A stretch of 64,000 nucleotides of DNA from Blepharisma japonicum (taxonomy: Eukaryota; Ciliophora; Heterotrichea; Heterotrichida; Blepharismidae): the NCBI GenBank assembly GCA_949751835.1, contig CATKHK010000067.1, positions 186,001 to 250,000 on the forward strand. The letters run 5' to 3'. Below the pieces are notes generated by a model. It was not told where the DNA came from, did not search any database, and saw only the letters and a list, made by a program, of their open reading frames with translations. Shown piece by piece: positions 1 to 64,000 of the stretch (positions are counted from its first letter, which is position 1; every line of letters starts with the position of its first letter). The translations under genes were made by a program, and so were the position numbers.

Positions 1-311
1 ATAGATTTACTTCTATGAGAATTGAATATCTGCGCTCTCTGCTCAAGAAAGTTAAAAAAATTTATTAGAAGAGTACCCACTTCATTAAAGAATAATTTAT
101 TAATTTTTAATTGACTTTTGATAACTCAAGATACTTAAGAAGCGTCACGTTTCAGGAAATTAAAAACTAAAATTTAATATTTTAACTAAATATGAAAAAT
201 CAACTCACCACAATTAATTGAGTAATAAAAAGTTGAATAAATTTTTAAAATATTGAAAATATAAAGCAGATAAAATAAGCATATGCTTCTGGAACTAATG
301 CTATAAATTAG

Positions 312-360
312 TTTTTAGGTTCCCAGGGATGCTGTATTATTTTACCGGGAGACCTAAAAA
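312..360 (+). other. Long inverted repeat / RNA hairpin candidate
   Basis: The left arm TTTTTAGGTTCCC pairs with the right arm GGGAGACCTAAAAA. This gives about twelve Watson-Crick pairs plus one wobble and a one-base bulge, around a loop of about 22 bases. It lies in non-coding DNA and could be part of a structured ncRNA; no RNA family is recognised. Confidence 0.35.
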
Positions 361-693
361 TAGCAAATTATGATAATTTTATAGACTTTAACTTCATTGC
401 ATGGCTTTTTGATTTTGCGCTCTTAATTTTTAAGACTTTCTGAAAATACATATAGTAAAATTGAGCTGATATTATAATAGAAAGATTATTAGATAAAAAA
501 TATATTTATAATGATTTTGCTTTTAGCTCAATATTTTCAATTTTAATTCTTTATACTTCAGATTTATTGGAATGGTATTGATATTAAATAATAAGCCAAT
601 AGAGTTTTTGCTCATCTGCTTGGATTCGCTGAAAAGATTTGAATTTCGATCCCCAATTTTGTTTGCAAAACCTTTTTTATTTTATCTTAAAAT

Positions 694-718
694 GGCATCT
701 TGTTAAAAACAAGATGCC
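694..718 (+). other. Perfect 11-bp hairpin, 3-nt loop
   Basis: GGCATCTTGTT is followed by AAA and then its exact reverse complement AACAAGATGCC. The stem is strikingly GC-balanced for this AT-rich stretch. About 45 bases upstream there is an AATTTTG stretch resembling an Sm site, so a 3'-terminal snRNA-like hairpin is possible but unproven. Confidence 0.35.
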
Positions 719-1602
719 CAAATATAATCTTTATCAACATTATATTTAAAAGTTAGATATATTTTTTTCTGAGTTCAGGATTTTTAGTTTTTAAATGAAA
801 ATTTAGCACTATAATTAATATCATCTATACTACCAAATAATATAATTATAAAAATATAATTCAAACTATTTTATTTCAATTCAAATTCTATCTTTTGATA
901 ATTTTTCGTAAATTTTTATTGAGTGATATCTTGGATAATAGAAAACCGTATCAATATAATGTTTCTTAGGGGGGTAAATTAAGAAATGTTTACAACTATT
1001 AGCAAATTTATATTTCTAGGCTTAGGTCTATATACGTATTATTGTATGTAATATTGTTAATGCGATTTCTTTATATTTTAATTGAGTTCTATTATTATGA
1101 AATTAAGCTTACAAGTTTTTTGCTATAAGTCCAATATCTTTTTACATAAAAATTAGATTGTTATTATAAGGTACAATATAATAATTTTTTATATGTATAA
1201 AAACTATATTTGAATAGAGCATTTACTCAGAGCCATATTATTCAATTTTTATTCAAAGGAGACTTTAAGAGTGAAATTAAAATATTAATAAATATTTGAT
1301 TTTAGGTTAAATCATCTGAAATAGGATGAAATTATTATTCTTAAGTTGTTGTTTTTCCAAATTTAATTATTTTAATTAAATTTTACTTGAATAATAGTAA
1401 AATAATAATTCCAAGCCATTTGAAAATATTATTAACGAGGTATTTGGGTATTATTAATATTTAATACAGCATCCTTAAATTTTAAATTTCTATAAATTAT
1501 TATAAACATTTATAAATATCAGGTTTACTTATTCGTTGCTGAGTTTCTTTAATTTCAAAGTTTTTAGTTAAAATTCCTAATTTTATTTTATTTGAATTCC
1601 AT

Positions 1603-2082
1603 TTAAATTAATGAATGGAAGAGGTTACATTTTATTAAGTGGCCTTGAAGGACATATTTATTGTAAAATCATTTTTTGCATTTTTGGCATTCCACACGGG
1701 TTGATTTTTCATGAACTTGTCTTATATGGAAATCTAATGCATATTTATGATTAAACTTGTTACCGCATATTGTGCATTGCTCTTTCTTTTCATCAACTGG
1801 ATGAACTTTTCCTATATGCAAGTTCATACCTTTTATACTGGAAAATATTTTATTGCATTGAGGACAACTAGGTTTACAGGTGCTTTTTTGATCAGTATAG
1901 CTTTCTTGAGGATTTGAGATTACTTGAGTTTCAATATTGTTTGATAAATTTATATTGAGGTGAATTTGAACATCTTCTAGGCTGGAAAATGAAATACAAC
2001 AATGTAAGCATTTGAATGGTGTTTCAAATGGCTGAGTTATAAGACTAATTGCTTTTGGCAATTGGCGCTTTTCTTGATCCAT
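1603..2082 (-). CDS. C2H2-type zinc-finger protein
   Basis: The 159-aa protein has four zinc-finger-like modules. The first is degenerate (CLHCC..., no clear second His). The second is CPQC...HIGKVH, the third CTIC...HIRQVH, and the fourth CQKC...HLIKC. The fourth finger is complete only if the TGA at 1669-1671 is read as Trp; the frame then continues 22 codons to TAA at 1603. The ATG is at 2080-2082. The target is unknown, and nucleic-acid binding is inferred from the fingers. A decayed copy of the 3' half lies immediately upstream at 2535-2693, so the locus has undergone local duplication. Confidence 0.75.
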
Positions 2083-2534
2083 ATCTTATTAATTATCAAT
2101 CAATTTTATTGTTATATTTATAGAGAAGCTATTTTATAAGAGCTCTTTAGAAAATAATATTTATTTTTACAGTATAAAAAAATCTGATTCGTCAATAAAA
2201 ATTAATTTTTAATTGCTATCATTCGATAAAAAATTGCTTATAAAGATTTCTTGGCTGAATTTGCAGAAATGATTTGAAATTGAATAATAAACATAAAAAT
2301 TTTAAGATTATTTTTGTAATTTTATTAAATTTTATTATTTAGAGCAGGCAATTCAAATATTACAAACTAAGTATTACAGCATTGTTAATATTTAGTTAAA
2401 ATTTGTATTTATAATCTAAATAAAATTCTAGCACAGGTATATATATCTAGATTATTTTAGCGAAACTTTCAAGAGAAATTTCAAAATAACTTATTTGAAA
2501 TCCATTTATATTAAATGAATGGAAGAGGTTGCAT

Positions 2535-2693
2535 TTAACTAAATGGTCTTCGAGGACATGTGCATTTTTTCGAGTAATGAGTTTGTCTTATGTGAAAGTC
2601 TAGAATATAATTCTGAATAGACTTTTGCTTAATCTTTGTGCATTTCTCTTCTTTTTTGTTCTTTGGGCACATTATAATTAAATTATTATTCAT
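2535..2693 (-). pseudogene. Decayed copy of the neighbouring zinc-finger gene
   Basis: An open frame of 52 codons reads KCTK...YILDFHIRQTHYSKKC and resembles finger 3 of the gene at 1603-2082 (QCTIC...YALDFHIRQVH). The second zinc Cys is lost (CTIC becomes CTKI) and the frame is lost before finger 4. In another frame the DNA at 2503-2560 still encodes HLVKCNLFHS, matching the C-terminus of the intact gene. Nucleotide similarity continues past the stop, around 'aatgaatggaagaggtt', so this is duplicated DNA rather than protein convergence. I infer a partial tandem duplication followed by deletion. Confidence 0.6.
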
Positions 2694-2855
2694 GTAATAT
2701 AAAATAATCCTTAAGTATTTTATCAGAAATTACTTGTTATGCCTAAGAATATTCATATTCATGCTGTTCAAAAAAATGATTTACTAATTTTAGGCTATTA
2801 AACTTTGGAAAAATAGATCATTTATAATCCATCTTAAATTATTTATTTTAAATTA

Positions 2856-4493
2856 CTAAACAACATATTTTTCAATAAATAAAAAGTTTTGCAAAAGAGG
2901 CATAACCTTTACATGTTGAAGGTCATAAAATAAATCTTCAATTTCTTCTTGAGATGAGCATTGCATAATTAAATCTGTTCTGTAAATAAACAATGAAGCT
3001 GCTAGCAATGCCACAATTTCTGGGCTATCATATCCTATAATCCTATCTCACAGCATAAAAGTCTGCTCAACTTCTATAAAACCTATAAAGCAGTAAAATA
3101 TTCAAGGAAAAGCAATTTTTAATGGAGATACCCCAAGTTGGTATAATTTATAAACCATATCTGGGTCGTAAGCTTGCAAAACATCTTCAAAAAGGCGACA
3201 GAGACTAATTATACCTCGCTCATCTGAAGTCAAACTGTGAAGATAGCACAAATATTTGCAGTAAAAATTTCGAAAGACAAAATAGCACTCTTCAGTCTTA
3301 TCAGAAACAAATGTAAAAGGTGCGATATAGCGAGAAAACCGTTTGAAGGGGATTACTGAGCAAGGTGGAACATTTCCTATAGATCGTCCATCATTAGAGA
3401 TCCCTGTTAAAGGAAGATTTGGAAGAGCCCTCAAATTTTCCCCCACCCAAGGGTCTCTAACAAATGCCATAAATATTTTTTCTAAAACTTCATGAAAAAT
3501 AAAAAACCTATCGTCATTGCACACATCTCTTGAATCATAAAGAATTACTTTATCAAGTGAGAGTTCCCATTTTTGAGTCTGCTCTATTAAATAATCAAAA
3601 TAACTTTGATCCTTAGATGATATATTCACTTCAAGAATTTTCATATAAAATCTGCATCTTAATGAATTTGGAATACCTCTTTTTGCATATTGTACCATAT
3701 AAGGAACATAATCTTTGTTGAGTAACTTTTCTCCTATCGCAGTTCTTTCATCCATGAAAGCTCGGTCATCGTCAACTCCTAAATGCTTATAGCAGACGTC
3801 AAGTTCTTCATATTGAGATCTTAGCATATCAATAGGTGGGGTTCTTATATGCAATTTTATACTTCCTCACTCTATAGAATCCTTCCTGAAATTCCCGTTA
3901 TTTATCGACAGAATTGTATTAAGCATATTTTCATCGTCATAGACATATGGAATATCTTCAATTTTCTCATTTTTTCTTTCCATTTCTTCGTCTCCTTCAT
4001 CTTTTCTTTCTTCAGGAATTGCAAATTGTCAAGGAGTTTTTCTGACGCTTACAAGTGGCTTGTCAAGTTCATAGGATAATGATAAATACCTTGTTCGTAC
4101 AAATTGTGTCCATTGCTGCCTGGCAGCTGTAACTGATTCTAGCGGCTCTACATGTACATGTGTAAAATAAGGTGGCAGCGGAGGGATAGGTTTAGAAGCA
4201 TCAAGCCCATGCATGAGGGAAATAGCGAAATTATTATTGGAGTCTAATGAAAACATGCTTGTGTAGAGCTCGTTTATTTTGTTTTTGAATTTTATATCAA
4301 CTTCTAAATCTTTGAGAATTTTAGGAAAATTGTCTTCTAAGTCCTGCTGCTTGTATTTAGGCTTGATAATTTCTTCTTTAGCTAGTCTTTTCATTGCTCA
4401 GTATGTATATGAATTTTTTAGACGGGAACTTATAAAATCCACACGTTCATCAAGGTTAAAAGGCTCATCAAACCCGGGCTCTTCTAGATCCAT
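2856..4493 (-). CDS. TBC1D19: TBC1D19-like TBC domain protein
   Basis: The 545-aa protein is close to human TBC1D19 in size. The frame is continuous from ATG 4493 to TAG 2856 with several TGA(Trp) codons, for example at 4398, 4029, 3867 and 3102. The TBC domain occupies roughly the second half. It starts near 'YAKRGIPNSLRCRFYMKIL' and ends with 'GFIEVEQTFMLWDRIIGYDS', a hallmark TBC1D19 segment whose Trp is a TGA. TBC proteins usually accelerate GTP hydrolysis on Rab GTPases. The canonical Arg finger (IxxDxxR) is not obvious here, so catalytic activity is uncertain. It is a single exon, and no membrane segment is seen. Confidence 0.8.
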
Positions 4494-4938
4494 ATTTAAA
4501 GAATATTAATTAAATATTAATTTAATTTTAATCTTTCCTATTTAAGCATATCAAGAATGTTTAATTAGTATACATCTTTATATAAGTATGACTGAAAGAA
4601 TAGCATTTTTATCATTTTGTGATAAGTCTCCTATTATTGCTATGAAATATTGTTGCTTGGCTTACTTATGCTACATTAATGGAAGTCTTTTAATAGCAAT
4701 TAATAAATTATTAACTCCAAATTAATTCCTAATCAGTGCTTTCGAGATGCATGCATTTACAAATAAATTATTGTTTGCATTGTGTTTAATTATGCTAAAA
4801 ATATACGTCTTGCAACTTAAAACTATTCTAACAGCAAAAAAATATTTTATAGTTATTGAGCCTTACATCATAACTTTGTGAAATAAAAGATAATTGGAGA
4901 TTATTCTATTATCTGTAAAATAATATTTCTAGCATAAA
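4494..4938. other. Intergenic, nothing recognised
   Basis: This AT-rich spacer lies between the TBC gene start and the CHMP2 stop. It should hold the TBC promoter and the CHMP2 3' end. No conserved frame or repeat is seen. Confidence 0.5.
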
Positions 4939-5571
4939 TTATTTTAGTGCATTGAATCTTGATTCTAAATCTTCCATTTGAGGCTCTTTTGATTCTTCAA
5001 CGACTGGCCGATTGAGTTTCCCAGCAGGTGCACTTTGTAATGAAGCTGCTACTTCAACACCAAGTTCACTGAGAACTTGATTTACAACATTATCACTTTC
5101 TTCTACATCATTAGGATTTTCCAAAGCCATATCTACGGCTTCACCCATCATTTCTTCCGTCATATCCATCCTCTGATTTTCTTTATAAAACTCCTGCATC
5201 ATTCTATTGAGTTCAGGTAGGTTCATTTGTTTGTTAAAAGCTACCAATGCAGGAGTGACTCCTCTTAGTGCTTCTGACATCGCCTGAGTTGACCTCATGG
5301 TTTGCAGTCTCAAATCTACTGCTTGGATCTGTGATTTCATTTCAAGGAACTTCTGAGTTTGCCTTCTCAAGCGCACAAGGTCTTTGGCCATGACTTTCAC
5401 CGGCCCGATCTGGTTCTGTTTGGCCAATTTTTTGATTTCTGCAACAAGCTTCTTTTCTTCCAAAACAAGATGATTCCTTTCACGGTCTAGCTCTCTCATA
5501 GCCCGTTTCAGTCCACGCCGATGCTCTCTCATCTGCTCTTGTGGAGTGAGTTTAGGATTGCTTGCGCCCAT
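4939..5571 (-). CDS. CHMP2: ESCRT-III subunit CHMP2/Vps2
   Basis: The 210-aa protein, the usual size for the family (CHMP2A is about 220), carries typical Snf7-family features. These are a basic N-terminal helix with 'RAMRELDRERNHL', then 'EIKKLAKQNQ...VMAKDLVRLRRQ', and an acidic C-terminal half ending in 'LESRFNALK', a MIM1-like motif that would bind the VPS4 MIT domain. ESCRT-III polymers remodel membranes in multivesicular-body formation, cytokinesis and repair. The N-terminus is MGASN, so N-myristoylation at Gly2 is conceivable. The gene is intronless, has no TGA, and ends with TAA. Confidence 0.92.
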   Translation of the reverse strand: MGASNPKLTPQEQMREHRRGLKRAMRELDRERNHLVLEEKKLVAEIKKLAKQNQIGPVKVMAKDLVRLRRQTQKFLEMKSQIQAVDLRLQTMRSTQAMSEALRGVTPALVAFNKQMNLPELNRMMQEFYKENQRMDMTEEMMGEAVDMALENPNDVEESDNVVNQVLSELGVEVAASLQSAPAGKLNRPVVEESKEPQMEDLESRFNALK

Positions 5572-5685
5572 TTCTATTTATACTACACTTTTAAAAATAA
5601 GCGTTTCAATAGCAGCTATTTTATTGCAATTTCCTAAATTGATTAATTAGGTTTCTAAATTATTTTTTTATAGCTAAAATTATTA

Positions 5686-7845
5686 TTAAAATCCTTTAAG
5701 CACATCACTGAACCTTTTATTATTTTGCCTTTTTTCAATTTGAGAGAGTTCACAAATCGCTCCATCAGGAAGAACTATAAAATGCCTATACAGAGTTCTT
5801 GATCTATCATTAGCGACATTATAAACTGAGACATGCTGAGCATGCATATTATATTTGCTATCATATGGATCTGTAAAGTCATATGTACTTATTGCGATCT
5901 TCCTAGAATCTCCATTGATACTTCTATAGTTTCTAGCTTTATAACAGATCCAGTCCAGATATCTTTTACTGATTTCACCATCATGTGGGATAAAAAAGCT
6001 TTCTTCTGGCCCATTAATTCTCATATAAATGTCAAGTAAACGCCCATTCATGTGGACGTATAAGAAATAGTTATAAAAACAAAAACTGGCTATCCCCATC
6101 ATCCCAGCATATAAGAACAGGGTCATCATGATACCGATGACGCCGTTTCCTTCCCAAGTTTCGAAGTAATTGTAAAGTCTGAAGGAGTCTCCATCCCAAA
6201 AATCATAGACAAACCCACGAATTATACACTCTATAAGGGTTATAACAGGGTCAATTGCAGAAACTATTCCCCAGCATTGGATAATTCTAAATCCTAGCGC
6301 GGGAAATCTGCCAACCACAAGTAAAGTTCCATAAGCAACTAACGAAAAAAATATAAACCAAAGAACACAGAAAGCTTGACCAGTTAATATTGCACCAATT
6401 TCTTGAGCCAGTGTGAGTTGGTTTGGAAATTCCAAGTCTAAGGTGAACAGTAAAGCTTTAAATATAGTTACTGGATATCTGATAGCTTTTAAATAGAGCC
6501 ATTCTCCTCCATAGTGTATATATCGACTTGATCATATGCAAGCTATCAAAAGCAAAAATGTAATATAAATTTGTAAATGATAAAAAGTTTTAAATCCAAG
6601 CTCTATCATAATTTCTGCCATCAGATAAGAAAGCTTGTTTCTTGGAGTTGTTAAAAAGCCTGTTTTTACTACAGAAAATTTGTGCTCTTCATGCTGCTCT
6701 GGTGTTAATAATTCTTCATATTCTTTTAAAATCGCCCCATCGTATTCGTATTCTTCTTGGAGGTCTTGAGTGGTCATTAGGTGAACGATGACTTGCTTTT
6801 CTCCTTTAAGTAAAGGGATTTGTTTATGTGTCTGGAAATATAAATTGCAAAGCCATTCATCTATGTTACGGCGGTATAAAGCTTCGAGATCTGAAAATTT
6901 GTCAATAGAGGATCTTATAGAATTTCTTAAGATCGGGACTTTGAATTTTCCTTCAATGAGCTCAAAGCAGTTATTTATTAGAGGAAAATACCCTTCTCCT
7001 ACCACAGCTCCTAAAGAGTCTAATAGTTGAAAGCAATAAACCATAGTAGGTGTTATCGCAATCTCCGATGGCGCCAGCACAAGCAAAGTAGTCTGGAATT
7101 TTATAGACTTAGAAGCATGCTTCCCGTCATGGAAAAAAGGATCAGTCATATTTCTCCATTCCTGAATGCACTTATTGAAGCTCAAAATGGCTCCTCCAAT
7201 TCTGTCTTTTATCACAACTTTCAGCCAATAATCACCCCTTATCAATTTATCTTTAATATCTCGGCACTCATCAATCCTTACCTCAACAGGTTGTGGGCGG
7301 CCTTTTCAAGAGACCTGGTAAAGTCTTTGGCCCCCTCCGTACATTAAACCTTCTACTGTATCATCAATTGTGACTCTAAGATCGCCTTTTTTCTTTTTAA
7401 TTGCATATTTCAGTTTCATTTCTTGCTTCCTAAAAGCTTTTGATACAAGCACCTGTCGTTGCTGATGCTTGTGTGCAGAATGGTCTTCTAAATATTTGAT
7501 TTTTTCAATTTGCTTGTTATATTGGGCCTTTAATTTGTTTCTGGATTTTTGCTCTTTGGTTAGGATGTTTAATTGGAAGTCTTGGTGCTCACTTGTTAAT
7601 TTATTAAGGCCCTCTAAACGTTTATTCTCAAGATATATTTCTTTTTGTTCTTTATCAAGAAAATCTGAAGGAAGTTTCACCCCTTCTTGTTCCCCATCGA
7701 ATTCGAGCTCTGATGCATAAGAAATATTTGGCTCTTGATTTAAAGAGGAACGGATAAGTAGGAGAGGCTTGTGTGTTTCGTCTTGGTCAAAATTTGGCTC
7801 TTGCTCTTCATTATTTTCTTCAAAGTTGTCTATAGGTTGAAACAT
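5686..7845 (-). CDS. C2-domain multi-pass membrane protein
   Basis: One 719-codon frame is restored by reading TGA at 7306 and 6532 as Trp. Residues 1-180 are charged and coiled-coil-like, with Lys/Gln-rich heptads. Residues about 184-310 look like a C2 fold ('VEVRIDECRDIKDKLIRGDYWLKVVI'), a Ca2+/phospholipid-binding module. From about residue 420 there are several hydrophobic segments: 'IYITFLLLIACIW', 'VLWFIFFSLVAYGTLLVV', 'GIMMTLFLYAGMMGIASF'. The C-terminus is cytosol-like and basic. This arrangement resembles ferlin-style tail-anchored C2 proteins only loosely. I do not recognise the family, and a membrane-tethering or Ca2+-sensing role is inference. Confidence 0.7.
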
Positions 7846-8181
7846 GAATTAATTATACGGAAAATGATAAATTAAGACAAAATTTAATTGCTTAATATTT
7901 GAAAAAAAATTAATAATATCATAGCGAAGTCATGCTAATTTAAAACCGCTGATAGAAATTCAGGCAGTTATTTTTTGATTTCTGATTAATATATTAAGCT
8001 TGATATTTAATTGAGAATTTAAAAATTTTAATGTTTCCAATTTTTTTCGATTTTGAAAATTCGATTAGTTTTAGGATTACTGCTCAAATTTTTATAAATG
8101 TTTCATTTCTATGGTTTACTACTTTTCCGAATCATTTCTCAGCCAAAATCTAATGGATAAGAGAAATAAAGATACTGAAAA
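7846..8181. other. Divergent intergenic region
   Basis: This 336-base AT-rich spacer separates the starts of two divergent membrane-protein genes, so it should contain both promoters. No motif stands out. Confidence 0.5.
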
Positions 8182-9168
8182 ATGGAAGACGAAAACTTAT
8201 TCGAAATCTACATCTTTATGATTTTAATCCCACTGGTGTACGTGGTGTGTTTTATTTATCGTTATTTATATCATTATAGAGATGGAAAAACTAGGTCTAG
8301 GTATCTTTCAAAGCCACTATTAGTGAAATTGATCTGCACAGTTCTTATGATTTTCTTCAGCATAATCCACACTGCAGAAGCCTGTTTTTCTGAAACCCAT
8401 GGAGATGAGGTTAGATTCGTAAGAGTTGCCTTTTTTGGGCTCTTGACTTCGTCATGGATGCTTAGTCTTTACCTACTCATCTTTGAATATCAAAGATGGA
8501 TGACTTCAACTTGCATTGGGAACAAATGGTTTTGAATTATTAATCTTTTAGCTCAAGGAGTTGTTTCAGTACTTTATTTGACTTGCGACAAAGACAGAAA
8601 TCCACTGTGGGATTTAATAAACATCTGTGCTTTGATATTAGGTATTATTGCTTGCTCAATTTTATCAGCTTTTGCTACATTTATCCCTGAAAAAAACGTG
8701 AATGTAAGCACAGAACCTTTTCTGTACTTATCTGATAACTCTTTTAAAAGAGCTTTAAGCAAACATAAAAATTCACACGTCGACAACTCCATGGATCCAA
8801 AAATTAAAACTTTTATTAAATCATGCAAAACTAAAACTGAAGGAAATATACAGGTCATCTACTTCAGGATTCTCGTGATGGCTGAAGGAAAACCTCATAA
8901 TGTCTTAAGAACGCCGTCTAATTTTGAAATGCTTCAGAGGACCCTCAAGCTTAAATTTCCTGCAGAAGATTTCCCTTCAATGGAGTTGCCAGCTTTTCCT
9001 ACGTTTACAGCTTCTCCTCCGTCTCTTGATTTAAGAATGAAAGCATATAATAAATATCTTGATGAGCTTTGTAAACCAGAATTTATGGTCGAAGCTTTGA
9101 TGGATTTTCTTGAAATCTATGGGGAACTAAGAATTAGATTCCTTGAAAGCTATAAATTGGTATCTTAG
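8182..9168 (+). CDS. Five-TM protein with C-terminal PX domain
   Basis: The 328-aa protein is read through one TGA(Trp) at 8533-8535, inside 'NKWFWIINLL' at the start of TM4. The N-terminal half has five hydrophobic helices, resembling in layout the TMD0 module of ABCC transporters. After a short linker, residues about 220-325 form a PX-like fold: 'IQVIYFRILVMAEGKPHNVLRTPSNFEMLQ', a Pro-rich turn, and 'AYNKYLDELC...MDFLEIYGEL'. PX domains bind phosphoinositides, mostly PI3P. The basic residue that normally follows the first beta hairpin is not certain. The likely location is an endomembrane. I know of no standard family with this pairing. Confidence 0.65.
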
Positions 9169-9339
9169 CTACATGTAATAAATTTAGGTATAAAAAGGGT
9201 GTTTCAGAATTTGAAATTTTTCATATAAAATAATACTAATTTATGCTTAAAACTTGAGAATTAAAAGCTTTTCATGCTGACGATCCAATCTTCGTGATTT
9301 TCATAACAAATTTTAAGAAAAAATTGAGATTTAAATAAT

Positions 9340-9714
9340 TTACCTTACGAAGTATTTATGTCTATGCACACATTCAAAATAGTCTTTAAGCCAGTCTTTT
9401 TTCTTGTGATGAAGATTATCTGAACTTTCACGTTCTTCTTTTAGCTCTGGAGTTTCCCGAAAAACTTCTCCATAGCTGCTTTTTGGAGGCTTCTTCTGAA
9501 GTTTCATACTATTCCACATTTCTTGAAGATGGTCTCGAGAATGAGCATTAACGGTAGCTGGCCTTTCATCCTTGACCTCTTCTTCATCTTTTGCTTTACA
9601 CCAAAATCTTGCTACTTCCATGGCAGCTGCAGAATTGCTTGACATTGCCCTCCTAGGATCATTTCCTCCTCGTGAGTATATATTACTTGTGAATTTGAAA
9701 TTAGAGCCTTGCAT
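9340..9714 (-). CDS. Hypothetical protein, 124 aa
   Basis: A complete frame runs from ATG to TAA. The protein is hydrophilic and highly charged, rich in Lys, Glu and Ser, with 'DHLQEMWNSMKLQKKPPKSSYGEVFRETPE' in the middle, and ends in basic and aromatic residues (DYFECVHRHKYFVR). It has no signal peptide or membrane segment, and I recognise no family. It lies between the PX gene and ATG8, oriented like ATG8, with short spacers on both sides. Codon use looks like its coding neighbours. Confidence 0.55.
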   Translation of the reverse strand: MQGSNFKFTSNIYSRGGNDPRRAMSSNSAAAMEVARFWCKAKDEEEVKDERPATVNAHSRDHLQEMWNSMKLQKKPPKSSYGEVFRETPELKEERESSDNLHHKKKDWLKDYFECVHRHKYFVR

Positions 9715-9897
9715 ATTATAAAATGGATGGAATTCACTTAAAAAATCATTTGGAAAATAAAATAAAATTCAAAAATTGCCATTCATAGCTAATATCTAAT
9801 AAAAATATAAATAAAAGATTTGGTCTAGATATTAGAATTATGATAATGTTTTATTGAGGTAAATCGATTAATTTCAAATAAAAGTCATTTATCTAAG

Positions 9898-10272
9898 TTA
9901 TCCCATTACGTCCTGGTCACTGAAGATCATATACAAAAATCCATCTTCATCTTTTTTCTGCTCATACATCTGCGACATTGGTGCGTCACCAGATACTAGT
10001 TCTATCCCGTTAATGAAGACAAATAAAGCTGTCTCGCGTCTCATTTGAATCTTTTTTCTGATGCAGCCTAAAAACTGCTGAACCGTATAATCAGAAGGAC
10101 ACAAAAATTTATTCTTTGGAATGTCTTCTAATTGGGAATTCTTTGCTTTTTCGAGAATTATTGGAATTTTGTCAGGCCATTTCATGGTGATTTTTTGAAC
10201 CTCTTCCCTTCTCTTGTGGAGAGGGTTTTCTTCTTTGAATCGGAATCTGTTCATATTTATTATATTCGACAT
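9898..10272 (-). CDS. ATG8: Autophagy ubiquitin-like protein ATG8/GABARAP
   Basis: The 124-aa protein has the complete ATG8 pattern: an N-terminal helical extension with 'NPLHKRREEVQKI', then 'PDKIPIILEKA', 'FLCPSDYTVQQFLGCIRKKI', and 'EDGFLYMIFSDQDVMG'. ATG8 is conjugated to phosphatidylethanolamine on autophagosomal membranes. The protein ends exactly at the acceptor glycine (...DVMG, then TAA). No tail has to be removed by ATG4 before activation; only the delipidating role of ATG4 would be needed. This is seen in the sequence. It is intronless and has no TGA. Confidence 0.95.
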   Translation of the reverse strand: MSNIINMNRFRFKEENPLHKRREEVQKITMKWPDKIPIILEKAKNSQLEDIPKNKFLCPSDYTVQQFLGCIRKKIQMRRETALFVFINGIELVSGDAPMSQMYEQKKDEDGFLYMIFSDQDVMG

Positions 10273-10666
10273 CTGTTATATTAAATGCGATTGGTTTACA
10301 ATTAGATAGAAAAAGTAGCAGAAGGGCAAAGAATTTCAATTACTTAATTTTATATAGATATAAAGATCGTGAATTAGATTGTGCTATCTGATTTCTTCTG
10401 AAAGACTTTAGAGATTTCATTTTTATGGTTTTATAGAATTCAATAAAAACAAAAAAATTATTATAGATGAGCTAAAATTTGTGGAAATAAACTTGTAAAA
10501 GCTTCTAATTTTTCAATGACTTTTAATTTATTGACAGATGGCTCTTAATTTTGATATAAGGAATTTATCAATGAAATATCATGCGTTTCTTCTAATAAAA
10601 TACAATTAATATAAAAATCATAGATTGATATATTTCTGCTTATTTAAATCTAATGAGGTTGCTTAT
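10273..10666. other. Intergenic, nothing recognised
   Basis: AT-rich spacer between the ATG8 start and the 3' end of the TIP gene. No frame or repeat is supported. Confidence 0.5.
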
Positions 10667-12544
10667 TTAAAATCTAATCGAGAATTTCTTTTTATCTTCT
10701 TTTCTTTCCAAATGATATTTCCACACCACAATAATCCCAATAATCACTAAGCAACCGGCTGAAATTGCGATAATCAGTCCGATTTTATCAGTTGGTGATG
10801 CAAAAAGTTCTAAAAACCAGTTGTCAGGAGACCCTTTAGGAGACGCAATGAGATAAGAGTTTGGAATAATTGGAGTCCACAATTTCGAATAAGAGGAATC
10901 TTTGTGCCCTACTGGCATTGCTACATAGAACTCTTCTATATAAGAATTAGTCCTTCCCAGTCCATAAACACAATAAGGAGTATTCAACGCAAAATAGGCA
11001 GTTTGTGGCATCTGAGTCGAATGCATTTGTACCTTGCTCATATCGAGTTCAGTTAAGGTAAACATAAAAACTGCCCCTGGATAAGTTGAGCTATATTCTT
11101 GTTTTTGATAGCCATTTAATGCTAAAGCTTTCAAATGAAATGCATCGTTTAAAAAGTTATTGTAAAAGCCTTTGGTCTGGAACTTTCCTCCAGAATAGCT
11201 AACTGTTAAAATATCTAGGACTCCATTTTCATCTAAATCAAAGAAAGTTGCAATAAAAACTCCAGGATCTTCTGCAATTTTATCATATTCTGACTTCTTA
11301 GATCTTTCAAAAAACCTCCTATTTTCAGCTTTTCCACAGTGTTCTTCATCGCAGTCAACATTTTCAAATAAGTAAGCATGTCCAGCATTCTCTGTATCTT
11401 TTGGTTTCATTGTGATTAAAAAGTCTGGATACCCGTCTAAATCCATGTCTCCAAATCTGATGGTAAATGGAAAATCATTGCCCAAGCTATAAAATGAATT
11501 TTCTTGGTCAATTTTTATTATCATTTTATTTCCTGTGACTTCTCCGTCTCCAATATCGTCAATTTGGAAATCTTTTATCCCTCCATAATGGTAAGTGCAA
11601 GTAGAAGAAGCATCATTATCGTTAAAAACTATATGAATTTCTTGCTTACTTGTACAGTCAGATCCAATACATACGGGGAAAATTAAATCTTCTAATCCAT
11701 TCCTATCAACATCTGCAAATGATACTTGTCCAGCACCTTTAGGAGCTGACGTTTTTTGTTTTTTACAGTATTTACCATTCTTCATATTAAGCCAAAACTC
11801 AAAAGAAACGTTGCCTAATTCATCGACTGTGGTCAGGAATAAGTCAGCTAAGCAGTCTTTATTTAGGTCAACAGATGCAACTGAGTGAGGAGTAGATAAT
11901 AAAAATGAAGACTGGATCATGCAGTTATCATCGTCATCCGCTCCAAAAGTATGCAAAGGTTGAATAGAAAATTCATTATTTTGATATAAAATCACCACAG
12001 CTTCTTCAGTCACATTATGCTGATAGTTCACAATAATTTCTAGCCTAAATATTGTTTACTTTCTGTCTCCATTGATATCTAGTAAAGAAGGCTGAGAGCC
12101 TTCAGGGATTTGCCAAGACTGATTAGGTATGAAACCGCTTGGGCTCTGGAAATAGACATGCAAGAAGGTATCGGAATCTTGCTTTAAGGTCACAACAAGA
12201 TCTAGCAGGCCATCATAATTAATATCTCCAGGAATTGCTGAAATGATAGTCCCATTAGTTTGGATTTGAAGAGTGTCACTTTTGCTGAATTTCGAAGAGC
12301 CATTATCCCACAGGTAGACCATTAATAATTTTTTACTTCCACTAAGAACTACAATATCGCAACTAAGTGAAGTTTACTATTTATCTTTGTTGTAGTAGCC
12401 AAATGTTGATAATATTGAATCGGTGTCTTCTAAGCCGATCTTTACTTCATAAAGGCCAGGGTCACGATTTGCCTCAAATATCCCTGTATGAAAATAATCT
12501 ATGTCTTCGATTGCTTGGGCTAGAGCTAGCAATAAAACCCACAT
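10667..12544 (-). CDS. ITFG1: TIP/ITFG1-like FG-GAP type I membrane protein
   Basis: After removal of two 15-nt introns (12045-12059 and 12363-12377) the protein has 615 aa, the size of human TIP (612). The signal peptide MWVLLLALAQA begins at the ATG at 12544. Repeated FG-GAP/VCBS blades carry Ca2+-binding DxDxDGxxD-like loops: 'GDINYDGLLDLVV', 'VDLNKDCLADLFL', 'ADVDRNGLEDLIF', 'GDMDLDGYPDFLI', 'FDLDENGVLDILT'. A single TM ('IGLIIAISAGCLVIIGIIVVW') precedes a short basic tail. The family forms a beta propeller facing the cell exterior or lumen and is linked to adhesion and to RUVBL/tubulin partners in animals. The ATG lies 64 bases from the divergent gene at 12609. Confidence 0.9.
12045..12059 (-). 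other. 15-nt intron (TIP gene, intron 2)
   Basis: GTAAACAATATTTAG. Retention gives TAA in frame. Removal joins 'DINGDRK' to 'LEIIVNYQ' and restores the propeller. Confidence 0.93.
12363..12377 (-). other. 15-nt intron (TIP gene, intron 1)
   Basis: GTAAACTTCACTTAG. Removal joins 'GYYNKDKY' to 'CDIVVLSG', the typical TIP N-terminal blade. Retention gives an in-frame TAA. Confidence 0.93.
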
Positions 12545-12608
12545 TTATTATTATTTATGCTTACAATTATTCTTTAAGTCATCCTTTACACTAAAAAATT
12601 ATAATTAA

Positions 12609-13244
12609 ATGGGGAAGAACAGCATACCTTTAAGAATTGGCCGAAAAAAGCCAAAAAGAGAAATGAATCCAGTCGAGCAATGAAGATATAAAATAAAACA
12701 GAAAAAAAATCTCCAAAGCTTTTTGAAGAAAATGAAACAGAGAGAGAATGGCGAAATTCCTGAGAAAAAGAAAAAAGTTATAAGAAGATCCCCATCTCCA
12801 GAAACCAATGATCCTATGTGTGGAGAACTGATGACAACCAGCTCACTTAGAAATGTGGAAGAGATGCAAAAAGAAATAAAAAACATGATGACTGAAGAAA
12901 AAAGCGAAGATGAAAGGGAGGAAAAATTAATTTTAGTTAAAGAGAAACCTGAACCAAAAATGTTTGTACCTGTATCAATTAGAACTAAAAAAATACCAGA
13001 AAAATATACTGAAGAAAGCTCCGGGTCAGAATCTGAGTCTTTAAGCGATTCACCTGTGCAGTCATTTTACACATCTATTCCAAAACCAGTTTCCATAATT
13101 TCTCAGCCTTCAAAGCCTGTTGTGAGTCTTTCAAAGCCTCCACAAAGCTCATCAGCCTCAGCAAACCAAAACCTTTTCAAGTCGCTTTTAAATGAAGATC
13201 CAAAACTGTCTGAATTTTTTAATAGCATTAATGATTTAATTTAA
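12609..13244 (+). CDS. WBP11-like nuclear protein (tentative)
   Basis: The 211-aa protein starts at the ATG at 12609 and is read through one TGA(Trp) (MNPVEQW). The N-terminus is strongly basic and resembles the start of WBP11/NpwBP splicing factors ('MNPTDQARKEARKRELKKNKKQR' in the family; here 'MNPVEQWRYKIKQKK'). Then come Lys/Glu-rich stretches, a Ser-rich acidic segment with CK2-like sites ('SSGSESESLSDS') and Pro-rich 'SKPPQSS'. This composition suggests a disordered nuclear, possibly spliceosomal, protein. It is shorter than animal WBP11, and the assignment rests on the N-terminus only. Its TAA lies 8 bases from the convergent PKG stop. Confidence 0.45.
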
Positions 13245-13252
13245 AATCCATA

Positions 13253-15973
13253 TTAAAATTCACTATCCCAATCACGAGGTGCGGGCGTATCTTTCGTTAT
13301 TATTCCACTACTTTTAAAGTCATCTTTACCCTCAACTTTTCGTATTGCAGCTTCCAATGTTTTATTTTTCCTAATCGCTTTTTCTAATAAATTGGTGTCG
13401 ATTTCTATTTTTGGCACATAAGGGCTTTTAATTTTTCTCAGTAATAAGCTGTCTCAGCTAAAACTTGAAAATCATCTATGTTCTTTAAGCTTCCCTATGT
13501 TTCCTCCAGTCCTTGCACCTGGGTTTTTGTTTAACAATTGTTGAATTAGCTGCCGAGAAGGCGACATCGGATCATTTTCTGAAGGAAAAATTAATCGGTA
13601 TTCTAAGATGCACTCGAAAACTGCTATTGGATCGTTTTCTTCTTCCCCAAAAGGCACAGACCCATATAAAAAATCATATAGCATCACTCCCAAACTTCAC
13701 CAGTCTACAGATAGCCCATATCCGACTCCTTTGATGATTTCTGGAGCCATATAGTGGGGAGTTCCTACAGTTGTATATGATCTTCCTTTCAAAATGCGGC
13801 TAGTTCCAAAGTCAATTAATTTTGCATACCCTATATCATCTATCATAATATTTTCTGGCTTAAAATCACGATAAATAATATCACGCTCATGAAGATGCTC
13901 GATTATTAAAACCAGCGATGCAGTATAGAATTTTGCATCAGCGTCTGACAATATCCCTATATGTCTTAAGACATCGAATAAATCTTGGCCTTTAACGTAT
14001 TCTTCTAGGAAATAAATACGGTGCTGGTCTTTGAAGGTTTTTATTAATTTCATTATCATTATGTGGTCAAGCTGCATCATGATTCTACGCTCGAGAACGA
14101 TGGAATCATAAACCCCGTAATAAGAAATCTTTTCACGTGCTACTGTTTTTAATGCATATAGTGTATTTTTTGTTCTGTGGCATGTTAAAAAGACGCTGCC
14201 AAGAATTCCTTTTCCAATTAGTTTTATAGGGACTAGCTCACTTAGTTCTATTGTGTCGTCTTGAAGCTCAATTCTGCTTAAGAGCATTTGCTGAATCCCT
14301 TCATCAATTATTTCTAAAAAATCATTTTTTTCTAGCATCCAGCAAGCAACATTTCCATCAGCTTTTACTGTCGCACTTCTGGTATCATTGAATAATATTG
14401 ACCTTTCTCCAAAGTAATCATGCTTAGTTATCGATCTCAGTTTTTCGCCATTTCTTATAACATCCACCCTTCCACATTTTATTATGAAAAAGGAGTTTCC
14501 AGGTTCTCCTTGCTCCACAACTGTATCATTATCATTAAATTCAACGATTTTCAGCATCCTTATAAGCTCTTTATATTTATCTTCAGTCAGTCCTTTTAGT
14601 ATCTGCACTCTTTTTATTACAGCCAAAGCTTCATTTCTTGCATGAATTTCTGCAATATTTCCGCCTACACAGTTTTCTATTTCTTCTTTGCTTATTTCTG
14701 CAATATCTACATCAGTTTCAGCTATATAATCAATTTCATATTTTTCTTCAGTAGGATTAACTAAAAAATCGTCACCAATACATGTAAGAATATTTAATTT
14801 TTCTTTGAAGCCCCTAACGTTCCCTCTTAAGATTATTCATAGAAAAGCTCCTTTATTTGATCCTCTAGAGATAATGACTTCTCCTGCTGAAAAATTTTGA
14901 ATTCGCATAATATTTATGATTTTCCCTTTTTGTTCTTTTGAAAAGTTTTTTAAATTAGGGGATTTATCCATAGCAATCATTTGTGTGTTTTTATACAAGA
15001 TTTGCTGTAAATTGCTACCAAGCACGTCCATAAGGGCATGCCTTCCTATAGACACAACTTTTACTTCACTAATAGCTGTGATTGTGGCTGTTCTTGGCGA
15101 ATTGTACAGCAGTGCTTGCTCCCCAAAGAAATCGCCTTTAAACATTTGTCTTATTTCTGTTTCCTTTTGGCTGCACGATACACAGCCTTCCTTTATAATA
15201 TAAAAATGATCACCTGTGTCTCCTTCTTTTACTATGCTTTGTCCACTGCTTCATTTTTCTGTCACCAAACTTGCTAAAAGTCCATCTTTCTGTTCAGATG
15301 TTAGCTGTTTTAACAGTGGGACACTGTCAATGAAATTTTTATTTTCTTCCAAATTAAGGGCATTCACGATTTTTATGGCTTCTTTAAATGTGGTCCTATC
15401 AACCCCTCACAATGTGCACCTTTCCAGGGTTTTTATAGTCCCAGACCTAGGTCTATCATCTAATAATGCTAGTTCCCCAAATCCTGAGCCTGCGTTAATT
15501 ACAGCTTTTCTGGCTCCGTTTATTATCAGTTCGACCCTTCCTGTACACAAAACGTAAAAAATAAACCCAGGCTCTCCCTGTGTAAAAATTATTTCTCGAG
15601 GGTTAATAGTATAAAACCGCATGTGCTCAATTACTAATCTTAAAGAATCCTCATCAAGATTTTTCAATATAAAATGATTGCTCAGGGCATCACGAATCAT
15701 CTTCTTGTCAGCTTCAGTTTTTATTTTGTCAGATACAGAGGCTGATGAAGGCTCTTTTACTTCGTCACTTCGGCGGCGTCTTTCATCGATAACTGGTGCT
15801 TTGTGTTTTACTTTGAAAGTATTGCCTCGCTTGGGAAGTGAAGTAATAATTAGTTGAGATGATGATGTTTGTTTAGTCAAGTATGCTTCATGTGTTTGGA
15901 TTGGCTGTTTTATGTTTACAATTGATGTTGCTAAGATGGTTTGTCTTTGCCCACATACACAATTGCTTCCCAT
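13253..15973 (-). CDS. PKG: cGMP-dependent protein kinase with four CNB repeats
   Basis: The 906-aa protein is one frame with TGA(Trp) at 15407, 14837, 13697, 13472 and 13454. Four cyclic-nucleotide-binding repeats lie at about 95-205, 215-330, 335-445 (degenerate) and 450-565. Phosphate-binding cassettes such as 'FGELALLDDRPRSGT', 'FGEQALLYNSPRTAT' and 'FGERSILFNDTRSAT' are clear. The AGC-type kinase domain (about 580-850) has GKGILGSV, ALKTV Lys, YRDFKPEN, DFGTSR and activation loop TTVGTPHYMAPE. The C-terminus 'PRDWDSEF' is typical of PKG. The four-CNB layout is that of alveolate (apicomplexan/ciliate) PKGs, not the two-CNB animal form. The N-terminus MGSNCVC could be acylated. A PDE gene (21112) and a CNBD channel (53870) lie in the same window. 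Confidence 0.93.
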
Positions 15974-16491
15974 ATTATTGGAGTGTTAAAAATATAAAAC
16001 CTATCAGATAATTGACATTAACAATTAAAATCGAGAATTAAATTCTAAAAAAGTTTATTAAGACAAAAATATCATAAAATTTAAAAAAATAAAAAAAGAA
16101 GGTTACAAGATGTAAAAAATTAACATATATATATATATAGAGAATGAAAGAAAACAATTTTTTAAATGGAATAATGGCAATTATCAATCATTTTTATTAA
16201 TGCATATAGCATAATCAACAATCTTTGTGTCAAGTTATTACTACGAAGCTTATAACAGAGTAAATGGATTGATATTTTATATTGAATTCACAGCTGAAAA
16301 CCATTGCCATATAAAATATATTTTATATCTTTTTGCTATAATATTTTAATATATTGAACTTTTTAAGAACAGAAATACAGTGTAGGCTCAGCAAGTGCCC
16401 TAACTTAAATATAAATAGTGCCTTATTTTGTTATAGTTATTTGGAAATTATGCCTAGCTTATATAACTAATTGTTAGACAATTAAATAATT
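15974..16491. other. Intergenic, nothing recognised
   Basis: AT-rich spacer between the PKG start and the RING gene 3' end. It contains a short (AT)n run near 16124-16139. No gene is supported. Confidence 0.5.
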
Positions 16492-17127
16492 TTATTGATG
16501 ATATAGTGACTCTTCCAGCACTTTCAATAAAATTTCTTCATCGTCCATTGAAAAATCCTATATATATTTTACAGTAAAAGTATCATAATCAAATTGGTGC
16601 ATAGTCTGCAAGTGTTCATTAATATCAATACAAATTTCATCGGGATCTCCCCAAGGCATAGCTAAACAAATTGTGCATTTCGCTGCTTTATATTGATGCT
16701 TACTATTAACATGGAACAATAAAGACACTCTATCGAAGTTTTTTAAGCCACAGCAAGGACACTTATATGTCCACCTATTTATAACTGGGATTTTTGGTTT
16801 CCTTATAGATTTTGAAGCTTTTTTGATTAATTCTTTAATGCTTGGACAAATAGAAATATGGTCATTATAAGAGGTGTACGGAAAAGTCTGTTTACAGTCA
16901 CAGGAATATTGTGAGGATTTTATTTGGTCCCAAAGATTATAATTAGTTATCAATAAGTCAGATGTAAGTGGGGATCTGCAGATTGGGCATGGAGACGTTG
17001 TAAATTTTATTACATTAGTGATACATTCAGAACAGAAATTTTTTCTGCATGGCCTATGGACTTTAGGCTGAACTAGAACTCCTAAGCAGATGCTGCATTG
17101 AAATTCCTCTTTGATATCGGTATCCAT
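16492..17127 (-). CDS. RING ubiquitin ligase, RNF114/125/138/166 type
   Basis: The spliced protein has 206 aa. Its N-terminal RING is C-x2-C...C-R-K-N-F-C-x2-C...CPIC (residues about 11-51), followed by a linker, a C2HC/C2H2-like zinc finger ('YKCPCCGLKNFDRVSLLFHVNSKH') and a second ('KCTIC...HLQTMH'). After a 15-nt intron (16558-16572) the reading continues into 'DDEEILLKVLEESLYHQ', a good ubiquitin-interacting motif. RING, zinc fingers and C-terminal UIM is the RNF114/125/138/166 architecture. Without splicing the protein would stop before the UIM. Substrate unknown. No TGA codon is used. Confidence 0.85.
16558..16572 (-). other. 15-nt intron (RING gene)
   Basis: GTAAAATATATATAG. Retention ends translation at TAG; removal adds the C-terminal UIM. 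Confidence 0.88.
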
Positions 17128-17351
17128 TTATAAATAACTTTAAATATTAGCGCCTTGTTATTTTTTAAAGTGAGGATTCAATTTAATTATGGATCATTTT
17201 AAATATGAAGGAAAATTATTTTTAAATCAATTGATACGGGAAATGAGAAATTGAATTATATGGTATGATAAATTCTGAGTTTAAAGCAAAAAGAAAATAG
17301 AACTAGGGTCATTTTAATTCAAAATTTTTGTTGAAAAAGATTTATGATAAA

Positions 17352-17723
17352 ATGGCTTATCTTCAACTTCTTGCTTTGCTTCTTATAGCAGCCTCAGCAA
17401 CCTCTCTCTGTGAAAACCCTTGCATCCAAGATCAATATACATTACTTTGCTGTAGCAATTCTATTAACACTTGTGGGGAAACATGCTGCCCAACGCTTTC
17501 AGAAAACTGTGCTGAAATTGCTCCATCTCCTTATTCCCTACTTTTCAATGATTTCCTCTCCTTGGATTTAAAATCCTGCAATAAGTACTTCTTAATGGTA
17601 GAAACAGAAATTCGCATTTTTTTCTATAAGATCTCTACATCACAAAGCTGGGATACCATAAAGCAGCAACTTTACTTGGTGCTTAAGTACATTCCATATA
17701 TGAGAGCGTATTGTTTTAGCTAA
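17352..17723 (+). CDS. Small secreted Cys-rich protein
   Basis: The 123-aa protein starts at the ATG at 17352. A signal peptide is clear ('MAYLQLLALLLIAASATS'). The mature N-terminal third is Cys-rich ('CENPC...LLCC...CGETCCP...C'), compatible with a small disulfide-bonded fold, and the remainder is helical and ends in 'AYCFS'. I do not recognise the family. Its TAA lies 22 bases from the stop of the convergent Cys-rich secreted gene at 17746. Confidence 0.6.
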   Translation: MAYLQLLALLLIAASATSLCENPCIQDQYTLLCCSNSINTCGETCCPTLSENCAEIAPSPYSLLFNDFLSLDLKSCNKYFLMVETEIRIFFYKISTSQSWDTIKQQLYLVLKYIPYMRAYCFS

Positions 17724-17745
17724 ATTTTAATAAAAATATTAAGAA

Positions 17746-18789
17746 TTATTCAAAAGCTTCGAATTCTTCTGATAGCGATAAACCCCAATAGGCACGGGTG
17801 TATATAGATTTGATACATGCGTCGTTGTTAATAGTCAATGGGTAGTAGGCAAAGCCAAAATTTACTTGTTTTATTGAGGTTAGTTTGCCGACTAAAGACA
17901 TACAGGCATTACTAGCCCTTCTACCAGTGTTACATAAGGTGTCTGTGGTTTTTAAATTTTTAATCCAGGTCTGTATAAGCAAAACCCCTGGCGCGTCCCC
18001 AATAAAAGAACTGCAATAAGAAGTTCCGGCACTATTATACCCACAGGTGCATTGGCCTAAATAAAAATTAGTCCCATCGGTTCCAACGCAGTCAGTATCT
18101 TGCGTACAGCTTACAGGAAGAGTTTTTACACTGGTTGGGGCAGATTGGCATATTCCTATACTTCCATACCAACTTTGGGTATTTGAGCAAAATCCGCTTT
18201 TACATAAATGAGACCATCCATTAACACAGTCAGTCACTACTGCTCCGCTGCTTAGGGTCGCATAAGAGATGCATGTTCCATTTGTACTTGTATAAGTAGC
18301 ATTGCAGCCAGCATAGTTTACGCAATCTTGGTAGTCTCTACATCCTGTAACCCCAATTCCTAATTGGGCAGTGCAAGTCCCCCCAGGCGCGCATCTCAAT
18401 CCTGGAGCACATTGGGCATGTGTCGTGCATTTTCCGTTCTTTGCAACCCCAACGCATTTTTTGCTTGTGCAAGTCCCATATTTGCAATCAGACTGACTCG
18501 TGCAAGGCTCACCTGGATAAGAAGCTAATGCGGGAATGGCTGGGGCTGATGTGCATTGTAATGTTGTAGTATTGCAAAAAGTACTTGTTCCTGATGTTGG
18601 GCAAGCTTTCAAATTAAAAACGTTTACATTTGTGACTGTTCCACAATATCCTGATGGGACTGTAACAGTGGAAGCTGCACATTGATATTTTCCACAGGTG
18701 ATTGCTTCAAAATTGTCTTCTTCCAGTGCATCATGCCAGTTTCCTTTGACTAATGCAATGAGTATTAAATAAATCAACATTATAATCAT
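17746..18789 (-). CDS. Secreted Cys-rich repeat protein (Dickkopf-like spacing)
   Basis: The 347-aa protein has a signal peptide ('MLIYLILIALVKG') and about 30 cysteines. It carries recurring modules of the form GxPCTSQSDCKYGTCTSKKCVG, NGKCTTHAQCAPGLRCAPGGTC and SCTQDTDCVGTDGTNFYLGQC. These resemble the Cys-rich modules many ciliates have in secreted or surface proteins and, loosely, Dickkopf Cys domains. The C-terminal 100 residues have fewer Cys. There is no TM segment. Its first ATG (18787-18789) overlaps the ATG of the divergent gene at 18788; a second Met three codons later (18780) may be the real start. Function unknown. Confidence 0.65.
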   Translation of the reverse strand: MIIMLIYLILIALVKGNWHDALEEDNFEAITCGKYQCAASTVTVPSGYCGTVTNVNVFNLKACPTSGTSTFCNTTTLQCTSAPAIPALASYPGEPCTSQSDCKYGTCTSKKCVGVAKNGKCTTHAQCAPGLRCAPGGTCTAQLGIGVTGCRDYQDCVNYAGCNATYTSTNGTCISYATLSSGAVVTDCVNGWSHLCKSGFCSNTQSWYGSIGICQSAPTSVKTLPVSCTQDTDCVGTDGTNFYLGQCTCGYNSAGTSYCSSFIGDAPGVLLIQTWIKNLKTTDTLCNTGRRASNACMSLVGKLTSIKQVNFGFAYYPLTINNDACIKSIYTRAYWGLSLSEEFEAFE

Positions 18790-19675
18790 GAAATGGCCTA
18801 GTCATTTACTTAAAAATTATCATGATCCTTATACTCCAGCACTTGATTTTCCTTTTAGATTTGGGACTTTTGGGACACCTTCAAATGAATATGTATTCCC
18901 TATATAGTGGTTTTACCATAAATGCATACAATATTTTGGGTTGACTTCAGCTGATAAGGCAGATTTTGCACAAAAGTTTATGGAAATGATGTTTGCTTTT
19001 GACAAAAATGATAAGGAAACTCTGAAGAAAATCATGAAGGAAGAAATTTATGAGAAATCAACCCAAGCATGGATGAAATTGAGAAATGAAGGATATCGGA
19101 CCAAATTATTAAACCGATGGGAAAAAGTAACGGAGTATAAAATCTTTGGGTACATTACATATACAGGAATATCACCTATTATCAGCCAAAATTTTCCTCC
19201 ACCAGAATATGATGTTTTGCAGATAAATGCTCTGAATTATCCAGTGAGACTCGAATTCAGCTTAAAGAACAAAACTCTTTTGAATGAAATTTCAGACAAA
19301 AACGCAGTAATTGAAAAGAGTGCAAACCCTTATTATATAAGAAATTTTCCAAGGGATTCAAAACATCTCCATGAGCTCTTTGAAAAATACCCTATAATGA
19401 TTTGTCAGGTGGATTTTGGGATACTTTCAAAATTGAGGTTCCAAATATATGACAAATATTCACAGAACAGTCTAGCTGACGGCGAAGCCGATCCTGAAGA
19501 GTACGAGTTTCATATAATCCGCTTTGAAAAGCTTTTCCCTAGGGATAAAAAACAATACGACAAGGAGCATGGCTTTAGGCGCTTTATTGATGCTAATTTC
19601 GAAAAAGAGTTTTATAATTGGCAGATCGTTGATATAGATCAATACATAAATTCATTTCCATTTCCTAAAGAATAA
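18788..19675 (+). CDS. Possible Tim44/mL45-like protein
   Basis: The 290-aa spliced protein starts at the ATG at 18788. That start is required because a TAA lies just upstream and exon 1 has no other Met. A 15-nt intron at 18893-18907 joins 'FGTPSNEY' to 'WFYHKCIQYFGLTSADKADFAQKF'. The body is a hydrophilic alpha/beta protein ('KIMKEEIYEKSTQAWMKLRNEGYRTKLLNRWEKV...'), vaguely like the Tim44-like domain of mitochondrial ribosomal protein mL45, including a basic N-terminus. The similarity is weak and the assignment uncertain. Confidence 0.5.
18893..18907 (+). other. 15-nt intron (gene at 18788)
   Basis: GTATTCCCTATATAG. Its TAG would stop translation; removal opens the frame back to the ATG at 18788. 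Confidence 0.85.
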
Positions 19676-19714
19676 CATAAAAAATGTCTAATCTACACGT
19701 AACTATAATTTGTA

Positions 19715-20134
19715 ATGGATTATCTCGAAGCCTTACGTCCGCCTTTTTGGAGTAAAGGCGATAGCTCTTTTTTATGGATTTATGTGTTGATATTAATCTT
19801 GCTATTTTCAGCGTATATCAAGCTTAGAGATTCAATATACCACAAAAATACGTTTTCTGAAGAAAATTTGAATCGAACTAGACTTGAAGTGAGGTCAAAT
19901 TGGGAAAGACGACAAGAAGAGTTAAGGAGGGCAAGAGTTTATGAGGAAGAAGAAAAAATTGAACCAAAACCAGATATTGAAGAGGAAAAAAAGCCTGAGC
20001 CAAAAAATAGTGGACTTCCACAACCTCCAAGACCGGTGAAAAAAGCTGAGCTTAACCGATATGACCCGAGTGGGCCTCGAATAGGAAGGCCAAGCTCATA
20101 CACAGCACCTTGCGCTACTGGAACTTGACGTTAG
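19715..20134 (+). CDS. SELENOS: SELENOS/SELENOK-like protein, penultimate TGA codon
   Basis: The 139-codon frame runs from ATG 19715 to TAG 20132-20134. The N-terminal membrane helix ('FLWIYVLILILLFSAYIKL') is followed by a charged helix ('RSNWERRQEELRRARVYEEEE') like the VIMP/SELENOS coiled coil ('RQEALAAARLKMQEE'). A Pro/Lys linker and the C-terminal 'RYDPSGPRIGRPSS' recall 'GYNPLSG' of SELENOS and the Gly/Arg tail of SELENOK. The end is C-A-T-G-T-[TGA]-R. In both selenoprotein families Sec is the last, penultimate or near-last residue. The three other Trp codons in the gene are TGG, and a SECIS-like element starts 20 bases after the stop. I infer that TGA here is Sec; Trp cannot be excluded. 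SELENOS works in ER-associated degradation. Confidence 0.65.
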
Positions 20135-20154
20135 TCCAGAAGATTGTACTAATA

Positions 20155-20201
20155 CAGCCAAGTGAAGAACAATCCTAAAGATCTGGGTTATTCAGAGGCT
20201 G
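20155..20201 (+). promoter_or_regulatory. SECIS-like element
   Basis: Helix I is CAGCC (20155-20159) with GGCTG (20197-20201). The core has G-TGA (20162-20165) opposite A-GA (20094 series: 20194-20196), giving tandem sheared G.A/A.G pairs. Helix II pairs 20167-20175 (GAACAATCC) with 20185-20193 (GGGTTATTC): seven canonical pairs, one wobble and one C/A mismatch. The apical loop 20176-20184 starts T-AAA, placing the conserved A's 11 bases after the TGA of the core, as in eukaryotic type I SECIS. The first core base is G rather than the usual A. It lies only about 27 bases after the recoded TGA, closer than in mammals. Confidence 0.6.
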
Positions 20202-21111
20202 AATAAATTAAATATTTTCAAAAATTCATTCTAGGTTCTAACTAGCTGTAATATTTTCATCATATATTTTGTTAATAGCATAACCTGATATTATAAATCT
20301 ATAGAAAAGCGTTTAACTTCGTTCTCACCTTTTTATTTTTCAGCCATTAAATCTATAGAACTCTATTTATTTCCATATGATAATATGAGCATCTTTTATA
20401 TCATTTTTGACTGAGTCGCTAATAATATATGTGCTCAATGGGCTGCACATCTTATTAATAGAAACTATTCGATTTACTTAAATACTGAATTAAAATGGTG
20501 TTTGATTTAGCGTTTATTAAGACTATAAAAATTTCTTGCTCTAGTAAATCCTTATTATCTCATTTAATTTTATAAATGATTATTGAAAAAGTGATCATCT
20601 AGAAAGACAAAGGCTATTATTAATTATATCATAAAGAGCAGCTAAAATTCAGGAAAATTTTTATGACTAAATTTTTGATATAAAATATCATTATACAGCT
20701 AGATATTTGATTCGACAAATTTTCAAAAGAATATATAATCAATGAGTATTTAATTATTTAAGAAGTAATAGATAACAGTTATTTTAAATAAAGCTCTAGA
20801 ATAGTGACTTTTCAAAGATAATGACTCATTGCTCAAAATTAATCTCTTCAGTATAAGATGCTAAAATATGGTTAGCTAATCTTTTTCGCATTTTCAAAGT
20901 GTAAAACACCTTTTCAAAAAAAGAAATAAGATATATCTAAAATTTTTATTGTCTATCCATAGTGAATGAACTTAAATCCTCATTGAATTCACTGACATCA
21001 GCCAACTGTTACATTTTCCCCCAGCTCTTTTTTTTTACTAATATTGCTCTCTATAAATTTACTTTTTCGCTTGATTTCTCTTCAAATTTCGAATTAGATA
21101 ATCTCACTATA
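20202..21111. other. AT-rich intergenic region before the PDE gene
   Basis: No supported gene apart from the SECIS-like element at its left edge. The frame of the PDE gene is open from 20941 but contains no ATG before 21112. 20941-21111 may therefore be 5' leader, or part of the coding region if an upstream exon exists. Confidence 0.45.
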
Positions 21112-23343
21112 ATGACTAAAATAGGCATTGGAAGAACCACAACTCAAGAGGGTTATCCTTTTTCAGCAACTGATATGCCATTAAAAGACGAATTGCTTAG
21201 CCAAATCACGATAGGCCGTTTCTTGAAATTTTCAAATGACTCGATTGAAATGATGTACCAAAATCTTATTGTAAACTGAAATCGGTACCCTGAAAAAATT
21301 ACAAAATCATTTAAGCAAGATTTAAGACTGTACTTATATAGTTATTATCTCCTTTCCGTTGTTTACTTAATATTATACATTGTAGCAACCTCTGATCATG
21401 ATAGTGGAAATATAAGTGCTTGCACAATTGGACTGATGGCAGGGCATATGGTCTTCAGCACGATTATGTATTTTCTGAGCTTTTATACGAATTTATTTAG
21501 ATCGTTGAGAGCTTCAGCTTTAATTCTCACATACTTGATCATAGCTGCAATCCTAATAATCAACAATCAACCTGTTCAAGAACTAATTTTTGATGAAAAA
21601 ATGGATCACTATATGTCATGCATGCTTGGCCTGCTGATTCTTCTGTCTGTCTCTAGCTCAATCATACATACAAACTTATCCTGATTTTTTATCATAAACT
21701 TAATCATTGCGATTTTCTATTTGATTATACATCTCTGCTCTAACCAAAGCATATCAACAACTTTTTTTGAATTTTCAATTTATATTTCAAGAGTCTTTAT
21801 TGAGTCTAAAAAATTTTACTTGCACGAAATCATATCTCGTGAAAAATTTTTAGCTTTCAAAAGAAATGGAGAAGACCACGTTTCATCAAGTGAGCCACAA
21901 ACAGAAATAGAAGAGATCATGGGCTACCTTAAAGAGTCAATTGAGTGCACAAAGCTGCTATCACAATCTGTGATACCAACTAGAAGTAAAATAGGAAGAG
22001 TACAAGAATTATTAAATAAAGTCATAGATATCATAAGATCCAAAAGCAATATTTATAAAGTCAGCATTGATGCTATTACAAAAAACCTAGATGAAGATGA
22101 TAGGGTTTTTATAAAGGAAACTACCAATGACTCTCAGCCAATAGCGAAGCTGAGAAGTAAAATCAAGATAAGGAAAACTGACGAAATCATAACAATCCAT
22201 AAAGCATATAACACAGATGAACTTATTGGCGTTTTAAAACAAATTGGGAAGAACTGGAATTTTGATATGTTTTTTGTTAGGGAATGCACACAGAATCAAC
22301 CTTTATCTACCATGGGGAGGTATTGCATAAAAAAATACACCCTCGACGAAACGCTGAACATAAATGATGAGGTTTTTATGAACTACTTTTATGAGCTGGA
22401 AATGAGGTATAAAGATAACCCATATCATAACTCAACACATGCAGCTGATGTACTGTCATCAGCTATGTTTATGATTAACCGCTCATTATTAGCTGACTTG
22501 CTCTCTGATTTTGATTTGCTTGCTACTATTATTGCATCTTTGGGACACGATGTCGCCCATCCTGGATTTACTAATAGGTTTCTTATTAACAACAAAGATA
22601 TTTTAGCTATAAACTGTAATTTCTAAGCAGACAATGATTACTCAGTCCTTGAAATGATGCACTGCTCAACTACTTTTCAAATAATGCAGGAAGATCACTC
22701 CAACATTTTAGTTTCTTTGGATTTCGATCACTATGTAGCAGTTAGGAAACTGATAATTGAGATGATTCTTTCTACTGATATGAGCAAGCACTGGGATTTT
22801 TTGGCACAATTTAAAGCAAAGACGCTAACTGGGCCAAAAAATATTGATAAACTAGAACAAAGGGTCGATGTACTGAAACTGGTAATTAAGTCAGCTGACG
22901 TAGGTCATGCTGCAAAAACAAGAGACTTGCACTTAAAATGGAGCAGGCTTGTATGTGAAGAGTTCTTCGCACAAGGTGACATCGAAAAATCTAAAAATCA
23001 GCAGGTTTCGATGTACTGCGACAGAGAAACTACAGATATTCCTAAATCACAAGCAGGGTTTATTAGAAATATTGTACTTCCTCTCTATGAAGTTTTAGCT
23101 GGGTATTTTGCAAGTCCTTATATTGACGAAAGCTGTTTAGAGCAGGTAAAAGTGAATCTTCTTACTTGGGAGTATGAAATGGGCAGAAACCGCGTAAAAA
23201 CTCTTACACAGCCTGGAGAGTCCATAGGGGACACTGACAATATGGCTGCTGAGACACCCAGGTATAGAAGGGTGGGAACACAAATTATGAAAATTGATCC
23301 TGATACTATTTCTTGGCTCCAGAAAAAATATCAAGCTAGTTAG
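21112..23343 (+). CDS. PDE: Multi-TM class I cyclic nucleotide phosphodiesterase
   Basis: The spliced protein has 738 aa from the ATG at 21112. Six or so hydrophobic segments occupy the first 230 residues. A coiled-coil-like linker follows, then a C-terminal HD-type PDE domain: 'HNSTHAADV' with the catalytic His and metal His, 'LGHDVAHPGFTNRFLINN', and after a 15-nt intron (22616-22630) 'INYNDYSVLEMMHC', 'TDMSKHWDF' and 'KSADVGHAAK'. It hydrolyses cAMP and/or cGMP; specificity cannot be read here. It is a membrane PDE of the type known in ciliates and apicomplexans. TGA(Trp) occurs at 21277 and 21682. It would oppose the PKG pathway encoded at 13253. Confidence 0.92.
22616..22630 (+). other. 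15-nt intron (PDE gene)
   Basis: GTAATTTCTAAGCAG. Removal changes 'INCNF-stop' into 'INYNDYSVLE', the conserved PDE segment, which proves the splice. Confidence 0.96.
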
Positions 23344-23382
23344 TGTATGAATGGATTTATCAAAATTTATTAATGACTTACG

Positions 23383-24018
23383 CTAATGTTTGTTCAAACT
23401 ATCGGTAAATTCCTCTATCAATATCGCAGCAATTAAATCATCTGCCATATTGTCTAGCTCCTTTATTTTTTTCGCAGCTTTGATCAAGCTATTCCATCGA
23501 TTTTTCACACTATTCTCTGTCCTCCCAGGCATCCTTTTAGCAATGCTGCACCATTTTTTCCCAACCTCGAGTTTTTGTTTCATTAGAAGCAAGTCTTCTT
23601 CTACTGACCATTCTCCTTCTAAATAGATTTTACTGTTTAGATTTGGATTTAGATGGTTTTTCCACCTTTCGCGGCATTGTTTGCCATTTCGCACAGCTAA
23701 GGAACTATGTAACGCTTTATTAACTTCTAATGAAATTTTTGCCCACTGTTTGGTTCCATACTTTTGAACTAATTCTATTAATAAATTATCCTCGTTCTCC
23801 TTTCACGGTTTCCATTTCATCCCACCTCTGCTTATAGGGGTTTTTCGCTCAGGAAAGCTTGAGATTGGATTTTGTGTGAAATTGGAAATGGTATAGATCG
23901 GTATAAAAGAATGGGTGGACAGATCTGGAATGCAAGGAACTCAAACGCAATATGGTAGGGATTGAGAAAAGCAAGCATCAATTGGAAGAGATGAATTTCC
24001 GGTAGTGTAATAAGCCAT
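23383..24018 (-). CDS. R2R3-type MYB transcription factor
   Basis: The 211-aa frame runs from ATG 24018 to TAA 23383; an internal Met at 23820 is an alternative start. An N-terminal 66-residue Ser/Pro-rich leader precedes two MYB repeats. R2 is 'WKENEDNLLIELVQKYGTKQWAKI...GKQCRERWKNHLNP'. R3 is 'EWSVEEDLLLMKQKLEVGKKWCSIAKRMPGRTENSVKNRWNSL'. The spaced Trp residues of each helix-turn-helix are visible, one of them (in WKPWKEN) encoded by TGA. It is a DNA-binding regulator in the nucleus. The C-terminal tail is short with no obvious activation domain. The stop lies 39 bases from the PDE stop. Confidence 0.85.
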
Positions 24019-24195
24019 TTATAGGCAAGCAAAGGATTCAGTAATCCATAATTTATCACATCTAATGGCAAATATTTTTTATTTTTAACATTTTTTGTAC
24101 GGATTTATAAGGAATTCTATTTCTTATAAAAAACTTTGCTATTTTATAATTTTATAAAGATGCGCAGTACAGATAACCTTATAGGCTTTAAGCCA

Positions 24196-24317
24196 CAAAA
24201 AAAACAAGTTCACTGTTTCCCATCTTTTATCTTAATTTTCATTTACCTTCACCAATAATCCTTGCTATTCCTCTATCCTACTTATTTCTACATCTTTCCC
24301 CCAATTTATCACAAAAA
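24196..24317 (+). promoter_or_regulatory. Pyrimidine-rich leader before DDX3
   Basis: The 120 bases preceding the DDX3 ATG are mostly C and T (for example 'ctattcctctatcctactta' and 'tctacatctttcccccaa'), unlike the A/T-balanced spacers elsewhere. It is probably the 5' UTR or core promoter of the helicase. The function is inferred. Confidence 0.3.
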
Positions 24318-26576
24318 ATGAGTCAAAATTTCCATCAGTCGCCACCTCGCCCATCTCGTGCTTACAATACTTCAATACGCGAAAAAAGCGAAACTGATTG
24401 AGGATCACGAGACAGCCGTGATGGATTTCTTGATCCTGAAGCTTTACAGCTCGCCGAGCAACTTTTTAAAGAAGAATCCACATGTGGGATACACTTTTCT
24501 GACTATGATAAAATTCCAATAGAAATCAGTGAAGAATTTCCAGTGCTTGAAGAATTTACTGATGTAGAAATCCATGAAATCCTTCAAAGAAACATTTCCT
24601 TAATGAATTATAAAAAACCTACCCCAGTACAAAAATATGCGATCCCTATATCAATTTTAAGAAGAGACCTTATGGCCTGCGCCCAAACGGGCTCTGGGAA
24701 AACTGCCGCTTTTCTGTTTCCTATGTTCGCAAAAATGCTTAAAGATGGCCCACCTGAAAAAATCAGGCGAAGAGAAGCATATCCTGTAGGACTAGTGTTA
24801 GAGCCAACTAGAGAGCTGGCAGTGCAGACACAAAGAGAAGCGCTTAAATTTGCTTATAAAACAGGGATTCGATGTGTAGTTGTACATGGAGGAAAAGATT
24901 TTTATAATCAAGAAAATGAAATCAATAGAGGGATTGACATTTTAATAGCAACGCCTGGAAGACTTAATGACTTTTTGGATAGAGGTATGATTGATTTAAC
25001 AATTGTTAGATACTTGATTCTAGATGAAGGAGATAGAATGCTTGATATGGGCTTTGAGCCGCAAATCAGAAAAATTCTAAGGGCAATGCATGGGAACGAT
25101 CATGAGACAATAATGTGCTCTGCAACGTTTCCAGAAGAAATGAAAGCAATTGCAGCCACATTTATGAGAGAATTCGTGTATTTAGCCATTGGGAGGGTAG
25201 GATCGACTTCGGACAGTATTACACAAACTTTATACCATGTAGAAGAACGTCAAAAACTAGAATTTTTGGTACGTGTTTTACAAAATTTTCAAGGAATAAC
25301 TCTAATTTTTTTAGAAAAAAAGAGAAATGTAGACTGGCTTTACTATGAGATATCAAAACGAGGATTCATATGCGCTAGTATTCATGGCGACAAAAGTCAG
25401 AGCCAGCGTGAAAAAGCTCTGGATGATTTTAAGCACAAAAGAGTCAAAATTTTAGTAGCAACTGATGTAGCATCGCGTGGATTAGATATCCCTGATATAG
25501 AAAACGTCATAAATTATGACACGCCGAATTATATTGATCATTATGTACATAGAATAGGCAGAACAGGGAGAATTGGGAAGAATGGCAAGGCTTTTTCTTT
25601 TATAAATAGTAGCAATCGGCCAATATTTAGAGATCTTATAGATTTGCTAAGGGAAAGCAACCAAGAAATTCCTGAGTGGTTTGAAGATTTAGCAATGGGA
25701 CGAACAGCACAAGGCTATAGCGAAATGCTACCGTTTGTAGAAGAAGGAACTGACTTTTATTCACAAGGTTTGAACCCAAGAAGTTATGATATGCCGAGAG
25801 AGAGCAGAAGAGGCCGAGGAAGAGGGTATAGAGGAGGTTATGATCGATACTATCAAGGAGAGAGAAGAAAGTATGGGTCTCCTCGAAGAAATTATAATAG
25901 AGGGTTTTATGATCACTATAATGAAGAGCCAAGAAATTATTACGAGAATACTTATTCTGCTCAGAGAAATTATGATAGATATGAAAGAAACGATGAAATT
26001 TCAAGAGGCAGAGGCTACAATAAGCACTACCAAGAAGAGAGAAGAAACTATGAATCCCCTAAGAGAAATTATAATACAGGCTACTATGATCGTCCTGAAG
26101 AAGAGAGAAATTATTACGAGAACGATTACTCTTCTCAGAGAGACTACGACAGATATGAAAACACAAGAAGCGAAGAAATGTGGCAGGGAAGAGGAAGAGG
26201 GGCTTATAGAGGAGGCTATGATAGGTATTTCCCAGAAGAAAGAAGAAACTATGAGTCTTCTCGAAGAAATTATAATAGAGATTATCGTGATGAAATTCCT
26301 GAAGAGCCTAGACAGTATTATAAAAGTCCTCATCAAAGAAATTATGAAAGATATGAGTCACCCAGAAGGCAAGCTGTAGCTCAAAGAAACTATCAGGAAA
26401 GAAGATATGAAAACCAAAAGCCCTATACACTGAAACAGCCAGCTGGAGATACTGCAGACTATACAGAAACTCCAGGCCAAGGATTTGAAGGTGAAGAAAG
26501 GATTAGCAGCATTCAGAAGGCAGAAGAGCCAATGCTTCCAGGAAATAGCCCTGATCCATGGAGTAGTTATCGGTAA
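24318..26576 (+). CDS. DDX3: DEAD-box RNA helicase DDX3/Ded1
   Basis: The 752-aa protein starts at the ATG at 24318 and is read through one TGA(Trp). Residues about 60-440 align to DDX3: 'GIHFSDYDKIPIEI', Q motif 'PTPVQKYAIP', Walker A AQTGSGKT, PTRELAVQ, GG, TPGRL, motif II D-E-G-D (DEAD in almost all homologues), SAT, 'ATDVASRGLDIP', HRIGRTGR. The C-terminal 300 residues are a low-complexity RGG/Tyr/Arg/Glu-rich tail with three imperfect repeats of about 65-100 residues ('YDRY..ERR.Y.SPRRNYN...YYEN.YS.QR.YDRYE'). Ded1 unwinds mRNA 5' leaders during translation initiation; such tails promote RNA-driven condensation. Confidence 0.93.
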
Positions 26577-27785
26577 TAATTTGCACCAACTCAGTTAATA
26601 AGCCTTAGCTGTCTTCTCTTTTCTTGTAAAAAGATATAGTATAAGAGAGTATTGCTAAGCTATTATCTAAATTTTAATAAATTTAAGCATCTTCAATATA
26701 AGAATAACTTAAATTAAGCCTAATTTTTGATATGAATTTGCTTATCTTAATTCACGCCCATTATAGTTAGACTCTAAATTCAGCTTATAATTAAAACTTC
26801 TCACTAAATAAAGAAAATGAATGCTATTTATAAGATAATTTTTGGAAATATCCAAATATTTTCTAATTTTCTCAAAAATGAGCTCTCTTGCTTTCATATT
26901 TTTACGAATTAAATGGCTAAGACAAATTATGTGATTAAATAAATATAAAATAAAAAATGCCCTAGTTCTGATTCTTTTATTCAAGTGTCTCAAGATTTGC
27001 CAGCTTCTAAAACTGATTTTGTAGTATCTGGAGTAGATAATGCTGTAAATGGAGATGATGTATCAAGTGCTACAAGTTCACTGTCTTAAGGTTAATAATT
27101 AGAGTTTAATTAAAAAGTTTTTTAAAAAAAATTTTAAATGGGGAGGATTGACAGAAAACTATAGAGAAATTTGAATGATAGGGTTAGGTTAATTTCCCAA
27201 GAATTGAGCGGCTTTCCAGAAAGATCCTGAAAATTATTTGTATTGCGGAATGAGGTTTCCTCCTACAAATATATCATAGGTGGCCACAATAGCATCTAAA
27301 TTTCGTTTGATCATTCGCTATATCAAATATCATAGTACAGCATTTTATATTTAATATAAAATAATCACTACATTAGTGAGCTTTTTAATTAAAATTTGCC
27401 TAATTAAGGTATTAATTTATAAGTACCTTTGAAACTATAATAACTATAGGTAAGAAATAATTTATTAGAAAGATTCTAAATATTAAAATTAATTTAAGGG
27501 GCTACCTTTATTAAATTTGTAGCATTTAAAACATGACCTTCATGCTTTTTATCCTTAAGATCATAAATTTTTATTTATATAATTTCATTAAATGCATTTG
27601 CTTAGTTTGTATTTTACTTATTTACTGTGAAATCTAGCTTAATTCATTCTTGATCGATTAAGAAGGATACTTTAGGATTTGAATCTTAAAATATCTTTCG
27701 AGAAATAATTGATAATCATTTCTCATTTTCTATTTGATGAGAGAAAATACTTGGGGCCTCTGTATTTTACTCTATACAAACACCT
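26577..27785. other. AT-rich region, possible gene remnant
   Basis: Mostly non-coding by appearance. It contains one short coding-like frame (26961-27089), listed separately. No RNA gene or repeat is recognised. Confidence 0.4.
26961..27089 (+). pseudogene. Orphan coding-like fragment, 42 codons
   Basis: The frame starts PSSDSFIQVSQDLPASK and ends NGDDVSSATSSLS-TAA, with codon use like real genes, in an otherwise non-coding stretch. No ATG is in frame: a TAA lies four codons upstream, and no 15-16 nt intron offers an entry. It could be the 3' end of a broken gene or an unrecognised last exon. Confidence 0.25.
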
Positions 27786-28100
27786 ATGGACTACAAAAAG
27801 CCATCAATAATCCCATTCCATAAAAGAGGATGGCTGGCCAATTCCAAACCCCAAACTCGTCCTGTATGTATTTTCAAAAATCCTTCACAACGCTTTCGCA
27901 CCAATCTCCTTCAAAACTCTTTTACACCCACCAAAACCTTTACACTCCCTTCAATCCTCGCTTTTCAAGACAAGCCATCTCTCATTGCGGATTCTTTTGG
28001 AGCCCGCCTCAACCGCGACTCCAAAAGAAATTCCCGCTTGAATACTCTCAAAAGGCTCAAGATAATCCAATCATGGTCTCTAATGAGAAACTTTCCCTAA
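27786..28100 (+). CDS. Hypothetical basic protein, 104 aa
   Basis: The ATG is at 27786 and the stop is TAA. The protein is basic, rich in Pro, Phe, Arg and Ser ('KTFTLPSILAFQ', 'RLNRDSKRNSRLNTLKRLK'), without membrane segments or known domain. The DNA is more C-rich than surrounding spacers, which favours coding. An overlapping frame (27830-28132) is also open, so the frame choice rests on the longer Met-started reading. It is not joined to the next gene, because no suitable intron exists between them. Confidence 0.4.
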   Translation: MDYKKPSIIPFHKRGWLANSKPQTRPVCIFKNPSQRFRTNLLQNSFTPTKTFTLPSILAFQDKPSLIADSFGARLNRDSKRNSRLNTLKRLKIIQSWSLMRNFP

Positions 28101-28167
28101 ATTTCTACTTCCAAATATGCCCAAATTCATGATGATTTAATCTGATTTTGATCAACAAAACAATTTT

Positions 28168-28557
28168 ATGATGTCTGAACAGACAGTTGGCAGAATAACT
28201 GGCTTTGAAAAGGAGTACAATAGAAATTCAGATTGCAGCATTGAAGATGACGACCTTATCATTTCACTACTGGCTGTACCAAAGGGAAAAGGCAAGCACT
28301 GGACAAAAAATTCAACCAAGAAATTATTAGAAGTCATCAATAAAAATCAAGTGTGCGGGAGGGTGAGTTGGGATAATGTTGTAAGTGAGATGAGTGGAAT
28401 TACGAAGGAGCAAGCTATGGCAAGATATTATTACCTGCTTAGGAAGCAGAAAAAAGATGAAATGTTTGCAGTTCGGCTCAGGCAGTTGCAGATGGGCAGA
28501 TGGCTTACTTCGGGAAAGTCATTGCATAGCAGGAAGCTATTAGTAACGATAAATTAA
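28168..28557 (+). CDS. Small Myb/SANT-like protein (tentative)
   Basis: The 129-aa frame runs from the ATG at 28168 to TAA. The middle reads 'GKHWTKNSTKKLLEVINKN...VSWDNVVSEMSGITKEQAMARYYYLLRKQKK'. It has spaced aromatic residues (W...W...Y) and three predicted helices like a Myb/SANT or trihelix domain. The N-terminus is acidic and the C-terminus basic. Nucleic-acid binding is inferred from this pattern only. No TGA codon and no signal peptide. Confidence 0.5.
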   Translation: MMSEQTVGRITGFEKEYNRNSDCSIEDDDLIISLLAVPKGKGKHWTKNSTKKLLEVINKNQVCGRVSWDNVVSEMSGITKEQAMARYYYLLRKQKKDEMFAVRLRQLQMGRWLTSGKSLHSRKLLVTIN

Positions 28558-29004
28558 TTTTTGGGAGATAGATTTAGCTGATAGATGTAATCGGATGCAG
28601 ACAATATTTTATTGGTTTTCCATATTGAGAAATTGTCTTAATTATGGAGGTTTGGATTTATCTTGCGTATTGTCAATGCATAATGATTAGTATTATGCTC
28701 AATCAATTTAATTTGAAATTTAATATTTCTTCTTAACATCCTTCTTTCATAACTTCAACTCTAAAAGTCATTGCTAATACGAAAATATTTTTGATAAATA
28801 AAACTACTTAAATTATTTCTGTTGTTAGTACCAATCAGATAATTAAACGTTATCTAATCATAACTAGGGCAAGATAATTTAAAAATATATATTTGCTTTT
28901 ATAATAAATTTTTAATTTTCCTTAATAATTTTATGAGAAGAATAAAAGGGTCAGCATTTTAATACTCATAAGTGAAAATGAATAAATATTAAAAATTGGC
29001 TATA
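28558..29004. other. Intergenic, nothing recognised
   Basis: AT-rich spacer between two convergent genes. I see no frame, repeat or structured RNA. Confidence 0.5.
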
Positions 29005-29568
29005 TTAACTTTCTCTATACAAGTTTTCTTTCATCTGTACAACCCACTTAGAAAACTCATTTCTTTTTTCATTTCCTAGGATATTATCATAATTTTCAAT
29101 CCTTTTGGACTCTTTTACAGCTTTTATCATCAAATCATCACACAGCGAATCCTGAAATCAAAAAGGGAATTTCGCACATGACAATTCTCTTTGCTTTTTT
29201 ATTTCAATTTTCCTAAGTAAATCCTACTTATATTCATTTAAAAAAAATAAGTCATCATTGATGTCAATTCCAACTCGATCTGATTTTTCTTTAACTTTGT
29301 GCAGGATAATTGATTTATTGAGTAACGGTGGGACTTTCAAAGGTTTATTACTAGGCAGTTGGAATGAAGAATTAAGATCATTTCTTCGATAGAGATATTT
29401 AAAAGATGTGTTAGTAGAGTTCGTGCTTGAAGATGTTGGGAAATTTGTAAGCAATCGAGGAACTGTGATGCGCTTGCGAGTGACTGATGGCTGAGAAGAT
29501 TCTCTTGTACGGTGAGAATGCTCAGCGTGTGAAGTATCAGGAATTAGTGTATTAGAAAGATTAGACAT
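29005..29568 (-). CDS. Hypothetical protein, spliced
   Basis: The 182-aa protein appears after removal of a 15-nt intron (29213-29227). Exon 1 encodes a Ser/Thr/Arg-rich, probably disordered N-terminus ('SHRTRESSQPSVTRKRITVPRLLTN') and 'DRVGIDINDDLFFLNEYK'. Exon 2 adds a 68-residue charged helical part ('KKQRELSCAKFPFWFQDSLCDDL...FSKWVVQMKENLYRES') read through one TGA(Trp). The long open exon 2 directly behind a perfect mini-intron supports the model. No known domain. Confidence 0.6.
29213..29227 (-). other. 15-nt intron (gene at 29005)
   Basis: GTAGGATTTACTTAG. Retention gives TAG; removal opens 68 further codons. Confidence 0.85.
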
Positions 29569-30076
29569 TGATTTTTATTGGAATTGCAGTAATACTCTTA
29601 ATAATGCTTACTGCTTAATCTTTTATATATTTTATCTTCTAGGTTAATTAGATTTAGAAGTTTCTATTGAAAATGATATATGAATATTACTATAATATGT
29701 TGGAATTACTTATTAAAGTTGACTACCTGAAAATGCCATCTCTTAGTAAATTGCAGCTTCTTTGCTTTAACTAGGTTTATATTTTGAATATAAACTTAAA
29801 TATTTGTAAATTTTAAATTTTAATCTTTTATTATCAGTTTGAATTTAAATAGTATTCATAATTTTAAATTTGTGAAAAAAAAAATTATTTGAAGATTGAA
29901 AGAAAGCATAAGAAGAATTAATTTTTTAGGGAATAAAGAAAATTTTGAATTTATAAGGCAATAATTATTAATGTAAATGCAACTCTATGAAAATAGTATC
30001 AATAGCTTCTTATATCTTTTTTATCTAAATATCTTCAACCATAATAAATCATTCAAGCCATAAATTCATTAATTAA
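29569..30076. other. Intergenic, nothing recognised
   Basis: About 500 AT-rich bases with many stops in all frames. It should contain the promoter of the gene ending at 29005 and the 3' end of the acyl-CoA synthetase. Confidence 0.5.
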
Positions 30077-32101
30077 TTAAATATTAGGCTGAGTAAAAAG
30101 CTTTTCAATATCAGCTTCATACTTTTTGCAAACAAATTGCCGCCTCAATTTCATTGTTGGAGTATACTCTCCTGTGGCAATTGAAAACTCTGATGGAAGG
30201 TACCCCCACTTTTTAATCTGATGGACCCTCGTTGAAGCATGCTTATTATACTTATCAATTGCCTTTTGAATAAACTTTCTTAAGGCAGCACAATTTTCAG
30301 CTGATTTTCTATCAGTCGCAGTACTCCCAATCTCTGCTAAAACATCTGAAATTTCCTGGCTTAAATTGTTACTATAAGAACCGTCTGGAAGCTGCTGATA
30401 TTTTAAGCCTAATAAAGCTGCCAAATATTTTTTTCCTTCCCCAACCACTAGAGAAGTACTTAAGATTTTGCATTCATTTTTGATTTTTTCTTCAATAAGA
30501 AAAGGCGGAACTTTTTCTCCACCCGCAGTTATGATAAGTTCTTTAATTCTCCCAGTGATATACACAAATCCATTTATGTCTACAAACCCTTCATCTCCTG
30601 AATGTATAAATCCGTCTGCATCAATGGTTTTTCTTGATTCTGCTTCATTTTTTAAATATCCTATAAATTTATTTCTCCCTTTAAAGCAAATTTCTCCAAT
30701 TTCGCCTATAGGCAGTTCTTCCATTTTTGAATTAAGTATTTTTAGCTCTGCGCCTCTCAGCGGCCTTCCTGCACTTTTTAAGGCCCATTGTCCTGGCCCA
30801 CAATAAGTCATAGGTGCAGCATTTTCAGACATTCCATATCCAATTAATATATGCAGGCCTATTGACCAGAAAAAATTAAACGTGCTTTCTGGTAATGGCG
30901 CAGCCCCTGTTGCTAAAACTCTGCATCTATCAAACCCCAATAAAGCTCTTATTTTTTCAAAAAATATCGAATTTGCTAAATAATATGAATTTTGCAATGG
31001 CTTATTTTCAATATGCAATTTCATAGATTTTTCAGCTGCATTCTGTGCCCATCTGATGAGTTTTTTTTGTTGAGGGGTGCTTGATGAAATCATTTCTTTT
31101 ATTTTTTCTTCAAATTTTTCCCATATCCTAGGGACTGCAAAGAAAAATGTAGGCCGTACTTCTTTAACGGTATTTGCAATGGTACCTTGTAAAGCATTTT
31201 CATCAGCAAAAGTTAAGCATCCTCCTAGAAATATACTGCAAAATATATCAAAACATTGTGCTGCAGAGTGGCTGAGAGGAAGAAACGAAATAATTTGCTC
31301 GTCTTCTCTATCAAGCTTAAATCGCTCACAGATCCTTTTGGCACACCATATATAATTATCATGACTTAGCAAAACACCTTTAGGAGGTCCAGTTGTCCCT
31401 GACGTGTATACAATTGTTGCTGCTTGTGTAGGCTTTATAGATTGAATTCTATTTTCTATCTCATTTGGGTCTACATTGTTTCCTAGCTCCATAAATTCGC
31501 TTCATGTATATATTGAACTATTATTATTTTTCCACTTTGATAAACTGGATTTTGGCCTATAAACTATTATTGCTTTGACTTTTGGCAGTTTTTCCCATAC
31601 TTCTAAATACTTCGCCAAATGAGTTTCATTTTGAACTATTATCAATTCGGCTTCACTATGGTCAGCGACATAAAAGCAACTTTCAGTGCCGCTAGTAGTG
31701 TAAACACCGACCGGAATGCAATTAGCTAATAAAGAGCCACAAAATGAGATAAGCCATTCTGGGGAATTAAATCCAATTATGTTTATTGCTTTCCTTTGAC
31801 TAATTCCTAAACTGATAAGAGAAATAGCAAACTGGACTGATTGGTTGTAATATTCCTGGTAATTCCAAGACACTCATTCGTTATCTTTTTTGATTCTCAA
31901 AGCAGTTTTCAATGGGAATTTTTGGATTGCGCTTTGAAAAAACTGAGGAAATGTAATTGGAGGATCTAGAGCTTCTTCAGGAGACATGATAATTGGAAGC
32001 TCATCATTGATCCCTGTCACCCAGTGTAAATATTGCTTACTGTTTGGAATACAATAAGACAAGGCTGAATCTGAAAACCAATAATGAAATGGATTTTGCA
32101 T
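30077..32101 (-). CDS. ACSBG: Long-chain acyl-CoA synthetase, bubblegum (ACSBG) type
   Basis: The 674-aa protein is read through TGA(Trp) at 31874 and 31502. The AMP-binding P-loop is 'IVYTSGTTGPPKGVLLSHDN'. Other ANL-superfamily motifs are 'YGMSENAAPMT', 'GEICFKGRNKFIGYLKNEAES', 'HSGDEGFVDINGFVYITGRIKELIITAGGEKVPP', and the closing segment 'PTMKLRRQFVCKKY'. The N-terminal 'FNSPEWLISFCGSLLANCIPVGVYTTS' matches the ACSBG group better than ACSL. It activates fatty acids with ATP and CoA for lipid synthesis or beta-oxidation. No clear TM or targeting signal. The ATG is 44 bases from the upstream co-oriented gene. Confidence 0.92.
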
Positions 32102-32145
32102 TTATAATTAAAAAATAATTATTAAAATTTTCTTCATAAATTACA

Positions 32146-32712
32146 TTATTTAGATTTCTTTTTTAAGCACTTCCAAATCTTCCCTGCATTGCAAAAATAT
32201 GACTTTTTTTCATCATCAGGGTTCAGTCTTCTATCTACAGTTTCTGCGACTTTTTCTCTCTGCTTTTCATTTAATAGATACTCAAGCACGCTTTCACTTG
32301 GAGAAACATAGCACAATAAGCCCATGATTTCGTTTATTTTAATTTCGCAGAATTCTTGATTTATATAATTCCATACTTTTATCGTTGATTCTTTATATTG
32401 AGATAAAAGCTTCTGAGCCAATTCTAATGCTTCAATCACAGAATTTTCTCTTATCAGATCAATAAACGCTTGAGAAGATAAAATAAGATAAACTTCTGAG
32501 CCAGGAAATGCTAAATCTGGGGTAAATTGTTCAAGAATTTGAAGTGCTTTAATAGAATCTCCTGAATTTATAAGGACAGATATTACGCTAGATAAGGCTT
32601 TTGGAGAAGGATCATCATGATGAGGAGCGACTTTTAGCTCTTCAAGTTCTATAGCGACATCTTCAGTTTTAAGCAGAGAATAACTCAATGTCCTGACAGA
32701 TATATTTCCCAT
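32146..32712 (-). CDS. CTLH/CRA-like protein (RanBPM/GID family-like)
   Basis: The 188-aa protein starts MGNIS, so myristoylation is possible. It contains 'AFIDLIRENSVIEALELAQKLLS', a good match to the CTLH motif found in GID/CTLH ubiquitin-ligase subunits (RanBPM, MAEA, GID8), followed by a helical CRA-like part ('EIKINEIMGLLCYVSPSESVLEYLLNEKQREKVAETV'). The LisH motif that normally precedes CTLH is not visible. The last residues are basic (KIWKCLKKKSK). It is a complete frame with TAA stop and no TGA. Membership in a GID complex is inference. Confidence 0.55.
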   Translation of the reverse strand: MGNISVRTLSYSLLKTEDVAIELEELKVAPHHDDPSPKALSSVISVLINSGDSIKALQILEQFTPDLAFPGSEVYLILSSQAFIDLIRENSVIEALELAQKLLSQYKESTIKVWNYINQEFCEIKINEIMGLLCYVSPSESVLEYLLNEKQREKVAETVDRRLNPDDEKKSYFCNAGKIWKCLKKKSK

Positions 32713-32982
32713 TTAGCTTTAAATTAAAAGGGTTTACAATCTTTATAGAAATAGATCAAAAGAGATGATGGTATTTAATGGCATGAACCCTAATTGCATT
32801 TTACTCCAAATTATAATGCTGCTTAACTGATCTTAATTAATACTGATTATGCTTTTATAATATAGAGAAACAAATATCGCATTTTATATAAATATAATAG
32901 AAATTTTCATAAAATAATGCATTATATAAAAAATTCAATACTAATTCAATTAATTTAAATTTCTAATTTACTATAAATTAAA

Positions 32983-33729
32983 ATGAATTACTATGCAATT
33001 TTAATTTTCCCTTTATATGTTCTGAGCGCCGATATCTCATCAGAAGCACTACTATTACTTAACAATTTCTACCAAGAAATCAGTGGCAAACACAATGCTT
33101 TTTATGAATTATATAATCTTATATCTATTTCCCCAAACTTCGCGGATAACTTGCAGAACTCTTTGGTCCTTCTCCTCAATAATACTCACACAAATTCAAC
33201 ATCTTTACACTACATTGTCTTAGAAAACTATTCTGCAAATTCTACTGAGCTTCTTATGCACATTTCTCCAATATTTCATACATTAGAAAGTGATGAAAAA
33301 TACCTGACAGAAGCTTTATTCAGCTTTTTCGACGCAAGTGAACTACATTTTGATATTTTGATCCCACCTAAGAGACAAGACTTTAAAAATAATGAAAATA
33401 TCAATGAATCTGTCAAAGATCTTGCTTTTATCAATTCAGTAATATCTTATAAAAATAAAACTTTATCAGCAAATATATTAATTGACAAGAACAGAATAAT
33501 AAAGAAGGATTTTTGGGAAATTCCTCGTATTAATGAATCCATAACTTATTTTTATAAGCCTACGTCAAATCCCCTAACTTTCTTTGTCGTTTTTACTATT
33601 GTAATTGCTGCAGCTTTGAGTTATGCTTCAATGTTCTTATATTGTAAATATAGAAATGCTTTATTGGGAATTTTAAATTATAAAGAAGAGCAAGTATTAT
33701 CTCTTAATCAACCTAAAGAAATTGCGTAA
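32983..33729 (+). CDS. Type I membrane glycoprotein, unknown
   Basis: The 248-aa protein has an N-terminal signal peptide ('MNYYAILIFPLYVLSA'), a lumenal or extracellular domain of about 180 residues with many N-glycosylation sequons (NNT, NST, NYS, NES, NKT), one TM ('LTFFVVFTIVIAAALSYASMFLY') and a short cytosolic tail. There are almost no cysteines. I recognise no family. Its stop is 25 bases from that of the convergent PDI gene. Confidence 0.6.
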   Translation: MNYYAILIFPLYVLSADISSEALLLLNNFYQEISGKHNAFYELYNLISISPNFADNLQNSLVLLLNNTHTNSTSLHYIVLENYSANSTELLMHISPIFHTLESDEKYLTEALFSFFDASELHFDILIPPKRQDFKNNENINESVKDLAFINSVISYKNKTLSANILIDKNRIIKKDFWEIPRINESITYFYKPTSNPLTFFVVFTIVIAAALSYASMFLYCKYRNALLGILNYKEEQVLSLNQPKEIA

Positions 33730-33754
33730 ATTATTTCATAAGGTCTAATTAAAC

Positions 33755-35377
33755 TTAAAGGTCAAAGTGTCTTATTTCATGCCTTTTGGCTTCTTCTTGT
33801 TGCTGTTCAGGAGTCAGCTTGGCCTTTTTGTCCCAGTATTCCTCAGCTTCATCTGGACTCAAATGTGGAACATCAGGCAGTTCAAATTTAACATCGACGT
33901 ATTTTTCGACGAAAAACATCATCCTAAGCACGTCCATGTCTCCTGTGTATCTTATATAAGGCGGCTGCTTGTGAAAAGCTGGGAATAAATAAACTGAAGG
34001 AATAGTGTCTGTCTTCACAAACTTATGTACTGACTGAATTGCTACATCCATCCTATAAACTCTCAAATTTGTGAATTCCAGCTCACCGTATCTTTTTGCA
34101 AGCTTATTAAAGTAAGGAGCTATTGTGTATGATTCCTGATTTTTGTGAGAAGAATAAAATAGCACCAAAACATCAAAGCCTTCACCAAGCACCAATTCGT
34201 CAAAAGTTTCTCTAGTGACTATTGGGGTATCTTTATATTTTTTTTCTAATTCAATATCTGGTTTATAGTCAGGGACATTTTTGACAGAATGCTTATTTTC
34301 TAAAAATTCTGTGACAAATTCTGCAATGGATTCCCTTGTAATTGGCTTTCCTTCCAAATATGGGTAAATTCGTCCATCTGCTAAGTTAAAAGCGAGACTT
34401 GGAAGAATTTCAGTCACAAGCCCAATTTTTCGCTTTCTTTGTTTATTGACTTCTTCAGTGCCATCAAGCCATACGAACTTTATATGGTCTTCAAAGTCTC
34501 TCGCGACTTTTTTGAAAATATCAAGATATTCGTCCATATTCACATTGTTTTTGTCTAAAAACATGATGAGCATAGGCATCCCAATTCCTTTGTAAACTTG
34601 ATAATTGTAAGGAGTAATCTCTTCTACCAGCCCTACACCATTTCTAGTTATTCAATTCCCTAAGTTCTGAGGAAGCGCTAAGTCTAGAACTTTATCATCA
34701 GCTCCTCTTTTACTTAAAACTAAGCTGTTTAAGTAAGGAATCCATTTTTCTCTTTGTTTTAAGTCTTTTATTAATGCTTTATCCCTCACAATTCCAACTT
34801 GACAGTTGACCCAGTTCGCCAGAGCCATCGAGACTTTTTCATATTGCTTTGCTAAAGAGTCATCAGCATCATCATCGTCATATATAAAAGCTACCAGAGT
34901 CAAATAATTATTATTGCCTTCTGGGGGCGTTAAAAAGTTCCCAATTTCTTCTTCATTCTTCAGAGTAATGACTGGTAAATACATTCTGTCTACAAAATTC
35001 ACAATTTTGGCAAAGTTCACATAATCATGATACTTATAAAATTTTCCTTTTTTCACTGCATAAATCACAGGGACTTCATCATTTTCAGCCATAAATTTCT
35101 TGATAAAATTGGCTTTACTGATATCAGCCCTTGCCAGCTTGATTCTTGGAGTTAAAGTATCAAGCACCTCCAGTACTTGCTTATAAATCGGCTCATAGTG
35201 GCAGCAATTCTTGCACCATTTAGCCGAAACTCCAAGAAGGAAGAGTTCATTTTCTTTTGTGAAGTTTTTAAATTGAGCTTCTGAAGTAATATTCACATCT
35301 CCAATAGCAAAATTATCTAAAACGCAATCAGCGGACAAAGTGACCGCGATAAGTAGTGCGAACCATTTTAAATCCAT
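33755..35377 (-). CDS. PDI: Protein disulfide-isomerase-like ER protein
   Basis: The 540-aa protein has a signal peptide ('MDLKWFALLIAVTLSADC') and thioredoxin-like domains. The first carries an active site C-K-N-C in 'GVSAKWCKNCCHYEPIYKQ'. A later domain ('VLVLFYSSHKNQESYTIAPYFNKLAKRYGELEF...KTDTIPSVYLFP') has lost its CxxC, with the b'- or a'-like position occupied by S-S-H-K. The tail is acidic/charged and ends IRHFDL, a plausible K/HDEL-type ER retrieval signal (HFDL). One TGA(Trp) at 34652. It should introduce or shuffle disulfides in secreted proteins such as the Cys-rich ones encoded nearby. Confidence 0.8.
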
Positions 35378-35393
35378 TTTTATATACGTGTAA

Positions 35394-36005
35394 TTATTCC
35401 GGATAAAGTTCCCCTAAGGACTCTTCTACGTCTTTTTCACGGTTTTGCTTTCGCTCTTCTCTGATTTCCTCAGCTCTTTTCATCATTGCTTTTTGGCCTG
35501 TTATGTCATCTAACTCATATTTCTCTCCTTCTCTTGAAGATTCAACGAAATTAGCGAAATCTGTATAGAAATTACGTGCAAAGTGGCTTAAAACGATTCC
35601 TGCTGCTACAGAAACGTTTAAGGACTCTGTGTTACTTCGGTATTGTGGAATATATATGAAATAATCACAAATTGATTTTTCGATATCTGATAGCCCAGTT
35701 CCTTCATTCCCTAATATAAAAGCTGTGCTTTTATTGAATGGGGAATTCCATACATTTCTGGACGAGTCCATAATTTCAATTCCACAAATTTCTATTCCTA
35801 AGCCTACAGCATATTCTTTCAAGCCCACTAAATTCTCAAAATATCGATATATCAGTCTTTTGGCTGTCCCTTGATTTCCAAATGTTGAAAGTTTTCGTTG
35901 CCCTACAATTCAAATTTCTGATACCCCAAAGGCTGCTGAAGATCTAAGGATGCTGCCTATATTGTGTCTTTTTGCGACATTATGAATAATTAGAAAGCTT
36001 TCCAT
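35394..36005 (-). CDS. SpoU/TrmH-family RNA 2'-O-methyltransferase
   Basis: The 203-aa protein starts at the ATG at 36005. SPOUT knot motifs are visible: 'VAKRHNIGSILRSSAAFGV' (motif 1), 'AFILGNEGTGLSD' (motif 2, SAM binding) and 'QYRSNTESLNVSVAAGIVLSHFAR' (motif 3). It methylates the 2'-OH of ribose in tRNA or rRNA; the substrate cannot be deduced. The C-terminus is a charged helix. One TGA(Trp) (EIW, 35910). The start codon directly follows the TAA of the upstream co-oriented gene with no intergenic base, and the PDI ATG is 16 bases downstream of its stop. Confidence 0.88.
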
Positions 36006-37385
36006 TTAATTTATGATATTAATTTTGCTTTTAGGAGATCTCGCCCATTCATGACCGTGCTCTTTTATGCAGATGTTGCAAGGGTTTTTTCTATCAACAT
36101 GGAGTCTATTTAAGAATTGCTCTGAGTATGGGCTTTTTTTCTTTTTAGGCTTTATTTTCTTGAGTTTTGGCTCAGACTCAGTTCTTGCAGTAAGTGCTGT
36201 GTCTAGTGTATGGTAAATTTTGGTTGATAATTCGTCTATTTTTTCGCCGTTTTTGATAAATAAGTCTTCAAGCTGACTTATTTTGTAGGGATTGATCCTC
36301 TCAGTTTCTTGGTTCGAGTATTTTTTTTGAAGATCATTGTACAGCTTCATTTGTTCAAATCGTGCTTCTTCACTAAAGGCAAGTTTTTGTTCAAGCTCTC
36401 GAAGACAGTTTTCCAAACGAGATTGATAGCGAGATACTGGCTCAAAACTTTCAAGCTGACTTCGGTATTCATTTAATGAGTTGCTCTGGAGCTGTAGCTG
36501 CTTGTCTTTATCTTTTATTGCTTCTTGCAATTCTGAAATTCTTTTGTTAGCAAGATCAATTAAGTTTTGGTTTTCTACTTCTTTAAGCTGACTTACCCTG
36601 AGCTTGCAGTCAATATCTTGAAATGCATTGGTCTGGGAAATTATTTTTTCATTAAGAATTTGTATTTCATTGCTATAACCATTTTTCATATCCTGATAAG
36701 TTTTGCTTAGTAAGTCAAATTGCTTTCTTATTTCCAATTTTTGTGCCTCACTAGCTTCTAATTCATTCTTAATTCTATTGACTTCTCTATCAATTTCCTT
36801 CACCATTTCTGCATATTCTCTTTCGCTCCCCAAGCTTTCCTTTAATTTTTCTCCTTGCGTTTTCAGCAAAATATGCAATTCATCATTTTCCTTTTCCAAA
36901 TCCCCAATTCTCCCTAGCCTTGCTTTCAATTTTTCATTTTCATGGTTTTCATCCTTCAACTTTCTGATTTCTCTTTTTAGTTCATCAATTTCTTTTTCTA
37001 AATTTTTAACTATTTCATGCTGCTTTGAAAAGGATATTTGTTGGATTTCTGTTTTTGCTTGCGATTCATGCGTTTGTGTTGTATTACAGTTTCTTGGGGA
37101 TTCTTGGATTTCAATTTCGTCAAATTTAAATTCTATTCAAGGACATGGGACGATATCAGGTTTTTCGAAAAATTCAGATGAAGCCAGTTGCTTTTCAAAT
37201 TGTTCATGAAAACGAGCTTTGGAACCTGAAAAATTGTCAAGTTTTTGGCGTTTAGATGATAGCTCATCAAAGGTTGTATATTTAGTGTCTTGCCTACTTT
37301 CAGCAGTTTGCTGAGGACCTAAAGTAGGGGTTTCGTCAAGATATAAAGAAACTCTATTATCTTCAAAAGAGCATATGCTAGACAT
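36006..37385 (-). CDS. Long coiled-coil protein
   Basis: The 459-aa protein is read through one TGA(Trp) at 37137. Residues about 1-110 are disordered and Ser/Gln/Thr-rich. Residues about 120-390 form a near-continuous coiled coil ('LEKEIDELKREIRKLKDEN...'). The end has a basic stretch (KLKKIKPKKKKS) and a small Cys/His cluster ('NPCNICIKEHGHEW'). It could be a cytoskeletal or centrosomal scaffold; no family is recognised. Its stop TAA is immediately adjacent to the ATG of the SpoU gene. Confidence 0.7.
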
Positions 37386-37567
37386 AATATTAGAAATCGT
37401 TACATAATAAATCTTTAATTATGAAGTTTAATATTAAATAGCAAAAAAATTCTGATTTATTATATTTCATTGGATTTATTAAAATATCTTAATAAATACT
37501 ATTTACATATAATTGTAAGTGATATTTTTCTTTATTTAAAAAAATTAAAATCAAAAGTATATTTATA

Positions 37568-38350
37568 TTAAAGCATATAAGAGCCAGCTGTTCTGCGTCC
37601 AGGATTATACGTATTAAACTCGGATGCTCTATAACTTTCTCTATCATTATGATTCCACTCATCAGCCAAATCTTTTGGCCCATTAACAAAAGGTTCTGAG
37701 TCTGCTTTTGGCTTGAAAACATACCTAGAATCTATATCTTCAGCCAAATCAAATGGGATTTTCATCGATTCTCTTATAACTAAATCATTCCTCGGGTGAG
37801 GTTTTATAGGGAGTTTTTCTCTTAAAGCTGTCTGATAAATTTCTCTCTGAGAAATTTTATAAGGTTTTGCATATTTTTCCCAGTCTTCAATATGCAGTTC
37901 TTCAATTGAGGTTTGACGTACAGGAGGTGCGTAAGCTCCAGCCCATGTTTCACTGCGGTCACGATAAGGGTTGCTTGGTGAAGGGCTGATGTCTTCAGCT
38001 TCTCAGGACTCATAGTTTTTCATGCTTAAGGATGTAGATTCTCGGTAGAGAGTCAGAAACGAAATGCTGTCTATTTTCAAATCATAAGCTTTGTCAACTT
38101 CCATCACAATGACCAAGTGGCTACCAATATGAAAGGGAAAGCTAAACAGAGACCCAGATTTTTTCCCATCAAATTTTATGTCACCGTCCACTTTTATTGT
38201 CCTCTTGCCTGAGTATTTGCTTGCGAATAGATCAACTGAAACTTCTTGGCCTTCGAGAGTGAATTTTCAAGTGTAGCGCTTTTTTGAAGATTTTATATGC
38301 TTGCCGACTGCTTGTTCTTCGAAATACTGAGCTTTTACTCCTCTTAACAT
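37568..38350 (-). CDS. FAIM-like domain protein (tentative)
   Basis: The 260-aa frame runs from ATG 38350 to TAA 37568, with TGA(Trp) at 38267 and 38003. Residues about 25-105 ('YTWKFTLEGQEVSVDLFASKYSGKRTIKVDG...FSFPFHIGSHLVIVMEV...YDLKIDSISF') follow the pattern of the Fas apoptotic inhibitory molecule beta-sandwich (W-x-L...SGKR-x-I-x-VDG...F-x-x-x-G...I-x-I-x-x-I). The C-terminal 140 residues are charged and probably disordered ('PSPSNPYRDRSETWAG', 'NTYNPGRRTAGSYML'). FAIM-like domains occur in many ciliate and flagellate proteins; function unknown. Confidence 0.55.
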
Positions 38351-38653
38351 GGATATTTAGAAGATTTTATGAGAAGAAAAAGAAATCAAAATGGTAAAAG
38401 CGTTTAAAAATCTGTCAACAAAATTATGAGTTAAGCTTATGAGCATTAAAGCATACTATAAATAAAATACAAAAATCAAGAAATGTTCCATCTTATTAAT
38501 AACTTCCCTTTATTTTTATTTTATATATATCTACCTTAATGCCCACTCTTCATTCTAGGATTGTAATAAATTTTACTTAAATAAGAAACTCTCATTCACC
38601 CTTGCAAAGTGTGATAAAAATTAAGTATTGGAGATTTTAGTTATAATTTTATA
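38351..38653. other. Divergent intergenic region
   Basis: About 300 AT-rich bases between divergent starts. Both promoters must lie here; no motif stands out. Confidence 0.5.
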
Positions 38654-39769
38654 ATGGTGGTGAAATTATTATTCCTTCTAGGAATTGCATTTGCGATCAT
38701 CCAAGTCCCTCTACACCCTCTCAAAAGTAACCAAGAGTTGCATACTTACTACAAGACCCCGAGGAAATACACCAGATTTGGAGCATCAACAGGGAATGTC
38801 CCAATCGTTAACTACCAAGATGCTGAATACTATGGAACAATTGGAATTGGGACTCCACCCCAACAATTCAAGGTCATTTTTGACACTGGATCTTCCAACT
38901 TATGGGTGCCTTCCTACAGCTGCCAAACCTTGGCTTGCTTCACCCATGATACTTATAAGTCGTCTGCTTCCAGCACATATGTGAAAAATGGCACTTCCTT
39001 CAGCATATCTTATGGCTCTGGATCTGTGGAAGGATTTACAAGCCAAGATACAGTCTCTTGGGGAAACTTTAATATTTCTAATGTTCTATTTGGAGAAGTC
39101 ACCAGCTTGCAAGGAATTGCTTTCATCACAGGAAAATTCGACGGAATCCTTGGTATGGGATGGCAATCAATTGCAGTGAATAACATTCCTCCTACTTTCT
39201 ATTCTTTGTACCAAACAGGGCTGATTCCTGCTAACCAGTTCTCTGTTTATCTCAGCAAAGTTGTTAATGCCCCTGGCAGCCAACTTATATTAGGTGGATC
39301 AATCAGCAGTCTTGGAAAATCAGCATTCTCATATGTCACCCTTAGCAACCAAACCTATTGGTTAATAAACATTGATAAAGTAACAATTGGAACTGAAAAA
39401 ATTCCATTTTCTGGCTTGAAAGGTATTGTTGACACTGGAACTTCTCTATTAGTCACCAGAAACACTATTATGGATTACATGAGAGTTAAGATTGGGATCA
39501 TTAACACTGACTGTTCAAACCTTAATACTCTTCCTAATATCACCTTCACCCTTGGTGGCAAAGACTATCCTTTGACTCCTTATCAATACGTTTTGAACTT
39601 AACATCTTTAAACCCTCAAAATATAACTGATTGTGAAGGAGGACTTGAGGGAGCTGACTTTGGAGCTCAAATGCAGCATGATTTCATCCTTGGAGACGTC
39701 TTCATCAGAGCTTATTATACACTCTTTGATTATGGCAACTCAAGAGTTGGCTTTGCACCAGCAGCTTAA
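38654..39769 (+). CDS. Pepsin-family aspartic protease (cathepsin D-like)
   Basis: The 371-aa protein is a usual A1 preproenzyme length. The signal peptide is 'MVVKLLFLLGIAFAIIQV', followed by a short propeptide rich in Lys/Arg. The two catalytic motifs are intact: 'FDTGSSNLWVPS' (about residue 75) and 'VDTGTSLLV' (about 260). The flap Tyr ('SYGSGSVEGF') and C-terminal 'FILGDVFIRAYYTLFDYGNSRVGFAPAA' are typical. Disulfide pair C...C in 'SCQTLACF' and several N-glycosylation sequons. It should act in food vacuoles or lysosomes. No TGA, no intron; codon use is biased to C/G-ending codons, suggesting high expression. Confidence 0.95.
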   Translation: MVVKLLFLLGIAFAIIQVPLHPLKSNQELHTYYKTPRKYTRFGASTGNVPIVNYQDAEYYGTIGIGTPPQQFKVIFDTGSSNLWVPSYSCQTLACFTHDTYKSSASSTYVKNGTSFSISYGSGSVEGFTSQDTVSWGNFNISNVLFGEVTSLQGIAFITGKFDGILGMGWQSIAVNNIPPTFYSLYQTGLIPANQFSVYLSKVVNAPGSQLILGGSISSLGKSAFSYVTLSNQTYWLINIDKVTIGTEKIPFSGLKGIVDTGTSLLVTRNTIMDYMRVKIGIINTDCSNLNTLPNITFTLGGKDYPLTPYQYVLNLTSLNPQNITDCEGGLEGADFGAQMQHDFILGDVFIRAYYTLFDYGNSRVGFAPAA

Positions 39770-39918
39770 TAAGTTAAACGATTAGAATTAATAGGAATTT
39801 TGGAATATATATAGCATTTAACTTAGTTGATAACTATTAGGGAGGCTTTTTTTTATAAAATAATTAAATTTATTGTAAAAATAATTGCATAACAATTATT
39901 GGCTGATAAAAATAAACC

Positions 39919-40698
39919 CTAGCTAGTCATTGACTTTTTTACAGCAGTAGTGTGCCGAGAAGCACCATATCGATTTATTATATCACTTGGATGCCGCAAG
40001 CCTTCATTTCTTGCCTGCAGTCCGCAGATAATTAAATGATCTGCGAAAAAGTGATCTTCTGCAGCCCTTTTGCAAGCCTTTATGATATCTGGCCTGATTT
40101 CATTAGAAATCCTTATCATTTCTTTTAGATAAGCTGGAGCCTGCTCCAGTTCTTTGCAATTTTTATTCGTGTTTTTAATGGCAGCGATTTTATCGACCAT
40201 GCAAAAATCGTCAACTAAATTAGCTACTTTTTGAGGGAAATCTTGAGCTGTATTAGCTAGTTCTGACAGTTGATCATCAAGCAAAGCAAGTTTTTCTCGA
40301 AGACTTTCAATGAATTTAATTAATTCACGATAGGTTTTCATCATTTTTCTGGAGCTTGAGTTGAGAAGCTTGGAATTTAAATCAATGTATGGGGAAGTTT
40401 CTTCTGAGTAGGTAAGTTCAAGAGATTCTAAATCACCCCTTGCCATAGTGGAAAATACAATAAGCATAAGCCTTACCAATTCTTCAAAACTGTGCTGCTC
40501 TTCTCATTGGCTTTGGGCTCCGAGGGATTCAATGAATTCTGTTGTTCGGAGATCGAGCTCAACCTTGATTTCGTGGACTTGCTTCAGTAAAGGCTCACAT
40601 TTGGCAAAAATTTCATCAAATTCTTCAATTCCTGTGTTGGCAAGACGTTGACCGGGCTTTGGAGGTTTTATCCGTGATTTGCTGCCTGAAAGACCCAT
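39919..40698 (-). CDS. Hypothetical helical protein, possibly myristoylated
   Basis: The 259-aa frame runs from ATG 40698 to TAG 39919, with one TGA(Trp) at 40504. The N-terminus MGLSGSKSR fits N-myristoylation (G2, S6-type context). The rest is alpha-helical with leucine-rich heptads ('IEEFDEIFAKCEPLLKQVHEIKVELDLR', 'LIKFIESLREKLALLDDQLSELANTAQDFPQKV'). No membrane segment. I do not recognise the family; a membrane-associated scaffold is a guess. Confidence 0.6.
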
Positions 40699-40739
40699 TT
40701 AGTGAATATTTAATAATTATGAACAATATACCATTATTT

Positions 40740-40961
40740 TTAAATTCCACCTAATGATTTATAGGTTTCAGTAAGGCTTGGGATATGACCACGCTTGGAA
40801 AGCAATACAGGCTCAAATGATACCTTTTTCTTAGGTGGAAAAAATGTTTGAGTGCTAAACATCGGCGATTTAACTAAAATTTCATTTTCACCTACCTTTA
40901 AATTCAGCTTAGTAGGTTCAGTTTTAAGGCTTTTATTTGGTTTAAAATTCTTCTCACTCAT
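40740..40961 (-). CDS. Small hypothetical protein, 73 aa
   Basis: A complete ATG-to-TAA frame in a tight head-to-tail series: 18 bases after the upstream stop and 41 bases before the next gene. The protein is basic (NFKPNKSLKTEPTKLNLKV, PPKKKVSFEPV) with no domain recognised. Clean codon use and tight packing support it as real. Confidence 0.5.
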   Translation of the reverse strand: MSEKNFKPNKSLKTEPTKLNLKVGENEILVKSPMFSTQTFFPPKKKVSFEPVLLSKRGHIPSLTETYKSLGGI

Positions 40962-40979
40962 ACTTGTACTGCATAAAGC

Positions 40980-42002
40980 TTACTTAGAAAATTTAGATTG
41001 CGATAAAGAGAAAGTATCTCACCCTGAGCTTGTATTTTGCAAATTTCTTGGAGATTTTACCCTTGGAATAATTGCTGTATTTTTTTCTTGGAATTCTGAG
41101 TTCTTTTTTGCATGCTTATTTCCAGAGTTCATCAGCCTTTTTCCTGATGCTATTGCATCATTAACAGAAAAATATATTTTTTCTCTTTTTTCTTCGATGG
41201 GAATTATTTTTTTCTCAGTTAATCTTACAAATACTTCGTTATCAGATTTCTTATTAGAAAACTGTTCTTTGAATTTCGCGATCTCTTCTTCTTCGATCAG
41301 TTCTTTTTCTTTCTTTTTTGCTTCAATTTTTTCTCATTTTCTGAGCCAAAATTGTTGCAGCCTGTCCACAAGCTTTTCTTCTTGGTCTTTCGACAATCGA
41401 TTTGCTCTTAGTTCTTTTGACTCCTGCTCCTGCAAAAGTTCTTTTATTTTTTGCCGCATTTCAATGGTTTGTTGTCTGCCTGTGGCATCTCTAATCAGTC
41501 TGTTAAAGGTTTCTTCTTTTTGCGCTTTAGGAATTTTCTTTGTATTTTGGTGTTTTTGAATTTCTTTTTCTTTCAAATTATTTGTAATTTCAATTATCTT
41601 TTCACGGGCTTTATTTCTGCGCTCTAAATCATTGTTCAATCTTTGAAAAAACTCATCAAAATCCCCTAAGTTTGCTTGCTTTTTATTTGGATTATCGCCC
41701 TTGAGTGATCTTTGTTTGATATCAGTTATTAGTTTATCTAAAGCTTTTATAGGACCTGAATTATACTGCTTAAGCCACGTATTAGAGGACTCATACTGCT
41801 GGCTTGGATCAAGCGTAATTGGTTTCGGTGGAATCCAAGGGTTTATGTCTTCATCATTTTCAACTTGCGATTCAGAAAAAATGCCTTTCGAGCAAATTAA
41901 ATTCGAATGGTACTTCTCTATCGAAGTCGTTTTCTGAGAAACTGTGGGTTCATCACAGCTGAATAAGAATTACATAGAAATGTCATCATCAGGAAGATCC
42001 AT
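40980..42002 (-). CDS. Basic coiled-coil protein, spliced
   Basis: The 335-aa protein starts at the ATG at 42002, with a 15-nt intron (41959-41973) after nine codons and TGA(Trp) at 41334. The N-terminus is acidic (MDLPDDDISICDEP). The middle and C-terminal halves are strongly charged helices ('NDLERRNKAREKIIEITNNLKEKEIQKHQ', 'KKKEKELIEEEEIAKFKEQF'). The end is 'SSGWDTFSLSQSKFSK'. No catalytic domain; possibly a cytoskeletal or ciliary component. Confidence 0.65.
41959..41973 (-). other. 15-nt intron (gene at 40980)
   Basis: GTAATTCTTATTCAG. Removal connects 'MDLPDDDISI' to 'CDEPTVSQK' and supplies the start codon. Confidence 0.88.
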
Positions 42003-42182
42003 TACTGTATTTTTTGTTAACAATGGAAAGAGGTATCAGAAAATCAATTTTTATTGGCAATAGCTTATGTAAAATATTATCTTAGAGATTGAAAGACAAA
42101 GCCTCTGTGAAAGATTCACTTATCAGAAATCAGAAAGTTTTTTTTATGAAATTATGAATATTAATTAATTTATTCTGCATAA

Positions 42183-44793
42183 CTATGAATAAAAAAACAT
42201 AGAAATCAGATGTTTTCTTTCAGATTCCAAAGTGTCCTCCTCATTCCTTCGAATCCCTTTAATTTCTATTTCTCCATTGTGTGTAAGCGGCTCAGTGAAC
42301 ACTTTTGCCAAGTAATTTGCTGTTAGCCCGTTATGAAGTCCGTTATCAATCAGATGCCTCAAAAAGTTGATAATTGCTAAAAAACAGCACTCCGCTACTG
42401 GGTCCAAATTTTGTAATAAATTTGCTCTTGCAGAAGCAAACGATGACGACTGGAAAACTTTGACACAGCCATCAATCAAATCTGATGGCAATAGTGGTTC
42501 ATCCAAGGACTCCAGAAATTCGAGCATCACAATGCTCATTGAAAACACATCGACATCTTCCCTAAAAGGTTCGCCAGAGTCCAATACATCTCTGATGTGC
42601 GCTTTTATTTCCAAAATCCCAGTCTCTTGGAATAATCCTTTTTCTCTTGACCCAAAATTTTTAATGAAATTAATCATTCTCAGAAGCTCTTTTGGGACTT
42701 CAATAACTGTATCTAATTGAGAAGCAACCCATTCCAGACGATTGGGAAGCAAAGTTATTGGGTAAGAAATTTTCACTAAATCCTGAATTTTTGCACCGAA
42801 GCAAGAACCTTTATAGTCTATCGAGACTTCAATCTATATAAAGTTTACATAATAGTCAGAGCCGCCAATGACTCCAAGTATAAAAATTAGTGATAGGTAA
42901 TCGTCGTCTTTATTCGCCAATCTTGACTGGTGTTTTCCAAAGTCTACAGTAATTATCAATTCTGTAGACTCGCCGGGCGATAAAGACCCAGTTGCTGGGC
43001 AAATGCTTAAATATGATTTATTTTTGGTTAATTCAGCATATTCTTTGATTTCAAAAATCGCGAATGAGTTCCCAGTATTTTCAATATTTAGTTTCTGAGA
43101 CTGCGGCACTTTGTATTTGACTCCTGGGAACTCCATGCTTATAGTTGACAAGGTCAGCTTTGGGAGAGCTTCATATTGGACTTCATCTATAATTTTATAA
43201 ATTTCATTACGAACTTTTTCTTTCAGCTCTGAATCTGCTTGCTTTACGCGGATAAGAAAGCTTGCAAATACTGGTTTGTGATCACTTTGGATTACATATG
43301 AACAAATTCCATATCTGATTAATTGTGCCTCACCTTTTCATAGAACTCTATCACATCATGAAGGGTCTCTTTTATTATTAGTATCAAATTTATTTGATCC
43401 AATATAATATTTAAAACTAGGAGGAAAGTCAATTTTTCCTTCTGAAAAATCAGCTAAAATCTGATTTGTCTTTTTTTCAATGTCAAATTGGTCGTAGCAT
43501 AGTAAATCATCATACTCTTGACTATTAAGTCTGGACAAGATTTCATCTGTATTAAGCTTATTTAGTCGATAATTCAAGTCTCCAGTTCAAAAAATATAAT
43601 CGTGCTCATATATTCCCTTTATTTCTTTATCATCTAATGTGAATTTCGCATACTTCAATATTGACTTCACATGGTGATTTCGCAGCCTTGTCTGGTGCTT
43701 GTGAGCAGCCAAATGGCAATTTATCACACAAATGGTGGAGTCAAAAAAGGAAAATCGTTGACAGATTGCGCCTTTATTCCCTGTGTAGCCTTTTAGGCCT
43801 AATTTCACGCATGAGTCTTTTATATTTGACAAGTATTCTTGCAAAGAGCTTTTCACGATAATTAAAGATAGCAATCCTACTAAACTTTGGTAACCAGCCT
43901 AATTAGACTTTACAACTACATAATCATTTCCAGGAAATGCCAAGTTGACTTGTTCACACAAGTGATTTGTTCATTCTCGCATCCTGGCTTCTGCTCCCAA
44001 CAAGTTTTTTGCAGTGAGCTCGCACATTTCTTGTAAGCAAATCAATAAAATATCAGGACTTTCTTCTGGAGAATCATATTTTTCACTCTGACACTTATAC
44101 CATAAAGACAGCTCTTCTTGAGGCTGAGTTCCTGCAGTATTTCATGTCCCCACCATGATCCTAATATTTCTCTTCTCTGTAAATTCGCTTTCTCGTTTCC
44201 TCAATTGTTCGTTGATGTAAAAGTCCATCGCCTCTTTTCCATAGTCTTCTGGATGTAGCATTGAACTCCTTTTGGTAGCAGCTTCCTCTTCTTCAGCGTT
44301 GACCATTTTTACCTGAGCAGGGATCATTTCTTCATAGAACCAGAGTCATTTATAAGATGTCGCATTTGAATTAAAAGGGTCTCGCTGGTATTTTATGGCC
44401 TCTTCTAAGTAATTTCCTATCAAATTGATGAACTCATTGCTGATGACTTTGATTTTCCACTCAGTTTCCAGATAATTCAGCCATTGAATCGTATAGCCTG
44501 TAGAAGTGTGAAATAATTTCAACTCTTTTGTCAAAGGAAAAGCTTGAATCAAGTCCAGTTTATTGTTCAAAGGATACATATTTCGCGGCCGGAACAAGAA
44601 AAGTCTACATGTGTCTTACGCATATTCACATTGGCTGGTTTTATTTCCTATTATAGAGAGGAAGAAATCCCTGAATTTATTTTTGTGAAAGAGAGAAATG
44701 GGTTCGACCTGAATTGGAGCTTACATGAAGAACAGTCTCAGAATCGCGGAGTTTGCTTTGAATTATTTTAGTTGAGGCAATAGTTTTACTCAT
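42183..44793 (-). CDS. OCRL: OCRL/INPP5B inositol polyphosphate 5-phosphatase
   Basis: After removal of four introns the protein has 849 aa, close to OCRL (901). The order is PH-like domain (about 1-150), 5-phosphatase (about 180-500), ASH domain (about 510-620) and RhoGAP-like domain (about 650-849). Catalytic motifs are intact: 'MVGTWNTAG', 'NCHLAAH', 'GDLNYRL', 'WCDRVLW', 'SDHKPV'. Four Trp in these regions are TGA. The RhoGAP Arg finger region reads 'GLFQETG', so the Arg is missing, as in OCRL. It dephosphorylates PI(4,5)P2 at endosomes, Golgi and cilium base; ASH-RhoGAP recruits Rabs and F&H-motif partners. Confidence 0.94.
42834..42848 (-). other. 15-nt intron (OCRL, intron 4)
   Basis: GTAAACTTTATATAG. 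Retention gives TAG at the end of the ASH domain; removal connects it to the RhoGAP part. Confidence 0.93.
43899..43913 (-). other. 15-nt intron (OCRL, intron 3)
   Basis: GTAAAGTCTAATTAG. Removal joins 'PGNDYVV' to 'AGYQSLVGLL' within the phosphatase domain. Confidence 0.93.
44605..44619 (-). other. 15-nt intron (OCRL, intron 2)
   Basis: GTAAGACACATGTAG. Removal gives 'QCEYALFLFRPRN' in the PH-like region. Confidence 0.92.
44709..44724 (-). other. 16-nt intron (OCRL, intron 1)
   Basis: GTAAGCTCCAATTCAG, the only 16-mer found. Its removal shifts the frame correctly and links the start 'MSKTIASTKII...' at 44793 to 'VEPISLFHKNKF'. Confidence 0.88.
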
Positions 44794-44881
44794 ATTTCTT
44801 ATATAAAAGTGAAAGAAATGAGAAATTTACGTCATTTAAATAATAAGAATATTCAGCGAGATCTTGCAGCTTATTATAAAA

Positions 44882-45055
44882 ATGTCAAAGTTATTTAACG
44901 CAATTGGACTCATGCTCGTGTTTGTCGGGGGCTATGTTGTTACTGATAAACTATTGCCAAAACCTAGCCCTAAGCCAGATCCCAATCACGACAACCAGTA
45001 TATTTACAAAGGAGTCAACGCTGCAACAAGTTCACAGATAACAAGAGTGAAGTAG
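44882..45055 (+). CDS. Tiny single-TM protein, 57 aa
   Basis: The ATG is at 44882. One hydrophobic segment ('AIGLMLVFVGGYVVTDKLL') is followed by a Pro/Lys hinge (PKPSPKPDPN) and a polar tail ending in TRVK. It may be a small organellar subunit, but no family is recognised. The next co-oriented gene starts 44 bases after its stop. Confidence 0.5.
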   Translation: MSKLFNAIGLMLVFVGGYVVTDKLLPKPSPKPDPNHDNQYIYKGVNAATSSQITRVK

Positions 45056-45099
45056 CTAATTTTAAAATAGGCTTTTTTAATTCATTTGTTAATTTAATA

Positions 45100-45852
45100 A
45101 TGAAATACGATGTGAAGATCTTTTGCCTCAGTCAACAGATATGATTATATATTTTCCTTGCTTTTCAACTACTATTAATTTCATTATCCATTGGCAGTGT
45201 TTTTACTAGCCATTGAGTTAAACAAGGCAAAGACAATACTAAATGACAAGGAGGGATTTCAAGCTGCACTAGTGGCCCATCTGAATGACAAGGGAAAACT
45301 TATGCAACTTTAGCTGAAAATCTCTGTGGTAAGGATGATGATTTCGATAAAGCCATGTGCTATACTTTTGAACATTTAAGGGATGCTGGACTTTCTTTTA
45401 TTATTTTGGAAATCTCCACAATTTTATTTACGTGCACATGACTAGTTGTTTTGCTTTTTATTTTATTTGGGAATAAGACAATAAAGGCGTGGCTGCAAGT
45501 TATTTTCCCATTATTTGGGCTTGGAAGTCATATAATTGGGCTGATTTTATGAAGCACAGTTGCACACTCAAGCTTCGGCGCTGATTGTGAAGAAGTTATC
45601 AAAGATGATAACCCTCCTGAACTCTGCTGTACCGATGGACCGGCAATAGCTATCTCCTTATGTATAATATACGGACTGTCAATAATTCTTTATTTTATAT
45701 TAATTTATTACCAATCCAAAAAAACAGAAGAAGAAACGCCTATTCCTGACTTAATGTCTCAAAGATACGAAGGCCGGCACAAATGGAATAGCAGTGCCAA
45801 ATATTCAATGGAGCTTGAAATGCACTCAGAAGAGAGCAAAGACGAAGGTTAA
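45100..45852 (+). CDS. Four-TM (claudin/tetraspan-like) membrane protein
   Basis: A 250-aa protein is visible only when six in-frame TGA codons are read as Trp; under the standard code the region looks empty. TM1 is 'LYIFLAFQLLLISLSIGSVF'. A first extracellular loop with Trp, Gly and Cys pairs follows ('WVKQGKDNTKWQGGISSCTSG...LCG...MCY'), then TM2 'ILFTCTWLVVLLFILFG', TM3 'VIFPLFGLGSHIIGLILW', a short Cys-containing loop ('DCEEVIKDDNPPELCC') and TM4 'AIAISLCIIYGLSIILYFILIYY'. The C-terminal tail is acidic. The layout is that of the claudin/PMP22/stargazin superfamily; the exact family is not recognised. Confidence 0.75.
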
Positions 45853-46044
45853 TAACCTTACAATAATATTTTCTCTTAGAAATTAGGCTACCATCATTAG
45901 ACTATAGAACCTTTTTTGGTGTATTTATAAGGCTTAAACTTATCTAGATTATTAACAGTTTTCTGATATTAAAAAAATTCATGCTCTAAGGGCAAAGAAA
46001 TTTCAGTTTCTGAATAATACCAATCTAGATTTCCAATAATTAAA

Positions 46045-46881
46045 ATGGTAGATCAAGCCAGAATTCGCGTGGCCTTGTTTAAGAACGAGCATCACCCAAC
46101 GATCAGCGAACAAATTTTGATCGACCCCAGGATGGAAAAAGAAGAATTATTGAACTTGTGCTCTGAAAAGCTTGGAATCCGGGCCAGAAAGATTTTTAAT
46201 GAGGCTGGTGTTTTGCTTAACTCCTTTGGAAACCTCTCAGATGGAGCTCATCTCTATATTTCTCAAGGGGAAAATTTTCAAGTGGCCATAAGCGAAAGTA
46301 ATCAAACAAAACAAAGCAAAAAATATGTGATCGCAATGCTTGGAGCAGCTGCTGTGGGGAAATCGGCTGTCACCATGAGATATGTATCAAATAAGTTTGT
46401 GAGAGACTATGATCCCACGATAGAAAATTATTACACTAAGACAACTCAAATTGAAGGAGAACCTACAGTGATTTCAATTTTAGACACCGCAGGTATGGAG
46501 GATTATTATCCGCTTATAGATGACTGGATCGACAAAAAAGATGGTTTTGTCCTGGTCTACTCAGTTGATGTCCCTGACTCACTCAACAGACTCAAATATT
46601 TCCATGAAAAAATCCTCCATCGGTATTCACATCAGGGCAACAAAGGCCCAGTCATAGTGATGGCTGCCAATAAGGTTGATTTACCTACCAGAAACATCAG
46701 TGCAGAGGAAGGCAGGAAGTTCGCTGAAAACTTGGGAGTCAGACATATAGAAGTATCTGCTGCCACCTCTGCAGGAATTGACGAAGTTTTTGCCTCAATT
46801 GTTAAGGAGCTCAGATCCAGAAGAGTTGTTGACCGCCCCTCCAAAAAAGAGCCATGGTATAAAAAGTGCACACTTCTTTAG
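46045..46881 (+). CDS. Atypical Ras/Rap GTPase with N-terminal ubiquitin-like domain
   Basis: The 278-aa protein has an N-terminal 80 residues that look like a DCX/KHA ubiquitin-like fold ('RVALFKNEHHP...LLNLCSEKLGIRARKIFNEAGVLLNSFGNLSDGAHLYIS'). The G domain follows at about 92-265: P loop G-A-A-A-V-G-K-S, switch I 'RDYDPTIENYY' (Ras effector core), DTAGMEDY, NKVD, and SAATS in place of SAK. Compared with Ras, Gly12 and Gly13 are both Ala, Gln61 is Met and Lys147 is Ala. In human Ras, changes at 12, 13 and 61 block GTP hydrolysis, so slow hydrolysis is inferred. The CAAX box is CTLL, predicting geranylgeranylation. Confidence 0.88.
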   Translation: MVDQARIRVALFKNEHHPTISEQILIDPRMEKEELLNLCSEKLGIRARKIFNEAGVLLNSFGNLSDGAHLYISQGENFQVAISESNQTKQSKKYVIAMLGAAAVGKSAVTMRYVSNKFVRDYDPTIENYYTKTTQIEGEPTVISILDTAGMEDYYPLIDDWIDKKDGFVLVYSVDVPDSLNRLKYFHEKILHRYSHQGNKGPVIVMAANKVDLPTRNISAEEGRKFAENLGVRHIEVSAATSAGIDEVFASIVKELRSRRVVDRPSKKEPWYKKCTLL

Positions 46882-46967
46882 TGTCAATAAATTATAAGAA
46901 TAGCTATAGATATGATTCACGATTCTATCAGTTGAATTCTTTTCAAATTTCTTTATAAACAATTAAA

Positions 46968-47696
46968 ATGTCCTTAAAACGCCTATCTTTTCTCATCTCA
47001 ATCTCAGTTTCTCTAGCGACGATTTGTTCGAAGTCAGACTTTTCCCCTCTAAATGAAGTTGCAAATTTTACGCTGGCAGCTTTGCCTTATGATTATGATG
47101 CTTTGGACCCAACTATTTGGTCTGGCCATCTCTATTATCACTATGCTCGTGAGCACGCTTATCGTCTTAACTCATTGAATGCTATATGTACAAATAACAC
47201 AAATTATCAAAAATTAAAGGTAACTGATCTTTTGATACAATATGGGGCTACAGATGAAGCACTAGGAAGATTCGCTGGAGGACATTATGGCCATTCTTTG
47301 TTTTGGTGGACACTTATAGAGTCCTCGTGCTCTGGGAATGGGCCAACTGGAAAACTATTCAATGATATTAAAAGTGCTTGGGGAAGCTATAACGAGTTTG
47401 TGGAAGAATTCACAGAGAAAGCTAATTCAGTTTTTGGGTCTGGATGGGTGTGGCTTTCAGTGAATAGCAACAATGGAAATTTAGTTATAGAGACAGTTGA
47501 GGATGATAATTCTCCTCTAGCTGGAGGAGAAAGCTACCCTTTTCTCGGAATTGATATGTGGGAGCACGCTTACTATATTTCTTACTTATATGACCCGTTC
47601 GACTGGATTGAGCATTGGTGGACTATCATTGACTGGGAACTAGTTGAGTACTGGTATGAACAATATGCAAGCCAGAAAACTCCAGTACCTGTCTAA
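46968..47696 (+). CDS. SOD: Secreted Fe/Mn superoxide dismutase
   Basis: The 242-aa protein has an N-terminal signal-like segment ('RLSFLISISVSLATICS') and then an Fe/Mn-SOD fold: 'ALPYDYDALDP', first metal His in 'LYYHYAREHA', second in 'GGHYGHSLFWW', and Asp/His in 'GIDMWEHAYYISY'. All four metal ligands are present. The replacement of the usual N-H by G-G-H-Y-G-H near the second His and the extra C-terminal Trp/Tyr-rich segment ('DWIEHWWTIIDWELVEYW') are unusual. Metal preference cannot be assigned. Targeting to a secretory compartment or the outside is inferred from the leader. Confidence 0.85.
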   Translation: MSLKRLSFLISISVSLATICSKSDFSPLNEVANFTLAALPYDYDALDPTIWSGHLYYHYAREHAYRLNSLNAICTNNTNYQKLKVTDLLIQYGATDEALGRFAGGHYGHSLFWWTLIESSCSGNGPTGKLFNDIKSAWGSYNEFVEEFTEKANSVFGSGWVWLSVNSNNGNLVIETVEDDNSPLAGGESYPFLGIDMWEHAYYISYLYDPFDWIEHWWTIIDWELVEYWYEQYASQKTPVPV

Positions 47697-47720
47697 ATTT
47701 TTATAAGAGCTCTTATGCAT

Positions 47721-47960
47721 TTAATTTTCAATTAACTTTAACTCGATTTCCAAAACACTGCAGTTCCCATTTAAATACGTTTTGTTGTGTTGCGTGATAC
47801 TTGGAAATTTGTTTTTCAACTGCTCAGCTAGCGTCACTGCTTTCACGGATGCCAAGTTGTCTCCTATTATCGTTATTTTTTTGGTTTCTTTTAGAGCTAG
47901 TTCAGCTTGATCAATGATTCTTGAGATTTTTGTAGTTTTGGAAAGAGAGAAAGTCGCCAT
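47721..47960 (-). CDS. Alba-domain RNA/DNA-binding protein
   Basis: The 79-aa protein covers one Alba/Rpp20-25-like domain: 'TKISRIIDQAELALKETKKITIIGDNLASVKAVTLAEQLKNKFPSITQ', with the conserved helix 'A..KAV.LAE.LK' and a final strand 'SVLEIELKLIEN'. Such proteins bind RNA in RNase P/MRP or mRNPs. It starts only 5 bases after the stop of the co-oriented gene at 47966. Confidence 0.75.
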   Translation of the reverse strand: MATFSLSKTTKISRIIDQAELALKETKKITIIGDNLASVKAVTLAEQLKNKFPSITQHNKTYLNGNCSVLEIELKLIEN

Positions 47961-47965
47961 GATAA

Positions 47966-48373
47966 TTATTCAATTAATTTATTAAAGTGATCAAGGATTT
48001 CTTGCAAATTTTGAATTGAAGAAGAATATTGAGATAGTTCTTTGTGTGAAAGAGGCGCAAAGGTATTAGAAATCTGCTGAAGCAAAAGATATTTATCCAT
48101 TGCAGTCAGGCATAAATTATCATCACCAAGAGATCCAAGTGTTTTTAGGTTTTCAGGGTCTATAATTCCTCATTTAGCGTGAACTGTGTTTATAAGTGAA
48201 TTCCCATGCCCGAAAAGTTTGATATAAATTGCTTTGGGGCTTGGAGTTTCTAAAAATACTCGATTATAAGGTGGAGTTTTAGAAACCTGTGGGATATATC
48301 CTAATTCAGTGCATCTGCTACATATATAAGTCCCAGTCAGCCTAACAAGCTCTTCAATGCTGAGTTTTTGCAT
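47966..48373 (-). CDS. Hypothetical protein, 135 aa
   Basis: The frame runs from ATG 48373 to TAA 47966, with one TGA(Trp) at 48170. The N-terminal part has 'YICSRCTELGYIP' (a CxxC pair), then a beta-rich segment ('RVFLETPSPKAIYIKLFGHGNS'); the C-terminal half is helical and leucine-rich ('LCLTAMDKYLLLQQISNTF...LQEILDHFNKLIE'). No family is recognised. Its start faces the divergent gene at 48407 across 33 bases, and its stop lies 5 bases before the Alba ATG. Confidence 0.6.
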
Positions 48374-48406
48374 TTTATTTATCCATCTTCATTCGCATAA
48401 ATTTAA

Positions 48407-49594
48407 ATGGAATCATTTCGCACACAATTGGTCGGCATCAGTGCTTTTCCCGTGCTGGAGAACCAAATTGTCAATTCCAAGACTCAAGCTTTATTAAGAA
48501 AATCTAGCCAAAACCTAATAATTGCTTCCACAAACCCATCAAATTTGGTTGAGCCAACAAGACTTGGTGAAAGATTTGCCCCAGATAGCTGTGTAGAAGG
48601 TGGAAATTTAAGATACGTGTGGGGGAATGGGCTAATTGAAAACACTCATAGGCCAACTGAGCTTTATCAGCTGGAAAAAAGCCAATCTGAAACATCAAAT
48701 GAGTATGTGAATAATGATTACCCTAAAATCAAAATGGTTATCCCGCAACTTATAGTAAGAGAAAGGCCAGGAATAACAACACTGTCTTTAAGATCTCAAA
48801 CAGTCCCTGCCAATTATTTTTCAAATGACGAAATCGTGGAAGAAGCGCCGAAGTCCAAAACTATTGAAGTTTCAATGCCAACTGAAAAGAACTTGTCAAC
48901 ATCTCAGAATTCCTCTTCGTTGAGGAGCTCTTCAAATAATAAATCAAGGTCAAGTATTAGCAAGACAAGCAAATCCAATTCACAAACCCAGCTCTCCTCA
49001 TCTTCCCGGCAAGAGAAATCATCACTAATTCCAACGAAAAAACGACCTAAAAAATCAAAGAAAGCAATTTTGAAGAAAACTGAAAAAGAAGTCCCAAGTA
49101 TTGCAATCCCTGAAGCCTCCCCAGAAAATCCTTCTTCACTTAGTGCAAGTGCAAGCAGAAAAACAGTCACTTGGAGCGAGCCTTATAGTGATAATCGTGA
49201 TACTATTAAAGAAGAGTATGAAGAAAAGAGAAAACAGCTGTTTGAGAACCATAAAAAATATCCCAGCTATTTTAAAGAAAAGGACCCACACAAGGATTCA
49301 ATAGAGAAACTAGAAAAAATAATAAGCGAACAAAATACGTTAGTAAAAAGCCTTGACAGCGGACTTTCAGGTTCAAGCCAAAGCTCTAAGTACCAAAAAA
49401 CGTATGAAGAGCTGGAAAAAGAAATAGAAAGTATTAAAGAGCTTCTCAACGAAAGAGAAGAAAAATTCAAAAGCAGTAGCAGCTATAGCAAAGATGAAGA
49501 AGAAATCAGTGATTTGTCATATTCATCTGATGAGCCTAGAAAAGAAGAGTTCGAAGATTGGCTTTCCCCTAGGTTTCCAGAAGATAGACCTTAA
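48407..49594 (+). CDS. Ser-rich disordered protein with coiled coil
   Basis: The 395-aa protein has residues about 1-130 of moderately ordered type ('ERFAPDSCVEGGNLRYVWGNGLIENTHRPTELYQL'). A long Ser/Lys-rich, probably phosphorylated disordered region follows (about 150-270, 'SSSNNKSRSSISKTSKSNSQ', 'KKRPKKSKKAILKKTEKE'), then a short coiled coil ('EELEKEIESIKELLNEREEKF'). The tail is acidic. No TGA, no TM; a nuclear or cytoskeletal role is only a guess. Confidence 0.65.
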   Translation: MESFRTQLVGISAFPVLENQIVNSKTQALLRKSSQNLIIASTNPSNLVEPTRLGERFAPDSCVEGGNLRYVWGNGLIENTHRPTELYQLEKSQSETSNEYVNNDYPKIKMVIPQLIVRERPGITTLSLRSQTVPANYFSNDEIVEEAPKSKTIEVSMPTEKNLSTSQNSSSLRSSSNNKSRSSISKTSKSNSQTQLSSSSRQEKSSLIPTKKRPKKSKKAILKKTEKEVPSIAIPEASPENPSSLSASASRKTVTWSEPYSDNRDTIKEEYEEKRKQLFENHKKYPSYFKEKDPHKDSIEKLEKIISEQNTLVKSLDSGLSGSSQSSKYQKTYEELEKEIESIKELLNEREEKFKSSSSYSKDEEEISDLSYSSDEPRKEEFEDWLSPRFPEDRP

Positions 49595-49620
49595 TAGTGT
49601 TAATCTATATCTATTATTTA

Positions 49621-51195
49621 TTACTCTATCAATGTTTTTTCACACCTTAAAAAGTCACCTTCAATGACCTCTTCTACTCCAAAAAAGTTTTCAATTATAG
49701 TCTGACATGCATTACATACAATTTCATTACTGTGATTTTGTGCTTTTTCTAACGCATCCAGACATCCAGAATAATCAAAAAGCTGTGTAATTGGATTTAC
49801 TTCGTAATTCTCTCCTGCTTTTAACAAATAATAGCAAATTTCTAATATGTTGACCAAATATTCTTGATTGGGATCTGCAAGGGCTGCAGCTAAGCTGAGG
49901 AAAATGTTGTGGGCAATAATTTTCATTTTCCCCGCATCCTCTGTATTATGCATTGCATTGGTAAAGACATAGGATGCATATAGTCTGACTTCATAAGAAT
50001 AGTCTAATAGACCTCGTATAGCCACGTTTAAAAATTCATGATCAAGGAATTTTTCACATTGCTTTTCTGTACCTCCTGCAATATTTCCTATAATCCAGAA
50101 AATATTTTTCCTGATTTTTCAGGAAGGATGATCTGAAAGAGGTAGTAACAGGTCTAATATTCTTTCATCAAGCATTGTCTGCGTTTGAAGATTTGTGCCA
50201 GCACAAATATTTCCAATTAAAGTTATACTTGAATGAAGAAGGGCTTCGTCAGAAGACTTTAAGTTTGCCAAAACATAGGGAACAAAGCCTTGATCAATAA
50301 CAAATTGCACTTTTGCATTTTCTATGTGAGAAATTTTACAAAGAGCTTCTAAACAGTAGCATTTCATCTCATTGTTTTCTATAGAGATCATTGTACGTAA
50401 AATAATTAGTAATTTTCTGAGATCTGTTGGAGGAATTGAAGCTCAGGCATTTGAAATGTTTACTAAGCATCACAAAGCAACTTTTTTTATTTCCAAACTT
50501 TCTATGTTTGCTTCAATAAGGAACTCATATATAGCTCCAATTACTCCCTTATTAATTAATAAACTTGAATACTCCATTTCATCACCTGCAATATTTGCAA
50601 GGGCCCAGAAAATATGTTCAGCTACAGCCATCGATTTCAAACACAATGCATTCAAAATTTTTTCCAATCCTCCTAATTTTACAAAGCATTCAGTAAACTC
50701 AATCGGCCCAGAGAGGATATTGCAAATAATTCAAGTTGAATCATACACAGCCTGCTCTCCAATCTGAAAATCTACAAATTCAATTAAAACCTTCAAGAAA
50801 TTTTCATCCAGGTTTTCATGAAACAGCAAGAAAAATCGATCTAGCGATATCCAATTTTTAAACATATCCAAAATCATTAAGCTTTCACTCTCGATTTTAT
50901 TTTCAATAAAAATCGATTTCAAAATCTCAAATTTTTGCTTGAAAGGCTTATCTCCATTCAATTCAGGGTAAAACTCTACTAAAGGCTCCACCTTCAAGTT
51001 GAATTCTGAAGTAATATCAACTTGCTGAGGATTATCAATAAGATATCGCTTTTTAGCTCTGGTCTCATTTCGCTTTTCCCTTCGCAGATTCACAGAAAAA
51101 GTTTCATGCTTCTTTTTAAGCTCGTCAGGGAGAATTGCTTGAAAATTCTGGAGTCTTTTCTCAAACCTATTTGGCTCTTCCAATAACCCCGCCAT
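49621..51195 (-). CDS. KPNA: Importin alpha (karyopherin alpha)
   Basis: The 524-aa protein has the expected length. The N-terminal IBB domain is basic ('RFEKRLQNF...VNLRREKRNETRAKKR'), followed by about ten armadillo repeats with typical Trp/Asn positions ('AEHIFWALANIAGD', 'WCLVNISNAW', 'SSITLIGNICAG', 'WKIRKNIFWIIGNIAGG'). Several of the structural Trp residues are TGA (50731, 50470, 50443, 50119). It binds classical NLS cargo and importin beta for nuclear import, including possible import into both ciliate nuclei. The acidic CAS-binding C-terminus is short. Confidence 0.93.
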
Positions 51196-51220
51196 TTAAA
51201 TAAGAAATTGTATAAATGTT

Positions 51221-52321
51221 TTAAAAAGGTTTAGGGAGTGGGATTAGTGGAAGTCTTACGCGGTTCTTCTGTAGTCCTTGTCTCAGTTTTACATGCCGTT
51301 CAGGATCAGAGCTTATTGCATCTCTAAGCTTTTGTGTATTCACCTGATTTTCTTTGTCTGATTCTTCTTTGGAAAATCGTGCACTCAGCCCACGGCCTCG
51401 CTTTTCGTAATTTGGACCAGGAAGACGATTACTTAAAACCTTCATACTTGGTTCAAACTTTATGGTGTTTAGAAGCTCTGAGTCTGCCTCTGTGTTATAT
51501 TTGAAATTCCTTTCTCTCAACGCAAAGGGCATTTCTAATAACTTTTCACAGGATGGCCGAGCATTTGGTCGGATTTGGAGCATCATCTTAATCACATTGG
51601 AAAGTTCAGCTGAAAAGCTGACAGGAATTGGCTGATATAGGCCTTTAATAACTTTTCTATATAGTGCTTTCATGTCAACTCCAGTGAAAGGGGGGCGAAG
51701 AGTTGTCATCTCGTAAATCACACAACCAAGTGACCAAATATCGGAACTAGAATTATAAGGCTTATCCTGCCACACTTCAGGACTTGCATAATAAGGAGTT
51801 CCAGTCTGGGTATATGCAAGTCCACCTTTATTAACTTTTGAGACGTTTAAATCTCCTATTTTTACAGTTCCATTTGCAGTCAAAAATATATTTGCGCACT
51901 AAATATGAATTACTTTTATGTCTCTGTGTAGAATTTTTAAGTCATGTAAAGCTTTGAGTCCTCTTATTGATTGAGCTAAGGTACTGAGAATTTCATTCTC
52001 AGTAAAATAAGTACTTCTTTTCTTACAATTTTCAATCTTATTTAACAAATCTCCTCCTTCAGCATATTCCATTACTATGCAAAGTGAAGAAGTTCCTTCA
52101 TCGAAAAATGCTTCTTTATAAGCGATTATATTTGGATGATCTATTGATGCTAAAATGCGAACTTCATTGAGAGCATTTTCTTTCTCTCTGTAGTTCATAG
52201 GAGCAAATTTAACTTTTTTCAAAGCATAAATTTGTCCATCGGATTTTCGGCGGACCTTGTAAACACTTGAAAAAGCACCTTCTCCTAGTTTGTTAAGAAT
52301 TTCAAACTGATAAATTGACAT
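51221..52321 (-). CDS. NEK: NEK-family protein kinase (DLN variant)
   Basis: The spliced protein has 361 aa from ATG 52321. The kinase domain spans residues 4-260: glycine loop 'LGEGAFSSVYKV', Lys in 'YALKKV', 'LHRDIKCANIFL' completed by a 15-nt intron (51899-51913), then 'IGDLNVSKV' in place of the usual DFG, 'TGTPYYASPEVW' and 'SDIWSLGCVIYEM'. D-L-N-x-S-K is characteristic of the algal and ciliate FA2/CNK-like NEKs involved in cilium and cell-cycle control. The C-terminal 100 residues are basic and disordered. The stop lies 25 bases before the importin alpha ATG. Confidence 0.92.
51899..51913 (-). other. 15-nt intron (NEK gene)
   Basis: GTAATTCATATTTAG. It splits 'HRDIK' from 'CANIFL' in the catalytic loop; retention gives TAG. 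Confidence 0.96.
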
Positions 52322-52698
52322 TTTTAATTTCAAAGAATTTTTGAAGCGACTTTTAGAAAAATAATATGAAAAATGAAATATTCTTATTTATTCAATGATA
52401 AGCATTTAACTATTGCTCATGTATTTATTACTCTTGAAAATATTTTATTTTATATTTTTTGAATATTGAAGCATTATATGCTTAATAAGGATTTCTTTTG
52501 ATTAATTTAATTGCTTACCATTGAAAGATTATCTTATATTTTAATTTTCATATGTGCAAATTAATTAATAATTTTAATTTTATATCTGCAAAAAGATATA
52601 TATATTTCTTTAAATATGATATGAATATTAAAATATTTTTCTCAGCAAAGCATGTCTCAATTCAAATTATCGTATCTCAAAGAAGCTAAATAATAAAA
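52322..52698. other. Divergent intergenic region
   Basis: Very AT-rich spacer (377 bases) between divergent starts, with short TATA runs. It should contain both promoters. No gene. Confidence 0.5.
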
Positions 52699-53838
52699 AT
52701 GGGAAAAAAGCAAAAACCTAGAACACCCTCAACAAGCTCAAGTCAAAGCGAATCTACTCTTCAGCATCCTGTATCTAATCACATTTCTCTTGCATCGTCT
52801 ATAAAAACCTCAGTAAGCTTAAATTATCGAGATTCTACTCTGCAACCTCTAAATTCAGATGCATTTGATCACATTTCTCTTGCATTACCTATAAAATCCT
52901 CTGCAAGCTCAAGCCAAAGTGACTCTATACCCCAGCCACCACAAGCATGCACATCTAATCACAACTCTCTTACTCAAGACTCCAATCCTTTATCTATTAT
53001 TGAATCTAAGGTATCAGATAGTCTAAGACAAATGTTTGAACTTTATTTTGCAGAATTTACAAACTCTTTAAATCAAAAGACTGATATATCTAACTCTGAA
53101 TACTTCAAATTTGATCAGAGATTAGATACAGGCCATCCTTCTTCTCTCAAACGAGGTGAAGAAATGGAGCCTCTCTACCAAATTTACTATGAAAATGCTA
53201 ATAATTTCTCTGACAAACTCCTGACACATCTTAAAAAATATGATGATTCTGACCTTATCACAGTCCTCATCGGAATTGACAAAGCTAATAAGGTCTTCAT
53301 GCGAGCCAGCCGAGAAGTAAAAGATGCAATGCAGAGGTATTACAAAAAAAACTTCACAACTTTTGAAGAGGTCAATAGAGTCCTCTTCTTCCATCGTGTC
53401 CTAAGTCCACTTGAAGAAAAAATCCAAAGTGCGAGAGAATTTATAAATCAATGTGAAGCTGCTAGGAGGGCTTGCCAACTCTATGATAATGAATGTCTGC
53501 ACTTAAATATGCTCACAGAAGCGACCTGCACAAATAACCGAACGAAACTTAAGCGAAACAAGCAGATTGTGAGGTCAGAAGAAATGACCGTCGATGAAAT
53601 TGTTAATTTTATTAACGGAGATGACACTCCAAAGAGAAATAAGGCAAAAAATAGAAGCCAAAGCAATGGGAAACAAAGAAAAGAGGTAGAAATCGAAATT
53701 GATGAAGAAATTGAAGAGTTTCAGAAGAGGATTGAAGAGGTCAGTCTGAGTCCTTCAAGATTTAAACCGAAGGTAACACAAGAGTGGCTTAGCAATCTGC
53801 GAAAAGAAATTAAAATGCTGTCTTTGTTTAAGGCTTAA
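52699..53838 (+). CDS. Hypothetical protein with internal N-terminal repeats
   Basis: The 379-aa protein has an N-terminal 100 residues with about two and a half imperfect copies of a Ser-rich unit of about 36-38 residues ('SSSQSESTLQHP...NHISLASSIKTS', 'RDSTLQPLNSDAFDHISLALPIKSS', 'SSSQSDSIPQPP...NHNSL'). The rest is helical and charged ('IGIDKANKVFMRASREVKDAMQRYYKKNF...'), ending in acidic and basic coiled segments. No known domain. The ATG is clear and there is no TGA. Confidence 0.65.
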   Translation: MGKKQKPRTPSTSSSQSESTLQHPVSNHISLASSIKTSVSLNYRDSTLQPLNSDAFDHISLALPIKSSASSSQSDSIPQPPQACTSNHNSLTQDSNPLSIIESKVSDSLRQMFELYFAEFTNSLNQKTDISNSEYFKFDQRLDTGHPSSLKRGEEMEPLYQIYYENANNFSDKLLTHLKKYDDSDLITVLIGIDKANKVFMRASREVKDAMQRYYKKNFTTFEEVNRVLFFHRVLSPLEEKIQSAREFINQCEAARRACQLYDNECLHLNMLTEATCTNNRTKLKRNKQIVRSEEMTVDEIVNFINGDDTPKRNKAKNRSQSNGKQRKEVEIEIDEEIEEFQKRIEEVSLSPSRFKPKVTQEWLSNLRKEIKMLSLFKA

Positions 53839-53869
53839 TATAATCCATTGAAGATAATATGTATAAGCA

Positions 53870-56119
53870 TTATTTTAGCAGGTCACTTTCTGAGCTACAT
53901 TTATTGTGGTAAAGTAGCGATCTTTCAGAATTATATCTGTTTGGAGAAGGCACATTCAAATACTCTTTTGCAGATTTGAATCTTGATGGGCTCGGAATGC
54001 TCAGATAATCTTTTGGCTCCTGTGGATTGCTTTTGCTTTTTATCAAAATTTCTTCTCCTTGATCACTTTTAACTGTGCTATGTCTCGAGCCAAATAGTAG
54101 GCTTCTATCAAATTCAAAGCTTCTGACAAACATAGTGTTTATAAAATTTTCCCTTTCCTCATCCTGCTCGCTGGTGCACAATATTTCATCAATATTTGTC
54201 ACAGTTTTCCTCAGATCATTCACATCTCCTTTCCGATTTTTTATTGTTTTTCTGAACTCTCTTTCAAAGTAACGGTTGATTTTATACGAAAGTGAAGGGT
54301 CATCCAGAAAAATGGTTCTGGGATCTCTATCAGCTCCTACAGCATTGAATGCTCTGTATCGGAAATGATGGACATTTCGCTTTTTTCGGTTGTTTTGAAG
54401 TTCAAAAGGATTGATTACAGTGGTCAAGCCACTTTTCTGCTTCAGCCATTTTGCCTTGACCACATCATCTGTTTGGTTTAATAGAACTTTCTTACAGAAA
54501 GCTGATACATGTCCTAGTCCTCCACATAGATAGCAGACAATTCCAAGAGAAGTTAAATCTCCCTGATGGCATTGAGTTTGTAAATAATCACAAGCTCGTG
54601 CTGCGTCTGGGTTTCTATCTAATGCAGAGTCCATCATTTCTCGAGAAAGAGACAAAGTTTCTACAAATTCTGTACATTTTGATGAGCAACACCTAGGAAA
54701 TCCAGTAAAAAATGCAATTTCCCCAAAGTGGGAGCCAGATTTAAGCTCTTGAAAGATTGATAGAGTTTGGTGATGATAAAGTTCTACTGTTCCAGATTTA
54801 ATGAAAAATAGTGTTTGGCTTTTTTCTCCTTCATCAAAAACTGTGTCATTAGGGGCAAATGTTCTTTGCTCAAGAATCTTTGTTAACTGCAAGATAAAGG
54901 TTTTCTGAAAAGAAGTGTTAAATACCTGACATGTGTTTAAAATTTCTCCTCTTGTATGAACATAGACTTCTTCTTTTAACGGTTCTGATAATAAGCCTAG
55001 AATTTCAATTTCTCCCATGATACTTTGTTTCTTATTCTCCCAGATGTAATCTAGGTACCTTCTTACTCTAAATCTTAGATCGCCTGGAATTTCTTTATTT
55101 TTCATATAAGCATTAATAGCCAGGACCTTATCGCGATATTCATCAGACTCAGCATTTGATTTAGAGACCAGAGCACCAATACTGCCAACAGTGTATCCAA
55201 AGAGGGCACAAGCCACAGCCATAGCGGCACATGCCACAGTAATTTCATTTTGTGTGATTGGGTATACATCTCCATATCCTACAGTTGTCATTGTTGTGAA
55301 GGCTCAATATAATGCTGTTACATAGACTTCAGTCACATCATCATTTTCCATGTAGGTATTATTTAGCCAGGTGTCTGGGTTAGTCTCTGCATCGTTTGAA
55401 GCAATATAATACCATATGCAAGCTGCTCAATGCGCTACCATATAAGCTGAAACTACGAGTCTGAGAAAAACCAGTAATATTGCTAAAGTATGGCTTGCGA
55501 TGTAATCTTCAATACCGATGATAATTTGCTTGAGCTTTGAAATTCTTATAAGTCTCAAAAGTTTATTTATCTTAATTATTCTTACAATTTGAGCTGCATG
55601 AGTAGCGCTTGAGTTTGAAATCCTAAAGGCTTCAAATATATCTTCAAGCGGAATTGTTGCTATAAGATCAAACCAGAATCAAAATCTCAAATAATTCCTA
55701 GCTATTTCTATGCGTTTTGTGATCACAGCTCCGCCTTTATAAAATCCTGTATTAAAGTTGATTACAATATCAGTAAGAAAAAACACTTTAATTGCATTAT
55801 CAATTGCATTTCAAATACTCAGATCTTCTACTGTAAACACAAGCATGAAAGGAATTTCTATAGCCTGATAAAAGATAAAAAAAAGTGAAAGCAGGTTTCA
55901 AAAAAATTTTCAATTGCTCTCTGGATGGAAAATACAATGTGACTTGCTGCCTTCTTCATCCAAATTTTGGGATGAAGGAAAATAATCTTCTCTCGTGAGA
56001 CGTTTGATACTAAATTGGGCTTTTAAGTCATAACTTAATGACTTAGAGGAGGCTTGAGAGAATTCCACTAAGGAAAATGAAGACCAATTTCTCTTTTTTA
56101 AAAAACCTGGAGATAGCAT
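53870..56119 (-). CDS. CNBD-type K+ channel with a C-terminal CCHC zinc knuckle
   Basis: The 749-aa protein is one frame with many TGA(Trp) codons (for example 55910, 55898, 55811, 55679). Six TM segments: S1 'WKFFWNLLSLFFIFYQAI', S4-like 'RIIKINKLLRLIRISKLKQII', S5/S6 around selectivity filter 'TTVGYGDVYP'. A C-linker follows, then a CNB fold ('LEQRTFAPNDTVFDEGEKSQTLFFIKSGTVELYH...GSHFGEIAFFTGFPRCC'). The phosphate-binding Arg of a classical cyclic-nucleotide site is not certain. Right after it lies 'CYLCGGLGHVSAFC', a perfect C-x2-C-x4-H-x4-C zinc knuckle. The tail is long and Ser-rich. It belongs to the EAG/HCN superfamily abundant in ciliates. Confidence 0.9.
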
Positions 56120-56380
56120 TTATATTAAAAATATATGAGGAAAGGAGAAATTTATATAGGAGAATTAATTTATTTGCTAATTCTACAAACGCTTAAACCT
56201 TCAAATAGGAAGATTATTGGTCAAAAATAAACTGAATTTTATTACGTAAATTATAATTTTTGAACTGTAGTTCAAATTTATAATAAGCAATTTTCATGAT
56301 TAATTAATAGTAAGTAGCATCATTAAAGAATCTTAGTATCTAAATTAATAAGTCAACAATTTATTTTGATTACTCTTTAG

Positions 56381-59002
56381 TTAGAGATAAAAGTTGATGG
56401 TTAGCGTACCTGCCACATCAGGAAGCACAAGCTGTCTAGAAGATGAAAGAATAATCTTGCATACTGAAGTATTAGGATTCCAAAGCAAAAATACTGGATT
56501 TAGCTGTCCTGAAAATGTATTTGTAGTGTAAAATACATTTCTTATTCCTTCAACGCATCCATATATAAGAATATTTGAAATATATGGGAACTCTCCAGTA
56601 GCTCTTGTATATCCGCTTATTGTTGGCTGGATGATCAAGCTATCAGTTGTAGCATTGACATATTGATAATGATAATTAACCATTGTATATATATTTGCTA
56701 TGCTATTGATTGAAACTCCATCATCAAACACTGCGTGTCCATCAGCTTGAAAAGCTCCATTTAATGCAACTACTAGCGTAATTGGGGACTTTCTCAGAGC
56801 TATAGTATCAAGAGCAGTGTTTGAATTGTCTAAAGTTGGAACAATGTACCCTCCTTTAATATGAATTGGGATTGGACCAGGTAGTGTCATATTTAAATAT
56901 GCGCTGTTATAATAGTTCAATTGTATGTAAGTTCCTTGGTAGAAATCGTACCAAAGATCGTATGGGAAATATGATGTAGATCCTGATACACCTGGCCAGA
57001 GACAAGGATGAACTATGAGTCCTTCACCAAGCATGAAATGAGAGGTAGCGTTATTAAGCAAGTTGATATCATTAGGATAGTCGAAAAATGCTGGTCTGAA
57101 ATGCATTCCTCCGTTAAGAGATACTCTGAACATTCCAGTAGCAAAGTGGAGTAATAGCGAGTATTTAGTTCTTATAGCAATATTTGAAGTCTGCAAAAGA
57201 GTGTTGCCAAATGACCAAGGATATTGATCTACTGAGCCTTTTGCGTTGTGGTTTCTTGAGAAAGGATATAAAGTTCCTAATTGCATCCATCTGGAGCACA
57301 ATTCTTCATTAGTGTTGCCTTGGAAGCCACAGATATCAGCTCCAGCGAATGGAATGCCAAACATTCCTAAGTCAAACAGGCCAGTAATTGAGTATGCTAA
57401 GAAGCTCCACTGCGAGAAGTTGTCACCAGTCCATTTTCCAGCATATCTTCCAGTTCCTACAAAGGAGCTCCTGGTAATAATGAAAGGTCTTAAATTAAGA
57501 GCTTTGAAGTATTGATAAGTTGCCACTGTCTCGCCGAACCCAAACAAGCTGTGGACATTGTATTCAAGGATTCCTCCATAGTGTATTGAAGCCACATCTA
57601 ATGAGTTGTCATTCAAATCTTGGCCAGGCGTATAAGGCATCGTTAGGTTTGTGATTAGAGAAGGATAGTGATTTGGCTCCCCATTCACAAAGTTACTAGC
57701 TTCATTCATGTCAATCCAGATTCCTGAAAATGAAGTCAAGGTGTTAAACTTAGCTAGTTGGCCTGTCCAAAAAGCGTTTGCATTAGGGTTATACCAGTCC
57801 ACAAAGACTGAAACTCCAGGCCAAACTACTCCTGTGGTGGGCACGTTCTTGTAAGCTGAGGTGATGTATACATTAGGATTAAGTCCAGAATTGTATACAG
57901 AATAGCCAGTATTTTGCGCAATTCCAGCATCTACAATAGGGACAAAGTGCTTGTTTGCGTTTTTCAAGTTTGTGACCCAAGTGGTGAAGTTAGTTTGAGG
58001 GAAATTGACAGGATCAAGAGTGAAGTCTTGGAATTGGTTCATGTAATCAATATCAATCCACATCGCATCCAATGGGAGATTGTAATTTGTATATGAAGCA
58101 GTTACGTTGGCAACCACTGAGATATTTTGGAATCCATATCTGCACTGATGCCAGCCTAAACCCCACCAAGGTACTAGAGTTGGGTAGCCTATCAGATCGT
58201 GGTATTGGTCAATTACATCAGCTGGCTGAGGACCTATAAATAAAAAGAAGTCAATGATCCCACCAGTTGTTCTAAATCCTACAAAATTGCTTCCTACAAA
58301 GGCTGTCATTGCATTAGAGTTCAAAAATAGCCCACCATGAGCAGCTAGCTGATTGTCAACTGCAAGGTAAAATGGCTGAGAGCTGTACATGTTAGAGTCT
58401 GGAGTATCACCTGTATCAATTGGAGAACCTCTATCACGAGCATAAAGAGTATAAGAGCCTTGGGCTAAGACAAAAGAAGAAACTCTTTCGCCAAGTCCCA
58501 TAACTTTAATTGGATAGCCTAGCCAATTTGCAAAACCGATGTCTTGATTGTTGTATCCAAAAGGCTGTGATGGATTTAGGAAAAATACCACTTTATTGTC
58601 AGTTGTCCTTGTGATTTTGATCGAGAGAGGCTGACCAACTACAATTGGAGTCAAGGAGTAGAAACTTCCAGCCCCAGATGGAGTATATGTTGGAATTGCA
58701 TTAGGGACTTGCCAGCGGGCGTTGTTTGCATCAGTCATTGTAAAACGTACACGATATGGATTATCGTATTGGATAGTAATTGCAAGATTAGTTACAATTT
58801 GCTCTGAAGCTGGAGTCTCTAAATTAGCTGGCGCTTGATATTGAGCTTGAACAGTAGTACCACCTGTGGTAGAAACCACATTAGTGACTACATAAGGGTT
58901 GGTAAAAGCTGAAACCTCTTCTTCTGAAAACCCGTAATCATTTGAGGCATATGAAAAGCTGAGCAAAACTAAGCATAAAAAGGCAACTTGAGTTTTTGCC
59001 AT
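56381..59002 (-). CDS. GAA: GH31 alpha-glucosidase, secreted
   Basis: The 873-aa protein has a signal peptide ('MAKTQVAFLCLVLLSFSYA'). The nucleophile Asp is in 'GIWIDMNEASNF', and the downstream acid/base region is 'KWTGDNFSQWSFLAYSITGLFDLGMFGIPFAGADICGF'. N- and C-terminal beta domains complete the family pattern of lysosomal acid alpha-glucosidase. It releases glucose from maltose, maltooligosaccharides or glycogen, likely in food vacuoles. Like the pepsin gene, codon use is unusually rich in C/G-ending codons. No TGA. Confidence 0.94.
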   Translation of the reverse strand: MAKTQVAFLCLVLLSFSYASNDYGFSEEEVSAFTNPYVVTNVVSTTGGTTVQAQYQAPANLETPASEQIVTNLAITIQYDNPYRVRFTMTDANNARWQVPNAIPTYTPSGAGSFYSLTPIVVGQPLSIKITRTTDNKVVFFLNPSQPFGYNNQDIGFANWLGYPIKVMGLGERVSSFVLAQGSYTLYARDRGSPIDTGDTPDSNMYSSQPFYLAVDNQLAAHGGLFLNSNAMTAFVGSNFVGFRTTGGIIDFFLFIGPQPADVIDQYHDLIGYPTLVPWWGLGWHQCRYGFQNISVVANVTASYTNYNLPLDAMWIDIDYMNQFQDFTLDPVNFPQTNFTTWVTNLKNANKHFVPIVDAGIAQNTGYSVYNSGLNPNVYITSAYKNVPTTGVVWPGVSVFVDWYNPNANAFWTGQLAKFNTLTSFSGIWIDMNEASNFVNGEPNHYPSLITNLTMPYTPGQDLNDNSLDVASIHYGGILEYNVHSLFGFGETVATYQYFKALNLRPFIITRSSFVGTGRYAGKWTGDNFSQWSFLAYSITGLFDLGMFGIPFAGADICGFQGNTNEELCSRWMQLGTLYPFSRNHNAKGSVDQYPWSFGNTLLQTSNIAIRTKYSLLLHFATGMFRVSLNGGMHFRPAFFDYPNDINLLNNATSHFMLGEGLIVHPCLWPGVSGSTSYFPYDLWYDFYQGTYIQLNYYNSAYLNMTLPGPIPIHIKGGYIVPTLDNSNTALDTIALRKSPITLVVALNGAFQADGHAVFDDGVSINSIANIYTMVNYHYQYVNATTDSLIIQPTISGYTRATGEFPYISNILIYGCVEGIRNVFYTTNTFSGQLNPVFLLWNPNTSVCKIILSSSRQLVLPDVAGTLTINFYL

Positions 59003-59603
59003 TTATGATTAGATTCTCCATATCAATTTCTTATATTAATTAAGAATCTCAAGGGAACTGAGTTCCGAAATTGTATTAAGATTTGCTAACAAAAGAAAAT
59101 AAATTATTTTTACATTATGTTCATTTAATGAATGATATAGAAGCATTTCACGTAAATGAAAATGATGTGGCAAACTGAATAGATACTAAAATCTCAGCTA
59201 TGCATATTTTTTAATTTAAGTCTTTTAACACAGATATTATGCTATTAAAATTGAATTCTAATAATCTACTAATAATTTTTTATGAAAATAGGGCAAATGA
59301 TGAGATAACTTTATATGTTTGACTTTCATTTATTAATCATCATAGTTGGATTTTAGCAATGTTTAACTCATCTATTATATAAGTAATTTTGAAAGAATCC
59401 TTCGATTATCCTTCAACAAGATTAAAAAATATAATGAATCAACTAATTTAAAGTTTTGTGAATTAATTTGCACTTTTTAATAATTGTCGGATCAGCAAAT
59501 AAAATCTAGAGCACAGCTTTATTTATAAGCATATGCTTTACATTATATTTCACATTTTTGATAGTATCTTAATGATTTCTATAAGAATTCTTATTAATTT
59601 TAA
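59003..59603. other. AT-rich intergenic region
   Basis: About 600 bases between the GH31 start and the BCAT fragment, with many stops in all frames. Nothing else is recognised. Confidence 0.5.
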
Positions 59604-59810
59604 TTATAGTCTACTGTATGACCATGGGTGCTCAATTTCTCCATATTGAATTGATAAAATATGATCAAGCATAGATTTGGTAAAAAGGCCACTCTTTCCA
59701 AGTTTCATTGGAATTTCATAGTCCCTTCCTTTAAAAAAGATTTTTTGAACAGGAAAAACTATGGATGCAGTTCCCGCTCCAAAAAGTCCAATTATCTTGC
59801 CTTCCTCACA
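59604..59810 (-). pseudogene. C-terminal fragment of branched-chain aminotransferase
   Basis: A 68-codon frame reads 'CEEGKIIGLFGAGTASIVFPVQKIFFKGRDYEIPM' and ends 'HILSIQYGEIEHPWSYSRL'-TAA, the typical C-terminus of BCAT ('FGSGTACVVCPVS...ILYKG...DIQYG....W'). The frame stays open a little further upstream but has no ATG, and the DNA beyond 59868 belongs to the oppositely oriented MORN gene. The first 80 percent of the enzyme is missing. It is either a broken copy left by rearrangement or a last exon whose start lies elsewhere. Confidence 0.65.
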
Positions 59811-59867
59811 TTTATAATATATATTTTTCTTAAATAATCACAATAATTTTCTTATATGTAAGATATA

Positions 59868-61502
59868 ATGAAAAATAACGATTTTCGAAATGCTAGCTAC
59901 AAAGATATAGCTAGCTTTATCCACAGATGGTCTATAAAAAATAAAGTTCTTTCTAAAGCACGCTCAGCTGAATCTATTTGTTCTCCCTCAAGCCTAAGGT
60001 CAGAATTATTTTTTAAAAACACTCAGAAGAGAAAAAAACAAACTATATTAAGTCAATACATAATTAGAAGATCAGAGCTGAAAGTTGCAAAAAGAAAGAT
60101 TTTGCAAACTTTTAATGATAGCTTTATCAATTTGGAGATGTTGCGCAAACAAAGCTTGAAATCTCTTGAAATTGATTTCATACCAGTTGATGGATGATAT
60201 CAAGAAATTATAGATGAAATTTCAAATTTCGAGACAAAGAAAATTCTGAAATCATTGGCAGATGATGAGGAGAACCTTGAACATGTGCTTATCATGGACC
60301 AGAAAAGCTCCAATTTAATTAAAAATGTGAATTTCATATGCTCAGTGATTTGCACAATTACAGAATTAACCGAAAGCTTGATTTCAAGGGACTCTGAAGT
60401 TTCTTTTTTTTATAAGTTCAGAGACTATATAATTAAAACACTGAAACCTGCAATTGATGATTGAGCAATGATGGATGAAAATTTTTGAGATCAAGGATTG
60501 ATTGACACCCCAGAAACAAAACCTCCATCTCCAGTCTCTATGAATTTATCTCATTTAATTCAAGCGCAAAGCTACCTCAGAGGATATTTAGCTAGAAAGC
60601 AAGTGAGCGAACTCAAAAACTGTTTTCAAGATCCTATTGAAAATAATTTAATGAGTATCTCATTTTCAAGAGAAGCTGAGGAAGAAAGTAAATTAAATTT
60701 CCAGCCCTTTCCAAATACAGAAGTAAATCCTGATCTGCAGGCTCTTGAGTATTCAGCACAGCTAGTGGAATCTATTGAAAACAGTCTTGGGCCATATAGA
60801 CCAGAATATTTCTTTGACGACCCACAAGTTCGAATTTCACGCGATGCTTTAGAAATTCAAGAAGAAAATGCTATTTATCAAGGCGAATGAAATGAAGAAG
60901 GGAAAAGGCATGGCTTTGGCCTCCAAATGCATGCTGACAATTCAACATATGAAGGTTTTTGAAGAAATAATATAAGAGATGGTCAAGGACGGTTAATTTC
61001 TGCAGATGGGACTGTATATGAAGGAAATTGAAGAAATAACAAAAAGGATGGAATTGGGAAAGAAATCTGGATTGATGGGACAAAATACGAAGGAAGTTAT
61101 GTTGATGATAAAAAAGAAGGGCTTGGAAAGTTCACATGACTTGATGGAAGCACATATGAAGGGAACATTTACTCAGGAATAATACAAGGAAAAGGGATAT
61201 ATCGATGGAGTGATGGAAAAGTATATGAAGGAGGCTGAAAAGATGGGAAAATGCATGGATTAGGAAAGTTTCAATGGCCTGATGGGCGAAAATATGAAGG
61301 AGAGTTTGTAGAAGATGCAATGCACGGCCATGGAACATTAACCTGGCCGAATGGTCGAAAATGTGAAGGAATCTGGGTTAAGGGGAAACAAAATGGAAAG
61401 GGATTTTATTGGAATTCAAAAGGAACTAAAAAGGAAAGTGAATGAAAAGAAGGGAAAAGAATAAAAAAGCACTCAAAATGAAATGTTAAATTAAGCGATT
61501 AA
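59868..61502 (+). CDS. MORN-repeat protein with IQ motif
   Basis: The 544-aa protein is one frame with ten TGA(Trp) codons, many at conserved MORN Trp positions. The first 210 residues are helical and basic. An IQ-like calmodulin-binding motif lies near residue 225 ('LIQAQSYLRGYLARKQ'), then an acidic linker, then eight MORN repeats from about residue 335: 'GEWNEEGKRHGFG', 'GFWRNNIRDGQG', 'GNWRNNKKDGIG', 'GSYVDDKKEGLG', 'GNIYSGIIQGKG', 'GGWKDGKMHGLG', 'GEFVEDAMHGHG', 'GIWVKGKQNGKG'. MORN repeats often link membrane or cytoskeleton at cortex, basal bodies and cilia. Confidence 0.88.
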
Positions 61503-61767
61503 ACTGCTTTCGTTGAGCTTCAGCTTGCTTATCTTTCTGCTAAATAAATGTTTTTAATGATCAATTGAAAATATTAATTATCTTAGTTATTAATGATGAA
61601 AGCAAGCGATTAACTCCGTAAAATTCTCATTGCTACTGTATAAGAACTCTCGCTTCCACTTTTATTATAAATAAGTTTAAGTATTAATGAAATAAATATC
61701 ACAGATGAATATAAGTCAAATAGCAATATTTATGTACTTTATTGGAATTAATAATTTTATAATAATC

Positions 61768-63156
61768 CTAAGAAATTAAGTTAAAGAATTCATGACAATC
61801 CATTTGATAGAAATATCCTTGGCTCTTGCTTTTTACATGGAGGAAAAACAATGCTATTGCACAGAACAAATTTTCATTTCCTCTATATGTCGACCAAATT
61901 TCACTTCCTGAAATAACTTCAAAATGAGGCTCGATGATGCTGTCTGGATTTTTTTGATAAAAAATCACTTTTTGAGGCTGCTCAAAGCGTGGAGGGGTGT
62001 TTGGATAGTTTATTATGATGTCATTCATCATGTTAAATTCTGGGTCTGCAGTTGGGTTGTTTGCATTATTTAGCATCCTAAAAAATGCATGTGATAGTAT
62101 ATGCGCATCTGTAGGTCTTTTTGCAGTTCATGAATCGCCTTGATAGGACCCTCCTGAGTTAGCTGAATATCCACTTAATCCTGGGGAATTCTCTAAAGAG
62201 TGCAGTCTATTGATTACATATCCCCTACAGTTATAGCCAGGAATCTCAAAGTATTTTTCAAGCATAATTCTCTGCCTAAGTGTGTCTACAAATACCAACC
62301 TTTTAATTGCTTTTTCAACGTTTGGATCTTGCTGGCCTTTGATTGAGTACGCTCTTGAGGCTTCTAAGTCCTTGACATAGTTGCATCCCATTTCCATGGC
62401 TAAATCCTGTATCTCTCTGAGTCCGACTCTTTTATAGTAATTCCTTTCCTCAAAAGTCAAATCTAGACCTCTGCTCTCATCAAATGAGCCTTCGAAAATC
62501 CAGTATCTGTCTTTCCCTTGTGTAAACTCTCTAAGTTGCTTATTAAGAGCTAATAAGTTTTCTAAGTGACTTTCCAAGACAAGTCTTAAGAAGTCTTTGG
62601 AATACCACAGCCTGATATTCTGCATTCAGGTCCTTATTTTCTTGTCTAGCCCTTTATTTGCCAAGAAAGACTCAGCAAGATCATCAACGCTATCAAAAGC
62701 CCGTAAGTTTAAGTTCAGCTGAGGACTTGTGGATGGTTTTACTTGAGCTGTGTAGCTTTGATGGATTGGCGTAGCCATACTAGGAAAATCATGCGAAAAA
62801 GAGGTGACTTTAGTTTTTGAAGATGCGATTCCCGCTTTCCTCAATGTTTCTTTGCTTTTTTCGAGATATCGTTTGCGAGAATCTGCAGGTAAGTCTTCGC
62901 GGGTTAGTTTATAGACTTCAAAATCTTCTTGTACATACATATAGGCGACTATCCCGGTAAAGGCTATGCATATCAATGTGATAGGAGCGAGAAATGATGT
63001 GCCAAATAAGGAAGATTCGCTTGGAGATACGTAAAACAGGTCAATTGTGAGCAGAACTGAGAGTGATGCCAGAGCTATAAGAAAGTAACGGAGTTTCTCT
63101 TGCCTGTCTTTTCGCTGCTGAGATTTAGCCCATGGACTTGAATTGGGGTCGTACAT
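61768..63156 (-). CDS. TMEM209: TMEM209-like nuclear envelope protein
   Basis: The 462-aa protein is read through TGA(Trp) at 62626 and 62128. Two N-terminal TM segments ('FLIALASLSVLLTIDLFYV' and 'FLAPITLICIAFTGIVAYMYV') are followed by a Ser-rich linker. The conserved C-terminal region (Pfam CytochromB561_N/TMEM209) has 'LHSLENSPGLSGY', 'DAHILSHAFFRMLNNA', 'PHFEVISGSEIWSTYRGNENLFCAIALFFLHVKSKSQGYF'. The human homologue is a nuclear-pore-associated membrane protein. Role here is inferred by homology only. Confidence 0.75.
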
Positions 63157-63265
63157 ATATAATATTAAGAAGCAAAATAAGTTGAAAAATCATAATGAAA
63201 TCACTTATCAATCTCAAATAGCTTAATTAATTATTCCCTATTGCATTTACTATGAATAAATATTC

Positions 63266-64000
63266 ATGGATCAGCCGAACTATGTAACCTTTGAAGAAGA
63301 GGAAGAAAGGCTCAAGCACTGCCCGATTTGCTATTTAGAAAAACCTTTATCTGCAATGATCCCATTATGCAATCACATATTTTGTAGAGAATGCTTAACG
63401 CTATATTTAACACAACAAATTTCTGAATCCAAAGTCCAGGCCATCAAATGTCCGAGCTGTTCTGTTACTATTCAGCGTGAATTCCTTACAGAATTCATCG
63501 ACCCAGCTTGGCTTCAAAAGTATGATCGCTTTTTGCTTCGAGAAACCCTTGCATCAAACCCCTATGTACGGTTTTGTCCTCAAACTAACTGTAATGGTTA
63601 TGATCTAGGTGGATCTAGTAAAAAAAAGCTTAAATGCAACCAATGTGGCTTTGATTATTGCTTTTTTTGTGAAGAAAAGTGACATGGCTGGAAAAAATGC
63701 AAAAAAACTGTTGACATTGAATTTGAAAAATGGGCAAAGAGCAACAATGTAAAATTTTGTCCTCAATGCAAAAGAAGAGTTGAAAAAAGAGGAGGCTGTC
63801 CAAATATGTCATGCATTTGCGGAGCGACTTGATGCTGAAGATGTGGGAAACCTAATGGTCCTAATCATGAAGTAGAATGTTTGATAGGGGAAAATATATG
63901 AAATATTCATTGAGTGATTCTTATTGCTTTAATATTTAGTCCTATCTTATTCCCTTTTGCCCCTTTAATAGCAACTGTGATAACTTTTGACTACTTGCAA
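63266..64000 (+). CDS. RBR-type E3 ubiquitin ligase (3' end outside window)
   Basis: The first 245 codons are in the window, with at least five in-frame TGA(Trp). RING1 is 'HCPICYLEKPLSAMIPLCNHIFCRECL...CPSC'. The in-between-ring region is 'RFCPQTNCNGYDLGG...LKCNQCGFDYCFFCEEKWHGWKKC'. RING2 is 'FCPQCKRRVEKRGGCPNMSCICGATWCWRCGKPN', including the catalytic Cys of the GGCPNMSC segment that carries ubiquitin as a thioester. It is followed by a hydrophobic segment ('WVILIALIFSPILFPFAPLIATVI'), suggesting membrane anchoring as in RNF144/RNF19-type ligases. Confidence 0.9.

Follow-up and report, generated by a model that had tools for sequence, protein, structure and literature searches.

A penultimate UGA, a SECIS-like element and a recurring 3' cassette in a SELENOS-like gene of Blepharisma japonicum

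In Condylostoma magnum and Parduczia UGA stands for Trp, stop and selenocysteine (Sec), and the UGA of the thioredoxin reductase (TrxR) described there lies shortly before its SECIS element, against a model of 51–111 nt (PMC4967479, Swart 2016, in the part available). UGA of Euplotes crassus is read as Cys and Sec, also within one mRNA; selenoprotein-specific SECIS elements limiting Sec to the C-terminal end are described for Euplotes and mammalian TrxR, and a minimum UGA–SECIS distance of 51 nt is cited (available part of PMC3737529). According to the available parts of both sources, UGA means Trp and Sec in Blastocrithidia, with both meanings within one gene, SelTryp (PMC12153298), and in Amoebophrya, where the only UGA tRNA found is tRNA-Sec (PMC6394959). 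The production of Trp and Sec from one codon is not new in kind, as it is already found in PMC4967479, PMC6394959 and PMC12153298. A cis-element other than SECIS is the proximal stem-loop SL1 in the 3'UTR of human SelS, which raises Sec insertion and was compared with the Selenocysteine Redefinition Element (SRE) in the available part of PMC3628699.

The locus described here belongs to Blepharisma japonicum (45.2-Mb assembly, 224 contigs) and lies in a window of 64,000 nucleotides, the whole stretch of DNA that was analysed. Like Condylostoma magnum and Parduczia, this organism appears to combine UGA=Trp with Sec, a tRNA-Sec(UCA) being known from C. magnum, and the UGA shortly before SECIS recalls their TrxR. 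Unlike in Blepharisma, UGA is also a stop there, and TrxR alone is described, with no shared linker or fixed spacing over families in the available part of PMC4967479. As in E. crassus, UGA has two amino-acid meanings; they include Trp and not Cys here, and the stop-to-core distance is 124–138 nt there versus 27 nt here (26 nt in one gene, D). Blastocrithidia and Amoebophrya likewise have a nuclear genome in which UGA serves for both Trp and Sec. They belong to other lineages, and their selenoproteins differ (SelK, SelT and SelTryp in the former, selT, selM and selO in the latter), and the available parts of PMC12153298 and PMC6394959 describe no cassette. The linker presented below is comparable with SRE and SelS SL1 in being a cis-element near the Sec UGA, separate from SECIS, but unlike these stem-loops (of SelN and SelS, as far as PMC3628699 was available) it is a linear motif after unrelated genes in which no consistent hairpin is seen by eye. 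No report on Blepharisma selenoproteins was found in the literature within reach, most subscription papers and all preprints lying outside it.

Gene A and the element behind its stop codon

Gene A occupies positions 19715–20134 of the plus strand and consists of 137 sense codons, TGA (Sec), Arg and stop, which gives an ORF of 139 codons with UGA as sense. Its translation reads MDYLEALRPPFW...RPSSYTAPCATGT-[TGA]-R-stop and its 3' end ATGT-TGA-CGT-TAG. The putative Sec codon, TGA at 20126–20128 (plus strand), is codon 138 and thus the penultimate one; it is followed by CGT (Arg) and the TAG stop at 20129–20134 of the same strand, the SGY-TAG common to all six cassettes described below. Reading of the ORF confirmed the claim of the initial annotation that this is the lone TGA in the frame, the remaining three Trp codons being TGG. 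The SELENOS/SELENOK layout, which had also been claimed, is visible by eye in the translation as one apparent N-terminal transmembrane segment with a charged helix, and the penultimate TGA is present. It did not find a counterpart in Pfam, and membership of gene A in SELENOS/SELENOK was not established by profile. Pfam SelS (PF06936) gave no match to gene A and a sub-threshold one to paralogue B (18.2 bits versus the curated cut-off of 29.8), and it matches one of four members of the A family. A search of PDB with the A-family profile up to E 10 returned weak unrelated matches and no SelS chain. It is highly probable that the product of gene A is a small membrane selenoprotein resembling SELENOS, with EFSec delivering Sec at one UGA in SECIS-bearing mRNAs.

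The SECIS element of gene A (20154–20202, plus strand) begins 20 bases beyond the TAG stop. Helix I is formed by CAGCC (20155–20159) and GGCTG (20197–20201), the core by the quartet GTGA (20162–20165) opposite GA (20195–20196), and helix II by 20167–20174 and 20186–20193, while the apical loop carries AAA at 20177–20179, 11 nt past the quartet. The fold proposed earlier from the letters was thus recovered with its helix I, its GTGA/GA core and its apical AAA at 11 nt; helix II had been given as 9 positions and is counted here as 8 positions with 7 pairs. The suggested check against SECIS models came out negative, as none of the five matches of the Rfam covariance models to 20050–20500 (cmscan, up to E 10) belongs to a SECIS family. 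The folding energy does not stand out, z being -1.16 for a segment of 102 nt and -1.95 for one of 53 nt, and energy folding of an 86-nt fragment yields a different structure, in which UCCAGA is paired with UCUGGG. Taken by itself, the element is modest evidence.

A 3' cassette common to six genes

Six genes (A, B, C, D, D2 and E) have a cassette in common, composed of TGA-SGY-TAG, a linker and SECIS. Genes C, D and E were found by pattern search with the conserved tail, and D2 via the model R2, built from the elements of gene A and the unrelated gene D. Paralogue B (contig C40, minus strand) is 33–40% identical to A and ends RSRG-TGA-CGC-TAG. Gene C (contig C44, locus positions 937–1509) encodes a PUB-domain protein (Pfam PUB, E 7.1e-17) that ends RGG-TGA-CGT-TAG, with C-terminal GG-U-R; in the available part of PMC7539508 a PUB-domain protein is named, without details, among the Sec-containing families of algae. 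Gene D (contig C74, minus strand, locus positions 1662–1513) encodes a small protein that starts MGNCFSG and ends CWTG-TGA-CGC-TAG; D2 (same locus and strand, 1087–938) reads MGCMFSS...ARRG-TGA-CGT-TAG. These two genes stand in tandem, and each protein has 49 residues and ends in G-U-R; for protein D no homologue and no Pfam family was found. We take both N-termini to be myristoylation-like. Gene E, a thioredoxin reductase, carries the same cassette as gene A after GC-TGA-GGC-TAG, and its GC-TGA-G was aligned with the C-terminal GCCG of the PDB TrxR chain 1h6v, where a Cys stands for Sec. PUB domains and SELENOS are both tied to p97/VCP, and the two candidate selenoprotein families (PUB and SELENOS-like) may serve this pathway. 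A search of viral and genome contigs confirmed no PUB homologue.

The linker motif of gene A, TAG-T-CCAGAAGATTG, lies at 20132–20146 of the plus strand. It also stands after unrelated genes, and every exact genome match listed is a cassette. The linker equals NYCARAAGATYG in five of the six genes, and the tail TGA-SGY-TAG-N-YCARAAGATYG is present in five; in the D2 tail TGA-CGT-TAG and ...CAGATTG are retained, and three positions differ from the motif. The distance from UGA to quartet amounts to 33 nt in A, B, C, D2 and E and to 32 nt in D. From the stop to the quartet there are 27 nt in the cassettes (26 in D) and 13 nt in a glutathione peroxidase (GPx) gene, where the linker is missing. The cassette spacing lies below the 51-nt minimum cited in the available part of PMC3737529. 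In unfiltered long ORFs CGY accounts for 135 of the 1168 Arg codons, and 14 of the 66 stops are TAG; as both are minority choices, their recurrence in the cassettes is unlikely to be codon habit. Because of the kinship of A with B and of D with D2, the six genes count as about four independent families. A consistent hairpin or pseudoknot was looked for in the linker by eye and none was found. The linker would at least leave room between SECIS and a ribosome that has reached the UGA, and the conservation of its letters may suggest a role beyond spacing.

Searches of the genome with the tail pattern gave 10 hits at up to 3 mismatches (5 cassettes, 3 of the hits exact) and 5 with the reversed pattern as control. 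A 34-base tail pattern at up to 2 mismatches gave 23 hits, 4 of them exact and all of these cassettes, with 14 in the reversed control, and an exact pattern with a variable gap gave 13 hits, including 5 cassettes, with 3 in the control. The reversed controls imply that loose matches are mostly chance, so the case rests on the exact matches together with the adjoining genes and SECIS; cassettes with a diverged motif and a different codon after UGA may be missed by such patterns. The 8 non-cassette hits of the variable-gap pattern were rejected, having no linker by eye and no R2 match. In other collections the cassette pattern was met in 1 + 3 viral contigs and 4 genome contigs, none of which is by eye a gene end with SECIS. 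Neither a shared linker nor a fixed spacing below 51 nt was found in the literature searched (most subscription papers and all preprints were outside reach), and the recurring Sec tail of fixed geometry looks new.

A candidate with internal Sec was found among the glutathione peroxidases: one of eight matches has TGA at the catalytic position (NVACE-TGA-GLTT), aligned with Cys of 2v1m and of the 7 paralogues. In this gene (contig C59, locus positions 1462–1965) SECIS (1971–2021) directly follows the stop without the linker motif, its quartet lying 13 nt past the stop and 379 nt past the UGA. The Rdx family (SelT/SelW) gave eight matches, seven without internal TGA and one with a single TGA. 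The correct frame was read for four of the eight, and in two a TGA occupies the place where a paralogue has TGG for Trp; three of the eight matches stop short of the profile start, which leaves room for Sec in a SelT/SelW relative.

All seven elements possess the GTGA/GA quartet core, and in all seven an AA lies 10–13 nt after the quartet and 15–39 nt before GA, in agreement with the SECIS spacing in the available part of PMC2375036. When their 3' arms were exchanged, the native arrangement alone among 5040 reached 93 of 98 pairs, and the mean fell from 13.3 of 14 pairs in the native elements to 7.1 with exchanged arms; the helix registers were set by eye and the pairing rule was derived from the very seven elements tested. 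Both helices are therefore kept across seven elements of the same genome, and the lack of helix conservation that had been named as counter-evidence was not observed. R2 gave 61.7 bits for A (a training element), 37.6 bits for D2 and 32.8 bits for B. The score was weak for the element of GPx, a gene related to neither A nor D (23.2 bits, E 0.0086), and likewise for those of TrxR (E 0.08) and PUB (E 1.5). A further weak R2 match at window positions 40809–40857 (14.6 bits, E 1.4), not at a listed ORF end of the type TGA-NNN-stop, is probably due to chance. A scan of 670,608 bases, both strands, with the SECIS rule yielded 10 distinct hits, namely the seven and three others; the loci overlap in part and the rule derives from the seven elements. 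The cross-gene R2 matches and the arm exchange show that the gene A element, in form a SECIS of eukaryotic type, goes beyond chance.

Nineteen ORFs of at least 40 codons end with TGA-NNN-TAA/TAG in a sample made up of the window and the loci retrieved by searches, hence not a random one. The six cassette genes among them reach 12–14 of the 14 SECIS pairs. Among the remaining 13, some of which are maybe not genes, a SECIS candidate is absent from 12 and attains 9 of 14 pairs in one. A 246-codon ORF that ends TGA-CGG-TAA without SECIS candidate is a possible natural contrast, with the penultimate UGA as Trp.

Homologues were compared at the TGA column. Gene A has two: P0001 of B. stoltei, 91% identical, named Selenoprotein S by UniRef and ending ATGTWR, and P0002, the single A homologue found outside B. 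stoltei, which ends ...CVTGS exactly at this column. Gene C has 12, of which P0003 of B. stoltei ends GGWR, while the 11 PUB homologues outside B. stoltei all terminate at the column, with KG or GG as their last residues. TGG in orthologues had been proposed as an argument against Sec. The 12 proteins from outside B. stoltei stop at the column, which speaks against TGG or TGC and not against an ancestral stop. P0001 and P0003 of B. stoltei show W there, which either TGA or TGG would give. With W standing at the TGA column in the B. stoltei records of A and C, selenoproteins of that species may be misannotated.

The Sec machinery and the two probable meanings of UGA

A search of the genome for tRNA-Sec, EFSec and SPS had also been suggested, the lack of the first two counting against the proposal, and all three were detected. 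One of ten tRNA-Sec matches exceeds the cut-off of 47 with 75.6 bits, and ARAGORN reads this locus as tRNA-SeC(tca). EFSec is represented by domains III and IV in an open frame of 511 codons, and SPS was found with E 7.7e-62, with Cys (MKGCSCKVP) at what we take to be the Sec/Cys site. SepSecS was found as well, with E 2e-126 (contig C173, locus positions 1501–2685). Its gene shows a TGA for a conserved Trp, aligned with Trp of the human enzyme, and a 15-nt GT..AG intron with an in-frame TAG. This short intron, UGA=Trp and the 91% identity of the B. stoltei protein to that of gene A are all in keeping with Blepharisma.

The features of a nuclear code with UGA=Trp are present together: TGA at a conserved Trp, UAA/UAG as stops and a tRNA-Trp(CCA) with a 4-bp anticodon stem. 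At one Trp, A has TGG and paralogue B has TGA. A set of 66 unfiltered ORFs with 250 codons or more, drawn from the window and the retrieved loci, contained 214 TGG and 136 TGA codons; none of the 66 (the TrxR frame being outside this set) ends with TGA-NNN-stop or TGA-stop. A first tRNA-Trp pattern was discarded, as the anticodons of its 4 sites were read as tRNA-Arg and tRNA-Cys. The second gave 9 hits, against 2 in the control, and an identical tRNA-Trp(CCA) sequence is shared by 6 of the 9; ARAGORN, applied to 5 of these 9 loci, read 3 as tRNA-Trp(cca) and 2 as nothing. In the six identical genes with anticodon CCA, position 27:43 was read as an A.C mismatch, resulting in a 4-bp anticodon stem. 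Such a stem is reported for tRNA-Trp of Blepharisma, and tRNA-Trp(CCA) with it was shown elsewhere to read UGA, in the available part of PMC13092985. No fully cognate UGA reader other than tRNA-Sec(UCA) was found, given a search by one pattern that could miss a tRNA-Trp(UCA) whose T arm is unusual. Taken together, the cassette, SECIS, the machinery and the evidence for UGA=Trp support the initial idea that UGA means both Trp and Sec.

Gene B contains two in-frame TGAs, codon 26 (TGG in A) and codon 141 (cassette), and its mRNA should, as far as the codons tell, read UGA as Trp at the former and as Sec at the latter. The Trp UGA of B precedes its quartet by 378 nt and the Sec UGA of GPx precedes its own by 379 nt, so distance alone does not decide between Trp and Sec. 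By analogy with Euplotes and mammalian TrxR, a selenoprotein-specific SECIS restricting Sec to the C-terminus may be at work in gene B, or else the cassette linker.

Alternative explanations and what the tail may do

The codon, SECIS, the genes of the machinery, the shared cassette and its constant spacing are read in the DNA itself, and on this basis the following course may be envisaged. In an mRNA bearing SECIS, EFSec would deliver Sec-tRNA(UCA), and Sec would be inserted at one specific UGA. Among the six genes of the C-terminal class this UGA is followed by one codon (SGY), UAG and the linker, which places the SECIS quartet 33 nt downstream. Sec reading is favoured by the TGA at the redox position of TrxR and of one GPx, both with SECIS-like elements. 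An ordinary Trp codon next to a chance fold would fit the usual folding energy of the A element (z -1.16) and its lack of an Rfam SECIS match, yet it is hardly credible in view of the cross-gene evidence and of only three extra hits of the SECIS rule in 670,608 bases on both strands. The gene could also have once ended at the UGA, whose reassignment to Trp then added Trp-Arg up to UAG, with no Sec involved; homologues ending at the TGA column and the W of the B. stoltei records are what such a fossil stop would leave. This history is very improbable, because the same TGA-SGY-TAG-linker-SECIS unit follows TrxR, with UGA at the Sec position of that family, because SECIS stands at near-constant spacing in six of six genes, and because 12 of the 13 other ORFs with TGA-NNN-TAR (some maybe not genes) lack a SECIS candidate, one having 9 of 14 pairs.

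If Sec is inserted, it would have to compete with tRNA-Trp. In organisms that keep UGA as a stop, termination is the rival of Sec insertion, and failure results in a truncated protein. In Blepharisma failed Sec insertion would yield a full-length Trp protein, which offers a clean test of SECIS against another aminoacyl-tRNA. Since tRNA-Trp(CCA) has the stem that reads UGA (available part of PMC13092985), the competitor would add an amino acid and the chain would not be ended; SECIS might then be partly effective, so that one UGA gives Sec and Trp forms in a ratio set by selenium supply. The sequence as such holds nothing against such mixed decoding, but the sole fully cognate UGA reader found (by one tRNA-Trp pattern) is tRNA-Sec, and we regard it as unlikely. 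With the tRNA-Trp found being near-cognate and tRNA-Sec the only cognate UGA reader found, models of decoding become testable.

As for the linker, which would act as spacer or signal, we put forward as a tentative but serious possibility that UGA-SGY-UAG-NYCARAAGAUYG at 33 nt from the quartet is a gene-independent second cis-signal. Together with SECIS it would favour Sec-tRNA over Trp-tRNA, even beside a Trp UGA in the same mRNA, and would form a portable "Sec tail" working at a distance otherwise regarded as too short. The linker could instead be shared merely by descent of the 3' ends from one ancestral 3' end, without any job. Such an origin agrees with the paralogy of A and B, the tandem look-alikes D and D2, the resulting number of about four independent families and the weak D2 motif with its three mismatches. 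It appears rather doubtful, however, as the adjoining SECIS helices diverged while the linker letters and the spacing stayed, and as CGY and TAG are both minority choices in the genome. The shared linker is a new element for testing, several unrelated genes besides TrxR depart from the cited minimum of 51 nt by their 33-nt geometry, and gene B (Trp UGA, 378 nt) with GPx (Sec UGA, 379 nt) makes a natural pair for what sets the meaning of the codon.

Two minor observations concern the assembly and the window. One of four contig ends inspected holds the CCCTAACA unit, which is the telomere repeat of B. stoltei in the available part of PMC9942806, and the other three do not. The next gene downstream of A (window 20962–22626) encodes the beginning of a 3'5'-cyclic nucleotide phosphodiesterase (PDEase_I, E 1.8e-18); as its ORF ends inside the PDEase_I domain, an intron may come next.
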